From NCBI RefSeq assembly GCF_900184735.1, contig NZ_LT855386.1, forward strand, positions 580,988 through 644,987: a DNA stretch of 64,000 nucleotides, given 5' to 3'. Source of the DNA: Paucisalibacillus globulus (lineage in GTDB: Bacteria > Bacillota > Bacilli > Bacillales > Amphibacillaceae). Of the stretch, positions 1-64,000 are shown in pieces. The notes beneath the pieces are model-generated. The model worked only from the letters and a program-made list of their open reading frames with translations, was not told where the DNA came from and made no database searches. Each line of letters starts with the position of its first letter. Positions within the stretch are counted from its first letter, which is position 1. The position numbers and the translations under genes are program-made.

Positions 1-2
1 TT

Positions 3-452
3 GAAACAACAGATTTCAAACTACGTCACCATAAATCAGCATTACGAATACGTGAGAAAAATGGAAATTACCGACTAACATTAAAAGAACCTTATGGTGA
101 CGGACTCCTTGAAACCCATGATAGTCTTACAGAAGAAGAAGTTGCCCACTGGATTAATGGTAATCCAGTGCCAAAAGCAGAAACTATAGTGCAACTAAGA
201 AAAATGAATATTTCCATTAACGAGTTGCAATACTATGGTAATTTAACGACTATCCGTAGAGAGTACCATCATGACGGGCTAATCTATGTATTAGACCATA
301 GCCACTATCATGGTCATGAAGATTATGAACTAGAGATAGAGGCAAGTGATGTAGAAACTGGGAAGGAAGCCCTAGATACCATTTTAAGGGAGTGTGGGAT
401 TACTAGGAAAGATACACCAAATAAGATTGCCCGCTTTTTCCAAAAGATGTAA
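3..452 (+). CDS. yjbK: CYTH domain protein YjbK, 5'-truncated
   Basis: The reading frame is already open at the window edge and runs to the stop at 450-452, so only the C-terminal ~149 residues are present. The fragment has charged alternating motifs of the CYTH/triphosphate-tunnel fold (ALRIREKNGNYRLTLKEP near its start, then a LEIEASD strand), where basic and acidic residues line the tunnel. This family hydrolyses or binds triphosphates with divalent metal; the cellular role of Bacillus YjbK is not established. It is followed by yjbI and spxH exactly as in B. subtilis, which supports the assignment. The start codon lies outside the window. Confidence 0.85.
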   Translation, partial: ETTDFKLRHHKSALRIREKNGNYRLTLKEPYGDGLLETHDSLTEEEVAHWINGNPVPKAETIVQLRKMNISINELQYYGNLTTIRREYHHDGLIYVLDHSHYHGHEDYELEIEASDVETGKEALDTILRECGITRKDTPNKIARFFQKM

Positions 453-520
453 TCAGATAATTTGCCCAGTCTTCACTAATGTTGCTACAATATATACACA
501 AACTTTGAGGAGTAATTACA

Positions 521-898
521 ATGCATGGAACTATATATGAGGCAATTGGTGGATCTGAGACAATTGATCGCCTAGTCACTCACTTTTATAAAAGAGTTGG
601 GAAACATCCGAAATTAATTCCAATCTTCCCAGAAGATTTAACAGAAACAGCAAGAAAACAACGTCTTTTCCTAACTCAATTTTTCGGTGGCCCAAGACTT
701 TATACGGAAGAACGTGGTCACCCCATGATGCGACGCAGACATTTACCATTCGAAATTACACCTTCTAGAAGAGACGCTTGGTTAGAATGTATGGAGCAAG
801 CTTTGGAAGAAGCAAAAATTGATGAACCCTATCGTTCAGCCATATTTGAAAGACTAACCATGACCGCCAATCATATGATGAATACACCTGAATCATGA
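521..898 (+). CDS. yjbI: Group II truncated hemoglobin YjbI
   Basis: A 125-residue protein of the usual length for group II (trHbO-type) 2-on-2 globins. The E/F region carries [20 protein letters not shown] followed by HLPFEI, which contains the proximal histidine and is typical of YjbI. These small heme proteins bind O2 very tightly; in Bacillus the gene is adjacent to spxH and has been linked to redox stress. The start has a GAGGAG ribosome site about 9 bases upstream. Its stop overlaps the apparent ATG of the next ORF, so it is translationally linked to spxH. Confidence 0.93.
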
Positions 899-912
899 AA
901 GGAGATATCGAT

Positions 913-1806
913 GTGAGTTGGGAACGCACTGAGCTATTAAGAAGCTCACAGAAAGCAAACACATCGTCCGAATATAGTTATGGTACTATCAAAAAACCAA
1001 TTGAAATTTATTTATTTATCGACCCGATGTGCCCGGAATGCTGGTCACTTGAGCCGTATTTAAAAAAGCTATCAATTGAATATGGACGATTTTTTTCAAT
1101 TAGACCAATTATTTCAGGATCTTCGAAACCACTTAATCATGATAATTTTGACCAACCAAGGAAACTAAGAGAAATTTGGGAACGAACTGCTTCTAGGACT
1201 GGAATGAGTTGTGATGGTGACTTATGGATTGAGAATCCTATACACTCACCAATTACTGCCTATTTAGCAGTAAAAGCTGCTGAACTACAAGGAATTCGTT
1301 TCGGAAAAGTGTTCTTACGAAAAGTACAAGAAAGTCTATTTTTAAAGAAACAAAATATATCTGATGAAAAAGTTCTCTTAGAATGTGCGAAAGAAGCAAA
1401 ACTAGACATTCAGGAGTTTATAAATGACCTACACTCTGTTTCTGCTAAAAAAGCCTTACAAAGCGACTATAAACTGAATGAAGAAATGGAAATTGATTAT
1501 ATGCCTACCATGGTCTTTTTCCATAAAAACATTGAAGAACAAGGAATAAAAATTTCTGGGCTCTATCCATATGATATTTATGTTCGTGTGTTAAGTGAGA
1601 TGGTAGAACATCTACCAATTCCATCACAACTTCCAGCACTAGAGGATTTTGTTCAACACTATGACGTTATTGGAACAAAAGAGGTTTCAGTGGTTTATAA
1701 CTGGTCTATGGAGAAAGCTGAGCGTGAAATGAAAAAACTACGTTTAAAACAATATGTAAAAAAAATCCCGGCAAAACACGGTTCATTCTGGCAATATATA
1801 AAATAA
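913..1806 (+). CDS. spxH: ClpXP adaptor SpxH (YjbH), DsbA-like
   Basis: Adaptor that delivers the redox regulator Spx to ClpXP for degradation. It has a DsbA/thioredoxin-like fold with an N-terminal CPEC pair (residues 40 and 43) in the family context [14 protein letters not shown]. An upstream in-frame ATG at 895 overlaps the yjbI stop, but it lies before the strong AAAGGAG site (898-904). I therefore take GTG at 913, 8 bases after that site, giving 297 residues, close to the family length. It forms an operon with yjbI. Its partner gene spx is in the same window at 6846-7241. The only ambiguity is the start. Confidence 0.9.
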
Positions 1807-1820
1807 TAAGGAAAAAAATA

Positions 1821-1852
1821 AAGGATATACGGGGCAGCGTATATCCTTTTTC
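1821..1852 (+). terminator. Rho-independent terminator after spxH
   Basis: Perfect 10-bp inverted repeat AAGGATATAC / GTATATCCTT with an 11-base loop and a following T-rich stretch, 15 bases after the spxH stop. Confidence 0.85.
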
Positions 1853-2070
1853 TCACTTCTTTGTATATAACAAAGGGGGATGGGAGAAAGTTTCATGATC
1901 AAACAAAGGGGTTTTGTTTGTGATTCATCTCACATATATAATATAACAAGAGCCCAGTTTTTTTTCAAGAAGTTTGTTATACATTTCACAAATCTGTCAC
2001 TTCTATTCCTTCTTTTGATTACATATATATTAGTAGACCATTATTTATGTAGATAAGGGGGATATGTCAG

Positions 2071-2250
2071 ATGCGTGAGTTACTTCCATATGTATTTATA
2101 ATCCTTACTTTTATTGCTGTCTTTTTAAATCTTTTTGGGCTAATGCAATTGATACCATTATACATAACCCTACCAGTTCTGTTTTTTTGTATTTACATTA
2201 CATTATTTTCGTTTACCAATAGGAATAAATACCGGGGACGTGCGAGGTGA
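2071..2250 (+). CDS. Small two-helix membrane protein (59 aa), unknown
   Basis: A short ORF preceded by a good ribosome site (AAGGGGGAT at 2055-2062). It encodes 59 residues: a short polar N-terminus, a hydrophobic helix (about residues 7-26), a brief turn, a second hydrophobic helix (about 29-48) and a basic tail ending KYRGRAR, which suggests N-out/C-in or hairpin topology with the tail in the cytoplasm. I do not recognise a family. It stands alone between the spxH terminator and a repeat element. A weak GTGC...GCAC hairpin followed by five T lies just after the stop (about 2240-2275). Real-gene support is the ribosome site plus the membrane-protein composition. Confidence 0.55.
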   Translation: MRELLPYVFIILTFIAVFLNLFGLMQLIPLYITLPVLFFCIYITLFSFTNRNKYRGRAR

Positions 2251-2301
2251 TTGATTGCCATTCAGGCACGCTTTTTGGATGTAATCTAACAAATAGTAGA
2301 T

Positions 2302-2608
2302 AGAAACTGTGCGGTATGACAGCACCTACTCCTAACACAAAGATTTAGGTAACTGAATATATAATCAGAAGAATAGATCAGCGTAGGCAGAATACGGAGA
2401 CTCCTGCGGGAATAGCACGTGTCCGAAGACCCCGCAGAGGTGAACTTTCCTCGAGGAGGCTGAGGCCGGGCCCGCGGCAAGGTAGACACTGCGACGGTCT
2501 TTTCGAGCAGATGTCGCCCCTGTGCTGACAGTAAAAGCGGAGTATTCTGCCGGAGCGGTATCATTCCTCCATACTGATTAATTTAGAGGGTAGTTACCGC
2601 ACAGTCCC
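2302..2608. repeat. MITE-like dispersed repeat, copy 1
   Basis: Bounded by a perfect 11-bp terminal inverted repeat: ACTGTGCGGTA (2306-2316) and TACCGCACAGT (2595-2605). Inside is a GC-rich palindromic core (about 2388-2556) whose ends GGCAGAATAC and GTATTCTGCC are also inverted. The core contains GGAGACTCCTGCGGG, CGAGGAGGCTGAGG and CCCGCGG blocks. Related sequence occurs at 7467-7628 and 38387-38758. Compared with copy 2, this copy has an extra segment of about 57 bases between CCCGCGG and AAAGCGGAGT. It encodes no recognisable protein; the ORF across it is an artefact. Confidence 0.8.
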
Positions 2609-2644
2609 TTTAAATAGCAACTAAATATATGAAAACAGCATAAT

Positions 2645-2678
2645 CAAAAAAAGAAGGATGACCTAGGTCATCCTTCTG
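2645..2678 (-). terminator. Terminator after pepF (leftward)
   Basis: AGAAGGATGACC / GGTCATCCTTCT hairpin just beyond the leftward pepF stop, ending in a seven-T run on the minus strand. Confidence 0.85.
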
Positions 2679-2679
2679 C

Positions 2680-4494
2680 TTATTTATTCAATAGTAGTTG
2701 TTCCATCTCATTTAGCTTTTCTTCAAATACATCTAATGCATCTAAAATCGGTTGTTTAGACGTCATATCTACTCCAGCTTTTTTCAATACTTCAATAGGA
2801 TAATCACTGCTACCTGATTTCAAGAAGCCTAAGTAACGTTCAACTGCTCCTTCTTCACCCGATAGAATTTTGTTTGCAAGTGCAGTTGCAGCCGAATACC
2901 CCGTTGCATATTGATAGACATAGTAATTGTAGTAGAAGTGAGGAATCCTAGCCCACTCTAAGCCAATTGCTTCATCTGAAACAACGTCTTCGCCAAAGTA
3001 TTTCTTGTTCAGTTCATAGTACATATTTGTTAAATAATCAGCAGTTAATGCCTCACCATCTTGAGCACGTTTATGAATTTCATGCTCAAATTCAGCAAAC
3101 ATAGTCTGACGGAAAACTGTACCACGGAAGCCTTCTAAGAAGTGGTTTAATAAATACAACTTTTGTTTTTCATCATCTAATGTTTTTAACATATGATCAT
3201 TTAATAGAGCTTCATTACATGTAGAAGCTACCTCTGCAACGAAGATTGAATAATTCCCATAACGATATGGCTGGAATTTTCTTGTGAAGTAACTGTGTGC
3301 TGAGTGACCAAGCTCATGTGTTAAAGTAAATAAGTCATTTACACGATCCTGCCAGTTCAGTAGGATGTATGGATTTGTTCCATATGCTCCAGATGAATAT
3401 GCTCCACTGCGTTTTCCTTTGTTCTCTTCCACATCGATCCAACGATTGCTGAAGCCTTCTTTGATGACATCTAAGTACTCTTCGCCTAGAGGTTGAAGAC
3501 TATCTAATACGTATTCTTGTGCTTTCTCATATGGAATCTTCATATCGACATCTTGAACTAAAGAAGCATACATATCGTACATATGAAGTTCGTCAACGCC
3601 TAGGACTTCTTTACGTAATTTAGCGTAACGGTGTAATAAAGGTAGTCTCTCATTTACCGCTTCAACTAAATTATCGTATACTTGCTCAGGAATATTATTG
3701 TTATCTAGAGCCGCTTGACGTGCTGATTCATAATGGTGCACCTTTGCATCGAAGTTATGTGCTTTCACTGTTCCACCTAACGTAGAAGCGAATGTATTTT
3801 TAAATTGACCATACGTATCATACATTGCATTAAATGCTTCTTCACGAACACGACGATCCTTCGATTCTAAGAAACCAACATAACGACCATGGGTTAAGTC
3901 CACTTCTTCCCCGTCTTCATTTTTAATGCTAGGGAATTTTAAATCTGCATTGTTCAGCATCCCAAATGTCTGAGAACCAGTCGATAACGCTTCAGATGCC
4001 TCCGCAAGAAGTGCTTCCTCTGATTCACTTAACACATGTTTTCGTTGTCTTACAATTTCATTTAGGACATGTTCATAATGCTTTAATTCTTCTTTCTCTT
4101 CTAAATACTGTTTAATTGTTGACTCATCCATTTTTAAAATCTCTGGAACTAAATAACTCATCGAACTTTGTGCTAGTGTCAACACATTTTCTGCTTTTGC
4201 ATTTAGAGCCTGATAAAATGAATTTGTAGTATCCTGGTCATAACGCATATGTGCATATGTATATAGTTTTCCAAGTCTTTCTGATAATTGATCTTGTAGT
4301 TTTAAGACGTTAAATAATGTATCAGCAGACTCTGCTACTTTTCCTTGATATTCATTGATCTCGGGAATATCATCTTTAAGACTATTAAGTTCCTCTTCCC
4401 AACTTTCATCCGACACAAAGATATCTTCTAATCGCCAAGTTCTTTCAACTGGTACTTCGCTTCTACCTTGTAGTTCTTTAGTCGCCTTTGCCAT
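2680..4494 (-). CDS. pepF: Oligoendopeptidase F (M3B family)
   Basis: Cytoplasmic zinc metallopeptidase that cleaves short peptides. The 604-residue length matches PepF/YjbG. The zinc-binding HELGH motif is at residues 393-397 in the context LTHELGHSAHSYF, with the downstream third-ligand region EVASTCNEALL. The start has GGAGGATG upstream. It lies downstream of coiA and mecA, as in B. subtilis where the gene is yjbG. In Bacillus overproduction of this peptidase has been linked to reduced sporulation, by peptide cleavage. A second 604-residue M3 enzyme lies at 60009-61823; the two share architecture but differ widely in sequence. Confidence 0.95.
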   Translation of the reverse strand: MAKATKELQGRSEVPVERTWRLEDIFVSDESWEEELNSLKDDIPEINEYQGKVAESADTLFNVLKLQDQLSERLGKLYTYAHMRYDQDTTNSFYQALNAKAENVLTLAQSSMSYLVPEILKMDESTIKQYLEEKEELKHYEHVLNEIVRQRKHVLSESEEALLAEASEALSTGSQTFGMLNNADLKFPSIKNEDGEEVDLTHGRYVGFLESKDRRVREEAFNAMYDTYGQFKNTFASTLGGTVKAHNFDAKVHHYESARQAALDNNNIPEQVYDNLVEAVNERLPLLHRYAKLRKEVLGVDELHMYDMYASLVQDVDMKIPYEKAQEYVLDSLQPLGEEYLDVIKEGFSNRWIDVEENKGKRSGAYSSGAYGTNPYILLNWQDRVNDLFTLTHELGHSAHSYFTRKFQPYRYGNYSIFVAEVASTCNEALLNDHMLKTLDDEKQKLYLLNHFLEGFRGTVFRQTMFAEFEHEIHKRAQDGEALTADYLTNMYYELNKKYFGEDVVSDEAIGLEWARIPHFYYNYYVYQYATGYSAATALANKILSGEEGAVERYLGFLKSGSSDYPIEVLKKAGVDMTSKQPILDALDVFEEKLNEMEQLLLNK

Positions 4495-4561
4495 TTTTCA
4501 TCCTCCAATGCTTTTTTCATTTAGTAATTCCAGATAATATAAAATCCTGTGCGGAACCACT

Positions 4562-5779
4562 CTAATATTTAGTATAACGAAACATATGTGAAACATGCTC
4601 GTATTTTGTCTTGAAAAATTTTGAAAGTTCATCCATTAATTTATTATCTCCTTCGAGAGCATCTTCAATATGTGTAAAATGATTTAGTTCTCTCAATTTC
4701 ACAAACTCATGTTTTGATTGCTGTTTAATAATGTTTAAGGAACATAGTATCTCGAGGTATTCAAGGATGGGATCGCCTGGGGATTTAATAAGTGGTAATG
4801 ATCCATTTGAGATGGATTGTTGTAGTTGATAGCGACAAGTACTTAATGAAAATATACCTTGTAATGGCAACGGATCGATAATTCCTAGGCATAATCTACT
4901 CTGCCAATCCCAAGGAGGAGTTATCATCTTGTATTGTGATGGTACTGGCAAATAAATGGCGGATGGTAAGTGTTCACGATGTGTCCCCTTATAATAAAGC
5001 CACTTGTACCATAGTTGTTCTTTACCAAATATCCTTTTTGGTTGGTGGAATCTAAACTTATATTTTGCTTTTTTCCATTCACTTATTAAAAGACTTTGCT
5101 TGAAATGAGAAACTTTAAATAAATCCATAAAATGCATATGATTAAGTTTCTTCATGTTAAGACTCCCAATCATGCGATTTGTATCTGTCTGAAAGAGGTT
5201 GAATGCAGTAAGGAAATTATTTGAGTGAGGATCAAAGAAATACATTAATGGTAGATAATCGTGGCCATATTGGTGTAGGAATTGAAAAGTAAAATGATCT
5301 GTTTTTAACAGGTTTCTACTTATGCGTTTAAAAAGATTAGCTCCTAATATCCATATTGGTTGGATATTTTCCGATAGATATCCTTGTGTACGACTTTGTA
5401 TATCAACTGATGAGATTCTTGCACATTGGTATTCGATTGCAATCTTTTTATCCCTTATTCTAAGCAAGATATCTGGGCGCTGTTTGATGGATGAGATATA
5501 TTCCTCCAATGATACGTTTAATCCTTGCCCTAATAACCAGTTATATAACATAAGCTTACCTTTTTCGTGATATGGTCCTTCTCCTCCTTCACTTGAATAA
5601 CAGTTTGTTATACTCTGGTGTGCAAAATGGGCAATGGTTTTTGACCCAGCCCTAATAATTACTTGTTCATTACAGCTTGGACAATAAAACTGCTGATTTT
5701 CTCGAAGATTTTCAATTTCCATTTTGGAATATTGAAATAAAGTAATTAACTTTCCATTTTTTAATTTTGCTTGAAGCAA
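4562..5779 (-). CDS. coiA: Competence protein CoiA
   Basis: Promotes processing of incoming single-stranded DNA during transformation. The 405-residue protein has an N-terminal zinc-ribbon-like pair (FYCPSC, about residues 32-37) followed by IAHFAHQ, then a PD-(D/E)xK nuclease-like core with RPDILLRIRDKKIAIEYQ, matching the CoiA family. The start is TTG (5777-5779), chosen because GGAGGTG lies 5-6 bases upstream and no ATG is better placed. It follows mecA and precedes pepF. Competence partners comK, mecA and med are also in this window. No clear ComK box was seen upstream. Confidence 0.9.
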   Translation of the reverse strand: MLQAKLKNGKLITLFQYSKMEIENLRENQQFYCPSCNEQVIIRAGSKTIAHFAHQSITNCYSSEGGEGPYHEKGKLMLYNWLLGQGLNVSLEEYISSIKQRPDILLRIRDKKIAIEYQCARISSVDIQSRTQGYLSENIQPIWILGANLFKRISRNLLKTDHFTFQFLHQYGHDYLPLMYFFDPHSNNFLTAFNLFQTDTNRMIGSLNMKKLNHMHFMDLFKVSHFKQSLLISEWKKAKYKFRFHQPKRIFGKEQLWYKWLYYKGTHREHLPSAIYLPVPSQYKMITPPWDWQSRLCLGIIDPLPLQGIFSLSTCRYQLQQSISNGSLPLIKSPGDPILEYLEILCSLNIIKQQSKHEFVKLRELNHFTHIEDALEGDNKLMDELSKFFKTKYEHVSHMFRYTKY

Positions 5780-5833
5780 TTATAACACCTCCATTCTTTA
5801 TTATTCGACAGAGGTGGTGAAAATCCTGCTAAC

Positions 5834-5862
5834 AAAAAAAGATGCCCCGAAAGGCATCTTAT
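5834..5862 (-). terminator. Terminator after mecA (leftward)
   Basis: Stem AAGATGCC / GGCATCTT with a short loop and a seven-T run on the minus strand. It overlaps the last bases of mecA and separates mecA from coiA. Confidence 0.85.
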
Positions 5863-6551
5863 AGAATATTAGCTGGGAAGTGGGAACGAACATCTTCAAA
5901 AGTGGTCGTATCAAATATTTTCTTACCGTATTCTTCCAAGACATGAATCGTAATATTCGAATCATCACCGTATTCAAATATTCGAGAAATAATATCTTCT
6001 TGTGAATTCTCATCCAGTACATCTTGAGAGAATTCCATATATAGATAGTATTTACCATTATAGAAATATAAGGTTTCTTCTTCACTACCTGTATCCTCTT
6101 GGAAATGATGACTTAATTGAATTACATCTTCGAAATCATTAAACCCTGCAATAATCCAAAGATTTTCTTCAATAAAATCTTCTTCTAATTCATCCTTCTC
6201 ACTTTTACCAAATTTTTCTTCCAAGAATGATTCAACTTTTTCATCAACTGGAATATCTATTGTAGAGCCATCTTCATCAATTGGGAATTCTAAATTATCC
6301 CCATTTTTTGAAAGTTGAGCTTTAGTAACAACAATTTCTAAACCTTTTTCTAAGGCATGAACTTGGATCCATAGAGGGCCATCTACATGAAAGTCTTCTT
6401 GATAATTTACCTCGTCCATCATCTGCCAAAATAATTGTTCGCTACGTTCGCGATTGTACCATATTTCTTCTCTTCCAAAACCACGATCTTCAATATCTAC
6501 ATAAGAGATAAAGAACTTAACCGTATTTTCATTTATTCTTTCAATTTCCAT
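5859..6551 (-). CDS. mecA: Adapter protein MecA
   Basis: Adaptor that binds substrates, classically ComK, and targets them to ClpCP. It is 230 residues, typical for MecA. The N-terminal substrate-binding part begins MEIERINENTVKFFISY with DRGFGREEIWYNRERSEQLFW, an acidic linker follows (about residues 95-125), and a C-terminal ClpC-binding domain contains FNDFEDVIQLSHHF. Its target ComK is encoded at 56306-56848. It sits between spx and coiA as in B. subtilis. A run of phenylalanine- and lysine-free acidic linker is normal for the family. Confidence 0.95.
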   Translation of the reverse strand: MEIERINENTVKFFISYVDIEDRGFGREEIWYNRERSEQLFWQMMDEVNYQEDFHVDGPLWIQVHALEKGLEIVVTKAQLSKNGDNLEFPIDEDGSTIDIPVDEKVESFLEEKFGKSEKDELEEDFIEENLWIIAGFNDFEDVIQLSHHFQEDTGSEEETLYFYNGKYYLYMEFSQDVLDENSQEDIISRIFEYGDDSNITIHVLEEYGKKIFDTTTFEDVRSHFPANIL

Positions 6552-6792
6552 GTAATTTCTCTCCCTTCTTTTATATTTAAGCCAAAGCCAAAAACACCGA
6601 AACCGCGGGAGCCTTTGCTTGTAAAATTAGGCAGAAGAAGGTCTGAACCTAATCTATAGATAAAAGTATGATATCTTATTTATATTGTATGTTAGCATAT
6701 TGCATATTGGAAATTAATATGCCTAGGATTATCTATTTAAATTAATATTTTAACTCAAATTAACGATTTTGTCACCTTATTAATCGGATATC

Positions 6793-6828
6793 AAAAGCGC
6801 AGATCATCCATTTCGATCTGCGCTTTTT
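6793..6828. terminator. Terminator between spx and mecA
   Basis: Strong hairpin AAAGCGCAGATC / GATCTGCGCTTT with an 11-base loop. The best T-run is on the plus strand and the minus strand has only TTTT, so it may act in both directions. It follows the leftward spx stop by about 18 bases. Confidence 0.7.
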
Positions 6829-6845
6829 ACTTTTATTATTACCTT

Positions 6846-7241
6846 TTAATTCACCATACGTCGTGCTTCTTCTAATTGATATGTGCGTACAGTTCTTGGT
6901 AAAAATCTGCGAATCTCATCTTCATTATATCCAACCTGAAGTCTTTTATCATCTATGATGATTGGTCTTCTGAGTAATCCGGGATTTTTCTGAATTAATG
7001 TTATTAATTCTTGTAATGGAAGTTGATCTATTGTAACATCCAAATTTTGAAATACCTTCGAACGGGTAGATATAATTTCTTCTGTACCGAATTCAGTCAT
7101 TCTTAATATTTCTTTTATTTCATCGACAGATAAACTTTCAGAGAACATGTTTCTCTCTGTAAAAGTTATATCATGATTTATTAACCACGCTTTTGCTTTT
7201 CTACATGACGTACAACTTGGTGAGGTATAAAGTGTTACCAT
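6846..7241 (-). CDS. spxA: Global redox regulator Spx
   Basis: ArsC-fold regulator that binds the RNA polymerase alpha C-terminal domain and switches transcription during thiol stress. The 131 residues carry the redox switch CTSC at residues 10-13 ([20 protein letters not shown]) and the conserved [20 protein letters not shown] segment. It neighbours mecA and yjbC as in B. subtilis; its degradation adaptor SpxH is at 913-1806. The upstream 200 bases are AT-rich and probably carry its promoters, but I could not single one out. Confidence 0.96.
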
Positions 7242-7466
7242 GGTACTTCACTCCTCAATCTGTAGTTCCATTTTATGAACATTTTATTTGTTATTAAATT
7301 AAAATCACTTTAAATAACAACATAGTTGATTATACTATATATGTCTAGCGAAGGATAGGTCATATCGACTCAATTTAACAATGTTCACAAAATGTTTTTA
7401 TTTTCCTACTATGGATCCCTAAACTGTTTTGGTAAGTCTGTCTTCTTACAGTTTGATGCTATTTAT

Positions 7467-7628
7467 TAGAAACTGTTCGGTAACTAGTTTAATTACAACA
7501 GAATTAGTTATTGGGTATAGCTGTACGACACCGCTACGGCAGAATACTCCGCTTTCCACGGGCACGGCCTCAGCCTCCTCGAGGAAAGATCGCCTCCGCG
7601 GGGTCTTCGGACACGCGCTAAAATACAG
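7467..7628. repeat. MITE-like dispersed repeat, copy 2 (truncated)
   Basis: Starts with AGAAACTGTTCGGTAAC, matching the end of copies 1 and 3, then shares the AATTAGTTATTGGGTATA block with copy 3 and the core CGGCAGAATACTCCGCTTTC...CCTCGAGGAAAG...GGGGTCTTCGGACACGCGC in the orientation opposite to copy 1. It stops abruptly at about 7620, so the far half of the core and the second terminal repeat are missing. It also lacks the ~57-base internal segment present in copies 1 and 3. It lies in the 440-base spacer between yjbC and spx. Confidence 0.75.
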
Positions 7629-7653
7629 CCTTTGGTAAATACCTAACAACATG

Positions 7654-7684
7654 AAAAAAGGCTGCACTTGGCAGCCTTTTTTTT
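7654..7684. terminator. Bidirectional terminator after yjbC-like gene
   Basis: AAAAAAGGCTGC / GCAGCCTTTTTT hairpin with a four-base loop and T-runs on both strands, at the 3' end of the GNAT gene. Confidence 0.88.
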
Positions 7685-8276
7685 ACTTAATTTGATTTTT
7701 TTCTAGTCCAGCTAAAATATCATTAGACTCTCGTTCTTCATCGAAAGTCAATACCTCGTCTACTGGTTGATATGCTTGACCGTATATTTCTTCATCTTTG
7801 TATGTGTGTATAGATTCATACATTTTCTTCATTTGTTCAAAAATCATTTCTTCTGTTTCATTATTTGGTGACCAGTAAAGAATTTCCATTGGATTTTCCT
7901 TATTGGTTGCTAGAGATCTGCGGTTATAACCAATTGATTGTGCATGACTAAACCCTTCTCGTTTATAAAAATGAAGTCTTTTTTCTGTATCTGTGTCATC
8001 ATAATCGACAGGTTCAACTTCTAGAATGATTGGCTTATTTCGTTGCTTTAGTTTCTCAATTAACTTATGTCCAATCCCCTGTCCTCTTGATTTTGAAGAA
8101 ACCCATACATAATCAATAAAAATAAACGTATTAAATTCTGCGTACATCATAACATGGTATGGGCCTTCATCTTTATGATAAACGTCCCCTTTTTCTTTCA
8201 ATAATAGCTCCATATGCTCTTTTGATTTCATTTCCTCTATTGGAAAATATTCACTTAATTTCTCATACCAATCCAT
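7683..8276 (-). CDS. yjbC: GNAT-family acetyltransferase, YjbC-like
   Basis: A 197-residue GNAT protein. The acetyl-CoA-binding motif A is visible as VWVSSKSRGQGIGHKLIEKL (about residues 57-76, with the RGQGIG pyrophosphate loop), followed by LEVEPVD and a FYKREGF motif B. The acidic C-terminal extension (about 150-197) has no recognised domain. Its position next to spx identifies it as the YjbC equivalent, which in B. subtilis is co-transcribed with spx. Here copy 2 of the repeat element separates the two genes, so co-transcription is less certain. The substrate is unknown. Confidence 0.85.
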   Translation of the reverse strand: MDWYEKLSEYFPIEEMKSKEHMELLLKEKGDVYHKDEGPYHVMMYAEFNTFIFIDYVWVSSKSRGQGIGHKLIEKLKQRNKPIILEVEPVDYDDTDTEKRLHFYKREGFSHAQSIGYNRRSLATNKENPMEILYWSPNNETEEMIFEQMKKMYESIHTYKDEEIYGQAYQPVDEVLTFDEERESNDILAGLEKNQIK

Positions 8277-8390
8277 GGATCTACTCCTTTGACTTTTCTA
8301 CGTAGTAAGTATAACGAAATAACAAGATTATGTTAAATCGCTATTTGGGTTGTATATGTTCAGTATGTGTAGTTATCTAAAAAAAAGCGA

Positions 8391-8427
8391 AAAAAAACGG
8401 AACTTTTTATTAAAGTTCCGGCTTTTT
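8391..8427. terminator. Bidirectional terminator
   Basis: CGGAACTTT / AAAGTTCCG stem (8398-8420) flanked by A-rich and T-rich runs, just after the leftward DUF4015 gene. Confidence 0.8.
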
Positions 8428-8434
8428 TCAATCA

Positions 8435-9661
8435 TTATGGCGTATAATCAACGTTTTCACTATACGTGTTTCCAGCGTTCCATATTAGATACTCATTTAT
8501 TCCATTATCTTGCAATGCTCGAATCTGTGCTTCCACTTCTTCTTTTCCGTATTGTGTAACTGGAATACCAGTTCCATTGTAAATCCATGGTGCTTCAAAA
8601 TCCTGTATCCAAGGTCTTGATACTGGTGGATTTTCGAGTTTTGAAAGTACTTCATTTTCTACTTTTGCATATTCATCTGTTAAACGGTAAGGTTCCGTAT
8701 CAGGAAATGGAATGCCAAAATAGTTATTGGACCAATGACTAGGATAAATCATGGAAGAAATAACATCCACATTTTCAGATATCTTCGAGAAGTTTTGGCC
8801 TATTCCTGGTGCTTCCGGAATAGTTGCAGAATAACCAAAAATATCAACCGCAACATCAACATCATAGGGTTCTAACTCTTGCTTGGCATAGGCAACAAAA
8901 TCAGTAACTGCTTGAACACGTTGTTGAACATCGTCTGTATCATCATCAGCATATTCCCCTTTTGAATAGCCTAATTCCTCGTCACGATGCTCGAATCCCT
9001 CTGGGAATCTAACATAATCAAACTGAATTTCTTGGAAACCTAATTCAGCTGCCATTTTAGCAAGTTCTACATTATATTCCCAGACTTCCTGTTCAAACGG
9101 ATTCACAAAAGCTTCTCCACGGTTATTTTTCCAAACGGATCCATTTTCAGTAAAGGAAAGTTCAGGGCGTTTCTCAGCAAGAACACTATCTTTAAATACA
9201 ACAATTCTTGCTATTGGGTAAATTTCATTTTCTTCAAGGGTCTTCATCATCTCTTGAATATTTTTAATATAATTTTGTCCGAGGTCTGAATAAGGTGAAC
9301 CTTCTTCTGGTATAAAGGTTAAATATCCAAAATCATCCTTAATATCAATTACCATCGAATTCAGATCAGTATTATTCACTAAGTCTACTAAAGATTCAAA
9401 TCGACTGCCGCCAGCAGAATGTCCTGTCACGTAAATCCCACGTACAGCATCTGGATATTCAAAATGATAACCTGAGTCGAAAACAAATCGATTTAAATTT
9501 GTATTTTCTTCAATTAATTGAATCGAAGTTTGCCTTTCAATATGAAAAGAAGCAAACAATTCTTCATCCCCACTACTTTTAGTTGGCATTGCAAACGGAA
9601 GTATAATAACGAGTAGGAGAACAATTGGTATCATGATTCTCTTAAGTTGTTTATTATGCAT
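8435..9661 (-). CDS. Membrane-anchored DUF4015 putative glycoside hydrolase
   Basis: A 408-residue protein with a basic N-terminus and one hydrophobic segment (about residues 10-25) that acts as signal or anchor, so the body is extracytoplasmic. The body shows the TIM-barrel DUF4015/COG1306 hallmarks: RGIYVTGHSAG at the first strand, MVIDIKDDFGYLTF, ARIVVFKD, EIQFDYVRFPEG, VDIFGYSA, SSMIYPSHW and a C-terminal EYLIWNAGNTYS. Members are annotated as putative glycoside hydrolases and the substrate is unknown; the acidic residues on these strands are plausible catalytic ones. It is monocistronic with a terminator on each side. Confidence 0.82.
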   Translation of the reverse strand: MHNKQLKRIMIPIVLLLVIILPFAMPTKSSGDEELFASFHIERQTSIQLIEENTNLNRFVFDSGYHFEYPDAVRGIYVTGHSAGGSRFESLVDLVNNTDLNSMVIDIKDDFGYLTFIPEEGSPYSDLGQNYIKNIQEMMKTLEENEIYPIARIVVFKDSVLAEKRPELSFTENGSVWKNNRGEAFVNPFEQEVWEYNVELAKMAAELGFQEIQFDYVRFPEGFEHRDEELGYSKGEYADDDTDDVQQRVQAVTDFVAYAKQELEPYDVDVAVDIFGYSATIPEAPGIGQNFSKISENVDVISSMIYPSHWSNNYFGIPFPDTEPYRLTDEYAKVENEVLSKLENPPVSRPWIQDFEAPWIYNGTGIPVTQYGKEEVEAQIRALQDNGINEYLIWNAGNTYSENVDYTP

Positions 9662-9905
9662 TCTATCAATCTCCTAAACTAAAGTATTAAGATTGCCCCC
9701 GGGAAGTTGACATGAACAACTTTACGTTTGCAACACTTTATTATTCATTATAGAACAGAACCGCTAGATTTTGAATGGTATTTACTAGATTTTTGTCATT
9801 TTTATAGAAAGATTGTCGATTGTACCAACTTCCACCTTCTAAATCATATTAAAACAAAACAAAATTATGCTCTAAAAACCGTTTGAAGTATGGTTTCCTA
9901 ACAAT

Positions 9906-9944
9906 AAAGGGCACATGAGTTATTAAACTCACGTGCCCTTTAAT
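9906..9944. terminator. Terminator at the end of the oxidase operon
   Basis: AAAGGGCACATGAGTT / AACTCACGTGCCCTTT hairpin (one mismatch in a 16-bp stem) with T-rich flank. It closes the leftward heme-copper operon. The 300-base spacer 9662-9961 otherwise holds only AT-rich DNA, presumably the promoter of the DUF4015 gene. Confidence 0.8.
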
Positions 9945-9961
9945 TTTTCTACATTTAATTA

Positions 9962-10522
9962 TCATTCTTCTATGCGCCTACGGTCAATAAACACATATTG
10001 CAACACATATACAATCATTGAAGCCGTAATAAAGATGAAGCCCCATCCTAGAGTTTTCTGCTGCGTTATTAGATAGTTATTACATAATTGAATAGGAGAA
10101 TCTAGATAAAGCCAGCCCATCAAGGCAAACATAGATAGGTAGTTCAAATAGATAAAAATTTGTCCAACATCTCTTATTTTTGCCCAGCTATCAGCTAATA
10201 ATAGGCCCACTAAAGGTAAACTAATAAATTTGAATACTTCATATTGTGGTAGTGTTAGTGCTTCATCCAACGTTCTCGGAAGCATCCAATACATGGTAAT
10301 AGCAACAATTAATATCATTCCCGGAACTCCATTTTCGTTGATAGCATGAAAGACTTTTGGTGCCTTATAAACAATGTATTTACCTAGAAACCACCCGACT
10401 ACCATTAACAAGGGTAATTGGATAAGCATATGGATAATCATGATGGACTCCATATAACTACGGATTGGAGGGATTATTAATATTAAGTATAGTAAGGCCC
10501 CTATATATAAAGGTTTTCTCAT
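9962..10522 (-). CDS. Multi-pass membrane protein of the heme-copper operon, unknown
   Basis: A 186-residue hydrophobic protein with about five predicted helices (roughly residues 5-20, 27-47, 67-83, 95-110 and 150-175) and a basic C-terminus (DRRRIEE). I recognise no cofactor motif and no named family. It starts 4 bases after the SCO gene with GGAGGG upstream, so it is the fourth gene of the CuA/heme-copper operon. By position it may be an accessory or assembly subunit, but sequence alone does not show this. A single His pair (FHAI, IHML) could be heme ligands, which is speculation. Confidence 0.7.
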   Translation of the reverse strand: MRKPLYIGALLYLILIIPPIRSYMESIMIIHMLIQLPLLMVVGWFLGKYIVYKAPKVFHAINENGVPGMILIVAITMYWMLPRTLDEALTLPQYEVFKFISLPLVGLLLADSWAKIRDVGQIFIYLNYLSMFALMGWLYLDSPIQLCNNYLITQQKTLGWGFIFITASMIVYVLQYVFIDRRRIEE

Positions 10523-10526
10523 ATAA

Positions 10527-11159
10527 CTATCCCTCCATATTATTTTGAATCACCTCAACAACTTTATGAGCCGCTTCTTCTGGTTGTTGAAAGTCTAATA
10601 TGTCCAGTAATTCCCCATCTGTTCCTACGAAATAGAAAGCTGAATTATGAGTAAAGCCACCACTTCCATCAGGTATTACGATGACACCGAATTCATCTAA
10701 CAAAGCTGTCAATTCAACTTCATCCATAATCCTAGCCATCCTCCAAGTATCACCATCACTATTAAATAATGCTTGATACTTTTCTAATGTAGCCGGATCA
10801 TCTCGTTTTGGGTCGAAACTTATACTCAAGAATATGATTTCTTTTCCTAATAGTTCAGCAGGTATACGTTCATAAACCTTAGCAAGATTCATCTCTAACT
10901 TTGGACATACATCTGTACAAGCAGTGTATATAAAGGTCAGGAGGACATATTTCCCCTGAAACATGGTGAAAGGATAGGTTCTCTCCTTGCTATCTTCTAA
11001 GGTGACATTTGGAAAAAGGGGCTTCTCCTCCATTAACCTGTACACTCTTGCGCTCTCAGCTGTAAATGCCTGAAACCCATTCGTTCCAATAAAAAATAAA
11101 ATAAAACTTATAACCAAGCTAAAACAGATTAGTAACAGATTATGCAGTCTTTTGTTCAT
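10527..11159 (-). CDS. SCO1/SenC family copper chaperone
   Basis: Membrane-anchored thioredoxin-fold protein that matures the CuA centre of cytochrome oxidases and CuA-containing NO reductases. An N-terminal anchor (about residues 7-24) is followed by the SCO copper motif TACTDVCP (C81 and C85) and the conserved distal histidine in FTHNSAFYFVG. The length of 210 residues is normal. It overlaps the 3' end of the subunit I gene by 20 bases and precedes the unknown membrane protein by 4 bases, so the four genes form one operon. The nearby CuA subunit II is its likely client. Confidence 0.92.
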   Translation of the reverse strand: MNKRLHNLLLICFSLVISFILFFIGTNGFQAFTAESARVYRLMEEKPLFPNVTLEDSKERTYPFTMFQGKYVLLTFIYTACTDVCPKLEMNLAKVYERIPAELLGKEIIFLSISFDPKRDDPATLEKYQALFNSDGDTWRMARIMDEVELTALLDEFGVIVIPDGSGGFTHNSAFYFVGTDGELLDILDFQQPEEAAHKVVEVIQNNMEG

Positions 11160-12621
11160 ATTTATCGCTTCCTAGTTTTCCTCTATTCTTCATATAACGC
11201 ACGAAATGGATAATGAAAATAGTAGTGGCAATAACTAGAAATACACCGGCAATTGCACCGAATACAGCTGGAGTCATCCAACCTGGATAATGAATCGCCC
11301 ATCGTCTAGGGGTGCTTAGAGCCCCTGAGACTAGGAACTGAACACTAATAGAAATCATTGCGAGCGCATAACACCATAAAGCAATCCTATCAATCTTAGA
11401 TTCTTTAACCGTACTATCTACTTTTGCTAAATAATACATAAAGGAGAATAACATGACTACTGCGCCAAGTCCCATATACATGTGAAAATGTCCAGGTACC
11501 CATTTCGTATTATGCATGACATGGTTGACAACGATTGTAGCATCTACAATAGCCGGAACGACACCAACAGTCCAACCGAACATAGACAGAAATGCTAACC
11601 CAGATCCCATATCCCATTTAATTCCTGATTTGTGCACAATCATTAACGCTCCATATGCTGTTACAACTAACACCGGTAAACCATTCGCATAAGATAAAGC
11701 CTGTCCCATAATTAGCATCCATTTTGGCATAGCAAAATCCATTAACATATGATGAGTATAGATAACTAACGTAAATGCTGTTGACATTGTCCACGCAATG
11801 AGGAAGACTCTATTCACTACCCATTTACGATTGGTATATTTCGGTAATAATTCGTACACTACAATAACAGCCATATAGATTATTGCATTAGCAAATATAT
11901 GTCCAAAAGCATACGTTAAGTTTTTAGCTAGCATCGGATCAAACGTGAATGATGGGTTGATTACATTAATAATATTCATAATGAGAACTGCTGCTCCTGC
12001 TAGGATTGCAGTTGTATTCACTATTGTTACCATGGTACTAGCAACAACGGCTTTTGGCGGTGCATCTTCTTCTTTCTTCTTACCAGAGATAACATCCCAC
12101 CCTAGACCTTTGCCAAGACTTCCATATTTTTTAATAATTGCTCTTCCTGTATCCATATATAAAAGCAAGAATCCCGTACCTAGAATTAACATTCCAAATA
12201 AATATAATAGTGCCCCAATAGTACCCCAAGCGCTAGCAGATATAGTAGGTAATGGATATAAGAACGTCCATGCACCAGCAAATTCAAATGAAAATACACC
12301 AATAACTACTAAGATCACTCCAATAATAACTAATCCTAAAAACCAATTAAATATGCTTCTTGAAAGTTCAACATATTGGTTCAAGAAATACCACATTACT
12401 CCTGCTGCTGCTAGTGCTGCTGCACCAATCATCCCAGTTCCATGGATTGTTAAGAATTGGTAGAACATAGCATCTGGCACGTCAATTACTCCACCTTGTG
12501 CAAGAAGCATTAATATCCCGAATATCATCATAACAGCAATGATTACGCCACCAATTGTTAAAGAAGTTGCTACTGTCTTATTAGTTGACTTCAAATTATT
12601 CATTCCAACAAAAGCACCCAT
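11140..12621 (-). CDS. Heme-copper oxidase-family subunit I with Asn for Tyr
   Basis: A 493-residue protein with about 12 membrane helices. Seen directly: low-spin heme ligand H60 (TIHGTGM), CuB ligand H241 in GHIFAN, CuB ligands H290-H291 (YTHHM), and heme ligands H378 and H380 (HNTKWVPGHFHMY). The WVPGHFH context is like B-type (ba3) enzymes. O2-reducing A and B types have H-x3-Y here, with the Tyr cross-linked to the His; this protein has N245. cNOR/qNOR enzymes have H-x3-E, so it is neither. Alternative NO reductases with a CuA subunit and a replaced Tyr are known (CuANOR and related families). I infer a non-canonical oxidase or NO reductase. The start has AAAGGAG upstream. Confidence 0.85.
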   Translation of the reverse strand: MGAFVGMNNLKSTNKTVATSLTIGGVIIAVMMIFGILMLLAQGGVIDVPDAMFYQFLTIHGTGMIGAAALAAAGVMWYFLNQYVELSRSIFNWFLGLVIIGVILVVIGVFSFEFAGAWTFLYPLPTISASAWGTIGALLYLFGMLILGTGFLLLYMDTGRAIIKKYGSLGKGLGWDVISGKKKEEDAPPKAVVASTMVTIVNTTAILAGAAVLIMNIINVINPSFTFDPMLAKNLTYAFGHIFANAIIYMAVIVVYELLPKYTNRKWVVNRVFLIAWTMSTAFTLVIYTHHMLMDFAMPKWMLIMGQALSYANGLPVLVVTAYGALMIVHKSGIKWDMGSGLAFLSMFGWTVGVVPAIVDATIVVNHVMHNTKWVPGHFHMYMGLGAVVMLFSFMYYLAKVDSTVKESKIDRIALWCYALAMISISVQFLVSGALSTPRRWAIHYPGWMTPAVFGAIAGVFLVIATTIFIIHFVRYMKNRGKLGSDKYEQKTA

Positions 12622-12638
12622 TTTTGACGCTCCTTTCG

Positions 12639-13163
12639 TTATTCTGTAACCGTGATTTCAGTTACCATATAATGATGCGCGGTTCCACAATATTCTAAGC
12701 AAAGTATTTTGTATGTACCAGGCTTTGTAAACGTAATGTATACATTGTTCGTATACTCTGGCATTGCCTGTGTTTGAGCGATGATTGTCAAATCCTCATC
12801 ATATATGCCAAATCCATGGTTAACATCTTTACTAGTAACATGAAATTCAACTGGTTCCCCCACCTTAAATTCCGTCTCACTCATAAGCCAACCAAATTGA
12901 ACTGCCTCTACATCTACAATCGTTGGATCTTGAGCTTCCCCATAAATTGGTAAGTCATAAGGTAATTCACGTAATGTGTAAATACAAACCACCAATAATA
13001 TGGTAACTAAAGTTGTCGCATAGAAAATTCTTGCTTTATACCATTTTTTCTTAATGTGCTCATAGTCACTCTTAACCCTTGACTTCCATGCTACTACTCC
13101 AAAAACAATGAAAACTAGTGACATAAAAACTAGGCTTGTAACCCAGGCTGCTGTTTGAACCAT
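12639..13163 (-). CDS. CuA subunit II of heme-copper enzyme
   Basis: Electron-entry subunit. Two N-terminal hydrophobic segments (about residues 5-25 and 45-65) are followed by an external cupredoxin domain. All CuA ligands are visible: H116 (VNHGFGIY), C155 and C159 in CLEYCGTAHHYM, H163 and M166, with the acidic residue between the cysteines that bridges in the family. It is short (174 residues), like ba3-type subunit II, and has no fused cytochrome c. It starts the operon and lies 17 bases upstream of subunit I. A probable FNR-controlled promoter lies upstream. Confidence 0.92.
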   Translation of the reverse strand: MVQTAAWVTSLVFMSLVFIVFGVVAWKSRVKSDYEHIKKKWYKARIFYATTLVTILLVVCIYTLRELPYDLPIYGEAQDPTIVDVEAVQFGWLMSETEFKVGEPVEFHVTSKDVNHGFGIYDEDLTIIAQTQAMPEYTNNVYITFTKPGTYKILCLEYCGTAHHYMVTEITVTE

Positions 13164-13206
13164 TTTTATACCCTCCCTATTTTAGAAGATTACTTTTTCT
13201 GCCCTA

Positions 13207-13249
13207 ATCATATCTACATACACAATACAAACCTGTGAGAAAAGTCACA
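13207..13249 (-). promoter_or_regulatory. FNR-type operator and leftward -10 of oxidase operon
   Basis: TGTGAGAAAAGTCACA (13234-13249) is an exact match to the Bacillus Fnr consensus TGTGA-N6-TCACA. On the minus strand a -10-like TATGAT lies at 13212-13207. This would put the start point near 13200, with the palindrome centred at -41.5, the classic position for FNR activation. No good -35 is present, which also fits activation. The site lies in the divergent spacer, so it could also affect the PQQ dehydrogenase gene (centre about -46 to -50 from its possible start points). The match is seen; the function is inferred. Confidence 0.72.
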
Positions 13250-13351
13250 ATGAAAATAAAAAATTAGGGATTTTTAACTATAAAAGATTAATTTGTAATT
13301 ATACGGGCAAATTACAGAAGAACTGTTATATCTTAAGAAAGGAGTATGAAA

Positions 13352-15604
13352 ATGGATAAACAAATGTGGATTGTAATTGCTGCTGTTGCACTCTTAACAG
13401 TAGTAGGATTCTTTGCTTTTCAAAATATGGCAGAAGATGATACCACAGAACCTCCAGCTGAAGAGAATCTGGCTGAGGATGAAAAAGCAGCTGAAAATGA
13501 AGAGTCTGAATCTACCCAAACACCAAAAGAAGACCACACTGCTGTTCAACACTCAGAATATCAAGGTGAGATAGCACCAGAATTTTCTTCAGAAGACTTA
13601 CTTAAACCACCAAGTACAAATTGGATTACACATGGTGGAGACATGTACAATCGTAGATACTCCACATTAGAAAAAATCAATACTTCTAATGTAGCTGATC
13701 TAAAGCTTGAGTGGGTTACTAGTTTAGGTTCTGGCTTAGAGTTTAAATACTCTGCTGAGGCAACTCCACTTGTATATGATGGCATTATGTTTAATATTAC
13801 GGGTGCTGATGTTGTACAAGCGATGGATGCTACAACTGGAGAGATTATTTGGGAATATGTCCCGCAATTAGCAGACGGCCTAGACACTGCATGTTGTGGA
13901 TGGATTAGCCGTGGTGTAGGACTTGGAGATGGGAAAGTGTATGTAGGTCTCCTTGATTCAAGACTAGTTGCTCTAGACCAAAAAACAGGAAAAGTTGTAT
14001 GGGAAACAACAGTCGATGATTGGGAAAAAGGTTACACGATTACCGCAGCTCCTCTCTATCATGATGATAAAGTATATATCGGTGTTGCGGGTGGTGAATA
14101 TGGTATTCGTGGCTATCTGGCAGCGTATGATGCAGATATGGGACGGGAAATATGGCGTACATATACAGTCCCTGGTCCAGGTGAAGTGGGTCACGATACA
14201 TGGCCTCAGGAAACGGATGCATGGCTTAAGGGCGGTGCGCCAATCTGGCAAACACCAGCCATTGATCCAGAATTAAATATGATCTACTTATCAACAGGTA
14301 ATCCATCACCAGATTTCGATGGAAGTCAACGTGAAGGTGATAATCTATTCTCTGCTTCCATCTTGGCATTAGATTTAACTACAGGTGAGTATAAATGGCA
14401 TTTCCAAGAAGTGAAACATGATATATGGGATATGGATGCTCCTAACCCAGTTATACTATTTGATGTTGAAATGGATGGAGAGACACGAAAAGGACTTGGA
14501 CAGGCAGGTAAAACTGGATGGGTTTATTTACTGGATAGATCGAATGGTGAACCACTTGTTGGAATTGAGGACAAACCGGTTCCACAGGATGAAAGACAAA
14601 AAACAGCAGAAACCCAACCATACCCTGTTGGGGATAGTTTTGTACCTCAATCTATAACCGAAGAAATGCTTAAAGAAGATCTTGGTGAAGACTTTGAATA
14701 CCAGGTTGCAGACATATTTACACCTTTCTGGGATGAACCAGTAACAATTACTCCTTCACCACAAGGTGGTGCCAACTGGCCACCATCAGCGTATAACCCA
14801 GAAACAGAGTTATTTTATGTATTAGGAAACTGGACTTACTTTGCATTTGCACATTATGAGGGCGATGAAGCAAATGAATATAAAGAAGGACAGAACTGGA
14901 TAGGTAGTGTTATGCAGCCAATTCAAAATGCGCCGAACCGAGGAACCGTCACCGCAATTGATGTAAAAACAAATAAAATAGTTTGGCAAAAACAATGGGA
15001 TGACCTTGCTTATAGTGGCGTTCTAACAACTAGTGGGGACCTCGTATTTGTGGGTCATAATGATGGAAGAATCATTGCATATGATGCAACAAATGGTGAA
15101 CAGCTTTGGGAATTCATGACCGATGCTGGTGCAAATGCTCCACCAATGACATATGAAGTGGATGGAAAACAATATATATCCATCTTCTCTGGAGGAAACT
15201 CCCTTGCTGGTACACAACATGGTGATAAGATTTACACCTTCTCCTTAGAAGGACAATATGCTACATTAGAAGATGTTCCAGATGATGGAATAAATTCATC
15301 ACCATTCTTTAAAGATACCGATAATGAGAACGGCCAAGGACAAACAGAAGCTCCTGAGGGTGACGCAGTTGTTCAAGAAGGCTTGAAGATTTATGAAAAC
15401 AACTGTCTAGCTTGTCATGGTGCAGAAGGGGTTGGAGGTCACAACGGACCGAAGCTTAACAATCTCGACTGGACGAAAGAAGAATTAATAGCACAAGTTA
15501 AGAACGGTAGCGGAAATATGCCTCCATTCGAAGGAAGCTTGTCTGAAGAGGAAATAAATGCCGTAGTAGAATATTTAGAATCACTCATCAACAAGGATAA
15601 GTAA
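13352..15604 (+). CDS. PQQ-dependent alcohol dehydrogenase fused to cytochrome c
   Basis: An N-terminal membrane anchor (about residues 6-24) and an acidic Pro/Glu linker (30-70) precede a beta-propeller quinoprotein domain (about 85-640). PQQ-enzyme marks are the adjacent cysteines C181-C182 (TACCGWISRG), GGEYGIRGY with the metal-binding Glu, GNPSPDF with Asn, and the catalytic-Asp region DIWDMDAPN (from D357). A C-terminal class I cytochrome c has CLACH (685-689) and a distal Met in NMPPFEG. It would oxidise an alcohol outside the membrane and pass electrons through its own heme. I chose ATG 13352, not 13346, from the AAGGAG spacing. It diverges from the oxidase operon. Confidence 0.9.
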   Translation: MDKQMWIVIAAVALLTVVGFFAFQNMAEDDTTEPPAEENLAEDEKAAENEESESTQTPKEDHTAVQHSEYQGEIAPEFSSEDLLKPPSTNWITHGGDMYNRRYSTLEKINTSNVADLKLEWVTSLGSGLEFKYSAEATPLVYDGIMFNITGADVVQAMDATTGEIIWEYVPQLADGLDTACCGWISRGVGLGDGKVYVGLLDSRLVALDQKTGKVVWETTVDDWEKGYTITAAPLYHDDKVYIGVAGGEYGIRGYLAAYDADMGREIWRTYTVPGPGEVGHDTWPQETDAWLKGGAPIWQTPAIDPELNMIYLSTGNPSPDFDGSQREGDNLFSASILALDLTTGEYKWHFQEVKHDIWDMDAPNPVILFDVEMDGETRKGLGQAGKTGWVYLLDRSNGEPLVGIEDKPVPQDERQKTAETQPYPVGDSFVPQSITEEMLKEDLGEDFEYQVADIFTPFWDEPVTITPSPQGGANWPPSAYNPETELFYVLGNWTYFAFAHYEGDEANEYKEGQNWIGSVMQPIQNAPNRGTVTAIDVKTNKIVWQKQWDDLAYSGVLTTSGDLVFVGHNDGRIIAYDATNGEQLWEFMTDAGANAPPMTYEVDGKQYISIFSGGNSLAGTQHGDKIYTFSLEGQYATLEDVPDDGINSSPFFKDTDNENGQGQTEAPEGDAVVQEGLKIYENNCLACHGAEGVGGHNGPKLNNLDWTKEELIAQVKNGSGNMPPFEGSLSEEEINAVVEYLESLINKDK

Positions 15605-15615
15605 GTTAACATGCC

Positions 15616-15656
15616 AAAAGAGGTAATTGCACACCCAGTACAATTACCTCTTTTTC
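15616..15656. terminator. Bidirectional terminator between convergent PQQ genes
   Basis: AAAAGAGGTAATTG / CAATTACCTCTTTTT hairpin with a 12-base loop and T-runs on both strands, between the convergent dehydrogenase genes. Confidence 0.85.
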
Positions 15657-15658
15657 AA

Positions 15659-16804
15659 TTAGTTAGCGGATGTTTTTTCCACTAATGGGATATGAATCAA
15701 GCGATCATCTTTATCCGTTGGTTCTCCGCGACTGTCATGATTACTTGTTACAACATATAACGCATCGTCTTCTATGAATACGTCACGCATTCTTCCAGCT
15801 TCATCATAGAAATCTGCCACTGTCTCTGTAGCTATGTCATAAGTAAAGATCTTCTTACCAGCCAAGGAAGCAATGTATAGTTTACCATCACTGAATCCGA
15901 CCCCTGAAGGTGCCCATGTAGTTTCACCGGAATGAATTAAAGGAGATTCCATTCCCTCAGCCTCTTCATCTCCTTGAATCTCTGGCCAGCCATAATTCTT
16001 ACCCGATTTAATTAGGTTAATTTCATCATGCCCATCTTCACCATGTTCTGAAGAGTACATATTTCCATCATTGTCCCAAGTAAATCCTTGAGCATTCCTG
16101 TGTCCGTACGAGAATACATACGAATCTTCAAAAGGATTGTCAGATGGGATGTCACCGTTAAGTTCCATACGTAAAATTTTACCCGCTAAACTATTTAAAT
16201 CCTGTGCCAAGTCATTTTTTCCAACATCACCAGTAGCAACATAAAGTTTCTCATCCGGCCCAATTGCAATTCTACCACCAGTATCTTTTTCCCCTCCAGG
16301 GATATTATCAAAAATAACCTCTTGTTCCTTCCATGTAGAACCATCTAATACTAGTGACACAATGCGGTTCACAATTTCACCGTCTTTATCATACGTATGA
16401 TAAGCAAATGCTTCATTAGATTCTTCAAAATTTGGCGCTAAAGCAAACCCAAGAAATCCCGCTTCTCCTTTATGGAAGATCTCTTCAGATAAATCTACAT
16501 CCTGTACATCTACTATGCCAAAGTCACCATCAATTTCTACTACAGTTCCATCGCGTTGACTTAAATAGAATGTACCTCCTGTTTTGTTAATCGTCCAAGG
16601 AATAAAAAGCTTATTAGCATTAATATTGCCATCATCTGTTGCGGTAACCTCGATTGATTCCTCGAAGACTTGAACTGCCTCTGGATCATTTTTTTGTTCC
16701 TGATTGGCTTCATTCTCTTTTGAATCATCACCATTTACGAATAGGAATACAAGTGCGGCAACTAAGAGTACTCCTATCAAACTAATAAAACCATATTTTT
16801 TCAA
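15659..16804 (-). CDS. PQQ-dependent sugar dehydrogenase (GSDH family)
   Basis: A secreted or membrane-anchored six-bladed propeller of the glucose/sorbosone dehydrogenase family. An N-terminal hydrophobic segment (about residues 6-22) and an acidic linker precede the domain. Family motifs include GEAGFLGFALAPNF, GGRIAIGPDEKLYVATGD, SLAGKILRMELNG, YGHRNAQGFTWD, SSEHGEDGHDEINLI and NYGWPEI. These bind PQQ and calcium and include the catalytic His of GHRNAQG. I prefer TTG at 16804 because GTG at 16813 lies inside the GAGGTGA ribosome site. It converges on the PQQ alcohol dehydrogenase. No PQQ biosynthesis genes are in the window. Confidence 0.88.
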   Translation of the reverse strand: MKKYGFISLIGVLLVAALVFLFVNGDDSKENEANQEQKNDPEAVQVFEESIEVTATDDGNINANKLFIPWTINKTGGTFYLSQRDGTVVEIDGDFGIVDVQDVDLSEEIFHKGEAGFLGFALAPNFEESNEAFAYHTYDKDGEIVNRIVSLVLDGSTWKEQEVIFDNIPGGEKDTGGRIAIGPDEKLYVATGDVGKNDLAQDLNSLAGKILRMELNGDIPSDNPFEDSYVFSYGHRNAQGFTWDNDGNMYSSEHGEDGHDEINLIKSGKNYGWPEIQGDEEAEGMESPLIHSGETTWAPSGVGFSDGKLYIASLAGKKIFTYDIATETVADFYDEAGRMRDVFIEDDALYVVTSNHDSRGEPTDKDDRLIHIPLVEKTSAN

Positions 16805-16996
16805 ATCTTTCACCTCTTAATTTTTTTCTTCGTTTAAAAGACGAAGTAATATATATAAGGTATTATTTCCAAAATTTTGTAGCTTATACATATTTTCATA
16901 GAATGAATAGTATTTTCACAGAATTGAAGACTTAGATAAATCATTTTTATCCAAATGAAACTGAGGTATGTTATCCATTTCTACTTATTGATCCAC

Positions 16997-17034
16997 AAAA
17001 AAATAGAGCTATACACATGTACAGCTCTATTTTC
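16997..17034. terminator. Terminator after DUF378 gene
   Basis: AAAATAGAGCT / AGCTCTATTTT hairpin with a 12-base loop, next to the leftward DUF378 stop; T/A runs on both sides. Confidence 0.8.
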
Positions 17035-17036
17035 TA

Positions 17037-17333
17037 CTATAGATCGTTGTCCTCTTTCTTAATTCTAGAAAAGTCTTCTTCCTCCGCAAACTCAGTACCA
17101 TAATTTAATCTGCCTGTTGCTGCTGTATCATTATGTTCTCTTGCTGGTTCAAATAAATATGGAATACTTAATAATCCAGCTAGTCCAACTAATGAATAGA
17201 CAATTCTAGAAAGTAAAGCATCTTGGCCACCAAAAAGCGTTGCAACCAAATCAAAATCAAAAAGTCCAATTAGTCCCCAGTTTATTGCGCCAATTATTAC
17301 TAAAGTTAAAGCTATTCTCTTTAATGTGTCCAT
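17037..17333 (-). CDS. DUF378 family small membrane protein (YuzA-like)
   Basis: A 98-residue protein with two membrane helices (about residues 5-22 and 42-60) separated by the signature INWGLIGLFDFDLVATLFGG of DUF378. The C-terminus is hydrophilic and acidic. The function is unknown. The second in-frame ATG (17333) is preferred because the GAGGTG site lies 8 bases from it but only 2 from the first ATG. It stands between the PQQ sugar dehydrogenase and the catalase and is transcribed alone. Confidence 0.88.
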   Translation of the reverse strand: MDTLKRIALTLVIIGAINWGLIGLFDFDLVATLFGGQDALLSRIVYSLVGLAGLLSIPYLFEPAREHNDTAATGRLNYGTEFAEEEDFSRIKKEDNDL

Positions 17334-17568
17334 TTTCATCCCACCTCACTTCCTAATACTTATAGAACAAAACAAACATTGACTTTTTTTAAGTCAGTAT
17401 TATCTTCTGCCATTTATTAATAATTCATACCAAGAAAACGTGTTATTTCAACACATACAGTCAAGATTTGTTTAAATAAACTTCCTAAAAAAATGTAATA
17501 AGTTCCAGTTAGTAGGCATAGAATATAAATGGTAAATTTTATCTAAAATATTAGGATGGGTGATACAC

Positions 17569-19626
17569 ATGGACGATAAGTCATCAAGAAATCAAAAGCC
17601 TCCTAATGATCCGAAACAGGCGCAGTTAGATCAATTCCGTATAAGAAATACTGGAAAACCTATGACAACTATGCAAGGAAGAAAAAGATCTCAAGATACG
17701 GATCAATTAAAAGCCGGCATACGTGGACCTTCTTTACGCCAAGATTATGATTTCTTTGAAAAGATGTCGCATTTTAATCATGAAGAAATACCAGAAAGAG
17801 TGGTTCATGCACGAGGATATAGTGCACATGGAGAATTTGAATGTTACAAATCAATGAAACATGTAACAAGAGCTAAATTCCTATCGGAGCCAGGGAAAAA
17901 AACACCTTTAACAATCCGTTTTTCCACTGTACAGGGACCTAAGGGATCCTATGATACAGCTAGGGATTTACGTTGCCAGGGTGTTAAGCTATATACAGAA
18001 GAAGGAAATCTGGACCTAACAACGATTGCGATGCCTGTATTAATAAACCAGGACGCCATGAAGTTTCCAGATGCAATGCATGCTTATCAAGCAAAACAAG
18101 ATGATGATATCCCAACAGCTACTGGTGCACACGATCATTTTTGGGATTATGTAGCCAATAACCCAGAGTCGATACACATGGTGACGTGGATTATGTCTGA
18201 TCGTGGTATTTTAAGAAGCTATCGAATGATGGAATCGTGGTCCATCAATACGTATCTATTTGTAAACGAACAAGGGAAAGCAACATTTATGAGGTATGTT
18301 TGGAAACCAGTCTTAGGAGTTCATTCCTTGACTCAAGAAGAGGCAATTAAACTTGGTGGAATTGATCCTGACTTTCATCGGAAAGATTTGAGAGAAGCAA
18401 TTGACAAAGGATTTTATCCTGAGTATGAATTAGGAGTACAACTCATATCGCTTGAGGATGAGTTTAAATTTGATTTTGATGTTCTAGACCCCGCAAAGTT
18501 TTGGCCTGAAGAGCTCGTCCCTGTGGAAATCATTGGTAAGATGACTTTAAATCGAAACATTCAAAATTACTTTACGGAATCAGAACAGGTTGCATTTAAT
18601 CCGGCAAATGTTGTACCAGGGATTGATTTCTCTAATGATCCTGTCTTACAAGGAAGATTAATGGCGTACAGAGATACACAACAACATCGACTTGGTAGTG
18701 CCAATTATGATGAACTTCCAATCAACCGATCACTTTGTCCATTCCATAACAATACACGTAGAGGTGTGATGAGACAGCGAATTGATGTGGAAGAGGTAGA
18801 TTACCACCAAAATTCCTTAGCCAATAACACGCCTTATACTGTACCACCAGAAGAGGGCGGTTATGAATATTATCCTAAGAAGGTAGAAGGACACGTCATC
18901 CGTGCAAGGAGTGACTCATTTAAAGACTACTACTCTCAAGTAAGAATTTTTTGGAATAGCTTGACTCCTGTAGAAAAGCAGCACACAATTGAAGGGTTTA
19001 GTTATCAACTAGGAAAGGTAAGAAGTGAGTCTGTCCGTCAACAAAATGTTGATTTATTAGTCAATGTTGATAAAGAATTAGCTACTATTATTGCTGATAA
19101 TATTGGTGTGAATCCTCCAACTGGTACTCATGTTCCGGTTGAGACCAGCTATCCATCTCTCAGCCAATTTAACACACCACGTTATGCTGTTACACAAAAA
19201 GTAGGTGTTTTGATTGGTAATGGTTTTAATGGGAAAGAAGTAACTAGTGTACTCAACACATTACAGCAACAAGGAATATTTGTTGTTGTAATTAGTGAGA
19301 AACTCGGTACAGTCACAGGTTCTGATGGTACAAAAATTAAAATCAACGATACGTTCCTTACATTAAGTCCATACCTGGTTGATACACTCTATGTAGTCGG
19401 CGGAACTGCTAGAAATCAAGAGAAGTTTAATGCTGATGTTACGACATTCTTACATGAAGCTTATAAACAATATAAGCCAATTGGTGTGGCTACAACAGGG
19501 CAGTCTTTTATACAGCCTTCCAACAATAATAATTTAGCAGGGGTTGTCTTCGCCGCTAATAATCCAAACTTCGAAAAGGATTTCGTTACTGCAATTGGTC
19601 AAATGCGTTTCTGGAATCGAAGATAA
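17569..19626 (+). CDS. Large-subunit (KatE/HPII-like) catalase, divergent heme pocket
   Basis: A 685-residue protein with a catalase core (about residues 35-490) and a C-terminal DJ-1/flavodoxin-like domain (about 540-685, QKVGVLIGNGF), as in HPII. The catalytic His is present (H80, VVHARGYSAHG), and so are the proximal heme Tyr (Y367, LMAYRDTQ) and its preceding Arg. The usual VGNNTP segment reads TTIAMP, so the distal Asn is Ala (A154). RGFAVKFYT reads RCQGVKLYT, and MEGFGVHTF reads MESWSINTY. Activity is therefore uncertain. I chose ATG 17569 with AGGATGG upstream; GTG 17560 abuts that site. No PerR box or clean SigB promoter was found. Confidence 0.88.
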   Translation: MDDKSSRNQKPPNDPKQAQLDQFRIRNTGKPMTTMQGRKRSQDTDQLKAGIRGPSLRQDYDFFEKMSHFNHEEIPERVVHARGYSAHGEFECYKSMKHVTRAKFLSEPGKKTPLTIRFSTVQGPKGSYDTARDLRCQGVKLYTEEGNLDLTTIAMPVLINQDAMKFPDAMHAYQAKQDDDIPTATGAHDHFWDYVANNPESIHMVTWIMSDRGILRSYRMMESWSINTYLFVNEQGKATFMRYVWKPVLGVHSLTQEEAIKLGGIDPDFHRKDLREAIDKGFYPEYELGVQLISLEDEFKFDFDVLDPAKFWPEELVPVEIIGKMTLNRNIQNYFTESEQVAFNPANVVPGIDFSNDPVLQGRLMAYRDTQQHRLGSANYDELPINRSLCPFHNNTRRGVMRQRIDVEEVDYHQNSLANNTPYTVPPEEGGYEYYPKKVEGHVIRARSDSFKDYYSQVRIFWNSLTPVEKQHTIEGFSYQLGKVRSESVRQQNVDLLVNVDKELATIIADNIGVNPPTGTHVPVETSYPSLSQFNTPRYAVTQKVGVLIGNGFNGKEVTSVLNTLQQQGIFVVVISEKLGTVTGSDGTKIKINDTFLTLSPYLVDTLYVVGGTARNQEKFNADVTTFLHEAYKQYKPIGVATTGQSFIQPSNNNNLAGVVFAANNPNFEKDFVTAIGQMRFWNRR

Positions 19627-19690
19627 TTTAAACATTTTAAGAAATCCATTAATTAATTGACTAACAGTTAGACGAAAAGTATATAAAATA

Positions 19691-19725
19691 GAAAGCCCTT
19701 ATCACTGATGATAAGGGCTTTTTTA
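19691..19725. terminator. Bidirectional terminator after catalase
   Basis: GAAAGCCCTTATCA / TGATAAGGGCTTTT hairpin with a small loop and T-runs, between the catalase and the convergent MBL gene. Confidence 0.88.
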
Positions 19726-19729
19726 CTAT

Positions 19730-20587
19730 TTAATGAAAATCTCCATCAACATATTTTCCGTAATCGGGAATCGCAATTCGTTCAAATTCCTGTACTAACT
19801 TTTCCAAGCTCTCCGATAACAAATCACCAGTCATAGGTAATCCATGTCCAGTAATAGCAACAGACGGTTTTAATGCTTCTAATCGAATAACAGATTCCTT
19901 AGCGGCCTTCCAGTCAGTAGTTAGATATCTCGGTGGACCATTTATCTCTTGTTCTTGGGTTAATACTTTATACAGGGAATCTTGCTTCACCGTAACGAAT
20001 GCATCCCCAACAATTAGCGCCTTGTCTTCATCTCGAAATAATGATACATGACCCGGGGAATGACCAGGCGTATGTATCCAACGAAAATCAGGCAAATGTG
20101 GGATAGCCCCATCTGAAGGCAATGCCTCTACCTTATCACCCAAATTAATAGGCTCATTTGGAAACATTGGTGACATCTTTGCTACCATACCACCTTCCAC
20201 TGTTGGATCAGGTTCAGGATAGCTTTTCTGCCCCGTTAAAAATGGCATTTCTAATTCATGTGCATAGACAGGAATTTGCCAATGTTTGACCAAATCTATA
20301 ATTGCACCAACATGATCAAAATGTCCATGTGTCAGAATGATTGCTTTCGGACGACTATTCTTACCAAAGCGTTCTTCAACGATTGAAATAATGTTGTCTG
20401 CAGAATTAGGCATTCCTGCATCAACTAGGACAAAATCCTTTGTTCTCGGATTCCCAACTAGTATGATGTTTACTATCTGGATTGTATGACAATACAGATC
20501 ATGTGATACCTCCATTCCCATCCCACTTCCAACAGAAGTTGCAGGTATATATTTATAATCACTACCATATTCCATTTCATTATCCAT
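19730..20587 (-). CDS. MBL-fold metallo-hydrolase (YflN-like)
   Basis: A 285-residue metallo-beta-lactamase-fold enzyme. The dinuclear metal motif is HGHFDH, further ligands lie in HTPGHSPGH, VGDAFV provides the bridging Asp and ITGHGLP the last His. The N-terminal half matches the family of B. subtilis YflN-type hydrolases, whose substrates are not known; members often hydrolyse thioesters or lactones. The start is set at 20587 because AGGAGGT lies 9 bases from it; the ATG two codons earlier is only 3 bases away. It is convergent with the catalase and apparently monocistronic. Confidence 0.85.
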   Translation of the reverse strand: MDNEMEYGSDYKYIPATSVGSGMGMEVSHDLYCHTIQIVNIILVGNPRTKDFVLVDAGMPNSADNIISIVEERFGKNSRPKAIILTHGHFDHVGAIIDLVKHWQIPVYAHELEMPFLTGQKSYPEPDPTVEGGMVAKMSPMFPNEPINLGDKVEALPSDGAIPHLPDFRWIHTPGHSPGHVSLFRDEDKALIVGDAFVTVKQDSLYKVLTQEQEINGPPRYLTTDWKAAKESVIRLEALKPSVAITGHGLPMTGDLLSESLEKLVQEFERIAIPDYGKYVDGDFH

Positions 20588-20719
20588 CTTCATATACCTC
20601 CTTTCTAATCCGAACTATCATAGGTATTGTTCCTCAAAAAAGGATGAATATGATAATCACCTCGATCAGTTAAATACCTCAATTGAATAATATAAACTGG
20701 CTCATATACCTTTTTCCAC

Positions 20720-20748
20720 TTGCATTTCTTTAAATGACTATATATAAT
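20720..20748 (+). promoter_or_regulatory. SigmaA promoter of the trpS leader
   Basis: TTGCAT (20720-20725), 17-base spacer, TATAAT (20743-20748), placing the start near 20755, just upstream of the T-box leader. Confidence 0.75.
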
Positions 20749-20773
20749 ATAAAAAAATCAATATCTTTAGCAA

Positions 20774-20963
20774 TGAAAAAGGCGCAGTACTTTTTACCCT
20801 CTGTTTGTAGAGAGCTTGTGGTTGGTGGGAACAAGCATCATGGTAAACAGGAATTGGACTTTGGAGCTAATTTTAATGAAGTGATCTTAATGTTTTAAGA
20901 TAATTAGGGTGGCAACGCGGTTCATTCGTCCCTTCTATTAGGGGATAAATGGGCTTTTTTTTT
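20774..20963 (+). ncRNA. T-box riboswitch of trpS (tRNA-Trp sensing)
   Basis: Contains the hallmark T-box sequence AGGGTGGCAACGCGG (20906-20920), followed by a terminator stem (CATTCGTCCC / GGGGATAAATG) and a nine-T run ending near 20963. The upstream stem I region contains GGAATTGGAC, where TGG (20855-20857) is a reasonable Trp specifier codon. Uncharged tRNA-Trp would stabilise the antiterminator and allow trpS expression. The T-box is certain; the specifier assignment rests on position and the downstream gene. Confidence 0.93.
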
Positions 20964-20988
20964 ATTGCCCAAATAAATAAAGGAGTGA

Positions 20989-21984
<996 letters not shown>

Positions 21985-21992
21985 ATAGAAAC

Positions 21993-22028
21993 AAAAAACC
22001 AGTGAGGCGAAAACCTCACTGGTTTTTT
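21993..22028. terminator. Bidirectional terminator between trpS and yjbA
   Basis: AAAAAACCAGTGAGG / CCTCACTGGTTTTTT hairpin, 15-bp stem, six-base loop, T-runs on both strands. It overlaps the last codons of the convergent yjbA. Confidence 0.92.
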
Positions 22029-22789
22029 GACTTCTGTTTAGATGTACCTTCTGCATAATTGTTTTCGAGCTCCCACATCTTTTCAAGGAATGGTTGCCCT
22101 TTAATTAATTTTTCACAAAGCTCTTCATGAGCTTGACTCCAGCCATACTTTACGCCTTCATATAAGGCTTGCCACACTTCTTCTTCATCCATGTAACGAA
22201 TATCAGGATACTTTTTTGGATCCCATTCAGTTAACCAATAACGCAATTCTCCAATATTATTAGCTGTACGAAGTTGATCTAATCCCATCATTAATAACTG
22301 CTTTATTTGTCTTTCCCTTCTTGTTAAACCAAATACAAGGTTAGGAGACATGGAAAGCATATGATATTCCTTTACATAATTGGAATCATCGAACCCGAAG
22401 CTTTGGGCTTTTGTCTTTTCAATCATTTCATAAACTAATTGTTCTTGTCTTGGGATTAACCGACTTTTACGAATTGGAATACGGTAGCCAATAGTGTCAA
22501 TAGCTAATATGTCATTTCCATCAGTTACAATACAGGCATATTCGACTACAGAACGTTCCTGACCTTTCCGAGTATATGCACGTTTATAAATGGCATCTAA
22601 TAAACCTTGTGGTAAATCATGCATATCATTTTCAATATATTGATAAAGCGATTCCGTTATGTAGATTAATGGTACTTGGTCAAGTAGTTCGATACCGTCG
22701 TCTTTACGCCATTCATGGAAATAACAAACATTATACCCGTTTTCTTCTCCTTCAAACCAGTTCACCCAAACATCGTGTAAATATAACAT
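22016..22789 (-). CDS. yjbA: YjbA family protein (DUF3603)
   Basis: A 257-residue soluble protein of unknown function, recognised as YjbA by sequence ([11 protein letters not shown] at the start, then [20 protein letters not shown]) and by its convergent position next to trpS. No catalytic motif is evident. I set the start at ATG 22789: GTGAGGGG lies about 8 bases upstream of it, while the ATG at 22819 lacks a ribosome site and would add a poor, Cys-rich extension. The basic C-terminus ends KQKSKNQ. Confidence 0.85.
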
Positions 22790-22928
22790 ACAACACCCCT
22801 CACTCCCAAAATGAAACATTCGAGGTTGTTCAAAAATTACCAGTTATACCATAATTTTTGAACATACACTTTAGAATACATTATGACCATCATTTGAAAT
22901 TTTATTCGAGAGAGCGCAAATTAACTGG

Positions 22929-23135
22929 TCAAGGTTTAAACGGAGATGTGTAGATAACAAACGTCATAATTAATAAACCGATCGGCAGAAAATAGCATTC
23001 TAATCTACCACTTACAAATAAAAAATACTCACCCCATGACACCCCTGCCGGTAAAAAGTTCATATAGGCAATCAGTGTCACACCACCAGTCACAGCAAGT
23101 CCAAATCCAATTAAAAACAAAAATATATAGCCCAT
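22929..23135 (-). CDS. Small membrane protein, unknown
   Basis: A 68-residue protein with two hydrophobic helices (about residues 2-25 and 46-63) joined by a short loop containing GVSWGEYFLF. The AGGTGG ribosome site precedes the ATG. No family is recognised. It lies between yjbA and the 42-bp repeat array downstream of fabF, and is probably transcribed on its own. It is supported by the ribosome site and coherent membrane topology; homologue searches would decide. Confidence 0.6.
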   Translation of the reverse strand: MGYIFLFLIGFGLAVTGGVTLIAYMNFLPAGVSWGEYFLFVSGRLECYFLPIGLLIMTFVIYTSPFKP

Positions 23136-23249
23136 CTTTTTCTACCACCTATGCTTGTCCTAAAGTTTATTTTTATGTATATGCTAGCAATTTCGGAAAA
23201 ATGATAGAAATGATAGAGCGAATAGATTTAACTTTTACTTGGTTTTGGT

Positions 23250-23655
23250 AAAGGAATATGGTTTGCAGGAGAAGGAGCATGATGTTTGGGTGTGGGCGCA
23301 TGGTGCTTAGGCTTGGGCACATGGTTTCAAACTTCAGGAGCATACTGGTTGGCTGGGGGCACATGGTTTCAAACTCCGGGAGCATACTAGTTGAGCTTGG
23401 GCACATGGTTTCAAACTTCGGGAGCATTCTGGTTGGCTGGGGGCACATGGTTTCAAACTCCGGGAGCAAACTGGTTGGACTTGGGCGCATAGTTTGAAAC
23501 TTCGGGAGCAACCTGGTTAGGCTTGGGCGCATAGTTTGAAACTCCGGGAGCATTCTGGTTGGGCTTGGGCACATGGTTTGAAATTCCGGGAGCATTCTGG
23601 TTGGGATTGGGCACATCGTATGAAACTTCGGGAGCAACCTGGTGCCTAGGGGCAT
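23250..23655. repeat. Degenerate tandem repeat array, 42-bp period (locus A)
   Basis: About nine units, each anchored by GGGAGCATTCTGGTTGG and GGGCACATGGTTT-AAACT; corresponding positions recur every 42 bases (for example the GGAGCA blocks from about 23333 to 23628). Units differ by scattered substitutions (TTC/TCC, ATTC/AACC, CACATGG/CGCATAG). The array lies between the fabF terminator and the small membrane gene. It gives long false ORFs on both strands because 42 is a multiple of three, and none has a credible start. Confidence 0.88.
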
Positions 23656-23676
23656 AATTATGAAAAGCCCAAACCA

Positions 23677-23710
23677 CAAAAAAGACTGACCAGACAAGGT
23701 CAGCCTTTCC
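23677..23710 (-). terminator. Terminator after fabF (leftward)
   Basis: GGCTGACCTTG...TGGTCAGTC hairpin with a six-T run on the minus strand, just past the fabF stop. Confidence 0.82.
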
Positions 23711-23719
23711 TACTTTCAT

Positions 23720-24958
23720 TTATTCATATTTTTTAAATATAAGTGCTACGTTATGACCGCCGAATCCAAGAGAGTTACTTACAACAACATTTACGTTTTG
23801 CTTTCTCGCTTCATTTGGCACATAATCTAAATCACATTCTGGGTCTGGAGTTTCATAGTTAATAGTTGGTGGAACCACGCCATCTGCAATTGCCTTAACT
23901 GAAATAACTGCTTCCACTCCACCAGCAGCCCCTAGCAGGTGACCTGTCATAGATTTTGTTGATGAGACAGCTAGTTTATAAGCATGATCTCCAAAGATTG
24001 TTTTAATTGCTTCTGTTTCATATTTATCATTTAGGTCTGTACTAGTACCGTGAGCATTGATGTAATCCACGTCTTCTGGTTTTAACCCAGCATCTCGGAG
24101 TGCATGTTGCATAGCTCTTGCTGCACCTTCCCCATGTTCTGCAGGTGCCGTGATATGATATGCATCTCCAGTAGCTCCATAGCCAACAATTTCTGCATAT
24201 ATATGAGCACCGCGTTCTAGTGCTGTTTCTAGGGTTTCTAAAATCAGAATACCAGATCCTTCACCCATGACAAACCCATCACGGTTTTTATCAAATGGAC
24301 GACTTGCTGATTTCGGATCTTCGTTAAAGGACAATGCCTTCATTGCGGAGAATCCTGCATAGGACATGTTCGTAATTGGTGCTTCTGCTCCACCCGCAAT
24401 GATATAATCTACATCACCACGTTTTACCGCTTTAAATGCATCACCAATTGAGTTTGCCCCTGATGCACAAGCTGTTACCGAACAAGAATTAATCCCTTTA
24501 GCTCCTGTTTGAATGGAAACTTGACCAGCAGCCATATCTGGTATCATCATCGGTACGAAAAATGGACTAACACGTTTAGGTCCTTTTTCCATAAATTTAC
24601 GGAACTGGTCTTCATAAGTTTGCATTCCACCTATTCCAGAACCAATCCATACTCCCACTCGATGAGCAATATCTTCACTGACTTCTAGTTTCGCATCTTG
24701 TAGGGCCATTTTTGACGCTGCAACGGCAAATTGTGTAAATGGATCCATTTTACGTGCATCCTTCTTATCCACATATAAGGTTGGATCAAAATCTTTTACC
24801 TCTGCGGCAACTTTTGCTGGGAATTCATCCTTATTTACTTGTGTGACAAAATCAATTCCAGATTTTCCTGCAAGAAGACTTTCCCACATGGTTTGAACGT
24901 CATTACCAATTGGGGTTACTGCTCCAAGCCCTGTTACTACTACTCTTCTTTCCGACAT
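23720..24958 (-). CDS. fabF: 3-oxoacyl-ACP synthase II (FabF)
   Basis: Condensing enzyme that elongates acyl-ACP with malonyl-ACP in fatty acid synthesis. The 412 residues begin [18 protein letters not shown]. The active-site Cys is in [13 protein letters not shown] (about residue 164), and the two catalytic histidines are in [11 protein letters not shown] and [15 protein letters not shown]. It follows fabH by 72 bases on the same strand, so the pair is one operon under the FapR-like operator upstream of fabH. Confidence 0.97.
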
Positions 24959-25030
24959 GATTCGGTATTCCTCCTAATTAAATAATGGTTTTTTTGGGAA
25001 CGAACCACCCCTGAGATTTGCTGAATTTAA

Positions 25031-25969
25031 TTAGCAACCCCAACGTAATGCTACCGCTCCCCATGTAAGACCTGCTCCAAATCCAACCAGAACAATTACA
25101 TCATTTTCCTTAATTTTACCATCTTTTACACTTTCTGATAAAGCCATAGGTATACTTGCAGAGGAATTATTACCATATTTATTAATAACCTTAGCCATTC
25201 TATCCTCAGAGATACCTAGTTTTTCCATAGCCGCTTCCATAATACGAATATTGGCTTGATGTGGAACTAAATAATCCACATCCTCTTTTTGTAAGCCTGC
25301 CTTTTCAATAACATTTAAGGATGATTCAGGCATCTGTCTAACCGCGAATTTAAATACTTCACGACCATTCATGGTAATAAAACCATCATCCTTCTGATAG
25401 AGATGCTTTCCACCTCCACCGTTTGCTCCAAGCTCAAACGATAATATTCCTTTACCTTCTGAAACTTCCCCCATTACAGCTGCCCCGGCTCCATCACCAA
25501 ATAAGACACATGTGTTCCGGTCAGTCCAATCTGTTATTTTCGAAAGTTTCTCAGCACCTACAACTAAAACATGTTTATAAACTTTTGTTTCAATAAATTG
25601 TTTTGCGGTAATCATTCCGTACATAAATCCAGCGCAAGCAGCACTCACATCCATTGCAGCTGCATTCCATGCCCCTAGTTTCTCTTGTAACATACAAGAT
25701 ATGGATGGGAATGGTGTGTCCGGAGTAACCGTAGCGACAAGAATTAAATCTAGATCCTCTGGTTTTACACCTGCGTCTTCCATGGCACTTAATGAAGCAT
25801 GATATGCCATATCAGAAGTATTCATATCATCTTCTGCTATTCTTCGTTCCTCAATACCAGTACGAGTACGAATCCACTCGTCATTCGTATCAACAACTTT
25901 TTCTAAATCACTATTCGTAACTATATTAGTGGGTACATAATGACCTACTCCTAAAACGCCAACACCCAT
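25031..25969 (-). CDS. fabH: 3-oxoacyl-ACP synthase III (FabH)
   Basis: Initiates fatty acid synthesis by condensing acyl-CoA with malonyl-ACP; in Bacillus it prefers branched primers. The 312 residues carry the catalytic triad: Cys in [12 protein letters not shown] (about 113), His in [13 protein letters not shown] and Asn in KYGNNSSAS. The start has AAGGGGATG upstream. It is the first gene of fabHF, downstream of med, as in B. subtilis where it is fabHA. Confidence 0.97.
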
Positions 25970-26005
25970 ATATACATCCCCTTAGCTTTTTGTTTATTAT
26001 CAAAT

Positions 26006-26051
26006 ATTATGACTTGGTACTAATTTTAATCTAAAAAAGAATGACTTGCAA
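26006..26051 (-). promoter_or_regulatory. fabHF promoter with FapR-like operator
   Basis: On the minus strand: TTGCAA (26051-26046), 17-base spacer, TAAAAT (26028-26023). Overlapping the -10 end and continuing into the start region is ATTAGTACCAAGTCATAAT (26024-26006), an imperfect inverted repeat. It contains the TTAGTACC half-site typical of FapR operators, which control fab genes in Bacillus through malonyl-CoA. The promoter is seen in sequence; the operator is assigned by similarity and context. Confidence 0.72.
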
Positions 26052-26092
26052 GAACTAAGTTTCAGAGGGAGGTAATAATACCTTTACTTCTC

Positions 26093-27052
26093 TTAGTACT
26101 GATTAGGAAGCAAGCCAGTTTCTTTATATTTTTCTATTGAATCATTTAATTTCTTTTGAAAATATATTGGAACTTCTGAACTATACTTACCTAAGGTAAT
26201 ATAGTCATCCTTAAAATCAAATGATAGTATTTCACCATTTAACTTGCCTTCATTAAATTTCTTTGCTGCAAGCAAATATAGTCGGTCAACGTGTTGAACT
26301 GTACTAGTTAGTACTGTTTCCGGTTCAATGTTTAATTGATCTGACACAAATCCAATTGCATATAAACCATCTTTACCAGCATTTCTTATAACACCTTCAC
26401 TGAAAGCATCCCCAGCTGGATATATGACATCTATACCTTTTTGTTTCATTCTCTCATAGGCTTCGATTGCCACTTCACTCTTTGTCCAATCATAGATAAA
26501 TTCCATATTTACATTAGTCTCTGGATTTTGATACTTAACACCTTCATAAAACCCTTCTATCTCTGGTTGCCATTGATAAGCAGCAATAATTCCGACTTGT
26601 TTTGTATCAGACATCTCGCTTGCAATCATGCCAGCAAAAAAACCCATTGCATGTGAATTAAACGTCAAACTTGTCAGGTTTTCACTGTAATAATTCCCAT
26701 TAAAATATACAAAGTGAACATCTGAATATGTTTTTGCAAGATGGTAAAACCTTTCTCCATAAATACTACTATGACCAAAGATCAGATTAACTCCCTCATT
26801 GACGAGTTCACTAACTGCTTTTGAGATTTCCACATCAGTAGAAACATTTTCTCTTACCTCAATATCGACGCCTAATTCCTCTTCAATTTCTAATAAACCT
26901 TCATACCCTTTTTCATTCCAGGGTTTTTCGTTTACCACACCTTCGAGGATCATGCCAACTTTAATTACATTTCCTTGCTGTTGTTGTGTACACCCGCTAG
27001 CAAATAATATTCCTATAAATATCACTAAGATAAATCCGTATCTTCTCCTCAA
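26093..27052 (-). CDS. med: Med-like BMP-family lipoprotein, competence regulator
   Basis: About 319 residues. The N-terminal signal peptide ends in a lipobox FASGC, so the mature protein is membrane-anchored. The body is a BMP/PnrA-type periplasmic-binding fold with KVGMILEG, NEGVNLIFGHSSIYG, HAMGFFAGMIA, GIIAAYQWQPEIEGF and VIYPAGDAFSEGV, all close to Med of B. subtilis, where it raises comK expression. Its place between fabH and the yjaV-like gene supports this. TTG 27052 is preferred from the GGAG spacing and gives a typical basic signal N-terminus; ATG 27067 is the alternative. No comZ was seen between med and fabH. Confidence 0.85.
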   Translation of the reverse strand: MRRRYGFILVIFIGILFASGCTQQQQGNVIKVGMILEGVVNEKPWNEKGYEGLLEIEEELGVDIEVRENVSTDVEISKAVSELVNEGVNLIFGHSSIYGERFYHLAKTYSDVHFVYFNGNYYSENLTSLTFNSHAMGFFAGMIASEMSDTKQVGIIAAYQWQPEIEGFYEGVKYQNPETNVNMEFIYDWTKSEVAIEAYERMKQKGIDVIYPAGDAFSEGVIRNAGKDGLYAIGFVSDQLNIEPETVLTSTVQHVDRLYLLAAKKFNEGKLNGEILSFDFKDDYITLGKYSSEVPIYFQKKLNDSIEKYKETGLLPNQY

Positions 27053-27081
27053 GTCCGTGCACTCCATTCAATTACAATGCG

Positions 27082-27693
27082 TTAATAGAAATTCTTATAG
27101 CGGCGATAATGAGCTAATACACTTCTCATTTTTTCTTCTATAGGTATATTGTCACGAATATAGATAGAATTTTCAAGTTTGACAGACTCATTAAGGAAAA
27201 TTTTCTTTGAAAACACATTTATAGTTGTAGAATTAGGGGGTGCTTTCAACACCTGGTAGGTTGCTTTAACAAAATCTCCAATGTAAACAGATTCGGCTTG
27301 GAATTCTTCAGAATCGAATCGTGTCAGTTTCTTTCCTGTCATGAGCCCCTCTTCTGTCATTTCCATCCATTCACCAAATAAAAGTGGTGCCTTGATAATA
27401 ATGGCATCCTCTAACTTTTTTTTCAATCCATTTACATCAATTTGAATTATTTTATCTGCCTTAATACTAGTTGTAGAATCACAACTACCAATAATAATAG
27501 CAGTATCAACCTTATGTTCTTTCGGAGAATCGATTAATGAGAACGAGCTATTTCGCCCAATGGACATGTAAAGATTATCTTTCTTCTCAGAGTCGATTTT
27601 GTCTACACCTTTAACCACTATACCCTTTTCGAGTAAAAAATTAACATAATGATAACCAATCCAATGAAAACAATTTTGTACAAGAATTGTCAC
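27082..27693 (-). CDS. YjaV-like NAD(P)-dependent epimerase-related protein
   Basis: A 203-residue protein with a shortened, weak Rossmann-like N-terminus (ILVQNCFHWIGYHYVNFLLEKG, an altered GxxGxxG) and a late segment ESVYIGDFVKATYQVL typical of the extended-SDR C-terminal part. The catalytic Y-x3-K is not evident, so enzyme activity is doubtful. The GTG start follows AAAGGAGGAATATTAA. It lies upstream of med on the same strand, as yjaV does in B. subtilis, and the 29-base gap suggests co-transcription. Confidence 0.7.
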   Translation of the reverse strand: MTILVQNCFHWIGYHYVNFLLEKGIVVKGVDKIDSEKKDNLYMSIGRNSSFSLIDSPKEHKVDTAIIIGSCDSTTSIKADKIIQIDVNGLKKKLEDAIIIKAPLLFGEWMEMTEEGLMTGKKLTRFDSEEFQAESVYIGDFVKATYQVLKAPPNSTTINVFSKKIFLNESVKLENSIYIRDNIPIEEKMRSVLAHYRRYKNFY

Positions 27694-27815
27694 TTAATAT
27701 TCCTCCTTTCTATGTAAACTATGAAGAAATACTTTTCATTTATGTGTTGATTTGGTAAACTTAATAAAGGAAATTATGATAGTTTTTTTGAAAAAGAATA
27801 GGAGTGTTACATACA

Positions 27816-27995
27816 ATGCGTTATCTTGCTACAATTTTTTGGGCAGTTTTAGTAACGTTCGTACTTTCTTACGTATTATCTAGTATGGCAGGTGCAACAT
27901 TAGACCTAGTAGCTACTTTAGTAATGTCAGCGATTTTCTCTATTTTTATTTTTATTCTTGGAGATGGCATACTACGCGAGAAAAAAGAACAATAA
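27816..27995 (+). CDS. yjzA: DUF2929 family small membrane protein (YjzA)
   Basis: A 59-residue protein that is almost entirely two membrane helices (about residues 3-24 and 31-50). The sequence MRYLATIFWAVLVTFVLSYV matches the DUF2929 family of B. subtilis YjzA, as does its place divergent from yjaV-med. I take ATG 27816; the GTG at 27804 lies within the ATAGGAG ribosome site. Function unknown. Confidence 0.85.
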   Translation: MRYLATIFWAVLVTFVLSYVLSSMAGATLDLVATLVMSAIFSIFIFILGDGILREKKEQ

Positions 27996-28034
27996 CTTGG
28001 GCAGCGCCTGAAGCAATAGCATCTAATAACTTAG

Positions 28035-28067
28035 AAACCCTTGCCTAGTCTTTTGGGCAAGGGTTTA
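28035..28067 (+). terminator. Terminator after yjzA
   Basis: AAACCCTTGCC / GGCAAGGGTTT hairpin with a ten-base loop, about 40 bases past the stop. Confidence 0.8.
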
Positions 28068-28080
28068 CTTATGTTTAGAA

Positions 28081-28116
28081 AACCTAACTACTCTTTTCTC
28101 AATTATTAGTTAGGTC
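28081..28116 (-). terminator. Probable terminator of the Sm-like gene (leftward)
   Basis: ACCTAACTA / TAGTTAGGT stem with a 17-base loop and TTTTC on the minus strand, beyond the stop of the leftward gene at 28141. Confidence 0.55.
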
Positions 28117-28140
28117 TTCTAATCCAATTAAAAGCACAGT

Positions 28141-28464
28141 TTAATACCATGGTAATACACTTAATGCAGCAAGTGCAGCTAAAGGTAAAACAAGTCTTCT
28201 AAATCGACGGCGTGGACCAAAATATCCATAGCCCGGATAACCAAATCCAGGATAACCATAACCATACCAACCAAATTGACGTTGTTCGTTCATATTAGGC
28301 ATCATTTGTGAATTGACCTCATTTTCAATTGGCACAGCAAAATAAACATATTCTTCATCTAATCCCGTAATTATGCCATCAAAATTAGTCCCATCCTCAA
28401 GCTCTGCTAACACATAAGAGTGCATATGAGTCTTACATAAATCGTACATATGTTTATGTTTCAT
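28141..28464 (-). CDS. Sm-like N-domain with Gly/Tyr-rich tail, unknown
   Basis: A 107-residue protein. The N-terminal ~50 residues (SYVLAELEDGTNFDGIITGL then EEYVYFAVP) read like a small beta-barrel of the LSm type. A Gly/Tyr/Pro-rich stretch follows (GYGYPGFGYPGYGYFGP, about 63-84), then an Arg cluster RRRFRR and a hydrophobic C-terminus LVLPLAALAALSVLPWY. I do not know a function; this build is reminiscent of small spore or cell-surface proteins, which is a guess. The ATG at 28464 is used because AGGAGG precedes it; the upstream ATG lies in the ribosome site. Confidence 0.68.
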   Translation of the reverse strand: MKHKHMYDLCKTHMHSYVLAELEDGTNFDGIITGLDEEYVYFAVPIENEVNSQMMPNMNEQRQFGWYGYGYPGFGYPGYGYFGPRRRFRRLVLPLAALAALSVLPWY

Positions 28465-28567
28465 GTTGTTCGACCTCCTCACAAAATAGACTATTCAAAT
28501 GCCTATAGTGAGGTGACTAATTTTACCAAAATGACTATTAATATAGATTTAATATAAAGAAATAATA

Positions 28568-28596
28568 AAACCGACTGTTTTTTAACAGTCGGTTTA
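28568..28596 (-). terminator. Terminator after yitW (leftward)
   Basis: AAACCGACTGTT / AACAGTCGGTTT hairpin with a four-base loop immediately after the stop; T-run modest on the minus strand. Confidence 0.78.
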
Positions 28597-28600
28597 CATA

Positions 28601-28912
28601 TCAATCTGGAATTCCTAATGCTATTTTTGCATAGCGGGACATTTTATCTTTGCCCCAAGGTGGATCCCATACAATATTTGTTCTTGTTTCTTTTACTTCT
28701 GGAATATCAGATAATGCACGCTGGATATCTGCTTCAATATGTGCTGATAATGGGCAACCCATTGCTGTTAGTGTCATTGTTACAACACAAACGCCCTCGT
28801 CATCTAGATCAACATCGTATATTAATCCTAGGTTAACAATATCAATACCTAGCTCGGGGTCGATTACATTCTCAAGAGCACCCATGAGATTTTCTTTTAA
28901 CGCTTCATCCAT
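28601..28912 (-). CDS. yitW: MIP18/DUF59 Fe-S assembly protein YitW
   Basis: A 103-residue MIP18-family protein related to SufT/PaaD, thought to help iron-sulfur cluster assembly or delivery. Family marks are ENVIDPELGIDIVNLGLIYD, the conserved Cys in MTLTAMGCPLS (about residue 56) and NIVWDPPW near the end. The start at 28912 follows GAAGGAGGT at good spacing; the upstream ATGs overlap that site. It is downstream of yitV on the same strand, as in B. subtilis. Confidence 0.93.
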   Translation of the reverse strand: MDEALKENLMGALENVIDPELGIDIVNLGLIYDVDLDDEGVCVVTMTLTAMGCPLSAHIEADIQRALSDIPEVKETRTNIVWDPPWGKDKMSRYAKIALGIPD

Positions 28913-28980
28913 GGTATTACCTCCTTCTTTCATCATATCTTCATTTAAACATATTTCTAAGTATTTTTAAATGATTTAAA

Positions 28981-29739
28981 TCACAGATGTTGGACAAACC
29001 ATTTTACCGTTTCTAAGATTGCATATCTACTCACTTTATGCCCTCTATCTTTTTCCCTAATAAACCTTAAATGGTTCGGATTCAAGTATATTTTTTTGGC
29101 ATATTCATAAAAGCTATGGGAATGATCAAATGGTACAACAGGATCACTATCTCCGTGCCAAAATAATAACGGTCTATCCGATAATCTTTCAGCTTGTAAG
29201 GATAAATCATATAAAGTTAATGTGTCATATAATTGATTTATTTCATCACTCGTTAATGGCAGTTTTCCTGTTCTTGCGTAAACATCTACAAGTTCTCTTG
29301 CAAAAGTAGTCAATTTTGGAGAACCCATTAAGATGGCAGCGGTTTTTATCCATGGGTATTGTGAAAGTGCAGAAGCAGTTGTTATTCCCCCCATGCTTGT
29401 TCCCGCAACCCCTACTCTCCCTTCTAGGATAAGACCACGATTTTCAAGGTCCTCTTTCATGTCTTTCAATTCCATTACATTTTGTAAGACAATTTGAAAC
29501 AAGTAATAGGTTACTTCTTTAATATCAGCAACTTCTCTTTCTCCATGATACATGCTATCCGGTAGCACTACCCGAAATCCATTTTCTGCTAGTAAAAATC
29601 CTTGAGTTAAATTATGTTCTTTAGCACTTGTAATCCCATGAAAATAAAACACAGTTGGAAGAGGCTTGTTTTCGTGCGCCTCATCGACAACAATAAGACT
29701 TGGAACCCCGGCTATTTTCTCTTTATAAATTCCGATCAT
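28981..29739 (-). CDS. yitV: Alpha/beta hydrolase YitV (esterase family)
   Basis: A 252-residue serine hydrolase. The oxyanion region is FYFHGITSAKEHN, the nucleophile elbow GTSMGG (in VGVAGTSMGGITTA), the acid is probably in FWHGDSDPVVPFDHS and the His is in RGHKVSR. This matches B. subtilis YitV of the yitU-V-W cluster. The substrate is not known. ATG 29739 is chosen because AGAGGA is about 8 bases upstream. It is the first gene of the yitV-yitW pair and diverges from yitU. Confidence 0.88.
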   Translation of the reverse strand: MIGIYKEKIAGVPSLIVVDEAHENKPLPTVFYFHGITSAKEHNLTQGFLLAENGFRVVLPDSMYHGEREVADIKEVTYYLFQIVLQNVMELKDMKEDLENRGLILEGRVGVAGTSMGGITTASALSQYPWIKTAAILMGSPKLTTFARELVDVYARTGKLPLTSDEINQLYDTLTLYDLSLQAERLSDRPLLFWHGDSDPVVPFDHSHSFYEYAKKIYLNPNHLRFIREKDRGHKVSRYAILETVKWFVQHL

Positions 29740-29892
29740 TCTGTATATTCCTCTCATCTGTAAAATATATATATTAATTATATGATAATCTTTTTAAATA
29801 AATAGTTAAACTAATTTAACTATTTTTTACACTATAATCCTTTACATAATAGTCAAACACTAATAAACTAAGTCATACGAGGTGAAATAAAT

Positions 29893-30723
29893 ATGCCAAA
29901 ACAACATTTAATCGCATTAGATTTAGATGGTACATTACTATCTGATGCGAAAGAAATTAGTACGAAGAATAAAGAGATTCTGCAAAGAGCAATGGATGAG
30001 GGTCATATTGTCGTAATTGCAACAGGCCGACCACATCGTGCGAGTATTCAGTATTATCAAGAACTTGGTTTAAAAACGCCGATGGTTAACTTTAATGGTG
30101 CCCTAATCCATCATCCGGTGGATAAAAAATGGGATGTGCTTCATAATCCTATGTCAAAGCGTACAGCATTAAGTATCGTTCAAGCTTGTTATGATTTAGA
30201 TGTTCATAATGTATTAGCAGAAGTCAAAGACAATGATTATCTTGATAAATATAGTCAAGAAATTATAGATATCTTTTATCAAACAACAGACGACACACCA
30301 TTTGTAATTGGTAGTTTGAAAAGTAAATTAAATGAAGATCCAACATCCTTATTAATTCATCCGAAAGAAGAACATATCCACACTCTCCGTGACCACTTAG
30401 ACGAATTCCATGCTGAAGTAATAGAACATCGCAAGTGGGGTGCACCATGGAATATTATTGAAATTGTCAAAAAAGGCATAAATAAAGCAGTTGGTCTACA
30501 AAAGATTGCACACTACTACCAAATTCCAGAAGACCGGATTATCGCTTTTGGTGATGAGGATAACGACCTAGAAATGATCGAATATGCTGGTGTTGGTGTA
30601 GCAATGGGGAATGCAATTGACCCACTTAAAAACATTGCGAATCATGTAACGGTTACAAATGAGGAACATGGTATTGGAACCTTTTTAGAGGAATACCTTA
30701 AACTCAATGCAAAAGTTAGGTAA
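29893..30723 (+). CDS. yitU: HAD phosphatase YitU (Cof-type)
   Basis: A 276-residue Cof-type HAD hydrolase. Motif I is DLDGTLL (residues 11-17), motif II is ATGRPHRAS, and motif III/IV are a distal Lys with FGDEDNDLEMIEYAG. B. subtilis YitU has been shown to dephosphorylate the riboflavin-pathway intermediate 5-amino-6-(5-phosphoribitylamino)uracil, so the same role is likely here. It diverges from yitV and is followed by its own terminator. Confidence 0.92.
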   Translation: MPKQHLIALDLDGTLLSDAKEISTKNKEILQRAMDEGHIVVIATGRPHRASIQYYQELGLKTPMVNFNGALIHHPVDKKWDVLHNPMSKRTALSIVQACYDLDVHNVLAEVKDNDYLDKYSQEIIDIFYQTTDDTPFVIGSLKSKLNEDPTSLLIHPKEEHIHTLRDHLDEFHAEVIEHRKWGAPWNIIEIVKKGINKAVGLQKIAHYYQIPEDRIIAFGDEDNDLEMIEYAGVGVAMGNAIDPLKNIANHVTVTNEEHGIGTFLEEYLKLNAKVR

Positions 30724-30733
30724 TATGTAATTA

Positions 30734-30766
30734 AAGCTAGGGCGATTATGTCTTAGCTTTTTTTGT
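30734..30766 (+). terminator. Terminator after yitU
   Basis: AAAGCTA / TAGCTTT stem with a longer loop, followed by seven T. Confidence 0.7.
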
Positions 30767-30925
30767 GCAGTATTTTCATTTCTACCATCCATTCCGTATT
30801 TTACCTTCAATAAATTTAGAAGAACTTTTCCATACTACAAGTGAACGGATTAAAAAACGTTCACTTTTTTCTTAGCAGATTGGAAAGAAAACGTTCTTTC
30901 CTACCTGCATAAAGGAGGAATTGTC

Positions 30926-31075
30926 TTGGCCAAAGGGAGTAAATCGAGGAGATTTAGCCAACAGAGCGCAGACGCTGTAAAGAAACATGCTGAAAAATTC
31001 CCTTATCGTTCTACCTTCACAGAGGCAGAACGAAAACAGGAAGAAGCAGATAATCATACAGTAGGAGGATTCTAA
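30926..31075 (+). CDS. Small basic protein (49 aa), unknown
   Basis: A short ORF from TTG (30926-30928) placed 7 bases after a near-perfect AAAGGAGG site (30911-30918). The protein begins MAKGSKSRRFSQQSADAV and ends in an acidic, Glu/His-containing tail NHTVGGF. It is soluble and charged, with the size and composition of small acid-soluble or coat-associated spore proteins, but I cannot name a family. Its stop codon is directly followed by the ATG of the next gene (no gap), so the two are translationally coupled. Confidence 0.65.
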   Translation: MAKGSKSRRFSQQSADAVKKHAEKFPYRSTFTEAERKQEEADNHTVGGF

Positions 31076-31270
31076 ATGCAGAACAATTTATTTCAACAAG
31101 CAAAAGATGCTGTAGCCCAATTTACAAATAATCTTGCCGGTGGAACAAATGAGCAAGATAAACAAGCTGCTCAAAATGCTATCCAGGCTGCAATGCATGA
31201 TGCTACTGGTGAAGAAAAGCAACAGTTGCAGCAGTTACAGCAACAGCTTGAACAAAACAAACTTAGCTAA
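31076..31270 (+). CDS. Small Gln-rich helical protein (DUF3813-like)
   Basis: A 64-residue hydrophilic protein, Gln/Ala-rich, ending QQLQQLQQQLEQNKLS, a likely amphipathic helix or coiled coil. Its beginning MQNNLFQQAKDAVAQFTNNL resembles the small DUF3813 proteins found in the yit region of B. subtilis; I hold this loosely. GTAGGAGG lies just upstream within the preceding gene. It forms a two-gene unit with the 49-residue protein. The 286 bases that follow contain one hairpin and no other gene. Confidence 0.65.
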   Translation: MQNNLFQQAKDAVAQFTNNLAGGTNEQDKQAAQNAIQAAMHDATGEEKQQLQQLQQQLEQNKLS

Positions 31271-31370
31271 CACCCTCCAAATTCCTCAAAGTTAATGAAT
31301 CAGTCTTGTTATGGTAATAGCCAGTGCATTCTTCGGATGGAACGGTATTACTGATGAAACAAGCCAATTA

Positions 31371-31394
31371 AAGGTGCTCCGTTTGGAGCACCTT
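31371..31394. terminator. Hairpin downstream of the small-protein pair
   Basis: Perfect AAGGTGCTCC / GGAGCACCTT stem with a GTTT loop. No T-run follows, so it may be an imperfect terminator or a processing hairpin. Confidence 0.5.
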
Positions 31395-31556
31395 ATACAT
31401 AAGTGGTATAAAATCCGTAGCGATAATACGAATAAAACCCCAATCAGCAGATTTCATTCTTGCCATTCATACAGCCTATACGTATATTCCTTTTTAATCC
31501 AGAGCTTTTCTGCTAATATAGTAAGTAAAAGAAGAAGTATTGTGGGAGGTAGAAAA

Positions 31557-31820
31557 ATGGCAGTTAGAGCAGAAGGCACTCCAAATCCAAATGCTATAAA
31601 ATTCACAACAGACAAGCTAATTTTCCAAGGCACAAACAGTATTTCAGTAATGCCTGGAGACACGAGTGAGCATGAAATAATGAATGACTTGATGAAACTA
31701 GAAGGCGTCGACAATGTCTTTGGTTATCAAAACTTTATTACAGTAAATAAAAGCTTCGACGCTGAATGGGATACGGTCACTCCTAAAGTGAAAGAAGTCT
31801 TCGAAAAACACGGATACTAA
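31557..31820 (+). CDS. Nfu/NifU N-terminal domain protein
   Basis: An 87-residue protein consisting only of the Nfu N-terminal domain: EGTPNPNAIKFTTDK at the start, then FVPW-like strand residues replaced here by LIFQGTNSISV, and GVDNVFGYQNFITVNK. The domain occurs in Fe-S scaffold proteins, but the CxxC-bearing C-terminal domain is absent, so it cannot hold a cluster that way by itself. The start is ATG 31557, after GGGAGGT; the longer upstream frame has no ribosome site and poor coding character. Confidence 0.85.
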   Translation: MAVRAEGTPNPNAIKFTTDKLIFQGTNSISVMPGDTSEHEIMNDLMKLEGVDNVFGYQNFITVNKSFDAEWDTVTPKVKEVFEKHGY

Positions 31821-31825
31821 AGAAT

Positions 31826-31858
31826 GAGGATGAGGGTTGTAGCCCCATCCTCTTTTTA
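31826..31858. terminator. Terminator after the Nfu-domain gene
   Basis: GAGGATGGGG-type stem (GAGGATGAGG / CCCCATCCTC with one mismatch) and TTTTT. Confidence 0.78.
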
Positions 31859-31864
31859 TTGATG

Positions 31865-32263
31865 CTATATTTCAAGGTCAAGCGGAACATAATTAGGATT
31901 TACCATTCTACCTTCATCATCTTTGTTATACATTTTTACGATCACAACGTCTTCTGATTCTTTCATTTCCTGTGTAATCCGAACAATTATTTCGAAGCTA
32001 CTCCAATCACTGTCAACTTCGACTATATCTTCTCGCATCAATATTTTTTCGCCTTGTTCAACTTGATAATAGAATTGATTACCTGAAGCGTTAGCGTCAC
32101 CAGCAATACGAGCTTGATTTTGTTCTGTTTGTATATCGATATTTTGAAATTTAGCATATGCATCTGGACTTGTTTGGGACACAGATGTCTCCTTCTGTGG
32201 CTCTTCATCACCACATGCAGTTAGCAAAATCAAAAACCCAATAACTACGATAATTTTCTTCAT
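31865..32263 (-). CDS. Small lipoprotein, unknown
   Basis: A 132-residue protein with a basic N-terminus, a hydrophobic signal and a lipobox LLTACGD (Cys 17), so it is a membrane-anchored lipoprotein. The mature part is acidic and beta-rich, with SGNQFYYQVEQGEKIL and DVVIVKMYNKDDEGR, suggestive of an Ig-like fold, but no family is recognised. It lies 12 bases downstream of yitT on the same strand, so co-transcription is likely. Confidence 0.75.
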   Translation of the reverse strand: MKKIIVVIGFLILLTACGDEEPQKETSVSQTSPDAYAKFQNIDIQTEQNQARIAGDANASGNQFYYQVEQGEKILMREDIVEVDSDWSSFEIIVRITQEMKESEDVVIVKMYNKDDEGRMVNPNYVPLDLEI

Positions 32264-32275
32264 AATTACAGTCCC

Positions 32276-33118
32276 CTATTCTTTTCTAAAGAAACCAAAA
32301 ATCCCGGTAGTTTGAACTATATTCGTAAATGCTTCTGGATCTACTTCCTTAATAATTCTTTCTAAATCGTATAATTCATATCGTGTAATAACCAAATAAA
32401 GCATATTTTTATTCTCATTTGTATAAGCACCGACAGCTGGTAAAATAGTAATTCCACGGACCATCGTACTATGTATTGCCTGTTGTAATTCTTTTGCTTT
32501 ACGTGTCACGATCATCGCAGTTAATTTATTAAATCTAGTGTGAATAGCATCGATAACTCGAGTAGTAACATATAACGCTACCATCGTGTATAATGCGTTT
32601 TCGGGTTCATATAATATACCCGCAAATGCAATAATTACAGCGTTCAATGAAATAAAATAAACACCAAGTGGCTTATCTTTTAGGCGGGACAAGTACATGG
32701 CCACGATATCCATTCCACCTGTTGAAGCACCAACCTTTAGTGTCATACCTACACCTACTCCAGCAACAAGCCCACCGAATACTGCATTCAGGATAATATC
32801 TTCTGATAACTGGATTATGGGTAGAAATTGTAGGAATAAGGATGAAAATATTACGGAAATAATACTATATATAGTAAATCCCTTCCCTACCTTAAACCAA
32901 CCAAGTATAAATACTGGAATATTTAGTAGGAAGAGTAGAATCCCTGTCGATACACTTATCCCCACAAAATCAGTAAAGACACTTGAAATTAATTGTGCCG
33001 TTCCAGTAAAGCCACTGGCATAAACATTAGCACTTTCTAAGAATAAATTTAACGATAATGCATTTAGTAGCGAACCAAGAATAACAACTATAATTCGCTT
33101 TGCCTCTATTAAAAACAT
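32276..33118 (-). CDS. yitT: YitT family membrane protein (DUF161/DUF2179)
   Basis: A 280-residue protein, the same length as B. subtilis YitT. Five hydrophobic helices occupy about residues 8-190 with the conserved GGMDIVAMYLS and GASTG region, and a soluble C-terminal DUF2179 domain follows (about 200-280: GITILPAVGAYTNENKNML). The transported substrate, if any, is unknown. The ATG at 33118 follows AAAAAGGAGACTGTT; the upstream GTG overlaps that site. It diverges from the DegV gene yitS, preserving the yitS/yitT pairing. Confidence 0.9.
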   Translation of the reverse strand: MFLIEAKRIIVVILGSLLNALSLNLFLESANVYASGFTGTAQLISSVFTDFVGISVSTGILLFLLNIPVFILGWFKVGKGFTIYSIISVIFSSLFLQFLPIIQLSEDIILNAVFGGLVAGVGVGMTLKVGASTGGMDIVAMYLSRLKDKPLGVYFISLNAVIIAFAGILYEPENALYTMVALYVTTRVIDAIHTRFNKLTAMIVTRKAKELQQAIHSTMVRGITILPAVGAYTNENKNMLYLVITRYELYDLERIIKEVDPEAFTNIVQTTGIFGFFRKE

Positions 33119-33217
33119 AACAGTCTCCTTTTTTATCACAATTGTTTTGACTATAACCCATTATAGCTATAAACTAAACATAATATAATTATTTCAGAGG
33201 ATTGAGGGTGAATCGAG

Positions 33218-34078
33218 ATGAGTATTAAAATTATGGCTGATTCAGCAAGCGACCTGACAAAGGATTATTTTTCTAAATACGACATGGAAATGGTCTCACT
33301 TACAGTTCATTTAGACGAAAAAGATTATGAAGATGGCATCAATATTACACCAAAGAACGTTTTCGATGCAATGAGAAAAGGTAAATCTCCTAAAACATCG
33401 CAAGTTTCTCCACATACGTTTAAAGATATTTTTACCGAGTATGCAAAGTCTAAACAAACTTTAATTTACTTAGCATTTTCATCTGAATTATCAGGTACAT
33501 ATCAAACTGCGAAAATGATGGAAGCAGAAGTAAAAGAAGAATATCCAGATGCAGATATTCATGTTATCGATACAAAATGTGCTTCAATTGGGTACGGCTT
33601 AGTTGTTCTAAATGCAGCTAAAATGGCACTTGAAGGAAAAAGTAAAAATAAAATTATTGAAGATGCAAAAAATCGCGCTTTACACATGGAACATATCTTT
33701 ACAGTAGATGACTTAGAATACCTCAAACGAGGTGGACGAGTTAGTAAAACAGCAGCTTTTGTTGGTACATTACTTAACATTAAACCGATCCTCCATGTGG
33801 AACAAGGGAAATTGATTCCCCTTGAAAAAATGCGAGGCTCGAAAAAAGTGTTAAGTCGTATGCTAGAGATTATGGAAGAACGCGGTGGCAACTTCGAGAA
33901 TCAAGTCATCGGTATTAGCCACGGTGATGACCTTGAACGCGCTGAAAAATTAGCTGAAATGATAAAAGAAAAATTCGGAGCAAAGGAATTTGTCATCGAA
34001 TACGTCGGCTCAGCAATAGGAGCCCACGCCGGTCCAGGAACACTATCACTATTTTTCTTAAATAAATCATTCAAATAA
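33218..34078 (+). CDS. yitS: DegV family fatty-acid-binding protein (YitS)
   Basis: A 286-residue DegV-fold protein; these bind fatty acids and act with fatty acid kinase FakA. Family marks are MADSASDLT at the start, SQVSPHTF, STELSGTYQ-like SSELSGTYQTA, the TVDDLEYLKRGGRVSK block and IGAHAGPGTLSLFF at the end. GATTGAGGGTG precedes the ATG. Its stop overlaps the beginning of a strong terminator. It diverges from yitT. Confidence 0.92.
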   Translation: MSIKIMADSASDLTKDYFSKYDMEMVSLTVHLDEKDYEDGINITPKNVFDAMRKGKSPKTSQVSPHTFKDIFTEYAKSKQTLIYLAFSSELSGTYQTAKMMEAEVKEEYPDADIHVIDTKCASIGYGLVVLNAAKMALEGKSKNKIIEDAKNRALHMEHIFTVDDLEYLKRGGRVSKTAAFVGTLLNIKPILHVEQGKLIPLEKMRGSKKVLSRMLEIMEERGGNFENQVIGISHGDDLERAEKLAEMIKEKFGAKEFVIEYVGSAIGAHAGPGTLSLFFLNKSFK

Positions 34079-34107
34079 ACTCGGGGGATTCCCCCGAGTT
34101 TTTTTGT
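34078..34107 (+). terminator. Terminator after yitS
   Basis: AACTCGGGGG / CCCCCGAGTT hairpin with a two-to-four-base loop and a seven-T run. Confidence 0.92.
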
Positions 34108-34254
34108 TTGAGGGTGCCTGTCACTTCCCGCTTTTTGTCTTTTATTGTCGAATGAATTAACTTTGACCTTACACCATTTTTGAAACATATTTAATTATCA
34201 GTCCGTCTTATCGATAAAGGACAAAATTTCCTTTATTAAAATGGGGTGAACAAA

Positions 34255-36504
34255 TTGTATAAAAAGATTGGGTTAATTAGTATTCTCTGCATTCTTGGGG
34301 TTTGGGCAATAGTATTCTTTAGTTTTTCCAATAAGATTACGGCTGAAATCCCTTCTGCAACAAGTTTTGTTCTTGCCAATAAGGACTGGACCGTTCATTT
34401 TTCCGAACCAATGGATCCAGACACCTTTACTCAAGATAATGTAATGGTGAAAACTAAAGATGGTGTGCTAATCTCTACAGAAATGGAGTGGAATGATGCT
34501 TTTACCGTTCTAACCTTACGAGCACCAGATGAAGGATATAACATCGATGAGGAATATGAAATCATCATTACAAAAGAAGTTCTAACCGCCAGTGGAGAAA
34601 AACTTCCTAAAACATTTAAACACCAATTTACTGCCATGGCTAACTTACCAACAATCAAAGATCAAAAGCAACTTGTTACACTATTAAAAGAACGAATGAA
34701 AGAGGAAAATAGAGGTATTAACTTATTTAACAGTGATGCACAAGAAGATTCTGCTATGGAAACAGCCGAGTCATCGAATGATAGTTCTGCTGGAGGAGAC
34801 GGTACTTCCTCTACCAATGTTCAAGTTCAGGGTATTGATGAAGCAGACATTATTAAGACAGATGGTAAATCTATTTTCTTTGTACGTGACGGAGATATTG
34901 TGATTACCTCAACAGAAAAAGAAAATAGTTCTATACTGAGTAAAATAAAGGTTGATAATTTTTACCCACAAGAAATTTATGTGCAAGATGATTTATTAAT
35001 TACAATTGGTCAAACGTCTGAACCACTAAGAGAAGTTAAGAAGTCAGAGTCGAAAGACGAAATCGGAATTCCAGAACCAATTTATTATAATCAAACTACA
35101 ATCTTATTTTATGATATAAAGAATCCAAGTGAACCAAAGCAAATTCGGGAAGTCAGTCAAGAAGGAAGTTACCATACATCTAGAATCCTGGATGGCTATC
35201 TGTATTTAATCGCAAACGAATATCCACCCTTCCATATATTACGTTCCGATGAGGATGTTGAAGTAAGACCATTTATAAAAGACACGGTTGTTAGTGACGA
35301 AAGTATGCCAGTTGACTTTGATGATATGTATTTCTTCCCAGAAAGTAAGGAAGAACAATTTCTTATATTAACTTCGATTGATCTAAGCAATATGGAAAAA
35401 GAAGCAAATATGGAAACATATCTTGGGGCTTCCAACCAAATATATATGTCACATGACAATCTTTATGTAGCGGTCAACAAATATAAGGAACTGGAAGAAT
35501 CAGATACAGAATCTAAAGAAGCAGAAACAAGTGAACTAGTAATGGACATCGCTATCTGGCGCCCACAAGATGTGGATACGGAAATCAGCCAGTTCAGAGT
35601 AGAGAATGGTTCCCTGACATATAATGCCTCTACATTGGTCAATGGTACTTTGATTAATCAGTTTGCGATGGACGAGAGAAATGATACGTTCCGTGTGGCA
35701 ACTACTAAAGGTGGTACTTGGGATGAAGAAAATCTATCCACGAACAATTTATATACCTTTGATATCAACTTAAAACCACTTGGATCTGTCGAGGGACTTG
35801 CTGAAGGGGAACGAATTTATAGTGTCCGTTTTATGGATAACGTGGCATATATGGTAACATTTAAAGAAGTCGATCCATTATTTGTAATTGATTTAGAGAA
35901 CCCAGAAAAACCTACTGTCCTAGGTGAGTTAAAAATCCCAGGCTTTAGTAACTATCTCCATCCACTCGATGAGAATCATGTCATCGGTTTTGGGCAAAAC
36001 ACCAAACTTATTGAAGAAAAAGGAAATAGTGAACCTAGGGTACAAACCGATGGTATCAAAATATCTATCTTTGATGTTAGTGACCCAACCAATCCGAAAG
36101 AAAAGTATTCAGAAGTTATTGGTCAAGGTTGGTCCTACTCGGAATTACTGTATAATCACAAAGTGTTATTTAAGCATCCAACTGAGAATCTGTTTGGGTT
36201 CCCAGCTGTACTAACCGAAACCAAAACAGTACGGAAAGATGATATCACTTATGAAGAAGATAGAGTTATTTTTGAAGGGGCACTTCTATATGAAATTACA
36301 CCTGAGGGAATTAAATTATTGGATACTATTACACACCAGGGTGATTTTGAGGAACATCCAGAATGGCACTCCGAAATACGAAGAATGGTTTCTGTAGATG
36401 ATACAATCTACACCTTCTCTTTGGATAAAATGAAGATTTACGATATGAATCAAAAGCAAATAATAAAAACAGTTGAATTACCGGAGTTGTCTTTTGAATA
36501 TTGA
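34255..36504 (+). CDS. Secreted Ig-like plus beta-propeller protein
   Basis: About 749 residues. An N-terminal signal/anchor helix (about residues 5-25) is followed by an SbsA-type Ig-like domain (about 35-125, WTVHFSEPMDPDTFTQDNV). A Ser/Asp-rich linker and a large C-terminal domain of the secreted beta-propeller family (COG4880/PF09826) follow, beginning VQGIDEADIIKTDG and containing repeats such as VDNFYPQEIYVQDD, ENLSTNNLYTFDI and FDVSDPTNPKE. No enzymatic motif is visible; the role is probably surface binding or structure. TTG 34255 fits the GGGGTGA site; GTG 34246 lies within it and is the alternative. Confidence 0.85.
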   Translation: MYKKIGLISILCILGVWAIVFFSFSNKITAEIPSATSFVLANKDWTVHFSEPMDPDTFTQDNVMVKTKDGVLISTEMEWNDAFTVLTLRAPDEGYNIDEEYEIIITKEVLTASGEKLPKTFKHQFTAMANLPTIKDQKQLVTLLKERMKEENRGINLFNSDAQEDSAMETAESSNDSSAGGDGTSSTNVQVQGIDEADIIKTDGKSIFFVRDGDIVITSTEKENSSILSKIKVDNFYPQEIYVQDDLLITIGQTSEPLREVKKSESKDEIGIPEPIYYNQTTILFYDIKNPSEPKQIREVSQEGSYHTSRILDGYLYLIANEYPPFHILRSDEDVEVRPFIKDTVVSDESMPVDFDDMYFFPESKEEQFLILTSIDLSNMEKEANMETYLGASNQIYMSHDNLYVAVNKYKELEESDTESKEAETSELVMDIAIWRPQDVDTEISQFRVENGSLTYNASTLVNGTLINQFAMDERNDTFRVATTKGGTWDEENLSTNNLYTFDINLKPLGSVEGLAEGERIYSVRFMDNVAYMVTFKEVDPLFVIDLENPEKPTVLGELKIPGFSNYLHPLDENHVIGFGQNTKLIEEKGNSEPRVQTDGIKISIFDVSDPTNPKEKYSEVIGQGWSYSELLYNHKVLFKHPTENLFGFPAVLTETKTVRKDDITYEEDRVIFEGALLYEITPEGIKLLDTITHQGDFEEHPEWHSEIRRMVSVDDTIYTFSLDKMKIYDMNQKQIIKTVELPELSFEY

Positions 36505-36510
36505 TCTAGT

Positions 36511-36542
36511 AAGAGAATGCTTACAAGCATTCTCTTTTTTTA
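36511..36542 (+). terminator. Terminator after beta-propeller gene
   Basis: AGAGAATGCTT / AAGCATTCTCT hairpin followed by seven T. Confidence 0.9.
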
Positions 36543-36671
36543 TGTTAGTCATCATCTACCATAATTGAAGACCAAATTTCTCGATATATTCAGGAATGCC
36601 AACTTTTTGTCATTATTCCCTCCTCTAATTCATATACTTTTGTACAAGCGATTTCTTTAGGGGGATATCAT

Positions 36672-36860
36672 ATGCTAATAAACGAATTAATCTCTGACTA
36701 TGAAACTAATCGTAAGGAAGCACCTAAAACACTAAATGACATATTAGATTACTACCAAAAGAAATATATCGCTGGTGAGATCGATATTAAATTTTACCGT
36801 GATATTTATAACTTCCTCCATCAACAAGGAGCGACATCTGCTCATGAATATGTCTACTAA
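36672..36860 (+). CDS. YppF-like small protein
   Basis: A 62-residue soluble protein. INELISDYETNR at the start and LNDILDYYQKKYIAGEIDI followed by FYRDIYNFLHQQGA match the YppF family, which has the same length in B. subtilis and no known function. AGGGGGAT lies upstream of the ATG. A short terminator follows the stop. Confidence 0.78.
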   Translation: MLINELISDYETNRKEAPKTLNDILDYYQKKYIAGEIDIKFYRDIYNFLHQQGATSAHEYVY

Positions 36861-36882
36861 AGTCCTAACCTAGGGCTTTTTC
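36858..36882 (+). terminator. Short terminator after YppF-like gene
   Basis: AAAGTCCTA / TAGGGCTTT stem (one G-T pair) with a three-base loop and TTTTTCTTTT. Confidence 0.7.
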
Positions 36883-36992
36883 TTTTGGAGAAAAAACCAC
36901 ATACCTATCACACTTATTCTAATGTTCTCCACATGGATTCCACACAATTGGGAAAAATGGATAAGGAATTCATTTTAGGGAGGCTTTCTGAA

Positions 36993-37859
36993 ATGGCTAC
37001 AAACAAAGAACCAAAGACTCCACCACCCCAGGAACAAAAAATACAACCAGGCATTGAATCCCAAATGCAGCCTGAACCAGAATATATCCGCAAAAATTAC
37101 CAAGGTAGTAGTAAACTAAAAGGAAAAACTGCTCTCATTACTGGTGGTGATAGTGGTATTGGACGTGCCATAAGTGTTCATTTTGCAAAAGAAGGTGCCA
37201 ATATAGCCATTGTCTATTTGAATGAGGATGGTGATGCAGAAGTAACGAAACGTATAGTCGAAGAAGCCGGACAGAAATGCTTATTAATCCCCGGCGATAT
37301 AGGTGATCCCGATTTTTGTCATGAAACAATCGCACAAATACTGGACCAGTTTAACCAAATTGATATCCTAGTGAATAATGCAGCTGAACAACATCCTCAA
37401 AGCTACTTTCTAAATATATCCAAGCTCCAATTAGAAAATACGTTTAAAACCAATATATTTGGAATGTTCTACTTAACTCAAGCTGTATTACCTCATATGA
37501 AACAGGGCAGTACGATTATAAATACAACATCAATTACTGCCTATGAAGGACATAAGGATTTAATTGATTATAGTGCTACTAAAGGTGCAGTTACCAGTTT
37601 TACCCGTTCTCTTTCTGCTTCCTTGGTTGGGAAAGGTATTCGTGTAAATGCAGTTGCACCAGGACCTATCTGGACACCATTAATCCCTTCCACCTTTAAC
37701 GCTAAACAAGTGGACACATTTGGTTCCAACACTCCCATGAAACGGATGGGACAACCAAAAGAACTTGGACCAGCTTATGTCTATTTGGCAAGCGATGATT
37801 CTAGTTATGTAACTGGACAAGTCATCCATATAAATGGTGGAACAATTGTAAACGGATAA
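36993..37859 (+). CDS. SDR oxidoreductase, general-stress type (YhxC/YdaD-like)
   Basis: A 288-residue short-chain dehydrogenase. A hydrophilic, Pro/Gln-rich N-terminal arm (about residues 1-40) typical of the YdaD/YhdF/YhxC group precedes the Rossmann motif TGGDSGIGRA, then NNAAEQ, the catalytic Ser in TTSITAY and Tyr-Lys in DYSATKGA, and the NAVAPGPIWTPL loop. The substrate is unknown; in Bacillus related genes are in the SigB stress regulon. I saw no convincing SigB promoter. ATG 36993 has AGGGAGG 9 bases upstream; the longer upstream frame from 36885 lacks a ribosome site. Confidence 0.88.
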   Translation: MATNKEPKTPPPQEQKIQPGIESQMQPEPEYIRKNYQGSSKLKGKTALITGGDSGIGRAISVHFAKEGANIAIVYLNEDGDAEVTKRIVEEAGQKCLLIPGDIGDPDFCHETIAQILDQFNQIDILVNNAAEQHPQSYFLNISKLQLENTFKTNIFGMFYLTQAVLPHMKQGSTIINTTSITAYEGHKDLIDYSATKGAVTSFTRSLSASLVGKGIRVNAVAPGPIWTPLIPSTFNAKQVDTFGSNTPMKRMGQPKELGPAYVYLASDDSSYVTGQVIHINGGTIVNG

Positions 37860-37861
37860 AT

Positions 37862-37900
37862 GGAAACCAGCTATTAGACCTCCTCTAATGGCTGGTTTCT
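37862..37900. terminator. Bidirectional hairpin between SDR and NUDIX genes
   Basis: GAAACCAGCTATTAGA / TCTAATGGCTGGTTTC stem with one mismatch. It overlaps the last nine codons of the convergent NUDIX gene. Confidence 0.75.
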
Positions 37901-38284
37901 GATTATATTCTCCATTATTTTCTGGTCTTCTGGATATACATGTTCTAGATTCTTGATGTCTGATAATGATTTCCAGGCTGCTTCCTCAATTAGAAAATCG
38001 GGATCGTTAATCCCACTACTTTCACCAATCTTTTCTACTAAAAAATAATATGTTTTTACTGCAATACCTTTTATCTCTGTTTCTTTTGCAAATAATTCTT
38101 GTTTAATTTGTACCGTATAACCGGTTTCCTCTTTTAATTCACGTATACAGCACGCTTCTGGGGTTTCGCCTTCTTCTATGCCACCAGAGGGAATTGCCCA
38201 TGCATTTGATTCTTTTCCACGTACCATTAATACCGCATTGTCTTCATTTATACATATACCAGCTGCACCATGCCATTCCTTCAT
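37874..38284 (-). CDS. NUDIX hydrolase
   Basis: A 136-residue NUDIX-fold protein. The Nudix box is complete: GGIEEGETPEACCIRELKEE followed by TGY (about residues 33-55), so it should hydrolyse a nucleoside-diphosphate-linked substrate, not identified. The N-terminus MKEWHGAAGICINEDNAVLM is the usual first strand. Its 3' end overlaps the intergenic hairpin. A second, different NUDIX gene lies at 38820-39203, with repeat copy 3 between them. Confidence 0.9.
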   Translation of the reverse strand: MKEWHGAAGICINEDNAVLMVRGKESNAWAIPSGGIEEGETPEACCIRELKEETGYTVQIKQELFAKETEIKGIAVKTYYFLVEKIGESSGINDPDFLIEEAAWKSLSDIKNLEHVYPEDQKIMENIIRNQPLEEV

Positions 38285-38386
38285 GTATTTCCTCCTCTTT
38301 TTTATTCTTGGTCATCTGAAATTAATTAAATATCCAATTAAAGGTTTATCAAATAGGCTATTTTTGTACGGTTGTTGTCATTTTAC

Positions 38387-38758
38387 AGAAACTGTGCGGT
38401 AACTAGTTTAATTACAAAAGAATTAGTTATTGGGTATAACAGTATGACACCGCTCCGGCAGAATAGATTCTAATTAATGTTAGAGGTTAAATTATGTATT
38501 TTAATAATAAGATGCAATTAATTTTATTCATTTCCTTCTTACTAGCGAAGGAAATACACGGAGACTCCTGCGGGAGGATAGGCATCGGTGAGACCCCGGA
38601 AGAGCTTTAGCTCTGAGGAGGCTCACCAGTCGCCCGCGGCAAGGTAGACACTGTGAGGTCTTTTCGAACAGATGTCGCCCCTGTGCTGGCAGTAAAAGCG
38701 GAGTGTATTTCCGTAGCGGGTATGTTGCTCCATAATAAATTATTAGCAGCACAGTTCC
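38387..38758. repeat. MITE-like dispersed repeat, copy 3 (composite)
   Basis: Left end AGAAACTGTGCGGTAAC (38387-38403) and right end GCACAGTTCC (about 38749-38758) are inverted. The left ~80 bases match copy 2 up to CGGCAGAATA. About 80 unrelated AT-rich bases follow (38467-38546), then a GC-rich core in the opposite orientation (38547-38720) that starts GAAGGAAATACACGGAGACTCC and ends GGAGTGTATTTCC. Like copy 1, the core contains the extra GCAAGGTAGACACTG...CAGT segment. It fills most of the 535-base gap between the NUDIX genes. Confidence 0.78.
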
Positions 38759-38819
38759 TATCTACTATCTGTTAGACAAAACTATCCAGCAAAAACAGTA
38801 ACCTTTCAGAAAACAGCCA

Positions 38820-39203
38820 TTAAATATAATCAAATATCCTTATATCAACCTCATCTATAGCTCCAATATCTGTTTCTAAATCCCACAACATAATCTTTGA
38901 AATTTCATCATTATCACGAAATGGCATGAGTTCGTCTATATTGGAGAAATAAACTGGATTATATTTGATTTCCTTATTCATTATTTTTTCAGTTTTTAAT
39001 AGCCCGATAAAATCCATATCCGTTACTTTTTGTCCGGTTTCTTCATAAAGTTCTCGTTTTGCACATTGCAAGGGGGTTTCTGTTCCCTCTCTGCTCCCAG
39101 CTGGTATTTCCCATTGTTCGCGCCACTTATTGTAACAAAGAAGGTATTTTCCTTTACACTGAATGACCGCAAATGATCCTGCAATTGGCTGGAACTTATT
39201 CAT
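38820..39203 (-). CDS. NUDIX hydrolase
   Basis: A 127-residue NUDIX protein with the box GSREGTETPLQCAKRELYEE followed by TGQ (about residues 34-56) and N-terminal QPIAGSFAVIQCKGKYLL. The substrate is unknown. I chose ATG 39203, with GAAGGAAG 6 bases upstream; the in-frame extension to 39326 has no convincing ribosome site and adds a basic low-complexity stretch. The lipoprotein gene lies upstream on the same strand. Confidence 0.85.
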   Translation of the reverse strand: MNKFQPIAGSFAVIQCKGKYLLCYNKWREQWEIPAGSREGTETPLQCAKRELYEETGQKVTDMDFIGLLKTEKIMNKEIKYNPVYFSNIDELMPFRDNDEISKIMLWDLETDIGAIDEVDIRIFDYI

Positions 39204-39338
39204 ATTTGCTTCCTTCTCAAATATGAAATCCCGAAAAATTAATCCATTATTTTTAGTTTGGATCTTCTCTTTCCCGGACTTACTTCTTATAGGATCATGA
39301 CTTGCTAACTGTTGTTGTTTATTCACAAGAATCCGCCC

Positions 39339-39836
39339 CTATTTACTATCTTCTTTATGCTTATCAAAATACTGTAGCCACTTCAAAAGCTCATTTTCCC
39401 AATTTGGTTCGATTGAGAATTCAATAGTTTTGAGTTGTTGATTATCCAAATAGAGTTGCTCCGTCCAGATTTTATCTTGTTTTCTTTGGTTATATGTAAT
39501 GGTGTTAAGATACTTTTCCTGTAAGATATGGTTATCTTCCATATTAATGAAAAAGACGTAAAAGCCATTTTTTAACGCATGTATCAAATCGTCCCTTGTA
39601 ATCTTATCAATATAATTTGGTTCAATAATGATTAGATTACTTTCCTTTAAATCTATGTTTATAGTGGAAGGATTCTCAAATTCTATCTCTAACTTTTCAA
39701 GTTCTGCAACTATTTTTTCTTGATTACCAATATACTGAATGCCTGAAGACAATAGTTTTTCGCTTTCCTCTTCTTTTGGTGTACATGCAATTAATAGAAA
39801 AAGTGCTAGAATTCCAAGCATATGTTTTAGCTTCAA
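39339..39836 (-). CDS. Small lipoprotein, unknown
   Basis: A 165-residue protein with a lipoprotein signal (KLKHMLGILALFLLIACTPK, Cys in LIAC). The mature part is acidic and has no recognised domain; INIDLKESNLIIIEPNYIDK and FYVFFINMEDNHIL suggest alternating strands and helices. TTG 39836 is preferred because AAGGAGG lies about 8 bases upstream; ATG 39821 is the alternative. It probably shares a transcript with the NUDIX gene downstream. The context gives no functional clue. Confidence 0.7.
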   Translation of the reverse strand: MKLKHMLGILALFLLIACTPKEEESEKLLSSGIQYIGNQEKIVAELEKLEIEFENPSTINIDLKESNLIIIEPNYIDKITRDDLIHALKNGFYVFFINMEDNHILQEKYLNTITYNQRKQDKIWTEQLYLDNQQLKTIEFSIEPNWENELLKWLQYFDKHKEDSK

Positions 39837-39858
39837 CAGGCAATCCTCCTTAATAGTA

Positions 39859-39893
39859 TAAAAAATGACTATCAAAATTTACATGATAGTCAT
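39859..39893 (-). terminator. Terminator after DUF1801 gene (leftward)
   Basis: ATGACTATC / GATAGTCAT stem with an 11-base loop and six T on the minus strand. Confidence 0.8.
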
Positions 39894-39902
39894 TTATACG
39901 TA

Positions 39903-40331
39903 TTAATCTGTTCCCTCTGGATAGGTTTCTCTTAAAAACTTGATGGATTGTTTTATCATTGCTTTCATAACATCTACGTCCACATCAGCAATCTTGTTAA
40001 TATAGACACATGCTTTTCCAGTAGTATGTTTTCCAAATTCCTTTAGCAATTCCTCGCGTTCAGGGTCTCCAGTTGCAAAATAAAGACTAATTTTTGCCTT
40101 ACGCGGAGAGAATCCTACAAGCGGTGCATCTCCTTCGTGACCGGAAGCGTATTTATAATGATAGGACCCAAATCCAATAATACTTGGTCCCCACATCTTG
40201 GCTGGATAACCTGATGTTTCCGTGAAGATATCTAACAACTTATAGGCATCATCTTTTTTCTTTGGATTTTCAACGGTTTCAATAAATTCTATGACACTAC
40301 TATCATTTTCTTTGGTTTTTAATTCATACAT
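39903..40331 (-). CDS. DUF1801 family protein
   Basis: A 142-residue soluble protein with the DUF1801 pattern: ENPKKKDDAYKLLDIF, KMWGPSIIGFGSYHYKYASG, GDAPLVGFSPRKAKISLYF and a C-terminal DVMKAMIKQSIKFL helix. These small proteins share the YdhG/YjhX-like fold; the function is unknown. The start at 40331 is placed after AAAAGGGGTGG at suitable spacing; the ATG three codons upstream abuts the site. It is monocistronic. Confidence 0.85.
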   Translation of the reverse strand: MYELKTKENDSSVIEFIETVENPKKKDDAYKLLDIFTETSGYPAKMWGPSIIGFGSYHYKYASGHEGDAPLVGFSPRKAKISLYFATGDPEREELLKEFGKHTTGKACVYINKIADVDVDVMKAMIKQSIKFLRETYPEGTD

Positions 40332-40394
40332 ACAAACCACCCCTTTTATTTTACAGTATAGCCTCGCACATCACTGTCTTATTCTGTTCCTTCA

Positions 40395-41570
40395 TTAATT
40401 TTCTGAAGGATTTATAGAAACATACCCTGTTTCCTCAATAATAAATTGCCCCTGTTCTGAGAGAATCCACTCAATAAAAGGTTCGATATTCGGATTCTGA
40501 CTTCCTGCCGTGACAACATAAAATTCGGAAGTAATCGGATATTCCCCACTTTTGATCGTCTCTACTGTTGGGACTACACCATCAATAGCAAGGTGACGAA
40601 TTGCATTATTTTGAACCATCTCATTAGAGAAAAATCGGAATGTATACCCAATGGCATTTTTATAGTTCTTATAGGCTGCAGTTTCTTCTATTATACCACC
40701 CATCAAGTTAACAATGTCCTCCGATGGTGCTTCCATGATTGGTGTATCACCCATTAAATTTTCAAGTGCTGTCTGGCTTCCACTATCAGCTGGTCTTTGG
40801 AAAGCTCGGATGGAATCGTTAGAACCACCAACCTCTTTCCAATTCGTTATGTTACCAGCGTAAATATCCTTAATTTGATCTAACGTTAAATCACTGACTT
40901 CATTCTTGGAATTTACAAAGAACACAAAAGCCTCTATTCCTATCGGTGTGAGCTCTAATTCTACACCTCTATTTTTGGCACGATTTATTTGCGCTTTAGA
41001 TGGAGCTGCAGCAAATATAATATCTACTTCGCCACTAATTAATGAATCATAAGCTACTTGAGTTGTATTAGACATTACCTCACTTGCGTATACGTCATAC
41101 CCTTTTTCTGGGTAAGTAGCCTGTGCAAACGCAGCATAGATTGGATACAAGGCAGTAGCCCCATCCATTATAGGGAGTTCACCCTCCATCTTGAATATAG
41201 CAGGTTCATCAAGCTTCACTGCCTTGGTATCCTCAGCAAAAGGTTGATATTCAAACAGATCGACATCACCATTACCAATCGTGGGGATACTTCTATCATA
41301 GGCACTAATCACCTCATGAACAGCGATAGCGAGTATGGCAATTATAATACACCCATATACAGTCCGCCTTAGCACCTGTCCTTTTAATAATGGAAAGAAG
41401 CCATTGAAGACGAAAAACAAGAAAACAAGTGCAACCGTAATAAGAAAGGGCATATAAAACTTTTGCACTCCAAATAGTAAAGTAGCTATACTACCAATAA
41501 AAGTAAATAACCCTACCACACCACTAATTAATAAAAATAATAATATCCGAACCCCTACACTTTTTTTCAT
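40395..41570 (-). CDS. PstS-like substrate-binding protein with multi-pass anchor
   Basis: A 391-residue protein. Residues 1-90 form three predicted membrane helices (about 8-32, 38-60 and 68-88) instead of the usual lipoprotein signal. The rest (about 130-391) is a phosphate/sulfate-type binding domain: MDGATALYPIYAAFA, SGEVDIIFAAAPS, the NITNWKEVGGSN signature, FQRPADSGSQTAL and IGYTFRFFSNEM. The ligand may be phosphate or another oxyanion. No pstCAB genes are adjacent, so it might serve as a sensor rather than a transporter component. A 9-bp inverted repeat lies about 75 bases upstream of the start. Confidence 0.82.
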   Translation of the reverse strand: MKKSVGVRILLFLLISGVVGLFTFIGSIATLLFGVQKFYMPFLITVALVFLFFVFNGFFPLLKGQVLRRTVYGCIIIAILAIAVHEVISAYDRSIPTIGNGDVDLFEYQPFAEDTKAVKLDEPAIFKMEGELPIMDGATALYPIYAAFAQATYPEKGYDVYASEVMSNTTQVAYDSLISGEVDIIFAAAPSKAQINRAKNRGVELELTPIGIEAFVFFVNSKNEVSDLTLDQIKDIYAGNITNWKEVGGSNDSIRAFQRPADSGSQTALENLMGDTPIMEAPSEDIVNLMGGIIEETAAYKNYKNAIGYTFRFFSNEMVQNNAIRHLAIDGVVPTVETIKSGEYPITSEFYVVTAGSQNPNIEPFIEWILSEQGQFIIEETGYVSINPSEN

Positions 41571-41640
41571 GTTTACTTGCTCCTTTGGATGCTATTTCGA
41601 ACTAGCCTATCTTACTATCAAGATCAATCGATTTTGCAAC

Positions 41641-41669
41641 TATACCCATCCCTTTATCCTATGGGTATA
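41641..41669. promoter_or_regulatory. 9-bp inverted repeat upstream of PstS-like gene
   Basis: TATACCCAT (41641-41649) and ATGGGTATA (41661-41669), perfect, 11-base spacer. No T-run follows, so an operator is more likely than a terminator. The binding protein is unknown. Confidence 0.4.
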
Positions 41670-41739
41670 AAAAATAACTAATCTTTAAGAAACATAATTT
41701 TCCATTTAATTGTACCTAATATTCTAAATTGTTACAACC

Positions 41740-41775
41740 AAAAAAAGTAGCATTAGAACTCACTCTAATGCTACA
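41740..41775 (-). terminator. Terminator after amylase-like gene (leftward)
   Basis: GTAGCATTAGA / TCTAATGCTAC hairpin with a short loop and seven T on the minus strand. Confidence 0.9.
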
Positions 41776-41786
41776 GAAGTTTGTAA

Positions 41787-43283
41787 TTATTTAGCCTCAC
41801 GTTTTTTTTGTTTTCTACTTAAATAAACAATTGCCCCTATAAATAACACAAGAACTACAACGATTGGAGTAATAAACATCCAATTCAAACCGGAATTTTC
41901 TTCAATAATATAAACATCGGCAGATTCTCTAGCGAGCGCAACTTTATATTCGCCATTTGATGTCTCACGAACTAAATCATCACCTAGGAGACCGCGCAAT
42001 TGTAAATCCGGTTCTAGATCAGTTATGTTAACCCTTCTTGATTCACTATCATTATTTATCGCAATATACATTGTTTCATCTTCATAGGTGCGCTTAAACA
42101 GGCTCATTCCTTGATCTGAACCAACAAGCTCAAAATCACCGTATTGTAATACCGGAAACTTTCCTCGTAGTGCCAATACCTTTGAAAAGACTTCTTCTAA
42201 ATCTTGATCACCACTGTTAAAGTTCACTAATTGCTGAGCCTGTTCTATTCCTGATCCGTACATTGGAATATCTGAACCTTGAAACAGCGAAGGAACACCT
42301 GGAGTTGTCAAAAGATAGACAAGTGCTAGATTCCATGTATTCACATCATCACGCTTATTTTCAGCCGCGATTTGTGTAAAACGGTCCATTGATTTGTTAT
42401 CTACGTAGATAAGTCCACCCTCACCACCAAGTTCTTCCCATTTCTCATAGATATTTCGTACAGGAGTATCAGCTTTAGCAAATACATCCACAATAGCATG
42501 AGATAGGGCTTGATTTTCTACAACATCAATAGTCGGCATATTTTGTAATTCAGAAGGAACCTCTTCAGAGATAGTATCTGCTATTACATACATGTCTGGC
42601 TTAGCTGCCTTTAATTCTGTTGTTAGTGATTGAATAAATTCTACGGATGATTGATCAGCCGCATGTAATACAAATCCATCCACATTACTTTCATTCAACC
42701 AAAACTTCGCAACATCAATTAACATTTCACTAACTTCGGGGTTATCTTGATTCAATACTGAAACATTCTCTAGCCAAGGCTCTTCTGCAGTATTAATCTG
42801 TGCATCTTGAAGAAGCCAGTCTTGCTTTTCTGAATCAGATACAATCGGATGGCTTTCAGCTACATAATTAGTAACAAGTTCAAGAATGACCTTCATATCC
42901 CGGTTATGTGCTTCTTTAACTAGAGTTTGTAAATCTTCCATGCTACCAAGTTGCTCGTCTATAGAATAGAAATCTTCAACCCAATATCCATGATATCCAT
43001 CTGTAGCATTTTCCATAATAGGCGAAAGTGAGATGGCAGTGAATCCTAAATCTTTAAAATCATCTAGCTTTAACGTAATCCCCTCTAAATCACCCCCATG
43101 ATATGCATAAGGGTCATCTATCCTGACCTGTTCACTAAATGCCTGGTTACCATTGTTATAGCGGTCTACCAAAATATTATAAATTATTTCTTCTTGAATA
43201 GGATTGTCCTCTGCAAAGCTAACTGCTGGATATGTACTCATCAATAACAGTATCGCTAAAAATAATATTGAAATTCTTTTCAT
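41787..43283 (-). CDS. GH13 alpha-amylase homologue lacking catalytic residues
   Basis: A 498-residue protein with a signal peptide (about 1-24), a GH13 TIM-barrel domain (HGGDLEGITLKLDDFKDLGF, SPIMENATDGYHGYWVEDFY) and a C-terminal membrane anchor (about 468-490) followed by RKQKKREAK. The fold is clear, but the catalytic regions are changed. The nucleophile region GFRxD reads GFVLH (H207 for Asp). The acid/base Glu is Asp (D236, VIADTISE). The FVDNHD region reads YVDNKS (K297-S298). Region I reads LVTNY, without the DxxxNH ligands. I infer a catalytically inactive, surface-anchored protein. The gene looks intact, not decaying. Confidence 0.88.
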   Translation of the reverse strand: MKRISILFLAILLLMSTYPAVSFAEDNPIQEEIIYNILVDRYNNGNQAFSEQVRIDDPYAYHGGDLEGITLKLDDFKDLGFTAISLSPIMENATDGYHGYWVEDFYSIDEQLGSMEDLQTLVKEAHNRDMKVILELVTNYVAESHPIVSDSEKQDWLLQDAQINTAEEPWLENVSVLNQDNPEVSEMLIDVAKFWLNESNVDGFVLHAADQSSVEFIQSLTTELKAAKPDMYVIADTISEEVPSELQNMPTIDVVENQALSHAIVDVFAKADTPVRNIYEKWEELGGEGGLIYVDNKSMDRFTQIAAENKRDDVNTWNLALVYLLTTPGVPSLFQGSDIPMYGSGIEQAQQLVNFNSGDQDLEEVFSKVLALRGKFPVLQYGDFELVGSDQGMSLFKRTYEDETMYIAINNDSESRRVNITDLEPDLQLRGLLGDDLVRETSNGEYKVALARESADVYIIEENSGLNWMFITPIVVVLVLFIGAIVYLSRKQKKREAK

Positions 43284-43430
43284 TCTATGTCCTCCAGCTT
43301 ATTATAGTATGATTTTATTTACCTATGAAGTATTTCAAAGACCCATTATTCTTTTATACTCATGTACTAATTATTACCTTTATCTAGAAATAATCAACAT
43401 AATCTATTTAATTGTAGAAAAAACGCCATA

Positions 43431-43470
43431 AAAAAAGGATGTTTAAGGGCTAAAGCCTTGAACATCCTCC
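43431..43470 (-). terminator. Terminator after yisL-like gene (leftward)
   Basis: AGGATGTTCAAGG / CCTTAAACATCCT stem with one mismatch and seven T on the minus strand. Confidence 0.87.
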
Positions 43471-43478
43471 TAAACTTA

Positions 43479-43847
43479 TTACATTAATCCACCCGGCAAA
43501 CGGAAAAATCCTAAAATTATAGTAATTAAGATTGAGATTAATAACACGCTCCAGCCAACTTTAGCTGAATCACCATCTTTAATTTTACCTAGAGTCATTT
43601 CCATACCGGCAATAACCCCTACTCCAGCTAATCCCTTAACAATGGCTTCAGCAGTCATCGCGCCACTACCATTTAAGTAATGCATGATTAAATCTCCACC
43701 GGAATATAAAATTAACAGATAGTCTAAACGAAGAATCATTTGTACAATTTTAGCTGCTTTTTCTTTACCTTGCTTATGTAATACTAGTGATACAATAAAC
43801 AGAATGATCGCAAGTGCCCATGCTGTTACATGTAGATGTGTGTTCAT
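43479..43847 (-). CDS. yisL: YisL family membrane protein (DUF1516/UPF0344)
   Basis: A 122-residue protein with four predicted helices (about residues 5-22, 32-55, 68-86 and 95-115). THLHVTAWALAIILF and the LRLDYLLILYSGG block match the YisL family (UPF0344). Function unknown. GGAGGAAAAT precedes the ATG. It is monocistronic, between the amylase homologue and rocD. Confidence 0.85.
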   Translation of the reverse strand: MNTHLHVTAWALAIILFIVSLVLHKQGKEKAAKIVQMILRLDYLLILYSGGDLIMHYLNGSGAMTAEAIVKGLAGVGVIAGMEMTLGKIKDGDSAKVGWSVLLISILITIILGFFRLPGGLM

Positions 43848-44062
43848 TATTTTCCTCCTATTTCTAAAACAAGTCTATAATATATCTATTCTACTATACC
43901 ACGGATATGAATGATAACATATGAAAAATTATTGACAAAGTTAATCTATTTTATTCTCTATAGGGTTTTCATGTTTAAAATGGGTCCATATTCTTTCATG
44001 GCAATTTCAGTTTAACAATTTTCTAAGTTGTGTTACATTTGCTATATAGGAGGCGAATTTGA

Positions 44063-45259
44063 ATGGCAAATTTGAGTAAAAAAATAATAAATCAAACTGA
44101 TAATTTCGGTGCTAAGAACTACCATCCACTACCTGTTGTTGTGGCTAAAGCAGAAGGTGTTTGGGTGGAAGATCCTGAGGGCAATCGTTATATGGATATG
44201 CTTAGTGCATACTCTGCTGTAAACCAAGGACATCGACATCCAAAAATAATTGACGCATTAGTTGAACAAGCAGGTAAAGTAACACTAACCTCCCGCGCTT
44301 TTCATAATGACCAATTAGGTCCATGGTATGAAAAGATTTGTAAGCTAACGAATAAAGATATGGCTCTTCCCATGAATACTGGTGCAGAGGCTGTAGAAAC
44401 AGCAGTAAAAGCTGCTCGTCGTTGGGCATATGATGTAAAAGGAGTACCAGAAAACAAGGCTGAAATTATTGCGTGTGAAGGAAACTTCCACGGGCGTACA
44501 ATGCTAGCTGTTTCTTTATCATCTGAAGCGGAATACAAGCGTGGTTTTGGTCCAATGCTTCCTGGAATTAAGTTAATCCCTTATGGTGATATCGATGCAC
44601 TTAAAGCTGCAATAAATGAAAATACTGCTGGATTCCTTTTCGAACCAATCCAAGGGGAAGCAGGCATTGTCATTCCACCAGAAGGATTCTTAAAAGAAGC
44701 ATATGAAGTATGTAAAGAAAATAATGTACTTTATATTGCTGATGAAATCCAAGCAGGTCTAGCTCGTACTGGTAAGATGTTTGCCAACGTCTGGGAGGGT
44801 GTTGAACCTGACATGTTGATTCTTGGTAAAGCACTAGGTGGAGGTGTAATGCCAATCTCCTGTGTTGTTGCTAACAAAGACATTTTAGGTGTATTTAACC
44901 CAGGATCTCACGGTTCCACATTTGGTGGTAATCCACTAGCATGTGCCGTATCCATCGCATCACTAGAAGTATTAGAAGATGAAAAGTTAGCTGATCGATC
45001 CCTGGAACTCGGAAACTATATGATGCAAGAACTTAGAAGTATTGATAATCCAAAGATTAAAGAAGTTCGTGGAAAAGGTTTATTTATCGGTGTTGAACTC
45101 ACCGAGTCAGCTCGTCCTTATTGTGAAGCATTGAAAGAAAAAGGGTTACTATGTAAAGAAACACATGAAAATGTAATCCGCTTTGCACCACCACTTATTA
45201 TCAGTAAAGAAGATTTAGATTGGGCTTTAGGCCATATTAAAGAAGTATTAAAGGGTTAA
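44063..45259 (+). CDS. rocD: Ornithine aminotransferase
   Basis: PLP-dependent ornithine delta-aminotransferase, converting ornithine and 2-oxoglutarate to glutamate semialdehyde and glutamate in arginine catabolism. It is 398 residues. Class III aminotransferase marks are [21 protein letters not shown], the PLP Asp in [13 protein letters not shown], the Schiff-base Lys in ILGKALGGG and [19 protein letters not shown] precedes the start. No other roc genes are nearby, and no SigL -24/-12 promoter was evident, unlike B. subtilis. Confidence 0.96.
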
Positions 45260-45266
45260 TGAAAGG

Positions 45267-45296
45267 AATGTCGCACCAAGTGTGCGGCATTTTTAT
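45267..45296 (+). terminator. Terminator after rocD
   Basis: AATGTCGCAC / GTGCGGCATT stem with a five-base loop and TTTTTATTTT. Confidence 0.87.
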
Positions 45297-45359
45297 TTTG
45301 GTTTGATTTTATGCTTGAGGAGACTCGGGGGGCCTGGATTTCTCTTCGGGCAGATGATG

Positions 45360-45545
45360 ACGGTTCTCGGGTGCATCCTCTATCAAATTGGTTACATATT
45401 GGTTACATGGTTATAGAGCATGGGCTCATCCTCTCTCATATCAGGCTCAAGGTAATAGGGATTGGGCATATCTTTTCACAGATAAGGCTCATGCTATCAA
45501 GTATCGGTTGCATGCCTTACCACTTCAAACCCATACTCCAAACAC
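45360..45545. repeat. Degenerate tandem repeat, ~42-bp period (locus C)
   Basis: Three to four poorly conserved units: GGTTACATGGTTATAGAGC..., GGCTCAAGGTAATAGGGAT... and GGCTCATGCTATCAAGTAT..., each followed by a GCAT(A/G)-containing tail; matching positions are 42 bases apart. Sequence is unlike loci A and B. It lies in the 412-base gap between rocD and gerPA. Confidence 0.55.
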
Positions 45546-45628
45546 TCAGGGGTCCATCCTCCCACACACCATCCACTAGTTTATTTTCCACCTGGTTCAG
45601 CCCCCAAATTTCCCCCGCCATCCTTTCA

Positions 45629-45654
45629 ACAAATCCACTACCAAACATAAACTA
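45629..45654 (+). promoter_or_regulatory. Candidate SigK promoter of gerP operon
   Basis: CATAAACTA (45646-45654) fits the SigK -10 pattern CATAnnnTA, with AC 15 bases upstream as a minimal -35. gerP operons are made in the mother cell under SigK control in Bacillus. The predicted leader would be very short, so confidence is modest. Confidence 0.4.
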
Positions 45655-45672
45655 ACAAAAAGGAGGGATCTT

Positions 45673-45885
45673 ATGCCAGCAAAAGTAGGAGCTGTAAAAA
45701 TAAATACCGTATCATCTTCCAGTATTTTTAATATTGGGGATGTGTATTCCATGAATCCACAGAGTAGTGCAAAGACTTATGCTGGTGGAGGATCTTTTAA
45801 TACTGGGGACGGAAATCGGATTAATCTTAACCAATCACATACGTATGTGTATGACAAAGACTTTATCGATCAACCGACAACCTAA
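45673..45885 (+). CDS. gerPA: Spore germination protein GerPA
   Basis: A 70-residue coat protein. The gerP products make the spore coat permeable to germinants. It shares the PAKVGAVKINTVSSSSIFNI motif and the GGGSFNTGD signature with GerPF, its paralogue at the end of the operon. AAAGGAGGGAT precedes the ATG. It is the first gene of a six-gene operon in canonical gerPA-PF order. Confidence 0.93.
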   Translation: MPAKVGAVKINTVSSSSIFNIGDVYSMNPQSSAKTYAGGGSFNTGDGNRINLNQSHTYVYDKDFIDQPTT

Positions 45886-45899
45886 TGAGGTGAAAAATC

Positions 45900-46100
45900 A
45901 TGAATATTACGGTTCATCAATCCATTCATATTAATCTATTGAAAGTTGGGGTAATATCCAACTCTTCTGTCTTACAAATTGGGAGTACTGGAGCAATACA
46001 AGCCCAATCGGATTTATATAATACGGGAGGATATACTGAGCCCGCTGAGGAAGCGGATCCCTCTAGCCAGACACTGCCTATTGTTCCACTTTCTCCGTAG
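45900..46100 (+). CDS. gerPB: Spore germination protein GerPB
   Basis: A 66-residue protein with the GerPB pattern INLLKVGVISNSSVLQIGS and LYNTGGYTEP, ending in a Pro-rich acidic tail. It starts 14 bases after gerPA with GAGGTGA upstream. The 106-base gap before gerPC contains no gene. Confidence 0.92.
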   Translation: MNITVHQSIHINLLKVGVISNSSVLQIGSTGAIQAQSDLYNTGGYTEPAEEADPSSQTLPIVPLSP

Positions 46101-46206
46101 GGCATAAAGCACAAAACTCTGTAGGTTGCATACGATACTATAGGTATTTGCCTAGGTCCAAACTGGCACTATAAATCCATAGTATTCAAGTGAGGTGGAG
46201 TCAACC

Positions 46207-46788
46207 ATGTACGAGTGGAACAACTTTATGTATCAACAACAGCAATATCAACTTCAGCAAAGCGAAAAGATGAAAGAGCTAGAAGAAAGAATATCTAACC
46301 TTGAAAAACAACTACAAGAAAATAATAGCCTGCGTGTTGATAAAATAGAATATCATTTTGATCAACTTAAAATTGAACGATTAGATGGTACACTTCATAT
46401 TGGATTATCCCCTAATGATTTAGCAAATATTGATGACTTGGGAATCCCTACAGCCAAACAATCTACAGTAGTCAATCCCGTTACTCGAAAGCTCGTACCA
46501 CAATTAAATCAATTTATTAATGAGCGCGGCCCCAAAATGATACATGAATTATCAGAGAAACACAATAAGCCTATTAACCATAAATTAGAGGGTGATATCA
46601 TTCACGATATTTTAGGTCAAATACCAGACCGGATCCAGTTTTACGAAAATGAAGCAAAAGAAAAACACCAAATCACTCATCCTCAGCAATTAGAAAGTTT
46701 TATTTCAGACCATATTAAAAAGGAAGTCTATCATTCTTTACAGCGCTTTATTGAAAATACTGAAGATCAAAAAGGGGAATCTGAATGA
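46207..46788 (+). CDS. gerPC: Spore germination protein GerPC
   Basis: A 193-residue protein. It has a Gln-rich N-terminus, a coiled coil (about residues 18-40: KMKELEERISNLEKQLQENN) and the GerPC core VDKIEYHFDQLKIERLDGTL with HIGLSPND. I choose ATG 46207, 8 bases after GAGGTGGAG; the GTG at 46195 lies within that ribosome site. Its stop overlaps the gerPD start (ATGA). Confidence 0.92.
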   Translation: MYEWNNFMYQQQQYQLQQSEKMKELEERISNLEKQLQENNSLRVDKIEYHFDQLKIERLDGTLHIGLSPNDLANIDDLGIPTAKQSTVVNPVTRKLVPQLNQFINERGPKMIHELSEKHNKPINHKLEGDIIHDILGQIPDRIQFYENEAKEKHQITHPQQLESFISDHIKKEVYHSLQRFIENTEDQKGESE

Positions 46789-46964
46789 ATATAGAAGTTC
46801 ATAATTGGGGGTTATGTGTCGGAAACGTTGCAATTGAAACAGTGGCTTCCTCTTCGGTATTTTTAATTGGAGATAACGAGGAAATTAAACTATCTTCCTT
46901 TTTCGATACTCCACCTGAATCCTATATTGTTGGTAACCTTGTACCATTAAGCCCTCAGACTTAA
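46785..46964 (+). CDS. gerPD: Spore germination protein GerPD
   Basis: A 59-residue protein whose ATG overlaps the gerPC stop; AAAGGGGAA is the ribosome site. The sequence NWGLCVGNVAIETVASSSVF followed by LIGDNEEIKLSS matches GerPD, with the SSSVFLIGD motif shared across the small GerP proteins. It is present only as a short ORF and is easily missed by length filters. Confidence 0.93.
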   Translation: MNIEVHNWGLCVGNVAIETVASSSVFLIGDNEEIKLSSFFDTPPESYIVGNLVPLSPQT

Positions 46965-46979
46965 GTAGAGGTGACATAA

Positions 46980-47348
46980 TTGAATCATCGTCTAGTTCAT
47001 CTTCAAATGAGTGCAATAAATTCTATTGCAGGTAGCTCTATCTTTAATATAGGTGATACCGTCCATTTTAACCCTAGATTCAAAGCCATTGCAGTACAAC
47101 GGGAGTCAAATGTTTGGAATGAAGCTTATGATTATGATTTCGAAGACTTTTCTATATTCAAAAGAGAAGCAAATTGGATTAAGAATACGATACCGATTGA
47201 AACCTATTTTGTTCAGCATAAAAGTGATATAAGAGTAAATAATGTATCGATAACTGGGGTTAGTCAAGCTTCTACGGTACAGTTTGGTGGCCTTAAGAAA
47301 ATAAATACTGAATCACGAATCAAGCATATACGTATTTTGCAGGATTAA
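46980..47348 (+). CDS. gerPE: Spore germination protein GerPE
   Basis: A 122-residue protein of GerPE type: SAINSIAGSSIFNIGDTVHF near the start, and NNVSITGVSQASTVQFGG near the end, flanking a charged middle. The start is TTG (46980), 6 bases after AGAGGTGA. It lies 15 bases after gerPD, and an 81-base spacer separates it from gerPF. Confidence 0.9.
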   Translation: MNHRLVHLQMSAINSIAGSSIFNIGDTVHFNPRFKAIAVQRESNVWNEAYDYDFEDFSIFKREANWIKNTIPIETYFVQHKSDIRVNNVSITGVSQASTVQFGGLKKINTESRIKHIRILQD

Positions 47349-47429
47349 TAAAATAGGAAAAGCTAGGAAACACAGATTTATACATCCCATCATATTTTAT
47401 AATAAATTCATTATTAGTAGGTGTACTCT

Positions 47430-47648
47430 ATGCCATCAATTGTCGGACCAATAAAAATAAATAGCGTAGGCGGAGGAGTAGTGAATTTCGGTGATTCATT
47501 TTATCTTTCTCCCAAAAGCACATCAAAGACAAGTGCTGGATCCGGCTCTTTCAATACCGGAGACTTTATTAATACTAATACTGGTGTAAGCTCTACCAAC
47601 CCAATTGATCCAGATGTCAACGATCAAAATCAAACAGCAAACACTTAA
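47430..47648 (+). CDS. gerPF: Spore germination protein GerPF
   Basis: A 72-residue paralogue of GerPA: PSIVGPIKINSVGGGVVNFG, SPKSTSKTSAGSGSFNTGD. The ATG at 47430 follows AGTAGGTG; the GTG at 47421 lies in the ribosome site. It ends the gerP operon and converges on addA, sharing the hairpin at 47687-47725. Confidence 0.92.
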   Translation: MPSIVGPIKINSVGGGVVNFGDSFYLSPKSTSKTSAGSGSFNTGDFINTNTGVSSTNPIDPDVNDQNQTANT

Positions 47649-47686
47649 AAGAGCGAGAAGCTAGATACCATTAATGTAGCCACATT

Positions 47687-47725
47687 AAAAATCCGTCTCC
47701 AACTTAGAGTAAGGAGACGGATTTA
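47687..47725. terminator. Bidirectional terminator between gerPF and addA
   Basis: AAATCCGTCTCC / GGAGACGGATTT perfect 12-bp stem with a 12-base loop and A/T runs on both sides. Confidence 0.88.
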
Positions 47726-47732
47726 TTTACTT

Positions 47733-50700
47733 TCAATCTTTCGGAACTTTTACTAATAATTGTTTGTTGAAGAAGTAAAGATAGGTTTCCTCGACAGGTG
47801 ATTTCCATATCGTCTCAAGTGCATGTCGGTATAAAGTTAGTTGGACTTTATATCGGTTGATAAGTTTTTGAATAATGGTATCCGTAACTTCATCTTGTTG
47901 AATAAAGTCTGTCTTATAGTCTAGTATTATCCAACCGTTTCCTGAAGGGATTACCGCATCGAATACCCCTTGGACAAGTACTTGTTCATTCGTATCACTT
48001 TGCCAATTAGCATATACTTCACTAGCTGGCAGCGTGATACTAAATGGAACCTCTCGATATAGTTTTTCTGCCTGTAGCATTTTCAAGGCGATTTCAGTAT
48101 CAAAGAACTTCTCAATTGCCTTTACATCAATGGAATCGGCTTCCTGTCTTCGTAAAATTTCACGCTCTACTAAACTCTCTATAAATTCAAGAATTTCATC
48201 TCGTTGCATCTTTTGCCGGAATGGAATATGTTGCATCACGGTGTGCATGGCTGTCCCTTTTTCAGCCGCAGAGAGTGTCTTTTCCTTCTGCATGAACAAA
48301 GGCTTTTTTACAATTGGCGTTTTAAATGGCTGTACCAGTTGCGTTGCACTATATTCGTCTTTAATTTCACGTTGTCTTTTAATTTCAGTTACACTTTGTT
48401 TAGCACGTGAATGTGCTGCCTCATCAAACGGGTATTGATATGAAAGTCGATTGTCAACAAAGGAATCCAGTTCGGCATCTTCTAATTCAACAGGTTGCCA
48501 AGCTTGAATCTTTTCCCTAAGTTGCAAATCTTCTTCTAGAGACTCCTCATCCAAATTCGCAAGCTCACTACCATGCAAAATAGTAATATCCCATTCAGAA
48601 GGATCTACACGTATTTCTTCAAGAACTACATCCTTTACATCCTCTGAGCGAAGCACTTCGGTATGCTGATGACGCATCAATGCTGGTCCTATCCAGTCTA
48701 AATATGATTTAGACTGAATTCTAAAATGAGCTGGCAGTATCCATTCTGAATGTTCCATAATAGAATGCCACTTTTCCTGTTTCTTGACAAAGGAAGCCAC
48801 ATTACCAACCATGACAAGCTTTTCTCGAGCACGAGTTAGTGCTACATATAGCACTCGCATTTCCTCTGCTAAAAGCTCTCTTCGCTTTTCTTCTCGAATA
48901 GCATGGAAAAATAACGTTGGATAGGTAATCCTTTTTATTGGATCAATATATTTCGATGCAAAGCCTAAATCCTTGTGCAATAAGTATCTCTGATTTAAAT
49001 CCATCATGTTAAATTGCTTGTCCACAGCGCCCACAATCACTACAGGAAATTCAAGCCCTTTACTTTTATGAATCGTTATTATTCTAACGACATCTTCCTG
49101 TTCACTAAGTGCTCTAGCAGCTCCTAAATCATCCCCTTTTTCCTCCATTCGTTCAATGAAGCGAAGAAAGCGGAATAATCCCCGGAATGACGTAGTTTCA
49201 TAGCCTCTAGCACGATCATATAAAGCCCGTAAATTTGCCTGGCGTTGTCTCCCTCCTGGCATACCACCAACAAAATCAAAGTAGCCAGTTTCTCGGTATA
49301 TCTGCCAAATAAGTTCTGAGAGTGCACCTTGTCTTGATGCCAACCGGAATTGTTCTAGCTTTTGGATAAATCGGTCTATTTTGGTTGTTAAATCATCTAT
49401 ATGTTCTTTGCGATATTTTTCTAATGCTTCATAATACGTACCACGCTTATCAGCTAGTCGGACTTTAGCGAGTTCATTTTCATTCAAGCCAACAATCGGT
49501 GATTTCAAAACCGAAGCTAGTGGTATATCCTGCCTAGGATTATCAATAACTTTCAGCAGATTTAACATTATCTTTACTTCAATTGCATCAAAATAGCCCG
49601 TAGAAAGTTCGGCATATACTGGAATACCTTGCTTCTTTAATTCCTCTACAATGGTCGGTGCCCAGGTCATCGAACGAAGTAAAATGACAATATCCCGATA
49701 CTGTACATCTCGTAACGTCTCACTTGCTTTATCCACTACTTGAAGTGGAGAATTATCCTCGGTTCCAATCCATTGTTTGATTTTCATTGCATATGCTCTA
49801 GCTTCTAATTGTGCATTCTCGAGATCCTGGTAATTTTCCTCATCCGTACTCTCCTCATCCTCAGACTTCTCTTTTTCCTCCGGCATTTCACGATCAATAA
49901 TAATCAGTTCAGGATTTGGCTCCTGTAATGGTAGAGAATCATACATTTTATTACCGTAGATTAATTCAGCATCCTGATCATAATTAATCTCGCCAAGATT
50001 TTCATCGAGAATTTGTCTAAAGATATAGTTAGCACCCACAAGTACGAGCTCGCGGCTTCTGAAATTACTAGCTAAATCGATTCGAGTAGCTGGATTATCA
50101 CTTAATGCAAAACGCTTGTATTTCTCAATAAAAAGTGATGGTTCGGCATGTCTAAATCGGTAGATACTTTGTTTCACGTCCCCAACCATAAACATATTTC
50201 CTGGGCCAACCTGATCACTAATTAGGGTAATGATCGTTTCTTGTACAAGATTCGTGTCCTGATACTCATCAACAAGTAGCTCACTAAATTGCTTTTGTAA
50301 ATTATTAGCAACAGTTGACGGTCTTGGGTCATCAGTTGTTGAGGTTTCATCCAATAATATTTGTAGACATAAATGCTCTAAATCTGAAAAATCAACTACT
50401 GACTTTTCCCTTTTTGCTACAGTAAAGCGATCAATAAACTCTTTTACAATCTCGGTTAATGTTTTAACAACTGGAGCCAATTCCCGCATATCCTCCACAT
50501 GTGTAGCTAGCTTTCTTTCAAACCAGTTGCTCTTCATTTTAATCCACTTACTCTTATAGCCATCACGTAACTTCTTCGCTTTTTCCCTTTTATCCTTATT
50601 TACTTTTGGTCTCTTCGTAGAAAGCGGGACAAACGTACTGCTATTCATAAATGTTTGGATATCATCCCAGCTTCCTAAATGATTAAGTGCATCTTGTAGC

Positions 50701-51476
50701 ATAGCTAAGTCAGCCTCAATGGCTTCTACATAATGAAATGGTCCATCACTTTCCATGGCAATTCTTAGGGCGTGGTTCATTTCTTGTTCAATTCCACTAA
50801 ATTTATCCTGAACTTCCCTTTTGATAATATCCAACCATGTTAAATCTTCTTCAGACCAATTCTCTGGTATTCGATATACTTCCGCTAGTTCATCTAACCA
50901 AACCTTTGGCCATGGATTTTGAACTGCAAAATTATATAAAGCGAGTACTAGCTTTTCTACATCTACATCATTACGGTCACCAGAAAAACGTTCCACTACT
51001 TCAAAGAACTCTTCTTGTTCCCCGCCTTCCTTACCATACCAGTCCTCAAATAAATCTTGTAAGACATCCTGTTGCATCAAATCTGCTTCCATATCATTTG
51101 CAATGCGAAAGCTTGGATCAATATCTATTAAATAAGCATATTGCTTCACAATATCTAAACAGAACGAATGTAAGGTTGATATAGAAGCACGCTGTAATAA
51201 AGATAATTGCTTTTTCAAATGGACAGAAGTAGGATCTTGTTCCAATGCTTTCTCAAGTGCTAATCCAACTCGGTTACGCATCTCCTGGGCGGCTGCGTTC
51301 GTAAACGTAACAACAAGAAGGGAGTCAATATCAACTGGATTATCTTTCTTTAATAGTTTTTGAATAATACGTTCTACAAGTACAGCAGTCTTACCCGAAC
51401 CAGCTGCTGCAGCTACTAGTACATCGTTTCCCTCAGTATAAATAGCCGCTTCTTGTTCTTTTGTCCATTTAACCAA
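47733..51476 (-). CDS. addA: Helicase-nuclease AddA
   Basis: A 1247-residue RecB-like subunit of the AddAB helicase-nuclease, which processes double-strand breaks for RecA. UvrD-type helicase motifs: Walker A AAAGSGKTAVLV (about residues 22-33), DEYQDTN (Walker B), GDVKQSIYRFR, and VRIITIHKSKGLEFPVV. The C-terminal nuclease contains ILDYKTDF with the catalytic Asp-Lys. The start overlaps addB by 8 bases, so the two are coupled. Addressed also as a competence-related function, since transformation uses recombination. Confidence 0.97.
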   Translation of the reverse strand: MVKWTKEQEAAIYTEGNDVLVAAAAGSGKTAVLVERIIQKLLKKDNPVDIDSLLVVTFTNAAAQEMRNRVGLALEKALEQDPTSVHLKKQLSLLQRASISTLHSFCLDIVKQYAYLIDIDPSFRIANDMEADLMQQDVLQDLFEDWYGKEGGEQEEFFEVVERFSGDRNDVDVEKLVLALYNFAVQNPWPKVWLDELAEVYRIPENWSEEDLTWLDIIKREVQDKFSGIEQEMNHALRIAMESDGPFHYVEAIEADLAMLQDALNHLGSWDDIQTFMNSSTFVPLSTKRPKVNKDKREKAKKLRDGYKSKWIKMKSNWFERKLATHVEDMRELAPVVKTLTEIVKEFIDRFTVAKREKSVVDFSDLEHLCLQILLDETSTTDDPRPSTVANNLQKQFSELLVDEYQDTNLVQETIITLISDQVGPGNMFMVGDVKQSIYRFRHAEPSLFIEKYKRFALSDNPATRIDLASNFRSRELVLVGANYIFRQILDENLGEINYDQDAELIYGNKMYDSLPLQEPNPELIIIDREMPEEKEKSEDEESTDEENYQDLENAQLEARAYAMKIKQWIGTEDNSPLQVVDKASETLRDVQYRDIVILLRSMTWAPTIVEELKKQGIPVYAELSTGYFDAIEVKIMLNLLKVIDNPRQDIPLASVLKSPIVGLNENELAKVRLADKRGTYYEALEKYRKEHIDDLTTKIDRFIQKLEQFRLASRQGALSELIWQIYRETGYFDFVGGMPGGRQRQANLRALYDRARGYETTSFRGLFRFLRFIERMEEKGDDLGAARALSEQEDVVRIITIHKSKGLEFPVVIVGAVDKQFNMMDLNQRYLLHKDLGFASKYIDPIKRITYPTLFFHAIREEKRRELLAEEMRVLYVALTRAREKLVMVGNVASFVKKQEKWHSIMEHSEWILPAHFRIQSKSYLDWIGPALMRHQHTEVLRSEDVKDVVLEEIRVDPSEWDITILHGSELANLDEESLEEDLQLREKIQAWQPVELEDAELDSFVDNRLSYQYPFDEAAHSRAKQSVTEIKRQREIKDEYSATQLVQPFKTPIVKKPLFMQKEKTLSAAEKGTAMHTVMQHIPFRQKMQRDEILEFIESLVEREILRRQEADSIDVKAIEKFFDTEIALKMLQAEKLYREVPFSITLPASEVYANWQSDTNEQVLVQGVFDAVIPSGNGWIILDYKTDFIQQDEVTDTIIQKLINRYKVQLTLYRHALETIWKSPVEETYLYFFNKQLLVKVPKD

Positions 51477-54400
51477 TGATATCGTCCTCCTTCTTCGTTA
51501 TTTTTTCCAACACTTCATCTTCTTTCATTTCTGACAATCTTCTAAAGTTATTGGTTTCAAGTGTAGTATCAAATTGACATACAGACAGAAATGGACAATA
51601 CGTACAGGCAATCTTTTGTTTTCGTTGATATGGGTTCAAATGGACAGCTCCACTTGTAATATCAATCCCAGCATGGAACATGAGACTATGGATATGTTCT
51701 TGTAGTGTTGAAAAGGTTTCTCGACTGGCTATTTTTGACCTAGATGCTAGACTTCCATCCTTTTTCAACTCTGCAGGAATAATTTGACTATGGCCAGTCT
51801 CAAAAGATGTATCCATCATCTGAACGATACGTTCATTATTAATGAGGAGACCTTTCATCTTATAGCTTTTAAAAATATCTTCTTCCAGTATTTCATCAGA
51901 AACACGAGATTCCTTTGAAATCATAGGATTATGGACATGGAAATATAGTACTCCAGCGGGTGTAGCTTTTTTACCTAACCAATGCTCTGATTGTGATAAC
52001 ACAACATCTAAGTACGTTAGCATTTGTAAGGCAATACCATAATAAACATCGACCATATCTAGACCACGTGCACTGGATTTATAATCAATGATCCGTAAAT
52101 ATAAATCTTCTTGATCTAATGCTTTATCAACCCGGTCAATACGACCACGAAGCTTAATTTCATAGCCATTCGGTAATTGTAAGCTCACCGGATTTAGTTT
52201 ATCTCCACTAGTACCAAAACCAAGTTCTAATCCAACTGGTGAAAACTTACTCACTCTTGCTTGTTCACTTAAGACAAAAGCAGCCCGAGCAATAACATCC
52301 TGTAGTTTCTTTTGAATGTACTTATACCTGTTGGTACTGTGAAGAATTTGGTGTTGTAAAATTGGTGCCAAACTCGAAACAGCACGTTCGGCATATTGAT
52401 CTGTATCTTTTTTGGTTAAGTGAGCAAAGTCTTTACCTTCTTCTTGTATCCATTCTGTGATTATTTTTAATGCTTCATGAAAGAGATTACCAATATCTGG
52501 CGCATCTAATTTATAGGTTTTTCTTTCATTCAGTCCAAGGCTATATTTTGCAAAGTGCTGATATGAACAACTATAGAACGTTTCTAAGCGGGATACACTT
52601 GTCGACAATTGTTTTGGATATAGCTGTTCTACCGTCTCTTCCTCCATATTAGAAGGAGTATTTTCGTAGAATAGACTTTGTAAAATATTATAGGTTGTAT
52701 CATATTTTGGTTGGTTAATCATGTACCAATTTAAAACATGCCACCAGACAGACTTGACCGGATAACCTTTTCTGCTTCGTGCTAGCTGAGCAGTTAAGGC
52801 TGACCTTGTTTTTACAGGTGACGTAATAAATCGATCAGCTTCCAATAATTCATCTGGATCTTGCAATAAAATATGTTCTTTACATGCTGGGAACATATCC
52901 TCTATCCGTTTGACTAACTGGGAAGGCATTTTTGATTTTCCTTCCTCATCACTTAGCGGGTAACTAATCCACAAATAATCAGCCGCTGATGAAAAAGCTA
53001 GATACATATAAAACCAATCATCTAAAAGCTGACGTTTACTCGTATCAGCAAGCTTCATCCCATGCAAGGCTAGAAGCTCACGTTCTGTTTCATTTATCAT
53101 TCCATCGGCTGGAGGCTTTAATGGCCATACCCCATCATTCACACCGACTAGGAATGAGCATTTAATACCACTAATCCGTGACCGGTCAATAGTCCCAACT
53201 ATTACATGGTCAATACTTGGTGGTACATGGGAAAACTTAAGTGTTTCTAAGCCCGCATCCAACGTAACCCGATAAGTTGCGAGGCTCATTTCCTCGTCTC
53301 CAGCCATTTCCACCATTTCATCAAATAAATGGATAATCGCATTCCACACTTGCTCCTGTTCACGGCCTTTGGAGAGTTGTCCTTTTTCATCAAAGAGATT
53401 TCGCATCTCTTCTAGTTTCTCTGGTGCCCTTAACTTCTCTAGAAGCATAAACGTATTCATACAAAGATCCCGAATAGTTGATGCCGCACGAATCTGCTCA
53501 TCAAATTCTCCAAGAGCTTCAACAATCTGCCTGCGACAATGGTTAATTCTTGTCTGCATTTCCTTTTCTGCATCGGTTTGAGCACCCCGTTCAAACCCAC
53601 GAAACCGTTGGAATATCCATTCTTCCTTGGACATCCATTGTTTTCTCGAACGAATTCCATACTCAATGCAATAATTCTCCAACTCATCAATCGCATCGTT
53701 AGTTAATGGATATGTTGCATCTGAAGGAGGTATAAATCCTGTTTTCAACATTCGAAAAACTGCGTCGTAACGCCAATTTCCATCAACAACCTCCAAGGCT
53801 GAACGAATAAACTCAATAAGAGAATGGTTCAGCATCGATCTTTTCTCATCAATAAAGACTGGGATATTATAATCCTCAAAAATAGTTCCTATAATATCTT
53901 GATACGTTTCAGTCTGACGAATTAATACTGCAATATCGCGATACCGGTAATTTTCTTCCCGGACTAAACGTAAAATCTCTTGGGCTACACCCTCTATTTC
54001 GGCGCGGGGATGAACAGCTTCTGCAATTTGTATTGGAGCAATTCCATTAAAACGTGGTGCCGGTCGAACATCAAAATTCCTTTCAAGATGAGCGAAATAG
54101 GGTTTATCATGAAATATACCATCAATTGGGTCTAGCACAATATTGCTTTCTACTTCGATTGCATTAGCCTCAGCAATTTGTCTAAGAACTTGATAGGTCT
54201 CCTTTGTTTGGTGAAACAGGTCCATATCTGTGAGTTCAGTATTGTCAGCATCATCTACAGTTATCGTTACTGTAACTCGTTCACATTTCTTTAGTAGAGT
54301 CTCTACCACAACCAATTCTTTAGGAGTAAATCGGTGAAAACCATCAAAATAGATTTCCGCTCCTTCTAAAGATTCTGCCTCCGTAATTTTTTCAGCAAGA

Positions 54401-54972
54401 AGACTTAATTGATCTTCACTATCAATATATTGGCCGGCTAGTGCTTGTCCCAATTTATCATAGATGTAGTGTAAATCATTTAATTTATTAATTAGGGCCA
54501 GTTCTCCTGGTTCCTTATGTGCATATTGGTTGATTTGGTATTTCTGCATTAATAGTGTTTCTGGTGTAACTTCATATCGTTTAAATTCGGTAATAATTTT
54601 TTCCAATTGACTTAAAAAGCCTTGTTTTTCCACGGCTTTCTGGAATACATGCCATTCTCCTTCTTTTTCCTCAATAATCTTCCGGAGCATCATCTGAATT
54701 CCAACCGAACTAATGAATTGTTTTGTAGCTCCACCAGTTTCTTGCAAGATGAGCCAAGCCAAACGAGAAAAGCTTGTCACTTGCGTACGAATACTCCCTT
54801 GAAATGCCTCATCTCGAAATAATGCATATTCTTGTTCAAAGGTCATTTGGTCTGGAACAATATAAAAAATGGGTGGTCCTTGCGGGTTCCTAATCGAGTT
54901 TTCTTTTATTTCTTCAAATGCTACAGTACTTTTTTCCGTACCTGCTCTACCTAAAATAAATCGGAGTCCCAT
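51469..54972 (-). CDS. addB: Helicase-nuclease AddB
   Basis: A 1167-residue partner of AddA. The inactivated-helicase body recognises Chi, and a C-terminal nuclease (RIDRVDKALD...LRIIDYKSSARG) is stabilised by a 4Fe-4S cluster. All four cluster cysteines are visible: C802 (FYSCSY), then C1123, C1126 and C1132 (CTYCPFLSVC). The N-terminal Walker A reads GRAGTEKS (residues 8-15), with Glu at position 13 where Gly is usual; the Lys is kept. The context VPDQMTFEQEYALF is normal. It is the first gene of addBA, as in B. subtilis. Confidence 0.96.
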   Translation of the reverse strand: MGLRFILGRAGTEKSTVAFEEIKENSIRNPQGPPIFYIVPDQMTFEQEYALFRDEAFQGSIRTQVTSFSRLAWLILQETGGATKQFISSVGIQMMLRKIIEEKEGEWHVFQKAVEKQGFLSQLEKIITEFKRYEVTPETLLMQKYQINQYAHKEPGELALINKLNDLHYIYDKLGQALAGQYIDSEDQLSLLAEKITEAESLEGAEIYFDGFHRFTPKELVVVETLLKKCERVTVTITVDDADNTELTDMDLFHQTKETYQVLRQIAEANAIEVESNIVLDPIDGIFHDKPYFAHLERNFDVRPAPRFNGIAPIQIAEAVHPRAEIEGVAQEILRLVREENYRYRDIAVLIRQTETYQDIIGTIFEDYNIPVFIDEKRSMLNHSLIEFIRSALEVVDGNWRYDAVFRMLKTGFIPPSDATYPLTNDAIDELENYCIEYGIRSRKQWMSKEEWIFQRFRGFERGAQTDAEKEMQTRINHCRRQIVEALGEFDEQIRAASTIRDLCMNTFMLLEKLRAPEKLEEMRNLFDEKGQLSKGREQEQVWNAIIHLFDEMVEMAGDEEMSLATYRVTLDAGLETLKFSHVPPSIDHVIVGTIDRSRISGIKCSFLVGVNDGVWPLKPPADGMINETERELLALHGMKLADTSKRQLLDDWFYMYLAFSSAADYLWISYPLSDEEGKSKMPSQLVKRIEDMFPACKEHILLQDPDELLEADRFITSPVKTRSALTAQLARSRKGYPVKSVWWHVLNWYMINQPKYDTTYNILQSLFYENTPSNMEEETVEQLYPKQLSTSVSRLETFYSCSYQHFAKYSLGLNERKTYKLDAPDIGNLFHEALKIITEWIQEEGKDFAHLTKKDTDQYAERAVSSLAPILQHQILHSTNRYKYIQKKLQDVIARAAFVLSEQARVSKFSPVGLELGFGTSGDKLNPVSLQLPNGYEIKLRGRIDRVDKALDQEDLYLRIIDYKSSARGLDMVDVYYGIALQMLTYLDVVLSQSEHWLGKKATPAGVLYFHVHNPMISKESRVSDEILEEDIFKSYKMKGLLINNERIVQMMDTSFETGHSQIIPAELKKDGSLASRSKIASRETFSTLQEHIHSLMFHAGIDITSGAVHLNPYQRKQKIACTYCPFLSVCQFDTTLETNNFRRLSEMKEDEVLEKITKKEDDIIG

Positions 54973-55040
54973 CGTATAACCTCCTAATTTTCACTATAAG
55001 ACTCTCTCCCATTCGAAAGCCTCATAAAAATAGTCTAATA

Positions 55041-55080
55041 AAAAAACTTCTGACTAATACTTGCACAAGACAGAAGTTTT
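55041..55080. terminator. Terminator after VTT-domain gene
   Basis: AAAACTTCTG / CAGAAGTTTT stem with a long loop (about 18 bases) and A/T runs. Confidence 0.72.
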
Positions 55081-55087
55081 GACTTGA

Positions 55088-55741
55088 TTATTTAACTTCT
55101 TCCGAATCGGATACTTTTTTGTTTGACTTCTGATGAAGTTTATTTTCAATAAATTTACCCACTATCCAAAAGAGAACGATACAAACCCCTACCACTATTG
55201 TTCTGGTAGGATTCTGTGCGAATGACACAATACTAGATCCAACATATGAGATTGAAAATATCATGACTGACTTTCCAAGTAAAACAGCTAAAATAAATTG
55301 ATACATATTTATTTTAGATAATCCCGCAACAACATTAATGACAGCTGATGGTGAAAACGGGAAACACATGAGTAAGAACAATGGCCCGAATCCATGCTTT
55401 TCCAACCAACTAGTTACCTTTTTTACTTGTTTATTTTTTCGTACCGCAACAAATATTCGTTTATCTCCTAGGTTTCTTACAATCAAGAAAACTAATATGG
55501 CCCCTAAACTTGAACCTGCCCAGGATAATAAAAATCCCTCAAGCAAACCATATGCCGCCGCATTAGCCATAACAAAAACAACTAATGGTAAGAAAGGGAG
55601 AAATGCTTCGATAAACGGTAACAAAATCCCCGGTAACGGACCTAATTTTTCATAATCCTGTAATAAATCCATAATGTATTGATCTAATTCATCATTTTGA
55701 AGTGCAGTTTTCCAATCTGTTATGATACTATGTACAATCAT
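55088..55741 (-). CDS. TVP38/TMEM64 (VTT) family membrane protein
   Basis: A 217-residue membrane protein of the VTT/SNARE-associated (DedA-like) family: PFIEAFLPFLPLVVF near residue 42, GSSLGAILVFLIVRNLG, then LEKHGFGPLFLLMCFPFSPS and INVVAGLSKINMYQFI. It corresponds in position to the VTT protein next to addB in B. subtilis. Family members scramble or transport lipids in other organisms; the role here is unknown. The start follows GGGGAG at about 10 bases. Confidence 0.88.
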   Translation of the reverse strand: MIVHSIITDWKTALQNDELDQYIMDLLQDYEKLGPLPGILLPFIEAFLPFLPLVVFVMANAAAYGLLEGFLLSWAGSSLGAILVFLIVRNLGDKRIFVAVRKNKQVKKVTSWLEKHGFGPLFLLMCFPFSPSAVINVVAGLSKINMYQFILAVLLGKSVMIFSISYVGSSIVSFAQNPTRTIVVGVCIVLFWIVGKFIENKLHQKSNKKVSDSEEVK

Positions 55742-55968
55742 TTACGAAAATCTCCCCATCCAAGGCCTATATATACTTTCATTTTAATGGAATTTTCCCA
55801 TTATGAAAAGTTTAAACCAAAGTTAAGATTAAACTTACACTACCTATAAGCATAGTATAGCCTCTACCCTTTCCATTTTTTCCATTATTTATTTAAAATT
55901 TATTAGTGTATTTTTTATTAACTTTGGCGTATAATAAGAACAAATGTTCTTAACCGGAGGGGTAACTA

Positions 55969-56364
55969 ATGCGCTATCTCACAGATGAAGAATTAGGTAT
56001 TGCTTCTCGCTTCCTTTTTCTTTCCATGGCTATTGTCGTGATTCAGCAAGATATTCAAAACATCCAAAAAGGCGCTTTTAAGATCAAAGAACCATATATA
56101 CAACTCTTAGAAAAAATGAATGCAAATGCACTAGCAGAACGTAGACAATTACGAACAAAAATGGAAAATAAAAAGCTCCGTGTGATGCTAATCAATAAAA
56201 ATGATTCTTTTTCTTCCTATCTTTTTTACTGTAAAGGAAAGGAAGAAAAGCGAAATTACTTTAACCCTGCTATTCGAAAAAAAGTGGAAGAAATAGTCCA
56301 GGAAATTATGTGGAAGGCTCTTTCCCAGGATCAGGATCAGGCTTATGTTTTTGCGAATGCTTAA
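55969..56364 (+). CDS. Conserved hypothetical protein convergent with comK
   Basis: A 131-residue soluble protein: an N-terminal hydrophobic-leaning helix MRYLTDEELGIASRFLFLSM, a basic middle (AERRQLRTKMENKKLRVML) and NPAIRKKVEEIVQEIMWKAL near the end. It seems familiar from other Bacillaceae, but I cannot name a family. CCGGAGGGG precedes the ATG, giving good start support. Its last 59 bases overlap the 3' end of comK on the opposite strand, an unusual arrangement with no terminator between. Confidence 0.75.
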   Translation: MRYLTDEELGIASRFLFLSMAIVVIQQDIQNIQKGAFKIKEPYIQLLEKMNANALAERRQLRTKMENKKLRVMLINKNDSFSSYLFYCKGKEEKRNYFNPAIRKKVEEIVQEIMWKALSQDQDQAYVFANA

Positions 56365-56848
56365 TTCGATTGTCTAATTGGTACCGGAACTGGGCTGTAC
56401 GATGTATTTGATTCATAACAGACCCATAAGATGCTTCAAGAATAATCTTCGTTCCATTCTTGAAGACAATCTCCGTTGATTTTTCTGATACGAGATTTAC
56501 ATGGTCAATATGGGAATGTGCAATCCAGGAGCATCTTGCATTGGTGGGTGATGTCGTAGGGAAGAAATACATGCCACTAGATGGGTCAACAGAAATTGGT
56601 GCTTTATGTGTGATCCCACTAATATTGCGAGTGCCTTCTTGCCTGCCTTTTAAACTTGAGCCGAAGAACCTACACGCATAATCCATAAGCTTGCTAGGTG
56701 AATAACTAACCGTATAGCTGGCTTCTCGTTCAAGAATACGTGTATGAATTTTTCCAGTCTTATCTTCCTTTGGGATAATAGCTAGTGTTAATGGGGTAAT
56801 TTCGTGAAGTGGTGAATACAACTCTTCATTAATCAATTTAAATTTCAT
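56306..56848 (-). CDS. comK: Competence transcription factor ComK
   Basis: A 180-residue master regulator of competence that activates DNA-uptake genes. Family sequence includes LTLAIIPKEDKTGKIHTRIL, the CRFFGSSLKGRQEGTRNISG block, ITHKAPISVDPSSGMYFFPT and SPTNARCSWIAHSHI. The C-terminus is basic and Pro/Lys-rich, as in other ComK proteins, where it is recognised by MecA. The ribosome site is GAAAGGATG. Its regulators mecA and med and its likely effector coiA are in the window. A 13-bp perfect inverted repeat lies about 30-75 bases upstream of the start. Confidence 0.93.
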   Translation of the reverse strand: MKFKLINEELYSPLHEITPLTLAIIPKEDKTGKIHTRILEREASYTVSYSPSKLMDYACRFFGSSLKGRQEGTRNISGITHKAPISVDPSSGMYFFPTTSPTNARCSWIAHSHIDHVNLVSEKSTEIVFKNGTKIILEASYGSVMNQIHRTAQFRYQLDNRIKHSQKHKPDPDPGKEPST

Positions 56849-56876
56849 CCTTTCAATAAATTTGAAAGGGTAGGGC

Positions 56877-56921
56877 TATATGTATTAATCTAGCAAATAT
56901 ATCGCCAAATTAATACATATA
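56877..56921. promoter_or_regulatory. 13-bp inverted repeat upstream of comK
   Basis: TATATGTATTAAT (56877-56889) and ATTAATACATATA (56909-56921), perfect, separated by 19 bases. In the comK direction it lies 29-73 bases before the start codon, in the promoter or leader. It does not match the ComK box AAAA-N5-TTTT and has no T-run on the comK strand beyond TATATAGCCC, so an operator or leader hairpin is more likely than a terminator. Confidence 0.5.
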
Positions 56922-56959
56922 ATCGGCTTTTTTCAACAAAACCGAAATATTAACCTTTA

Positions 56960-57112
56960 TTACTCTTCACTTCCTGTATTATTAGAAATATTTCCTTCTG
57001 ATAATGGTTTTTCTGTATTTTCTAATGCAGGATGTCCTTTTTTTGGAAGTTCAAAGTTCGGATTTAAGATTGTAAAAGTATTTAATTCCGGATTTTCTTT
57101 ACTTTTGACCAA
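56960..57112 (-). CDS. Small acidic protein (50 aa), unknown
   Basis: A short ORF whose best start is TTG 57112, 7 bases after AAAGGAGGA. The protein begins MVKSKENPELNTFTILNPNF and ends in an acidic Asn/Ser/Glu tail. It is hydrophilic with no family recognised; longer in-frame starts to 57214 run through a terminator hairpin and are unlikely. It lies between lplJ and comK. Confidence 0.5.
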   Translation of the reverse strand: MVKSKENPELNTFTILNPNFELPKKGHPALENTEKPLSEGNISNNTGSEE

Positions 57113-57130
57113 TGGAATCTCCTCCTTTAT

Positions 57131-57166
57131 TATAGTATGGAGTTTTTCCATTTTTTTCATACTATA
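57131..57166. promoter_or_regulatory. 9-bp inverted repeat before the 50-aa gene
   Basis: TATAGTATG (57131-57139) and CATACTATA (57158-57166), perfect, 18-base spacer containing a T-tract. It directly precedes the ribosome site of the small gene and abuts the lplJ terminator. It may be a leader hairpin or operator. Confidence 0.4.
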
Positions 57167-57196
57167 AAAAAACAGTCCACTATATGTGAACTGTTT
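57165..57196 (-). terminator. Terminator after lplJ (leftward)
   Basis: ACAGTTCAC / GTGGACTGT stem with a short loop and seven T on the minus strand. Confidence 0.85.
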
Positions 57197-57225
57197 CAAT
57201 TCTCCTATACACATTCAAAATGCCT

Positions 57226-58221
57226 CTAATACAACAAATTAACAAAATCTTCTTTTGTGATTCTACCAAGATAATGTGCTACATTCACATCTTCAAGGGC
57301 ATTTTCAATTGCTTGTTTTTCGTGTCGAACTCCGATTAGTTTTTCTTCTAAGTCTTTAATCTCCCCAAGACCAAAGAAGTCACCATAAATCTTACAGTTT
57401 TCAATAATACCTTTTTTGACATCAAAGCGAACATCTAGTAACCCTGTTGGGAATTTATGCGATGCTTGTACGTTAAATGCTGGAGATTTACCATAATTCC
57501 ATTCCCATTTTTGATAGCGCTCTTCAGAGATCTTATGGATGTTTTTCCAGTCTTCTTCTGTTAACTCATAACGAGGAACATCCTTCACATCATCTACATT
57601 AAAGACATGTTTTAAGATACGTTCTTTAAAATCTTCCATCGTAATTTTTTCTTCAAGGAATTCAGAGATATTTGCTACACGACTGCGAATGGACTTAATA
57701 CCTTTCGATTCGATTTTCTCTTTCTTAACCTTTAGTGCTTTAACAACATTATCAATTTCAGAATCAAGCATTAAGGTACCATGACTAAACATGCGACCCT
57801 TTGTAGAGAACATTGCATTTCCGGATATTTTACGTCCTTTTACAACAACGTCATTTCTACCTTGAAGTTCAGCAGGAACACCTAAATCATTCAATACAGC
57901 AATAACTGGCTCTAAGAATTTTGCAAAGTTGTGGAAGCTTTCCCCATCATCTTTTGTAATAAAGCTGAAGTTCAAATTTTGCTCGTCATGATACACTGCT
58001 CCGCCACCTGAAAGACGACGTACCACTTTGATATTATTTTCTTCTACATAATCTGTATTAATCTCTTCAATTGTATTTTGGTTTCTACCGATAATAATGG
58101 AAGGCTTGTTGATATAAAAGAGTAAGTATGTATCCTTCTCACCGAAATTTTGTAAGATATATTCTTCTATTGCTAAGTTAATCATTGGATCTGTAATGCC
58201 ATGGTTGTCAATAAACTTCAT
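57226..58221 (-). CDS. lplJ: Lipoate-protein ligase LplJ
   Basis: Activates lipoate with ATP and attaches it to lipoyl domains of dehydrogenase complexes. It is 331 residues, the same as B. subtilis LplJ. Motifs: GRNQNTIEEIN, RRLSGGGAVYHDEQNLNFSF (lipoyl-AMP site), NDVVVKGRKISGNA with the catalytic Lys, and HGTLMLDSEIDNV; a C-terminal accessory domain follows. A ribosome site GAGGAGC precedes the start. It neighbours yhfI, preserving the Bacillus order. Confidence 0.95.
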   Translation of the reverse strand: MKFIDNHGITDPMINLAIEEYILQNFGEKDTYLLFYINKPSIIIGRNQNTIEEINTDYVEENNIKVVRRLSGGGAVYHDEQNLNFSFITKDDGESFHNFAKFLEPVIAVLNDLGVPAELQGRNDVVVKGRKISGNAMFSTKGRMFSHGTLMLDSEIDNVVKALKVKKEKIESKGIKSIRSRVANISEFLEEKITMEDFKERILKHVFNVDDVKDVPRYELTEEDWKNIHKISEERYQKWEWNYGKSPAFNVQASHKFPTGLLDVRFDVKKGIIENCKIYGDFFGLGEIKDLEEKLIGVRHEKQAIENALEDVNVAHYLGRITKEDFVNLLY

Positions 58222-58380
58222 CGTTTGCTCCTCCTTGAATATTTAGTAAGTTAGCTCTATTTATTAGTTTATAGGAATTTAATTACCTAGGCAAAGAATA
58301 TTGTTCTTCTCTCAGTAAAAAAACAGTACTCGATTAGACAAATTCCTAGGTGATCATATCTACGATTAATTGAAAATCGG

Positions 58381-59118
58381 TTACTTTCTTCCCCGCCAAG
58401 TTTGCCCTTCCTGAGCAAGATGGATTTTGCCATTAAAAATAGTACTTGCCTGGGTGACTAAATCTTGTGTATTACCATACTGAGGCAAGTGGCTGAGTAA
58501 TAGCTCTTTTACATTTGCCTCCTTAGCAATCGTTGCTCCATCGATACTAGTCATATGTCCTGCCTTTGACCCATCCTGTTCGGCATAAAAATTGCAATCG
58601 GTTATAAGTAAATCTGCCTCTTTACTAAACTTAATCCACTCCTCTTGGAAACTCGTATCTGCAGTATAAACAAGTACATTCTCTCCATCTGTAATACGCA
58701 TACCATAACAAGGTACTGGATGCTTAGTTCGCAAAAAAGTTATGGAAAATGGTCCAATTTCTAGCACTCCGTCAGAATCATAGGGTACCCCTTCCGTATA
58801 TTCATGGGTTAATCTTTCAAACCCTTCTCTATCTTCTGTATGAGCATAGATAGGCACAATATCCTTCCTTCCGACAACATAGGATTGAACCAATAATGCG
58901 TACTGCAGCACTCCAATATCAGCGACATGATCATGATGGTAATGGGAAAGTATTAATGCATCAATATCTAACACATTTTTATACTTTTGTAATCTAGATA
59001 ACGCTCCACTCCCCGCATCAATCATCAATGTAAAATCATCTTTTTCTAGTAAATAGCATGAAGTAGCACTTTCAGGAGCAGGAAAACCACCCCAATACCC
59101 AATAACAGTAAGTTTCAT
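58381..59118 (-). CDS. yhfI: MBL-fold hydrolase YhfI
   Basis: A 245-residue metallo-beta-lactamase-fold protein related to RNase Z-like phosphodiesterases. Metal motif SHYHHDH (in ALILSHYHHDHVADIG), then KHPVPCYGMRI, YTADTSF and LLLSHLPQYG supply the remaining ligands. It matches B. subtilis YhfI by sequence and by being divergent from yhfH. The start at 59118 follows GAGGTGATAATT; the upstream ATG lacks a ribosome site. The substrate is unknown. The 159 bases before lplJ hold no gene. Confidence 0.88.
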   Translation of the reverse strand: MKLTVIGYWGGFPAPESATSCYLLEKDDFTLMIDAGSGALSRLQKYKNVLDIDALILSHYHHDHVADIGVLQYALLVQSYVVGRKDIVPIYAHTEDREGFERLTHEYTEGVPYDSDGVLEIGPFSITFLRTKHPVPCYGMRITDGENVLVYTADTSFQEEWIKFSKEADLLITDCNFYAEQDGSKAGHMTSIDGATIAKEANVKELLLSHLPQYGNTQDLVTQASTIFNGKIHLAQEGQTWRGRK

Positions 59119-59157
59119 AATTATCACCTCAAAATTCAAATTTGTTGTAACACAGTA

Positions 59158-59187
59158 TTGACCATATGCATACTGTTATAATACAAT
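59158..59187 (+). promoter_or_regulatory. SigmaA promoter of yhfH
   Basis: TTGACC (59158-59163), 18-base spacer, TACAAT (59182-59187); an overlapping TATAAT at 59177-59182 is too close. The start point would be about 10 bases before the AAAGGAGGA site of yhfH. Confidence 0.6.
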
Positions 59188-59218
59188 ATAATTACCAAGT
59201 AAAAGGAGGAACCATCCA

Positions 59219-59350
59219 ATGATGATGAATGTGCTTGAGTTTTTCCAAAACCTTCCTAAGAGAAAATGTCAGAATTGTGGTCAAGACATTAAGGAACAAG
59301 CAGATTGTTACATTAATATCTGTGAAGAATGTGATCATCCTGCAAGATAA
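59219..59350 (+). CDS. yhfH: YhfH-like zinc-ribbon mini-protein (43 aa)
   Basis: A short ORF beginning with three consecutive ATG codons, 8 bases after AAAGGAGGA. It encodes LEFFQNLPKRKCQNCGQDI and then a Cys and the pair CEEC, giving CxxC-x(13-16)-CxxC zinc-ribbon spacing. This is the pattern of B. subtilis YhfH, which is also divergent from yhfI. The function is unknown. A perfect CAGCTAT/ATAGCTG terminator follows at 59400. Confidence 0.85.
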   Translation: MMMNVLEFFQNLPKRKCQNCGQDIKEQADCYINICEECDHPAR

Positions 59351-59399
59351 GTATTCCTCCCAATTGTAAGCTTTACTATAACAGGAAACAACTTCGGCG

Positions 59400-59427
59400 C
59401 AGCTATGAACTATAGCTGTATTTTTTT
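59400..59427 (+). terminator. Terminator after yhfH
   Basis: CAGCTAT / ATAGCTG stem, five-base loop, then T-A-T7. Confidence 0.82.
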
Positions 59428-59464
59428 GTTTTAATGGGATTGTATAGCATGAGCTTTTGAGACT

Positions 59465-59838
59465 GCGGCAGGTAACTGGTAGATGATTGACTTGCATGTG
59501 ACCGGTTATACAAACCTTGTTACCTTTCCCACCTGGCTTGTGACCGATTAACTGATCCTTGTTACCTTTCCCACCTGGCTTGTGACCGATTAACTGATCC
59601 TTGTTACCTTTCCAACCTGGTATGTGACCGATTAACTGATCCTTGTTACCTTTCCCACCTGGCATGCGACCGATTAACTGATCCTTGTTACCTTCCCCAC
59701 CTGGCATGCGACCGATTAACTGAACCTTGTTACCTCCCCCACCTGGTATGTGACCGGTTAAACAAACCTTATTACCTTTCCCACCTGGCTTGTGACCGAT
59801 TAAACGCAACTTGTTCCCCTTCCAACCACGCCTACAAC
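59465..59838. repeat. Tandem repeat array, 42-bp period (locus B)
   Basis: Eight to nine units, each with TTGTTACCTTTCCCACCTGG and TGTGACCGATTAACTGATCC parts, recurring every 42 bases; inner units are nearly identical (TGCGACCG/TGTGACCG variants) and outer units are more diverged. It lies between yhfH and the second M3 peptidase gene. A 219-codon minus-strand ORF crosses it only because the period is a multiple of three. Confidence 0.92.
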
Positions 59839-60008
59839 AAGATCCTAGCATTTACTTCCACATAAAAAATAATTGATTGCTTATATTTAACCTCCCAAAT
59901 AATCAAATAAATTCCACTAAAAAAATATTCAAAATCATATCCATCTTTCAAAATTTATATTATAATATTTAGACTACCGAAATAATTTTTGGGAAAGGGG
60001 AATTTTAA

Positions 60009-61823
60009 ATGACAACAACAAAAGCTAAAAGACTAACCCGTTCTGAGGTACCAGAGGAACAAAAATGGGATTTAACTGATTTATTTCCTACATTTGAGGA
60101 TTGGGAAAATGAACTAATAGCTGTGCAAGAAGATATTACAGAGATAACCCAGTACAAAGGTAAGTTAGGTAATGATGCAAAGACATTATTAAACTGTCTT
60201 ACAACACTAGAAAACTATCGTGAGCGTTTAGTTCGTGTATTTACATATGCTAGTCTTAAGTCTAGTGCTGATGGAAGTGACCCAGATAACCAACGTGATT
60301 CTGCCAGAGTTTCTTCTGCAGGGGCAAGTATTGGGGCAAAGTTATCCTTTGTTCAATCCGAACTATTAGCATTACCAGAAGGAAAAATTGAACAATTCCT
60401 AGATGAAGAGAATGCACTGCAGTCTTATAAAAAAGTGCTAGATGATATTTTAGAAGAAAAGCCTCACACCCTTTCACCGGAAATTGAGGAAACATTGGCA
60501 GCACTTAGTGAAGTACATGGTGCACCTTATATGATTTATTCTCGTAGTAAAGCTTCCGATATGGTCTTTGACTCCATTACAGACGAGGATGGAAATGAGC
60601 TACCAATGTCTGCAGCATTATACGAAGACCGCTTTGAGCTAGAAACTGATACGAAACTTCGCCGTGATGCTTATGATTCATTTACAAAGACATTAAACCA
60701 ATATAAAAATACATTTGCTGCCAACTATGCGACAGAAGTGAGTCGCCAAGTAACAATGGCTCGCCTACGTAACTATGACTCTGTTACAGACATGCTACTA
60801 GCTCCTCAACAGGTAACAAAAGAAATGTATGAAAATCAACTGAATGTTATCCAAGAAGAACTAGCACCTATTATGCGTCGTTACGCTAAACTTAAGAAAG
60901 AAAAGCTTGGTCTGGACGAAATGCGTTACTGTGATTTAAAAGCACCACTTGATCCAGAATTTAATCCAAAGACTACTTACGAAGAAGCAAAAGCTGTGAT
61001 TCTTGATTCCCTTAAAGTAATGGGGCCAGAATACACAGAAATCATGGAAAAAGGTTTAAATGAGAGATGGGTTGACCTAGCTGATAATGTTGGGAAAGCA
61101 ACAGGAGCATTCTGTTCCAGTCCATATGGTGTTCATCCTTATATTCTCATTACTTGGACAGACACCATGCGAGGTGCTTTTGTATTAGCACATGAACTCG
61201 GTCACGCAGGTCATTTCTATCTAGCAGGTAAAAATCAATCCTTATTGAACACAAGACCATCAACCTACTTTGTTGAAGCTCCTTCAACAATAAATGAGTT
61301 ACTATTAGCGAATCATTTAATGAGCAAAACCGACGATAAGCGCATGAAGCGTTGGATCATCACTCAACTATTAGGTACGTATTATCATAACTTTGTCACT
61401 CACTTACTGGAGGGTGAATACCAACGTCGTGTGTACGAGTTAGCAGAAGCTGGCACTCCATTAACGGCATCTGTATTAACTCAGCAAAAACAAGAAGCCC
61501 TTGAAAACTTCTGGGGTGATGCGGTTACATTTGACCAGGGTGCAGGACTTACTTGGATGCGTCAACCCCACTATTATATGGGATTATATCCTTATACGTA
61601 TTCTGCAGGATTAACCGTATCAACCGCAGTGGCGAAACGCATTCAAGAAGAAGGAAAACCTGTTGTTGATAGTTGGTTAGATGTTCTTAGAGCTGGTGGA
61701 ACATTAAAACCACTTGACTTGATTAAACAAGCTGGTGTAGATATGTCTAAGCCAGATGCCATTCGTGAAGCTGTTGCTTTTGTTGGCTCATTAGTAGATG
61801 AATTGGAAAAGAGTTATAAGTAG
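60009..61823 (+). CDS. M3 family oligoendopeptidase F, second copy
   Basis: A 604-residue zinc peptidase, paralogous to pepF at 2680-4494. The zinc motif HELGH is at residues 395-399 in VLAHELGHAGHFYLAG, the third-ligand Glu region is FVEAPSTINELLLAN, and the YPYTYSAGLTVSTAVAKRI stretch replaces the YQYATGYSAATALA seen in the first copy. AGGGGAATTTT precedes the ATG. It cleaves short peptides, probably in the cytoplasm as no signal peptide is present. It has its own terminator and is not linked to other peptidase genes. Confidence 0.94.
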   Translation: MTTTKAKRLTRSEVPEEQKWDLTDLFPTFEDWENELIAVQEDITEITQYKGKLGNDAKTLLNCLTTLENYRERLVRVFTYASLKSSADGSDPDNQRDSARVSSAGASIGAKLSFVQSELLALPEGKIEQFLDEENALQSYKKVLDDILEEKPHTLSPEIEETLAALSEVHGAPYMIYSRSKASDMVFDSITDEDGNELPMSAALYEDRFELETDTKLRRDAYDSFTKTLNQYKNTFAANYATEVSRQVTMARLRNYDSVTDMLLAPQQVTKEMYENQLNVIQEELAPIMRRYAKLKKEKLGLDEMRYCDLKAPLDPEFNPKTTYEEAKAVILDSLKVMGPEYTEIMEKGLNERWVDLADNVGKATGAFCSSPYGVHPYILITWTDTMRGAFVLAHELGHAGHFYLAGKNQSLLNTRPSTYFVEAPSTINELLLANHLMSKTDDKRMKRWIITQLLGTYYHNFVTHLLEGEYQRRVYELAEAGTPLTASVLTQQKQEALENFWGDAVTFDQGAGLTWMRQPHYYMGLYPYTYSAGLTVSTAVAKRIQEEGKPVVDSWLDVLRAGGTLKPLDLIKQAGVDMSKPDAIREAVAFVGSLVDELEKSYK

Positions 61824-61839
61824 AAACTTATAAAACAAT

Positions 61840-61880
61840 GAATCGCCTCAGAAGTCTTTATTGACTCTAGGCGATTTTTT
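61840..61880 (+). terminator. Terminator after second peptidase gene
   Basis: AATCGCCT / AGGCGATT outer stem with an inner AGTC/GACT stem and six T. Confidence 0.82.
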
Positions 61881-61921
61881 GTTTTGGATAGATGAACTGT
61901 GAAGTATTCTTTTGGGATTGG

Positions 61922-62160
61922 TTCTATTAGACAAAAGTGAGAGGAAAAGCAGTGAATTTGTCTTTTAGAGAAGTTTTATTAGACAGAACTTATGAATAAG
62001 GAGTTATTCTGTCCTTTAGACACGTTCTATTAGACAAACTTTCTGAATAAGTTACCATTCTGTCCTTTAGACACGTTCTATTAGACAGACTTCCTGGATA
62101 AGTTACTATTCTGTCCTTTAGACACGTTCTATTAGACAAATTAAATGAAAATACAATAAG
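61922..62160. repeat. Tandem repeat array, 51-bp period (locus D)
   Basis: About four to five units of the form TTCTATTAGACA-GACTTCCTGGATAAG-TTAC-ATTCTGTCC-TTTAGACACG, starting near 61922, 61974, 62026, 62077 and 62128; the three central units are 51 bases apart. The first and last are strongly diverged. It occupies the gap between the convergent second peptidase and hemY genes. Confidence 0.88.
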
Positions 62161-62209
62161 TCTGTCTATTATATTTCCTACAGTGTACCTCAAAAACTTC
62201 TCATAAATA

Positions 62210-62246
62210 AAAACAACGACATTTGCAATTTAACAAATGCCGTTCA
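62210..62246 (-). terminator. Terminator after hemY (leftward)
   Basis: AACGGCATTTG / CAAATGTCGTT stem (one mismatch), eight-base loop, then GTTTTTA on the minus strand. Confidence 0.75.
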
Positions 62247-62254
62247 GGTAAGGA

Positions 62255-63658
62255 TTACTTATTCTGAAGATATTCTATAACTTGATGCACTGCCTGCTCC
62301 CCTTGCTCAATACAATCTGGGATACCTACACCCTCAAATGAACTACCTGCAAAATATACACCTGGAAGTTGTTCATTAGCCTCTTTACGTAGCTTCTGAA
62401 TTCTTTCTATGTGGCCAACAGTATATTGTGGCATCACATTTTTCCACCTGGAAATTATACTAAACTCAGGTTTTGCGGTAATGTTCATTGTTTTGTTTAA
62501 ATCTTTTAACACAATATCTACCAATTCATCATCTGGTAAATCTACAATTTCTTGATCACTAGGTCTGCCAACATAACAGCGAATTAATGCTTTACCTTCT
62601 GGTGTAGAAGATGGCCATTTTTTATGTGTCCATGTACATGCAGTAATCCTAAAATCACTGTTGCGAGATACAACAAATCCAGTACCATCAATATCCTGTT
62701 TTATTGCAGATTGGTCAAATGCTAGGGCAACATTCGCTACTGAACTTGATGGAACATCTGCTAATACATTGAGAAAATCAAACTGTCCAAACATCTTTGG
62801 TAATGTTTGATGTGAAGTTGTAGCAATAACTGCTGATGCTTTTACTACATCTCCATTACCCAACACTACTTGGTAACCTGTTTCATTTTTCTCTACATGT
62901 TCAACTGTAGTATTTAGAATAATCGAATCCTGGTCAAGCTTTTCTGTTAATTTATCAACCATTACTTCTAACCCATCTTTAAACGAGAAAAAGACCCCTG
63001 TTGCTTTCCCTTTCGTTTTGGGTGGTTTAGGCATTGTCTCTTGTAACCCTTTGATCAAACTACCGTATTTTTGTTCCAATTGATAGAAATTAGGGAATGT
63101 CGCCATTAGACTCATTTCATCAATATCACCAGAATAGATACCGGATAATAAAGGTTCAATTTCGTTGTCAACTAGCTCATCACCGAAACGGCGTCGCATA
63201 AAAGAACCTAATGATTGGTCAACCATTTCTTCCCCTTTACCCATTTCCAAATCCAGTAATGCACGTTCTTTACCAGAGGAGGAAACAAGTTCAGAATCTA
63301 GAAAAGGGTCAATCTCCATTGGTATTCCCATAAACGCCCCTTTAGGCATCTTATGAAGCTTCCCTTGAACTAAAATATAGGACTGACCTGTACCATTCCG
63401 AACCATCTGATCTTTTAATCCTAATTCTTCTACCAGTTTTACTCCTGGTTTCTTTCTAGCAATGATTGAATCAGGACCACGCTCAATAATGAATCCATCA
63501 CGTTTATAGGTGTTTATTTTACCACCTAATCGATTACTCGCTTCTACAAGTTTAATTTGGTATGGTAAATTATTTTCTTTGATGTTTTTTTGTAAATAAT
63601 AGGCAGCGGATAACCCTGTTATCCCGCCGCCTACTATAATAATTGTTTGTTTTTCCAT
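62255..63658 (-). CDS. hemY: Coproporphyrinogen III oxidase (HemY/CgoX)
   Basis: FAD-dependent oxidase of the coproporphyrin-dependent heme pathway of Gram-positives, oxidising coproporphyrinogen III to coproporphyrin III. It is 467 residues. The FAD-binding GxGxxG is IIVGGGITGLSAAYYL (residues 6-21), followed by VEASNRLGGKINTY and the C-terminal FAD site GVYFAGSSFEGVGIPDCIEQG. The start overlaps the hemH stop by one base (TAATG), so they are translationally coupled. A terminator follows. Confidence 0.96.
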   Translation of the reverse strand: MEKQTIIIVGGGITGLSAAYYLQKNIKENNLPYQIKLVEASNRLGGKINTYKRDGFIIERGPDSIIARKKPGVKLVEELGLKDQMVRNGTGQSYILVQGKLHKMPKGAFMGIPMEIDPFLDSELVSSSGKERALLDLEMGKGEEMVDQSLGSFMRRRFGDELVDNEIEPLLSGIYSGDIDEMSLMATFPNFYQLEQKYGSLIKGLQETMPKPPKTKGKATGVFFSFKDGLEVMVDKLTEKLDQDSIILNTTVEHVEKNETGYQVVLGNGDVVKASAVIATTSHQTLPKMFGQFDFLNVLADVPSSSVANVALAFDQSAIKQDIDGTGFVVSRNSDFRITACTWTHKKWPSSTPEGKALIRCYVGRPSDQEIVDLPDDELVDIVLKDLNKTMNITAKPEFSIISRWKNVMPQYTVGHIERIQKLRKEANEQLPGVYFAGSSFEGVGIPDCIEQGEQAVHQVIEYLQNK

Positions 63659-64000
63659 TACGCATCACGCTTTGCTCTATTTTGTACAACCTTAGCCAAT
63701 GTTTCGATGAATAAAGGATGTGTGTTTGGCATTGGAGGTCTATAGTAGCTAACTCCTAATTCATCACATACCACTTTACATTCGTAGTCATTATCATAAA
63801 GAACCTCTAAATGGTCTGCAATAAAGCCGACTGGTGCATATACAAATGCACGATAGCCTTTCTCTTCATATACAGAACGAGTTAAATCTTGTACATCTGG
63901 TCCTAACCATGGATCTGGAGTGTTTCCTTCACTTTGCCAACCAAGCTCATAGTTTGTGATACCAGCTTTTTCAGCTATTAGACGTGCAGTTTCAGCTAAT
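63658..64000 (-). CDS. hemH: Ferrochelatase HemH/CpfC, 3' part only
   Basis: The reading frame enters from the right edge; only the C-terminal ~113 residues are in the window. They include [40 protein letters not shown] and [11 protein letters not shown], typical of the coproporphyrin ferrochelatase that inserts iron. It ends in NRAKRDA and its stop overlaps hemY. Upstream hemE, expected from synteny, lies beyond the window. Confidence 0.94.

Follow-up and report, generated by a model that had tools for sequence, protein, structure and literature searches.

The window, by which we mean the whole stretch of 64,000 nucleotides from Paucisalibacillus globulus, very probably contains a four-gene sNOR operon, with genes for a CuA subunit, a catalytic subunit, an SCO protein and a small membrane protein (Table 1). 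Judged by its sequence, the enzyme is an sNOR, i.e. the "type II qCuANOR" that was predicted in Bacillus azotoformans in 2012, and NO reduction appears to be its likelier function. As a class of probable NO reductases, sNOR has already been recognized, though it has been little studied; the window supplies a good member of it, and the family itself is not new.

Operon and gene products

A sequence-only reading of this DNA had drawn attention to a CuA subunit and a heme-copper subunit I at 11140-13163, and both genes are indeed found there, on the minus strand. The order of the four genes corresponds to the sNOR pattern norS-norY-senC-orf1.

Table 1. Features of the probable sNOR operon, with positions in the window
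Feature	Position	Strand	Remarks
Small multi-helix membrane protein (CbaC2 / orf1 of norSY-senC-orf1)	9962..10522	minus	186 aa
SCO1/SenC-type protein (senC)	10527..11159	minus	PF02630; overlaps subunit I end
Subunit I (NorY / CbaA2 type)	11140..12621	minus	493 aa from first ATG; PF00115
CuA subunit II (NorS / CbaB2 type)	12639..13163	minus	174 aa; PF00116
TGTGA-N6-TCACA, exact CRP/FNR-type palindrome	13234..13249		gap 5' of CuA gene

Subunit I matches COX1 (PF00115) at 3.9e-44, with Met7 as a possible alternative start. Curated libraries fail to recognize sNOR: for this protein, NCBIfam returned only oxidase models far under their cut-offs (CtaD with 48.6 bits, cut-off 670.75; SoxB with 38.4, cut-off 700). 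For the membrane protein, the Pfam and NCBIfam searches gave no match at E 0.001. KEGG places both bNOR and sNOR under coxA (PMC11388526), so that such genomes can be misread; among the four NOR families that this source counts as biochemically characterized, sNOR does not appear.

Against the sequences of solved structures, 1ehk, a ba3-type oxidase, came out on top together with its relatives for both subunit I and the CuA subunit. The predicted model of subunit I (mean pLDDT 83.4, pTM 0.85) suggests 12 helices of at least 20 residues. No entry titled NO reductase or cbb3 was among the 50 listed in a structure comparison of this model, which is no argument against kinship. Only 113 residues follow the GHFH motif in subunit I, compared to 172-176 in one B-type and two bNOR proteins, and the CuA subunit has two N-terminal hydrophobic segments according to hydropathy only.

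Relationship to known systems

Bacillus azotoformans LMG 9581 is described in PMC3475470 as having a "type I" qCuANOR, which is the purified enzyme, and in addition a "type II" cluster. For type II, the same source reports Asn at the Tyr site, 12 helices instead of 13 and a CuA subunit with two N-terminal helices, as well as linked genes for SenC and a membrane protein. Naming varies: in PMC11388526 the purified enzyme, once called CuANOR, goes by bNOR, and sNOR denotes another proposed class, present in Bacillota, but PMC3475470 applies "sNOR" to type I. The Schinkia paper PMC13274427 contains none of the four NOR terms looked for in it.

The type II cluster of this strain, now Schinkia azotoformans LMG 9581 (L029, contig40, BAZO_04695-04710), shows no difference of kind from the window operon. 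Subunit I is 60% and the CuA subunit 53% identical, the order cbaB2-cbaA2-senC2-cbaC2 is the same, and the two systems have in common the Asn, the short C-terminus with 12 helices and the two N-terminal helices of the CuA subunit. Glu-bearing proteins of the qNOR type are present in S. azotoformans as well; in the window's genome, the search with PF00115 gave none.

Ruegeria (formerly Silicibacter) offers a further parallel. A protein search of plasmids led to a Ruegeria pomeroyi megaplasmid gene, whose product is 45% identical to subunit I over 466 aa and shares its Asn; the locus as a whole agrees with the window operon in its four genes and their order. In PMC8756737, sNOR is listed with Asn and proton channel 0 (table A4), and its hosts include Silicibacter and Geobacillus; as the host list seen there names no locus, Ruegeria counts as an sNOR host by genus. 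Upstream of the Ruegeria operon lies an Rrf2 gene with the NO sensor NsrR as best equivalog (100.8 bits, cut-off 182), and downstream a formate/nitrite transporter gene, so that an NsrR-like regulator at this operon stands against a CRP/FNR-type box at the window operon. An NsrR gene (Noc2967) is also tagged close to SenC-NorY-NorS (Noc2969-2971) in Nitrosococcus oceani (PMC3772326). The order norSY-senC-orf1 of Nitrosomonas (PMC3764937) is again the same, a likeness by gene order. Outside Bacillota, occurrence is sparse, with an sNOR match (E <= 1e-15) in 4 of 299 Pseudomonadota genomes, G003 included. None of these four had an AMO match, which is uninformative, as the control matched nowhere.

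The sequence-only reading had left two options, one of the alternative CuA-containing NOR-type families or an undescribed variant. The former stands, in the shape of sNOR. The latter is ruled out by the S. azotoformans type II cluster, with its 60% identity, and by the four-gene locus of R. pomeroyi.

Active-site residues

We aligned the window protein with 80 relatives and a further 22 heme-copper proteins. The relatives were the best 80 of 93 matches to six peptide patterns, none of which spans the Asn site. All 81 sNOR subunits I (the window and the best 80 of 93 loci) have Asn at the column of Asn245, four residues after the CuB His, which means that the residue noticed in the sequence-only reading is due neither to chance nor to a sequencing slip. 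The six metal-ligating His residues (60, 241, 290, 291, 378 and 380) are kept throughout the family, as claimed for the window, except that two partial rows (L084 and a second row, presumably L067) have a gap at His60. L084 lacks its N-terminal part, and L067 is split in two frames, with the larger piece alone used. A smaller alignment, A1, combined the window sequence with 30 of the 80 loci and five further heme-copper loci; L072 was omitted from it for a stop inside its matched stretch.

The CuA partner is intact, also in line with the sequence-only reading, with the ligands H116, C155, C159, H163 and M166 as well as E157. The five ligands are conserved in 79 of 80 CuA subunits (from the window and 79 loci), the exception being L056, which is cut short. 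L056 is the Bacillus bataviensis strain for which passages of PMC3475470 imply a CuA-less subtype; with the ligands intact in all other subunits, we rejected such a subtype for the family.

Elsewhere in the alignment, the column holds Tyr in the A- and B-type rows (13/13) and Glu in the cNOR/qNOR rows (4/4), as had been supposed, Gly in both C-type rows, and Asn in all three bNOR rows, so that Asn is common to sNOR and bNOR. The mark of A- and B-type O2 reductases, a His-linked Tyr in helix VI, is therefore absent from subunit I, which has Asn245 instead, and so is the Glu that marks cNOR and qNOR. Neither the Gln of eNOR nor the Asp of gNOR, which are given for the Tyr site in table A4 of PMC8756737, is found at this position. 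Two further residues, which lie near the CuB ligands in the sequence, are invariant in the family (81/81). Tyr249, four residues after Asn245 (CuB His+8), has its counterpart in a Glu in the c/qNOR-type rows; Tyr288, two residues before His-His, is replaced by Gly in the B-type and bNOR rows and by Trp in the A-type rows. Both tyrosines recur in Ruegeria and in a 32% identical relative from Thermomicrobium roseum. In C-type (cbb3) enzymes, we take the Tyr to reside in helix VII, in the column six before His-His, and both C-type rows do have Tyr there. A compensating Tyr of this kind was considered and rejected for sNOR, which has Thr in this column (Thr284 in the window; 78/81) or Val (3/81).

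The K-channel sites and their Thermus ba3 numbering are assumed here, with the host's own B-type oxidase (L003) as the ruler, in which the numbering is off by one. In sNOR, the Y244 site holds V (80/81) and the S309 and T312 sites hold V or I (81/81 each); only Y248 is kept, as Tyr256 (80/81). The three bNOR rows also have V at the Y244 site, but S309, T312 and Y248 are kept. As three of the four K-channel sites checked are lost, we predict that sNOR pumps no protons and is perhaps also non-electrogenic. In this it would differ from the companion bNOR, since CuANOR (bNOR), as purified, is reported to be electrogenic, with many K-pathway features retained (PMC5826923).

Phylogeny and the origin of the Asn

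In a tree with 31 of the 80 loci, the sNOR rows form one clade (support 100/100) that contains the window protein. Four bNOR rows form a clade of their own beside the B-type rows (100/99). The window protein thus lies outside the clade of the purified B. azotoformans enzyme, bNOR or type I qCuANOR. The tree favors independent origins of the Asn in sNOR and bNOR, although a joint clade of the two was not rejected (AU p 0.098).

bNOR resembles the window enzyme in its CuA subunit, its Asn, the Val at the Y244 site, and the SCO and membrane-protein genes in its operon. It differs in its longer C-terminus, in the Gly in place of Tyr288, and in K-channel residues S309 and T312, which are kept in bNOR and lost in sNOR, and the two are only 23-25% identical. 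With Thermus ba3 and the other B-type O2 reductases, the window protein has the fold, the six His residues and the CuA partner in common; what it lacks is the cross-linked Tyr, together with three of the four K-channel residues.

Association with NirK and the promoter box

Sequence matches in 154 genomes of the family were used to ask which genes accompany sNOR (E <= 1e-60 for sNOR, E <= 1e-40 for NirK). sNOR was found in 29 genomes and NirK in 35, with both in 24, sNOR only in 5, NirK only in 11 and neither in 114 (odds ratio 49.7, Fisher p 4e-15). NirK thus occurs in 24/29 genomes with sNOR as opposed to 11/125 without, and, counted by genus, in 12 of 13 genera with sNOR as opposed to 4 of 33 without (p 5e-7). 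bNOR, called at an identity of at least 60% (the next rows had at most 53%), is present in 58 of the 154 genomes and in 28 of the 29 with sNOR. The association persists among the 58 bNOR carriers, where NirK accompanies sNOR in 24/28 and is found in 9/30 without it (p 2e-5). As the genomes are related, these p-values overstate independence and should be taken as a guide only. In five of the 29 sNOR genomes NirK is missing, and one of the five (G095) also lacks bNOR.

The link extends to gene position. In 13 of the 29 genomes, the NirK gene follows that of sNOR subunit I on the same strand, at a distance of 961-1872 bases. Within the fetched stretches of the best 80 of 93 loci, NirK is found in 7, the CuA gene in 79, an SCO match in 35 and the membrane-protein gene in 47; nearly all of the SCO and membrane-protein genes are directly downstream of subunit I.

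The palindrome TGTGA-N6-TCACA, which we take to be the Fnr/CRP-family consensus, occurs without mismatch in the 182 bases before the CuA gene. The whole window has two exact matches, with 0.10 expected; when two mismatches are allowed there is no excess (31 boxes, compared to 36 in shuffles). Of 78 relatives, 34 have a box with at most one mismatch within 250 bases 5' of the CuA gene (5 exact), whereas 40 dinucleotide-preserving shuffles averaged 0.4 and never gave more than 2, and control stretches in the relatives' loci had such a box in 61 of 3598 cases (21 exact). The count covers 78 of the 80 loci, leaving out L084 (no CuA hit) and L022 (too little upstream DNA).

As a side observation, the box is palindromic and could also serve the divergent PQQ-dehydrogenase gene (13346..15604). 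A functional tie of the operon to this dehydrogenase was considered and rejected, as it is a neighbor in only 2/80 relatives' loci.

The host genome

With a size of 3.92 Mb and a completeness of 99.97%, the host genome encodes five PF00115 proteins: two A-type oxidases, one Tyr-bearing B-type oxidase, the window sNOR and a bNOR-type protein. The bNOR (L004, L124) is encoded on contig C3, outside the window, in an operon with genes for a CuA subunit, an SCO protein and a membrane protein. Near it are a NirK-like gene, a cupredoxin gene and genes for two CRP/FNR-type regulators, and the surrounding 18-kb stretch has four exact CRP/FNR-type boxes. A second NirK-like gene is on contig C7. The two NirK-like proteins score 201 and 181 bits, both under the NCBI NirK cut-off of 296, and NirK in the host adjoins bNOR, not sNOR. 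NarG is found above its cut-off (1743.8 bits). No NosZ exceeded the cut-off (best 53.6 bits, cut-off 625), and all seven NosZ-profile matches cover only the C-terminal CuA-domain part. We infer a route from nitrate to N2O, and the host is probably a truncated denitrifier of the family Bacillaceae.

Function of the enzyme

The alternative NO reductase-type function suggested in the sequence-only reading is supported by family identity, the NirK link and the promoter box. What makes NO reduction likelier is the co-occurrence with NirK, the position of NirK 3' of sNOR in 13/29 genomes, the CRP/FNR-type box, and the combination of NarG, NirK-like proteins and bNOR in the host. The open-licence literature, in the parts consulted, reports no activity for any Bacillaceae sNOR and makes no statement of nirK linkage or of a CRP/FNR-type box for Bacillaceae sNOR genes. 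Published views on the sNOR substrate are opposed, and the NirK link and the promoter box provide an independent argument for NO. The Bacillaceae context speaks for NO, without settling the substrate question against the oxidase proposal.

An enzyme with the same chemistry might instead act as a protective scavenger of NO, stemming from NirK or from the surroundings, without energy gain. This account overlaps with the preferred one and is possible, if rather unlikely. The K-channel is largely lost, the companion bNOR in 28/29 sNOR genomes could carry the respiratory work, and a table in PMC3764937 puts norSY-senC-orf1 under NO detoxification. However, NirK close downstream in 13/29 genomes and the FNR-type box point to use in denitrification.

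That sNOR reduces O2 with high affinity when oxygen is low and NO plentiful, with NO reduction as a side activity, seems quite improbable to us. This proposal draws on Nitrosomonas europaea, where sNOR transcripts rose 2.7- to 10.8-fold under O2 limitation and those of cNOR did not change significantly (PMC6967387), although the same paper also cites indirect evidence for NO reduction in Nitrococcus mobilis. Tyr249 or Tyr288, with their strict conservation that extends to Ruegeria and Thermomicrobium, could replace the missing Tyr. Several points speak against an O2 reductase: the His-linked Tyr is missing, three of four K-channel sites are lost, the C-type Tyr column holds Thr, and the NirK link is strong. 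In addition, the Ruegeria operon is flanked by genes for an NsrR-like regulator and a nitrite transporter, and the host already has two A-type oxidases and a Tyr-bearing B-type oxidase.

A degenerate or misassembled B-type oxidase, for which the missing Tyr alone would speak, is hardly credible given Asn in 81/81 proteins, an open frame, a CuA set intact in 79/80 and an operon kept in another phylum.

Proposed mechanism

With NO reduction as the preferred function, we infer substrate, electron donor, proton route and regulation from what the DNA holds directly, namely gene order, residues, conservation, the promoter box and co-occurrence. Transcription would likely be under control of a CRP/FNR-family regulator, at low O2 or in the presence of NO. 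The electron path would lead from a c-type cytochrome or a small copper protein via CuA and the low-spin heme to the heme/CuB site, at which two NO would be combined into N2O. The exchange of the His-linked Tyr for Asn245 would remove the electron and proton donor required by O2 splitting, and may leave room for the second NO.

sNOR may even represent a separate chemistry for NO reduction, an idea that we hold only tentatively and regard as doubtful. Asn245 and Tyr249 would then take the helix VI positions of the Glu/Glu of cNOR and qNOR, Tyr288 would line the site from helix VII, and protons would arrive by a new route, the K-channel being gone. bNOR and sNOR in one cell would form an electrogenic/non-electrogenic pair that reached the Asn independently. 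With Tyr249 and Tyr288 kept and three of four K-channel residues lost, sNOR is a concrete test case for proton delivery; where bNOR and sNOR occur in one genome, two Asn-type enzymes that differ in their K-channel residues can be compared directly.

Neighbourhood of the sNOR operon and a denitrification island

The PQQ-dependent alcohol dehydrogenase gene of the window, which is divergent from the operon of the Asn-type probable nitric oxide reductase (sNOR), encodes a protein with a C-terminal cytochrome c domain that scores narrowly above the NCBI cut-off (485 against 480.05 bits). Its W-D-M-D motif places a second Asp two residues past the likely catalytic Asp, a pattern typical of lanthanide-dependent PQQ dehydrogenases. 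Among the best 80 of 93 sNOR relatives, a PQQ dehydrogenase is close to sNOR in just two loci (L060 and L082), and both retain alongside it the glucose/sorbosone dehydrogenase-like gene that adjoins it in the window.

Besides the copy upstream of the sNOR CuA gene, the window holds a single exact CRP/FNR-type box (TGTGA-N6-TCACA), 113 bases past the truncated hemoglobin-like and YjbH-like genes; among the window ORFs, none of at least 100 aa was found to begin beside it.

Four exact boxes occur in a denitrification island outside the window (L124), on contig C3 of the same genome. Here the operon of bNOR, the second Asn-type enzyme of this genome, includes a small peptide, CuA, SCO and a membrane protein (all but CuA named by eye), and the island further contains a NirK-like gene, two CRP/FNR-type regulators and, again named by eye, a cupredoxin, a radical SAM protein and a multicopper oxidase.

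Features discussed
Feature	Location	Strand
Truncated hemoglobin-like gene (named by eye)	window 521..898	
YjbH-like gene (named by eye)	window 895..1806	
Second exact box	window 1919..1934	
PQQ-dependent alcohol dehydrogenase	window 13346..15604	+
Glucose/sorbosone dehydrogenase-like	window 15659..16813	-
Denitrification island	C3:538000-556000	
Thermomicrobium roseum relative	L131 3336..6258	

Further relatives

Bacillaceae-like sNOR genes were found in loci titled Arthrobacter beigongshangensis (L019, 69% identity to the window) and Pseudomonas sp. ISL-84 (L077, 54%). The former groups with Sporosarcina in the tree (support 96/70), from which the latter was left out; transfer, contamination or mislabelling could account for both.

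A Thermomicrobium roseum plasmid carries a relative at 32% identity which shares the Asn, Tyr249 and Tyr288 of sNOR and may represent either a deep branch of sNOR or a sister class. A CuA gene with the CuA ligand motif is present, and a formate/nitrite transporter adjoins these genes.
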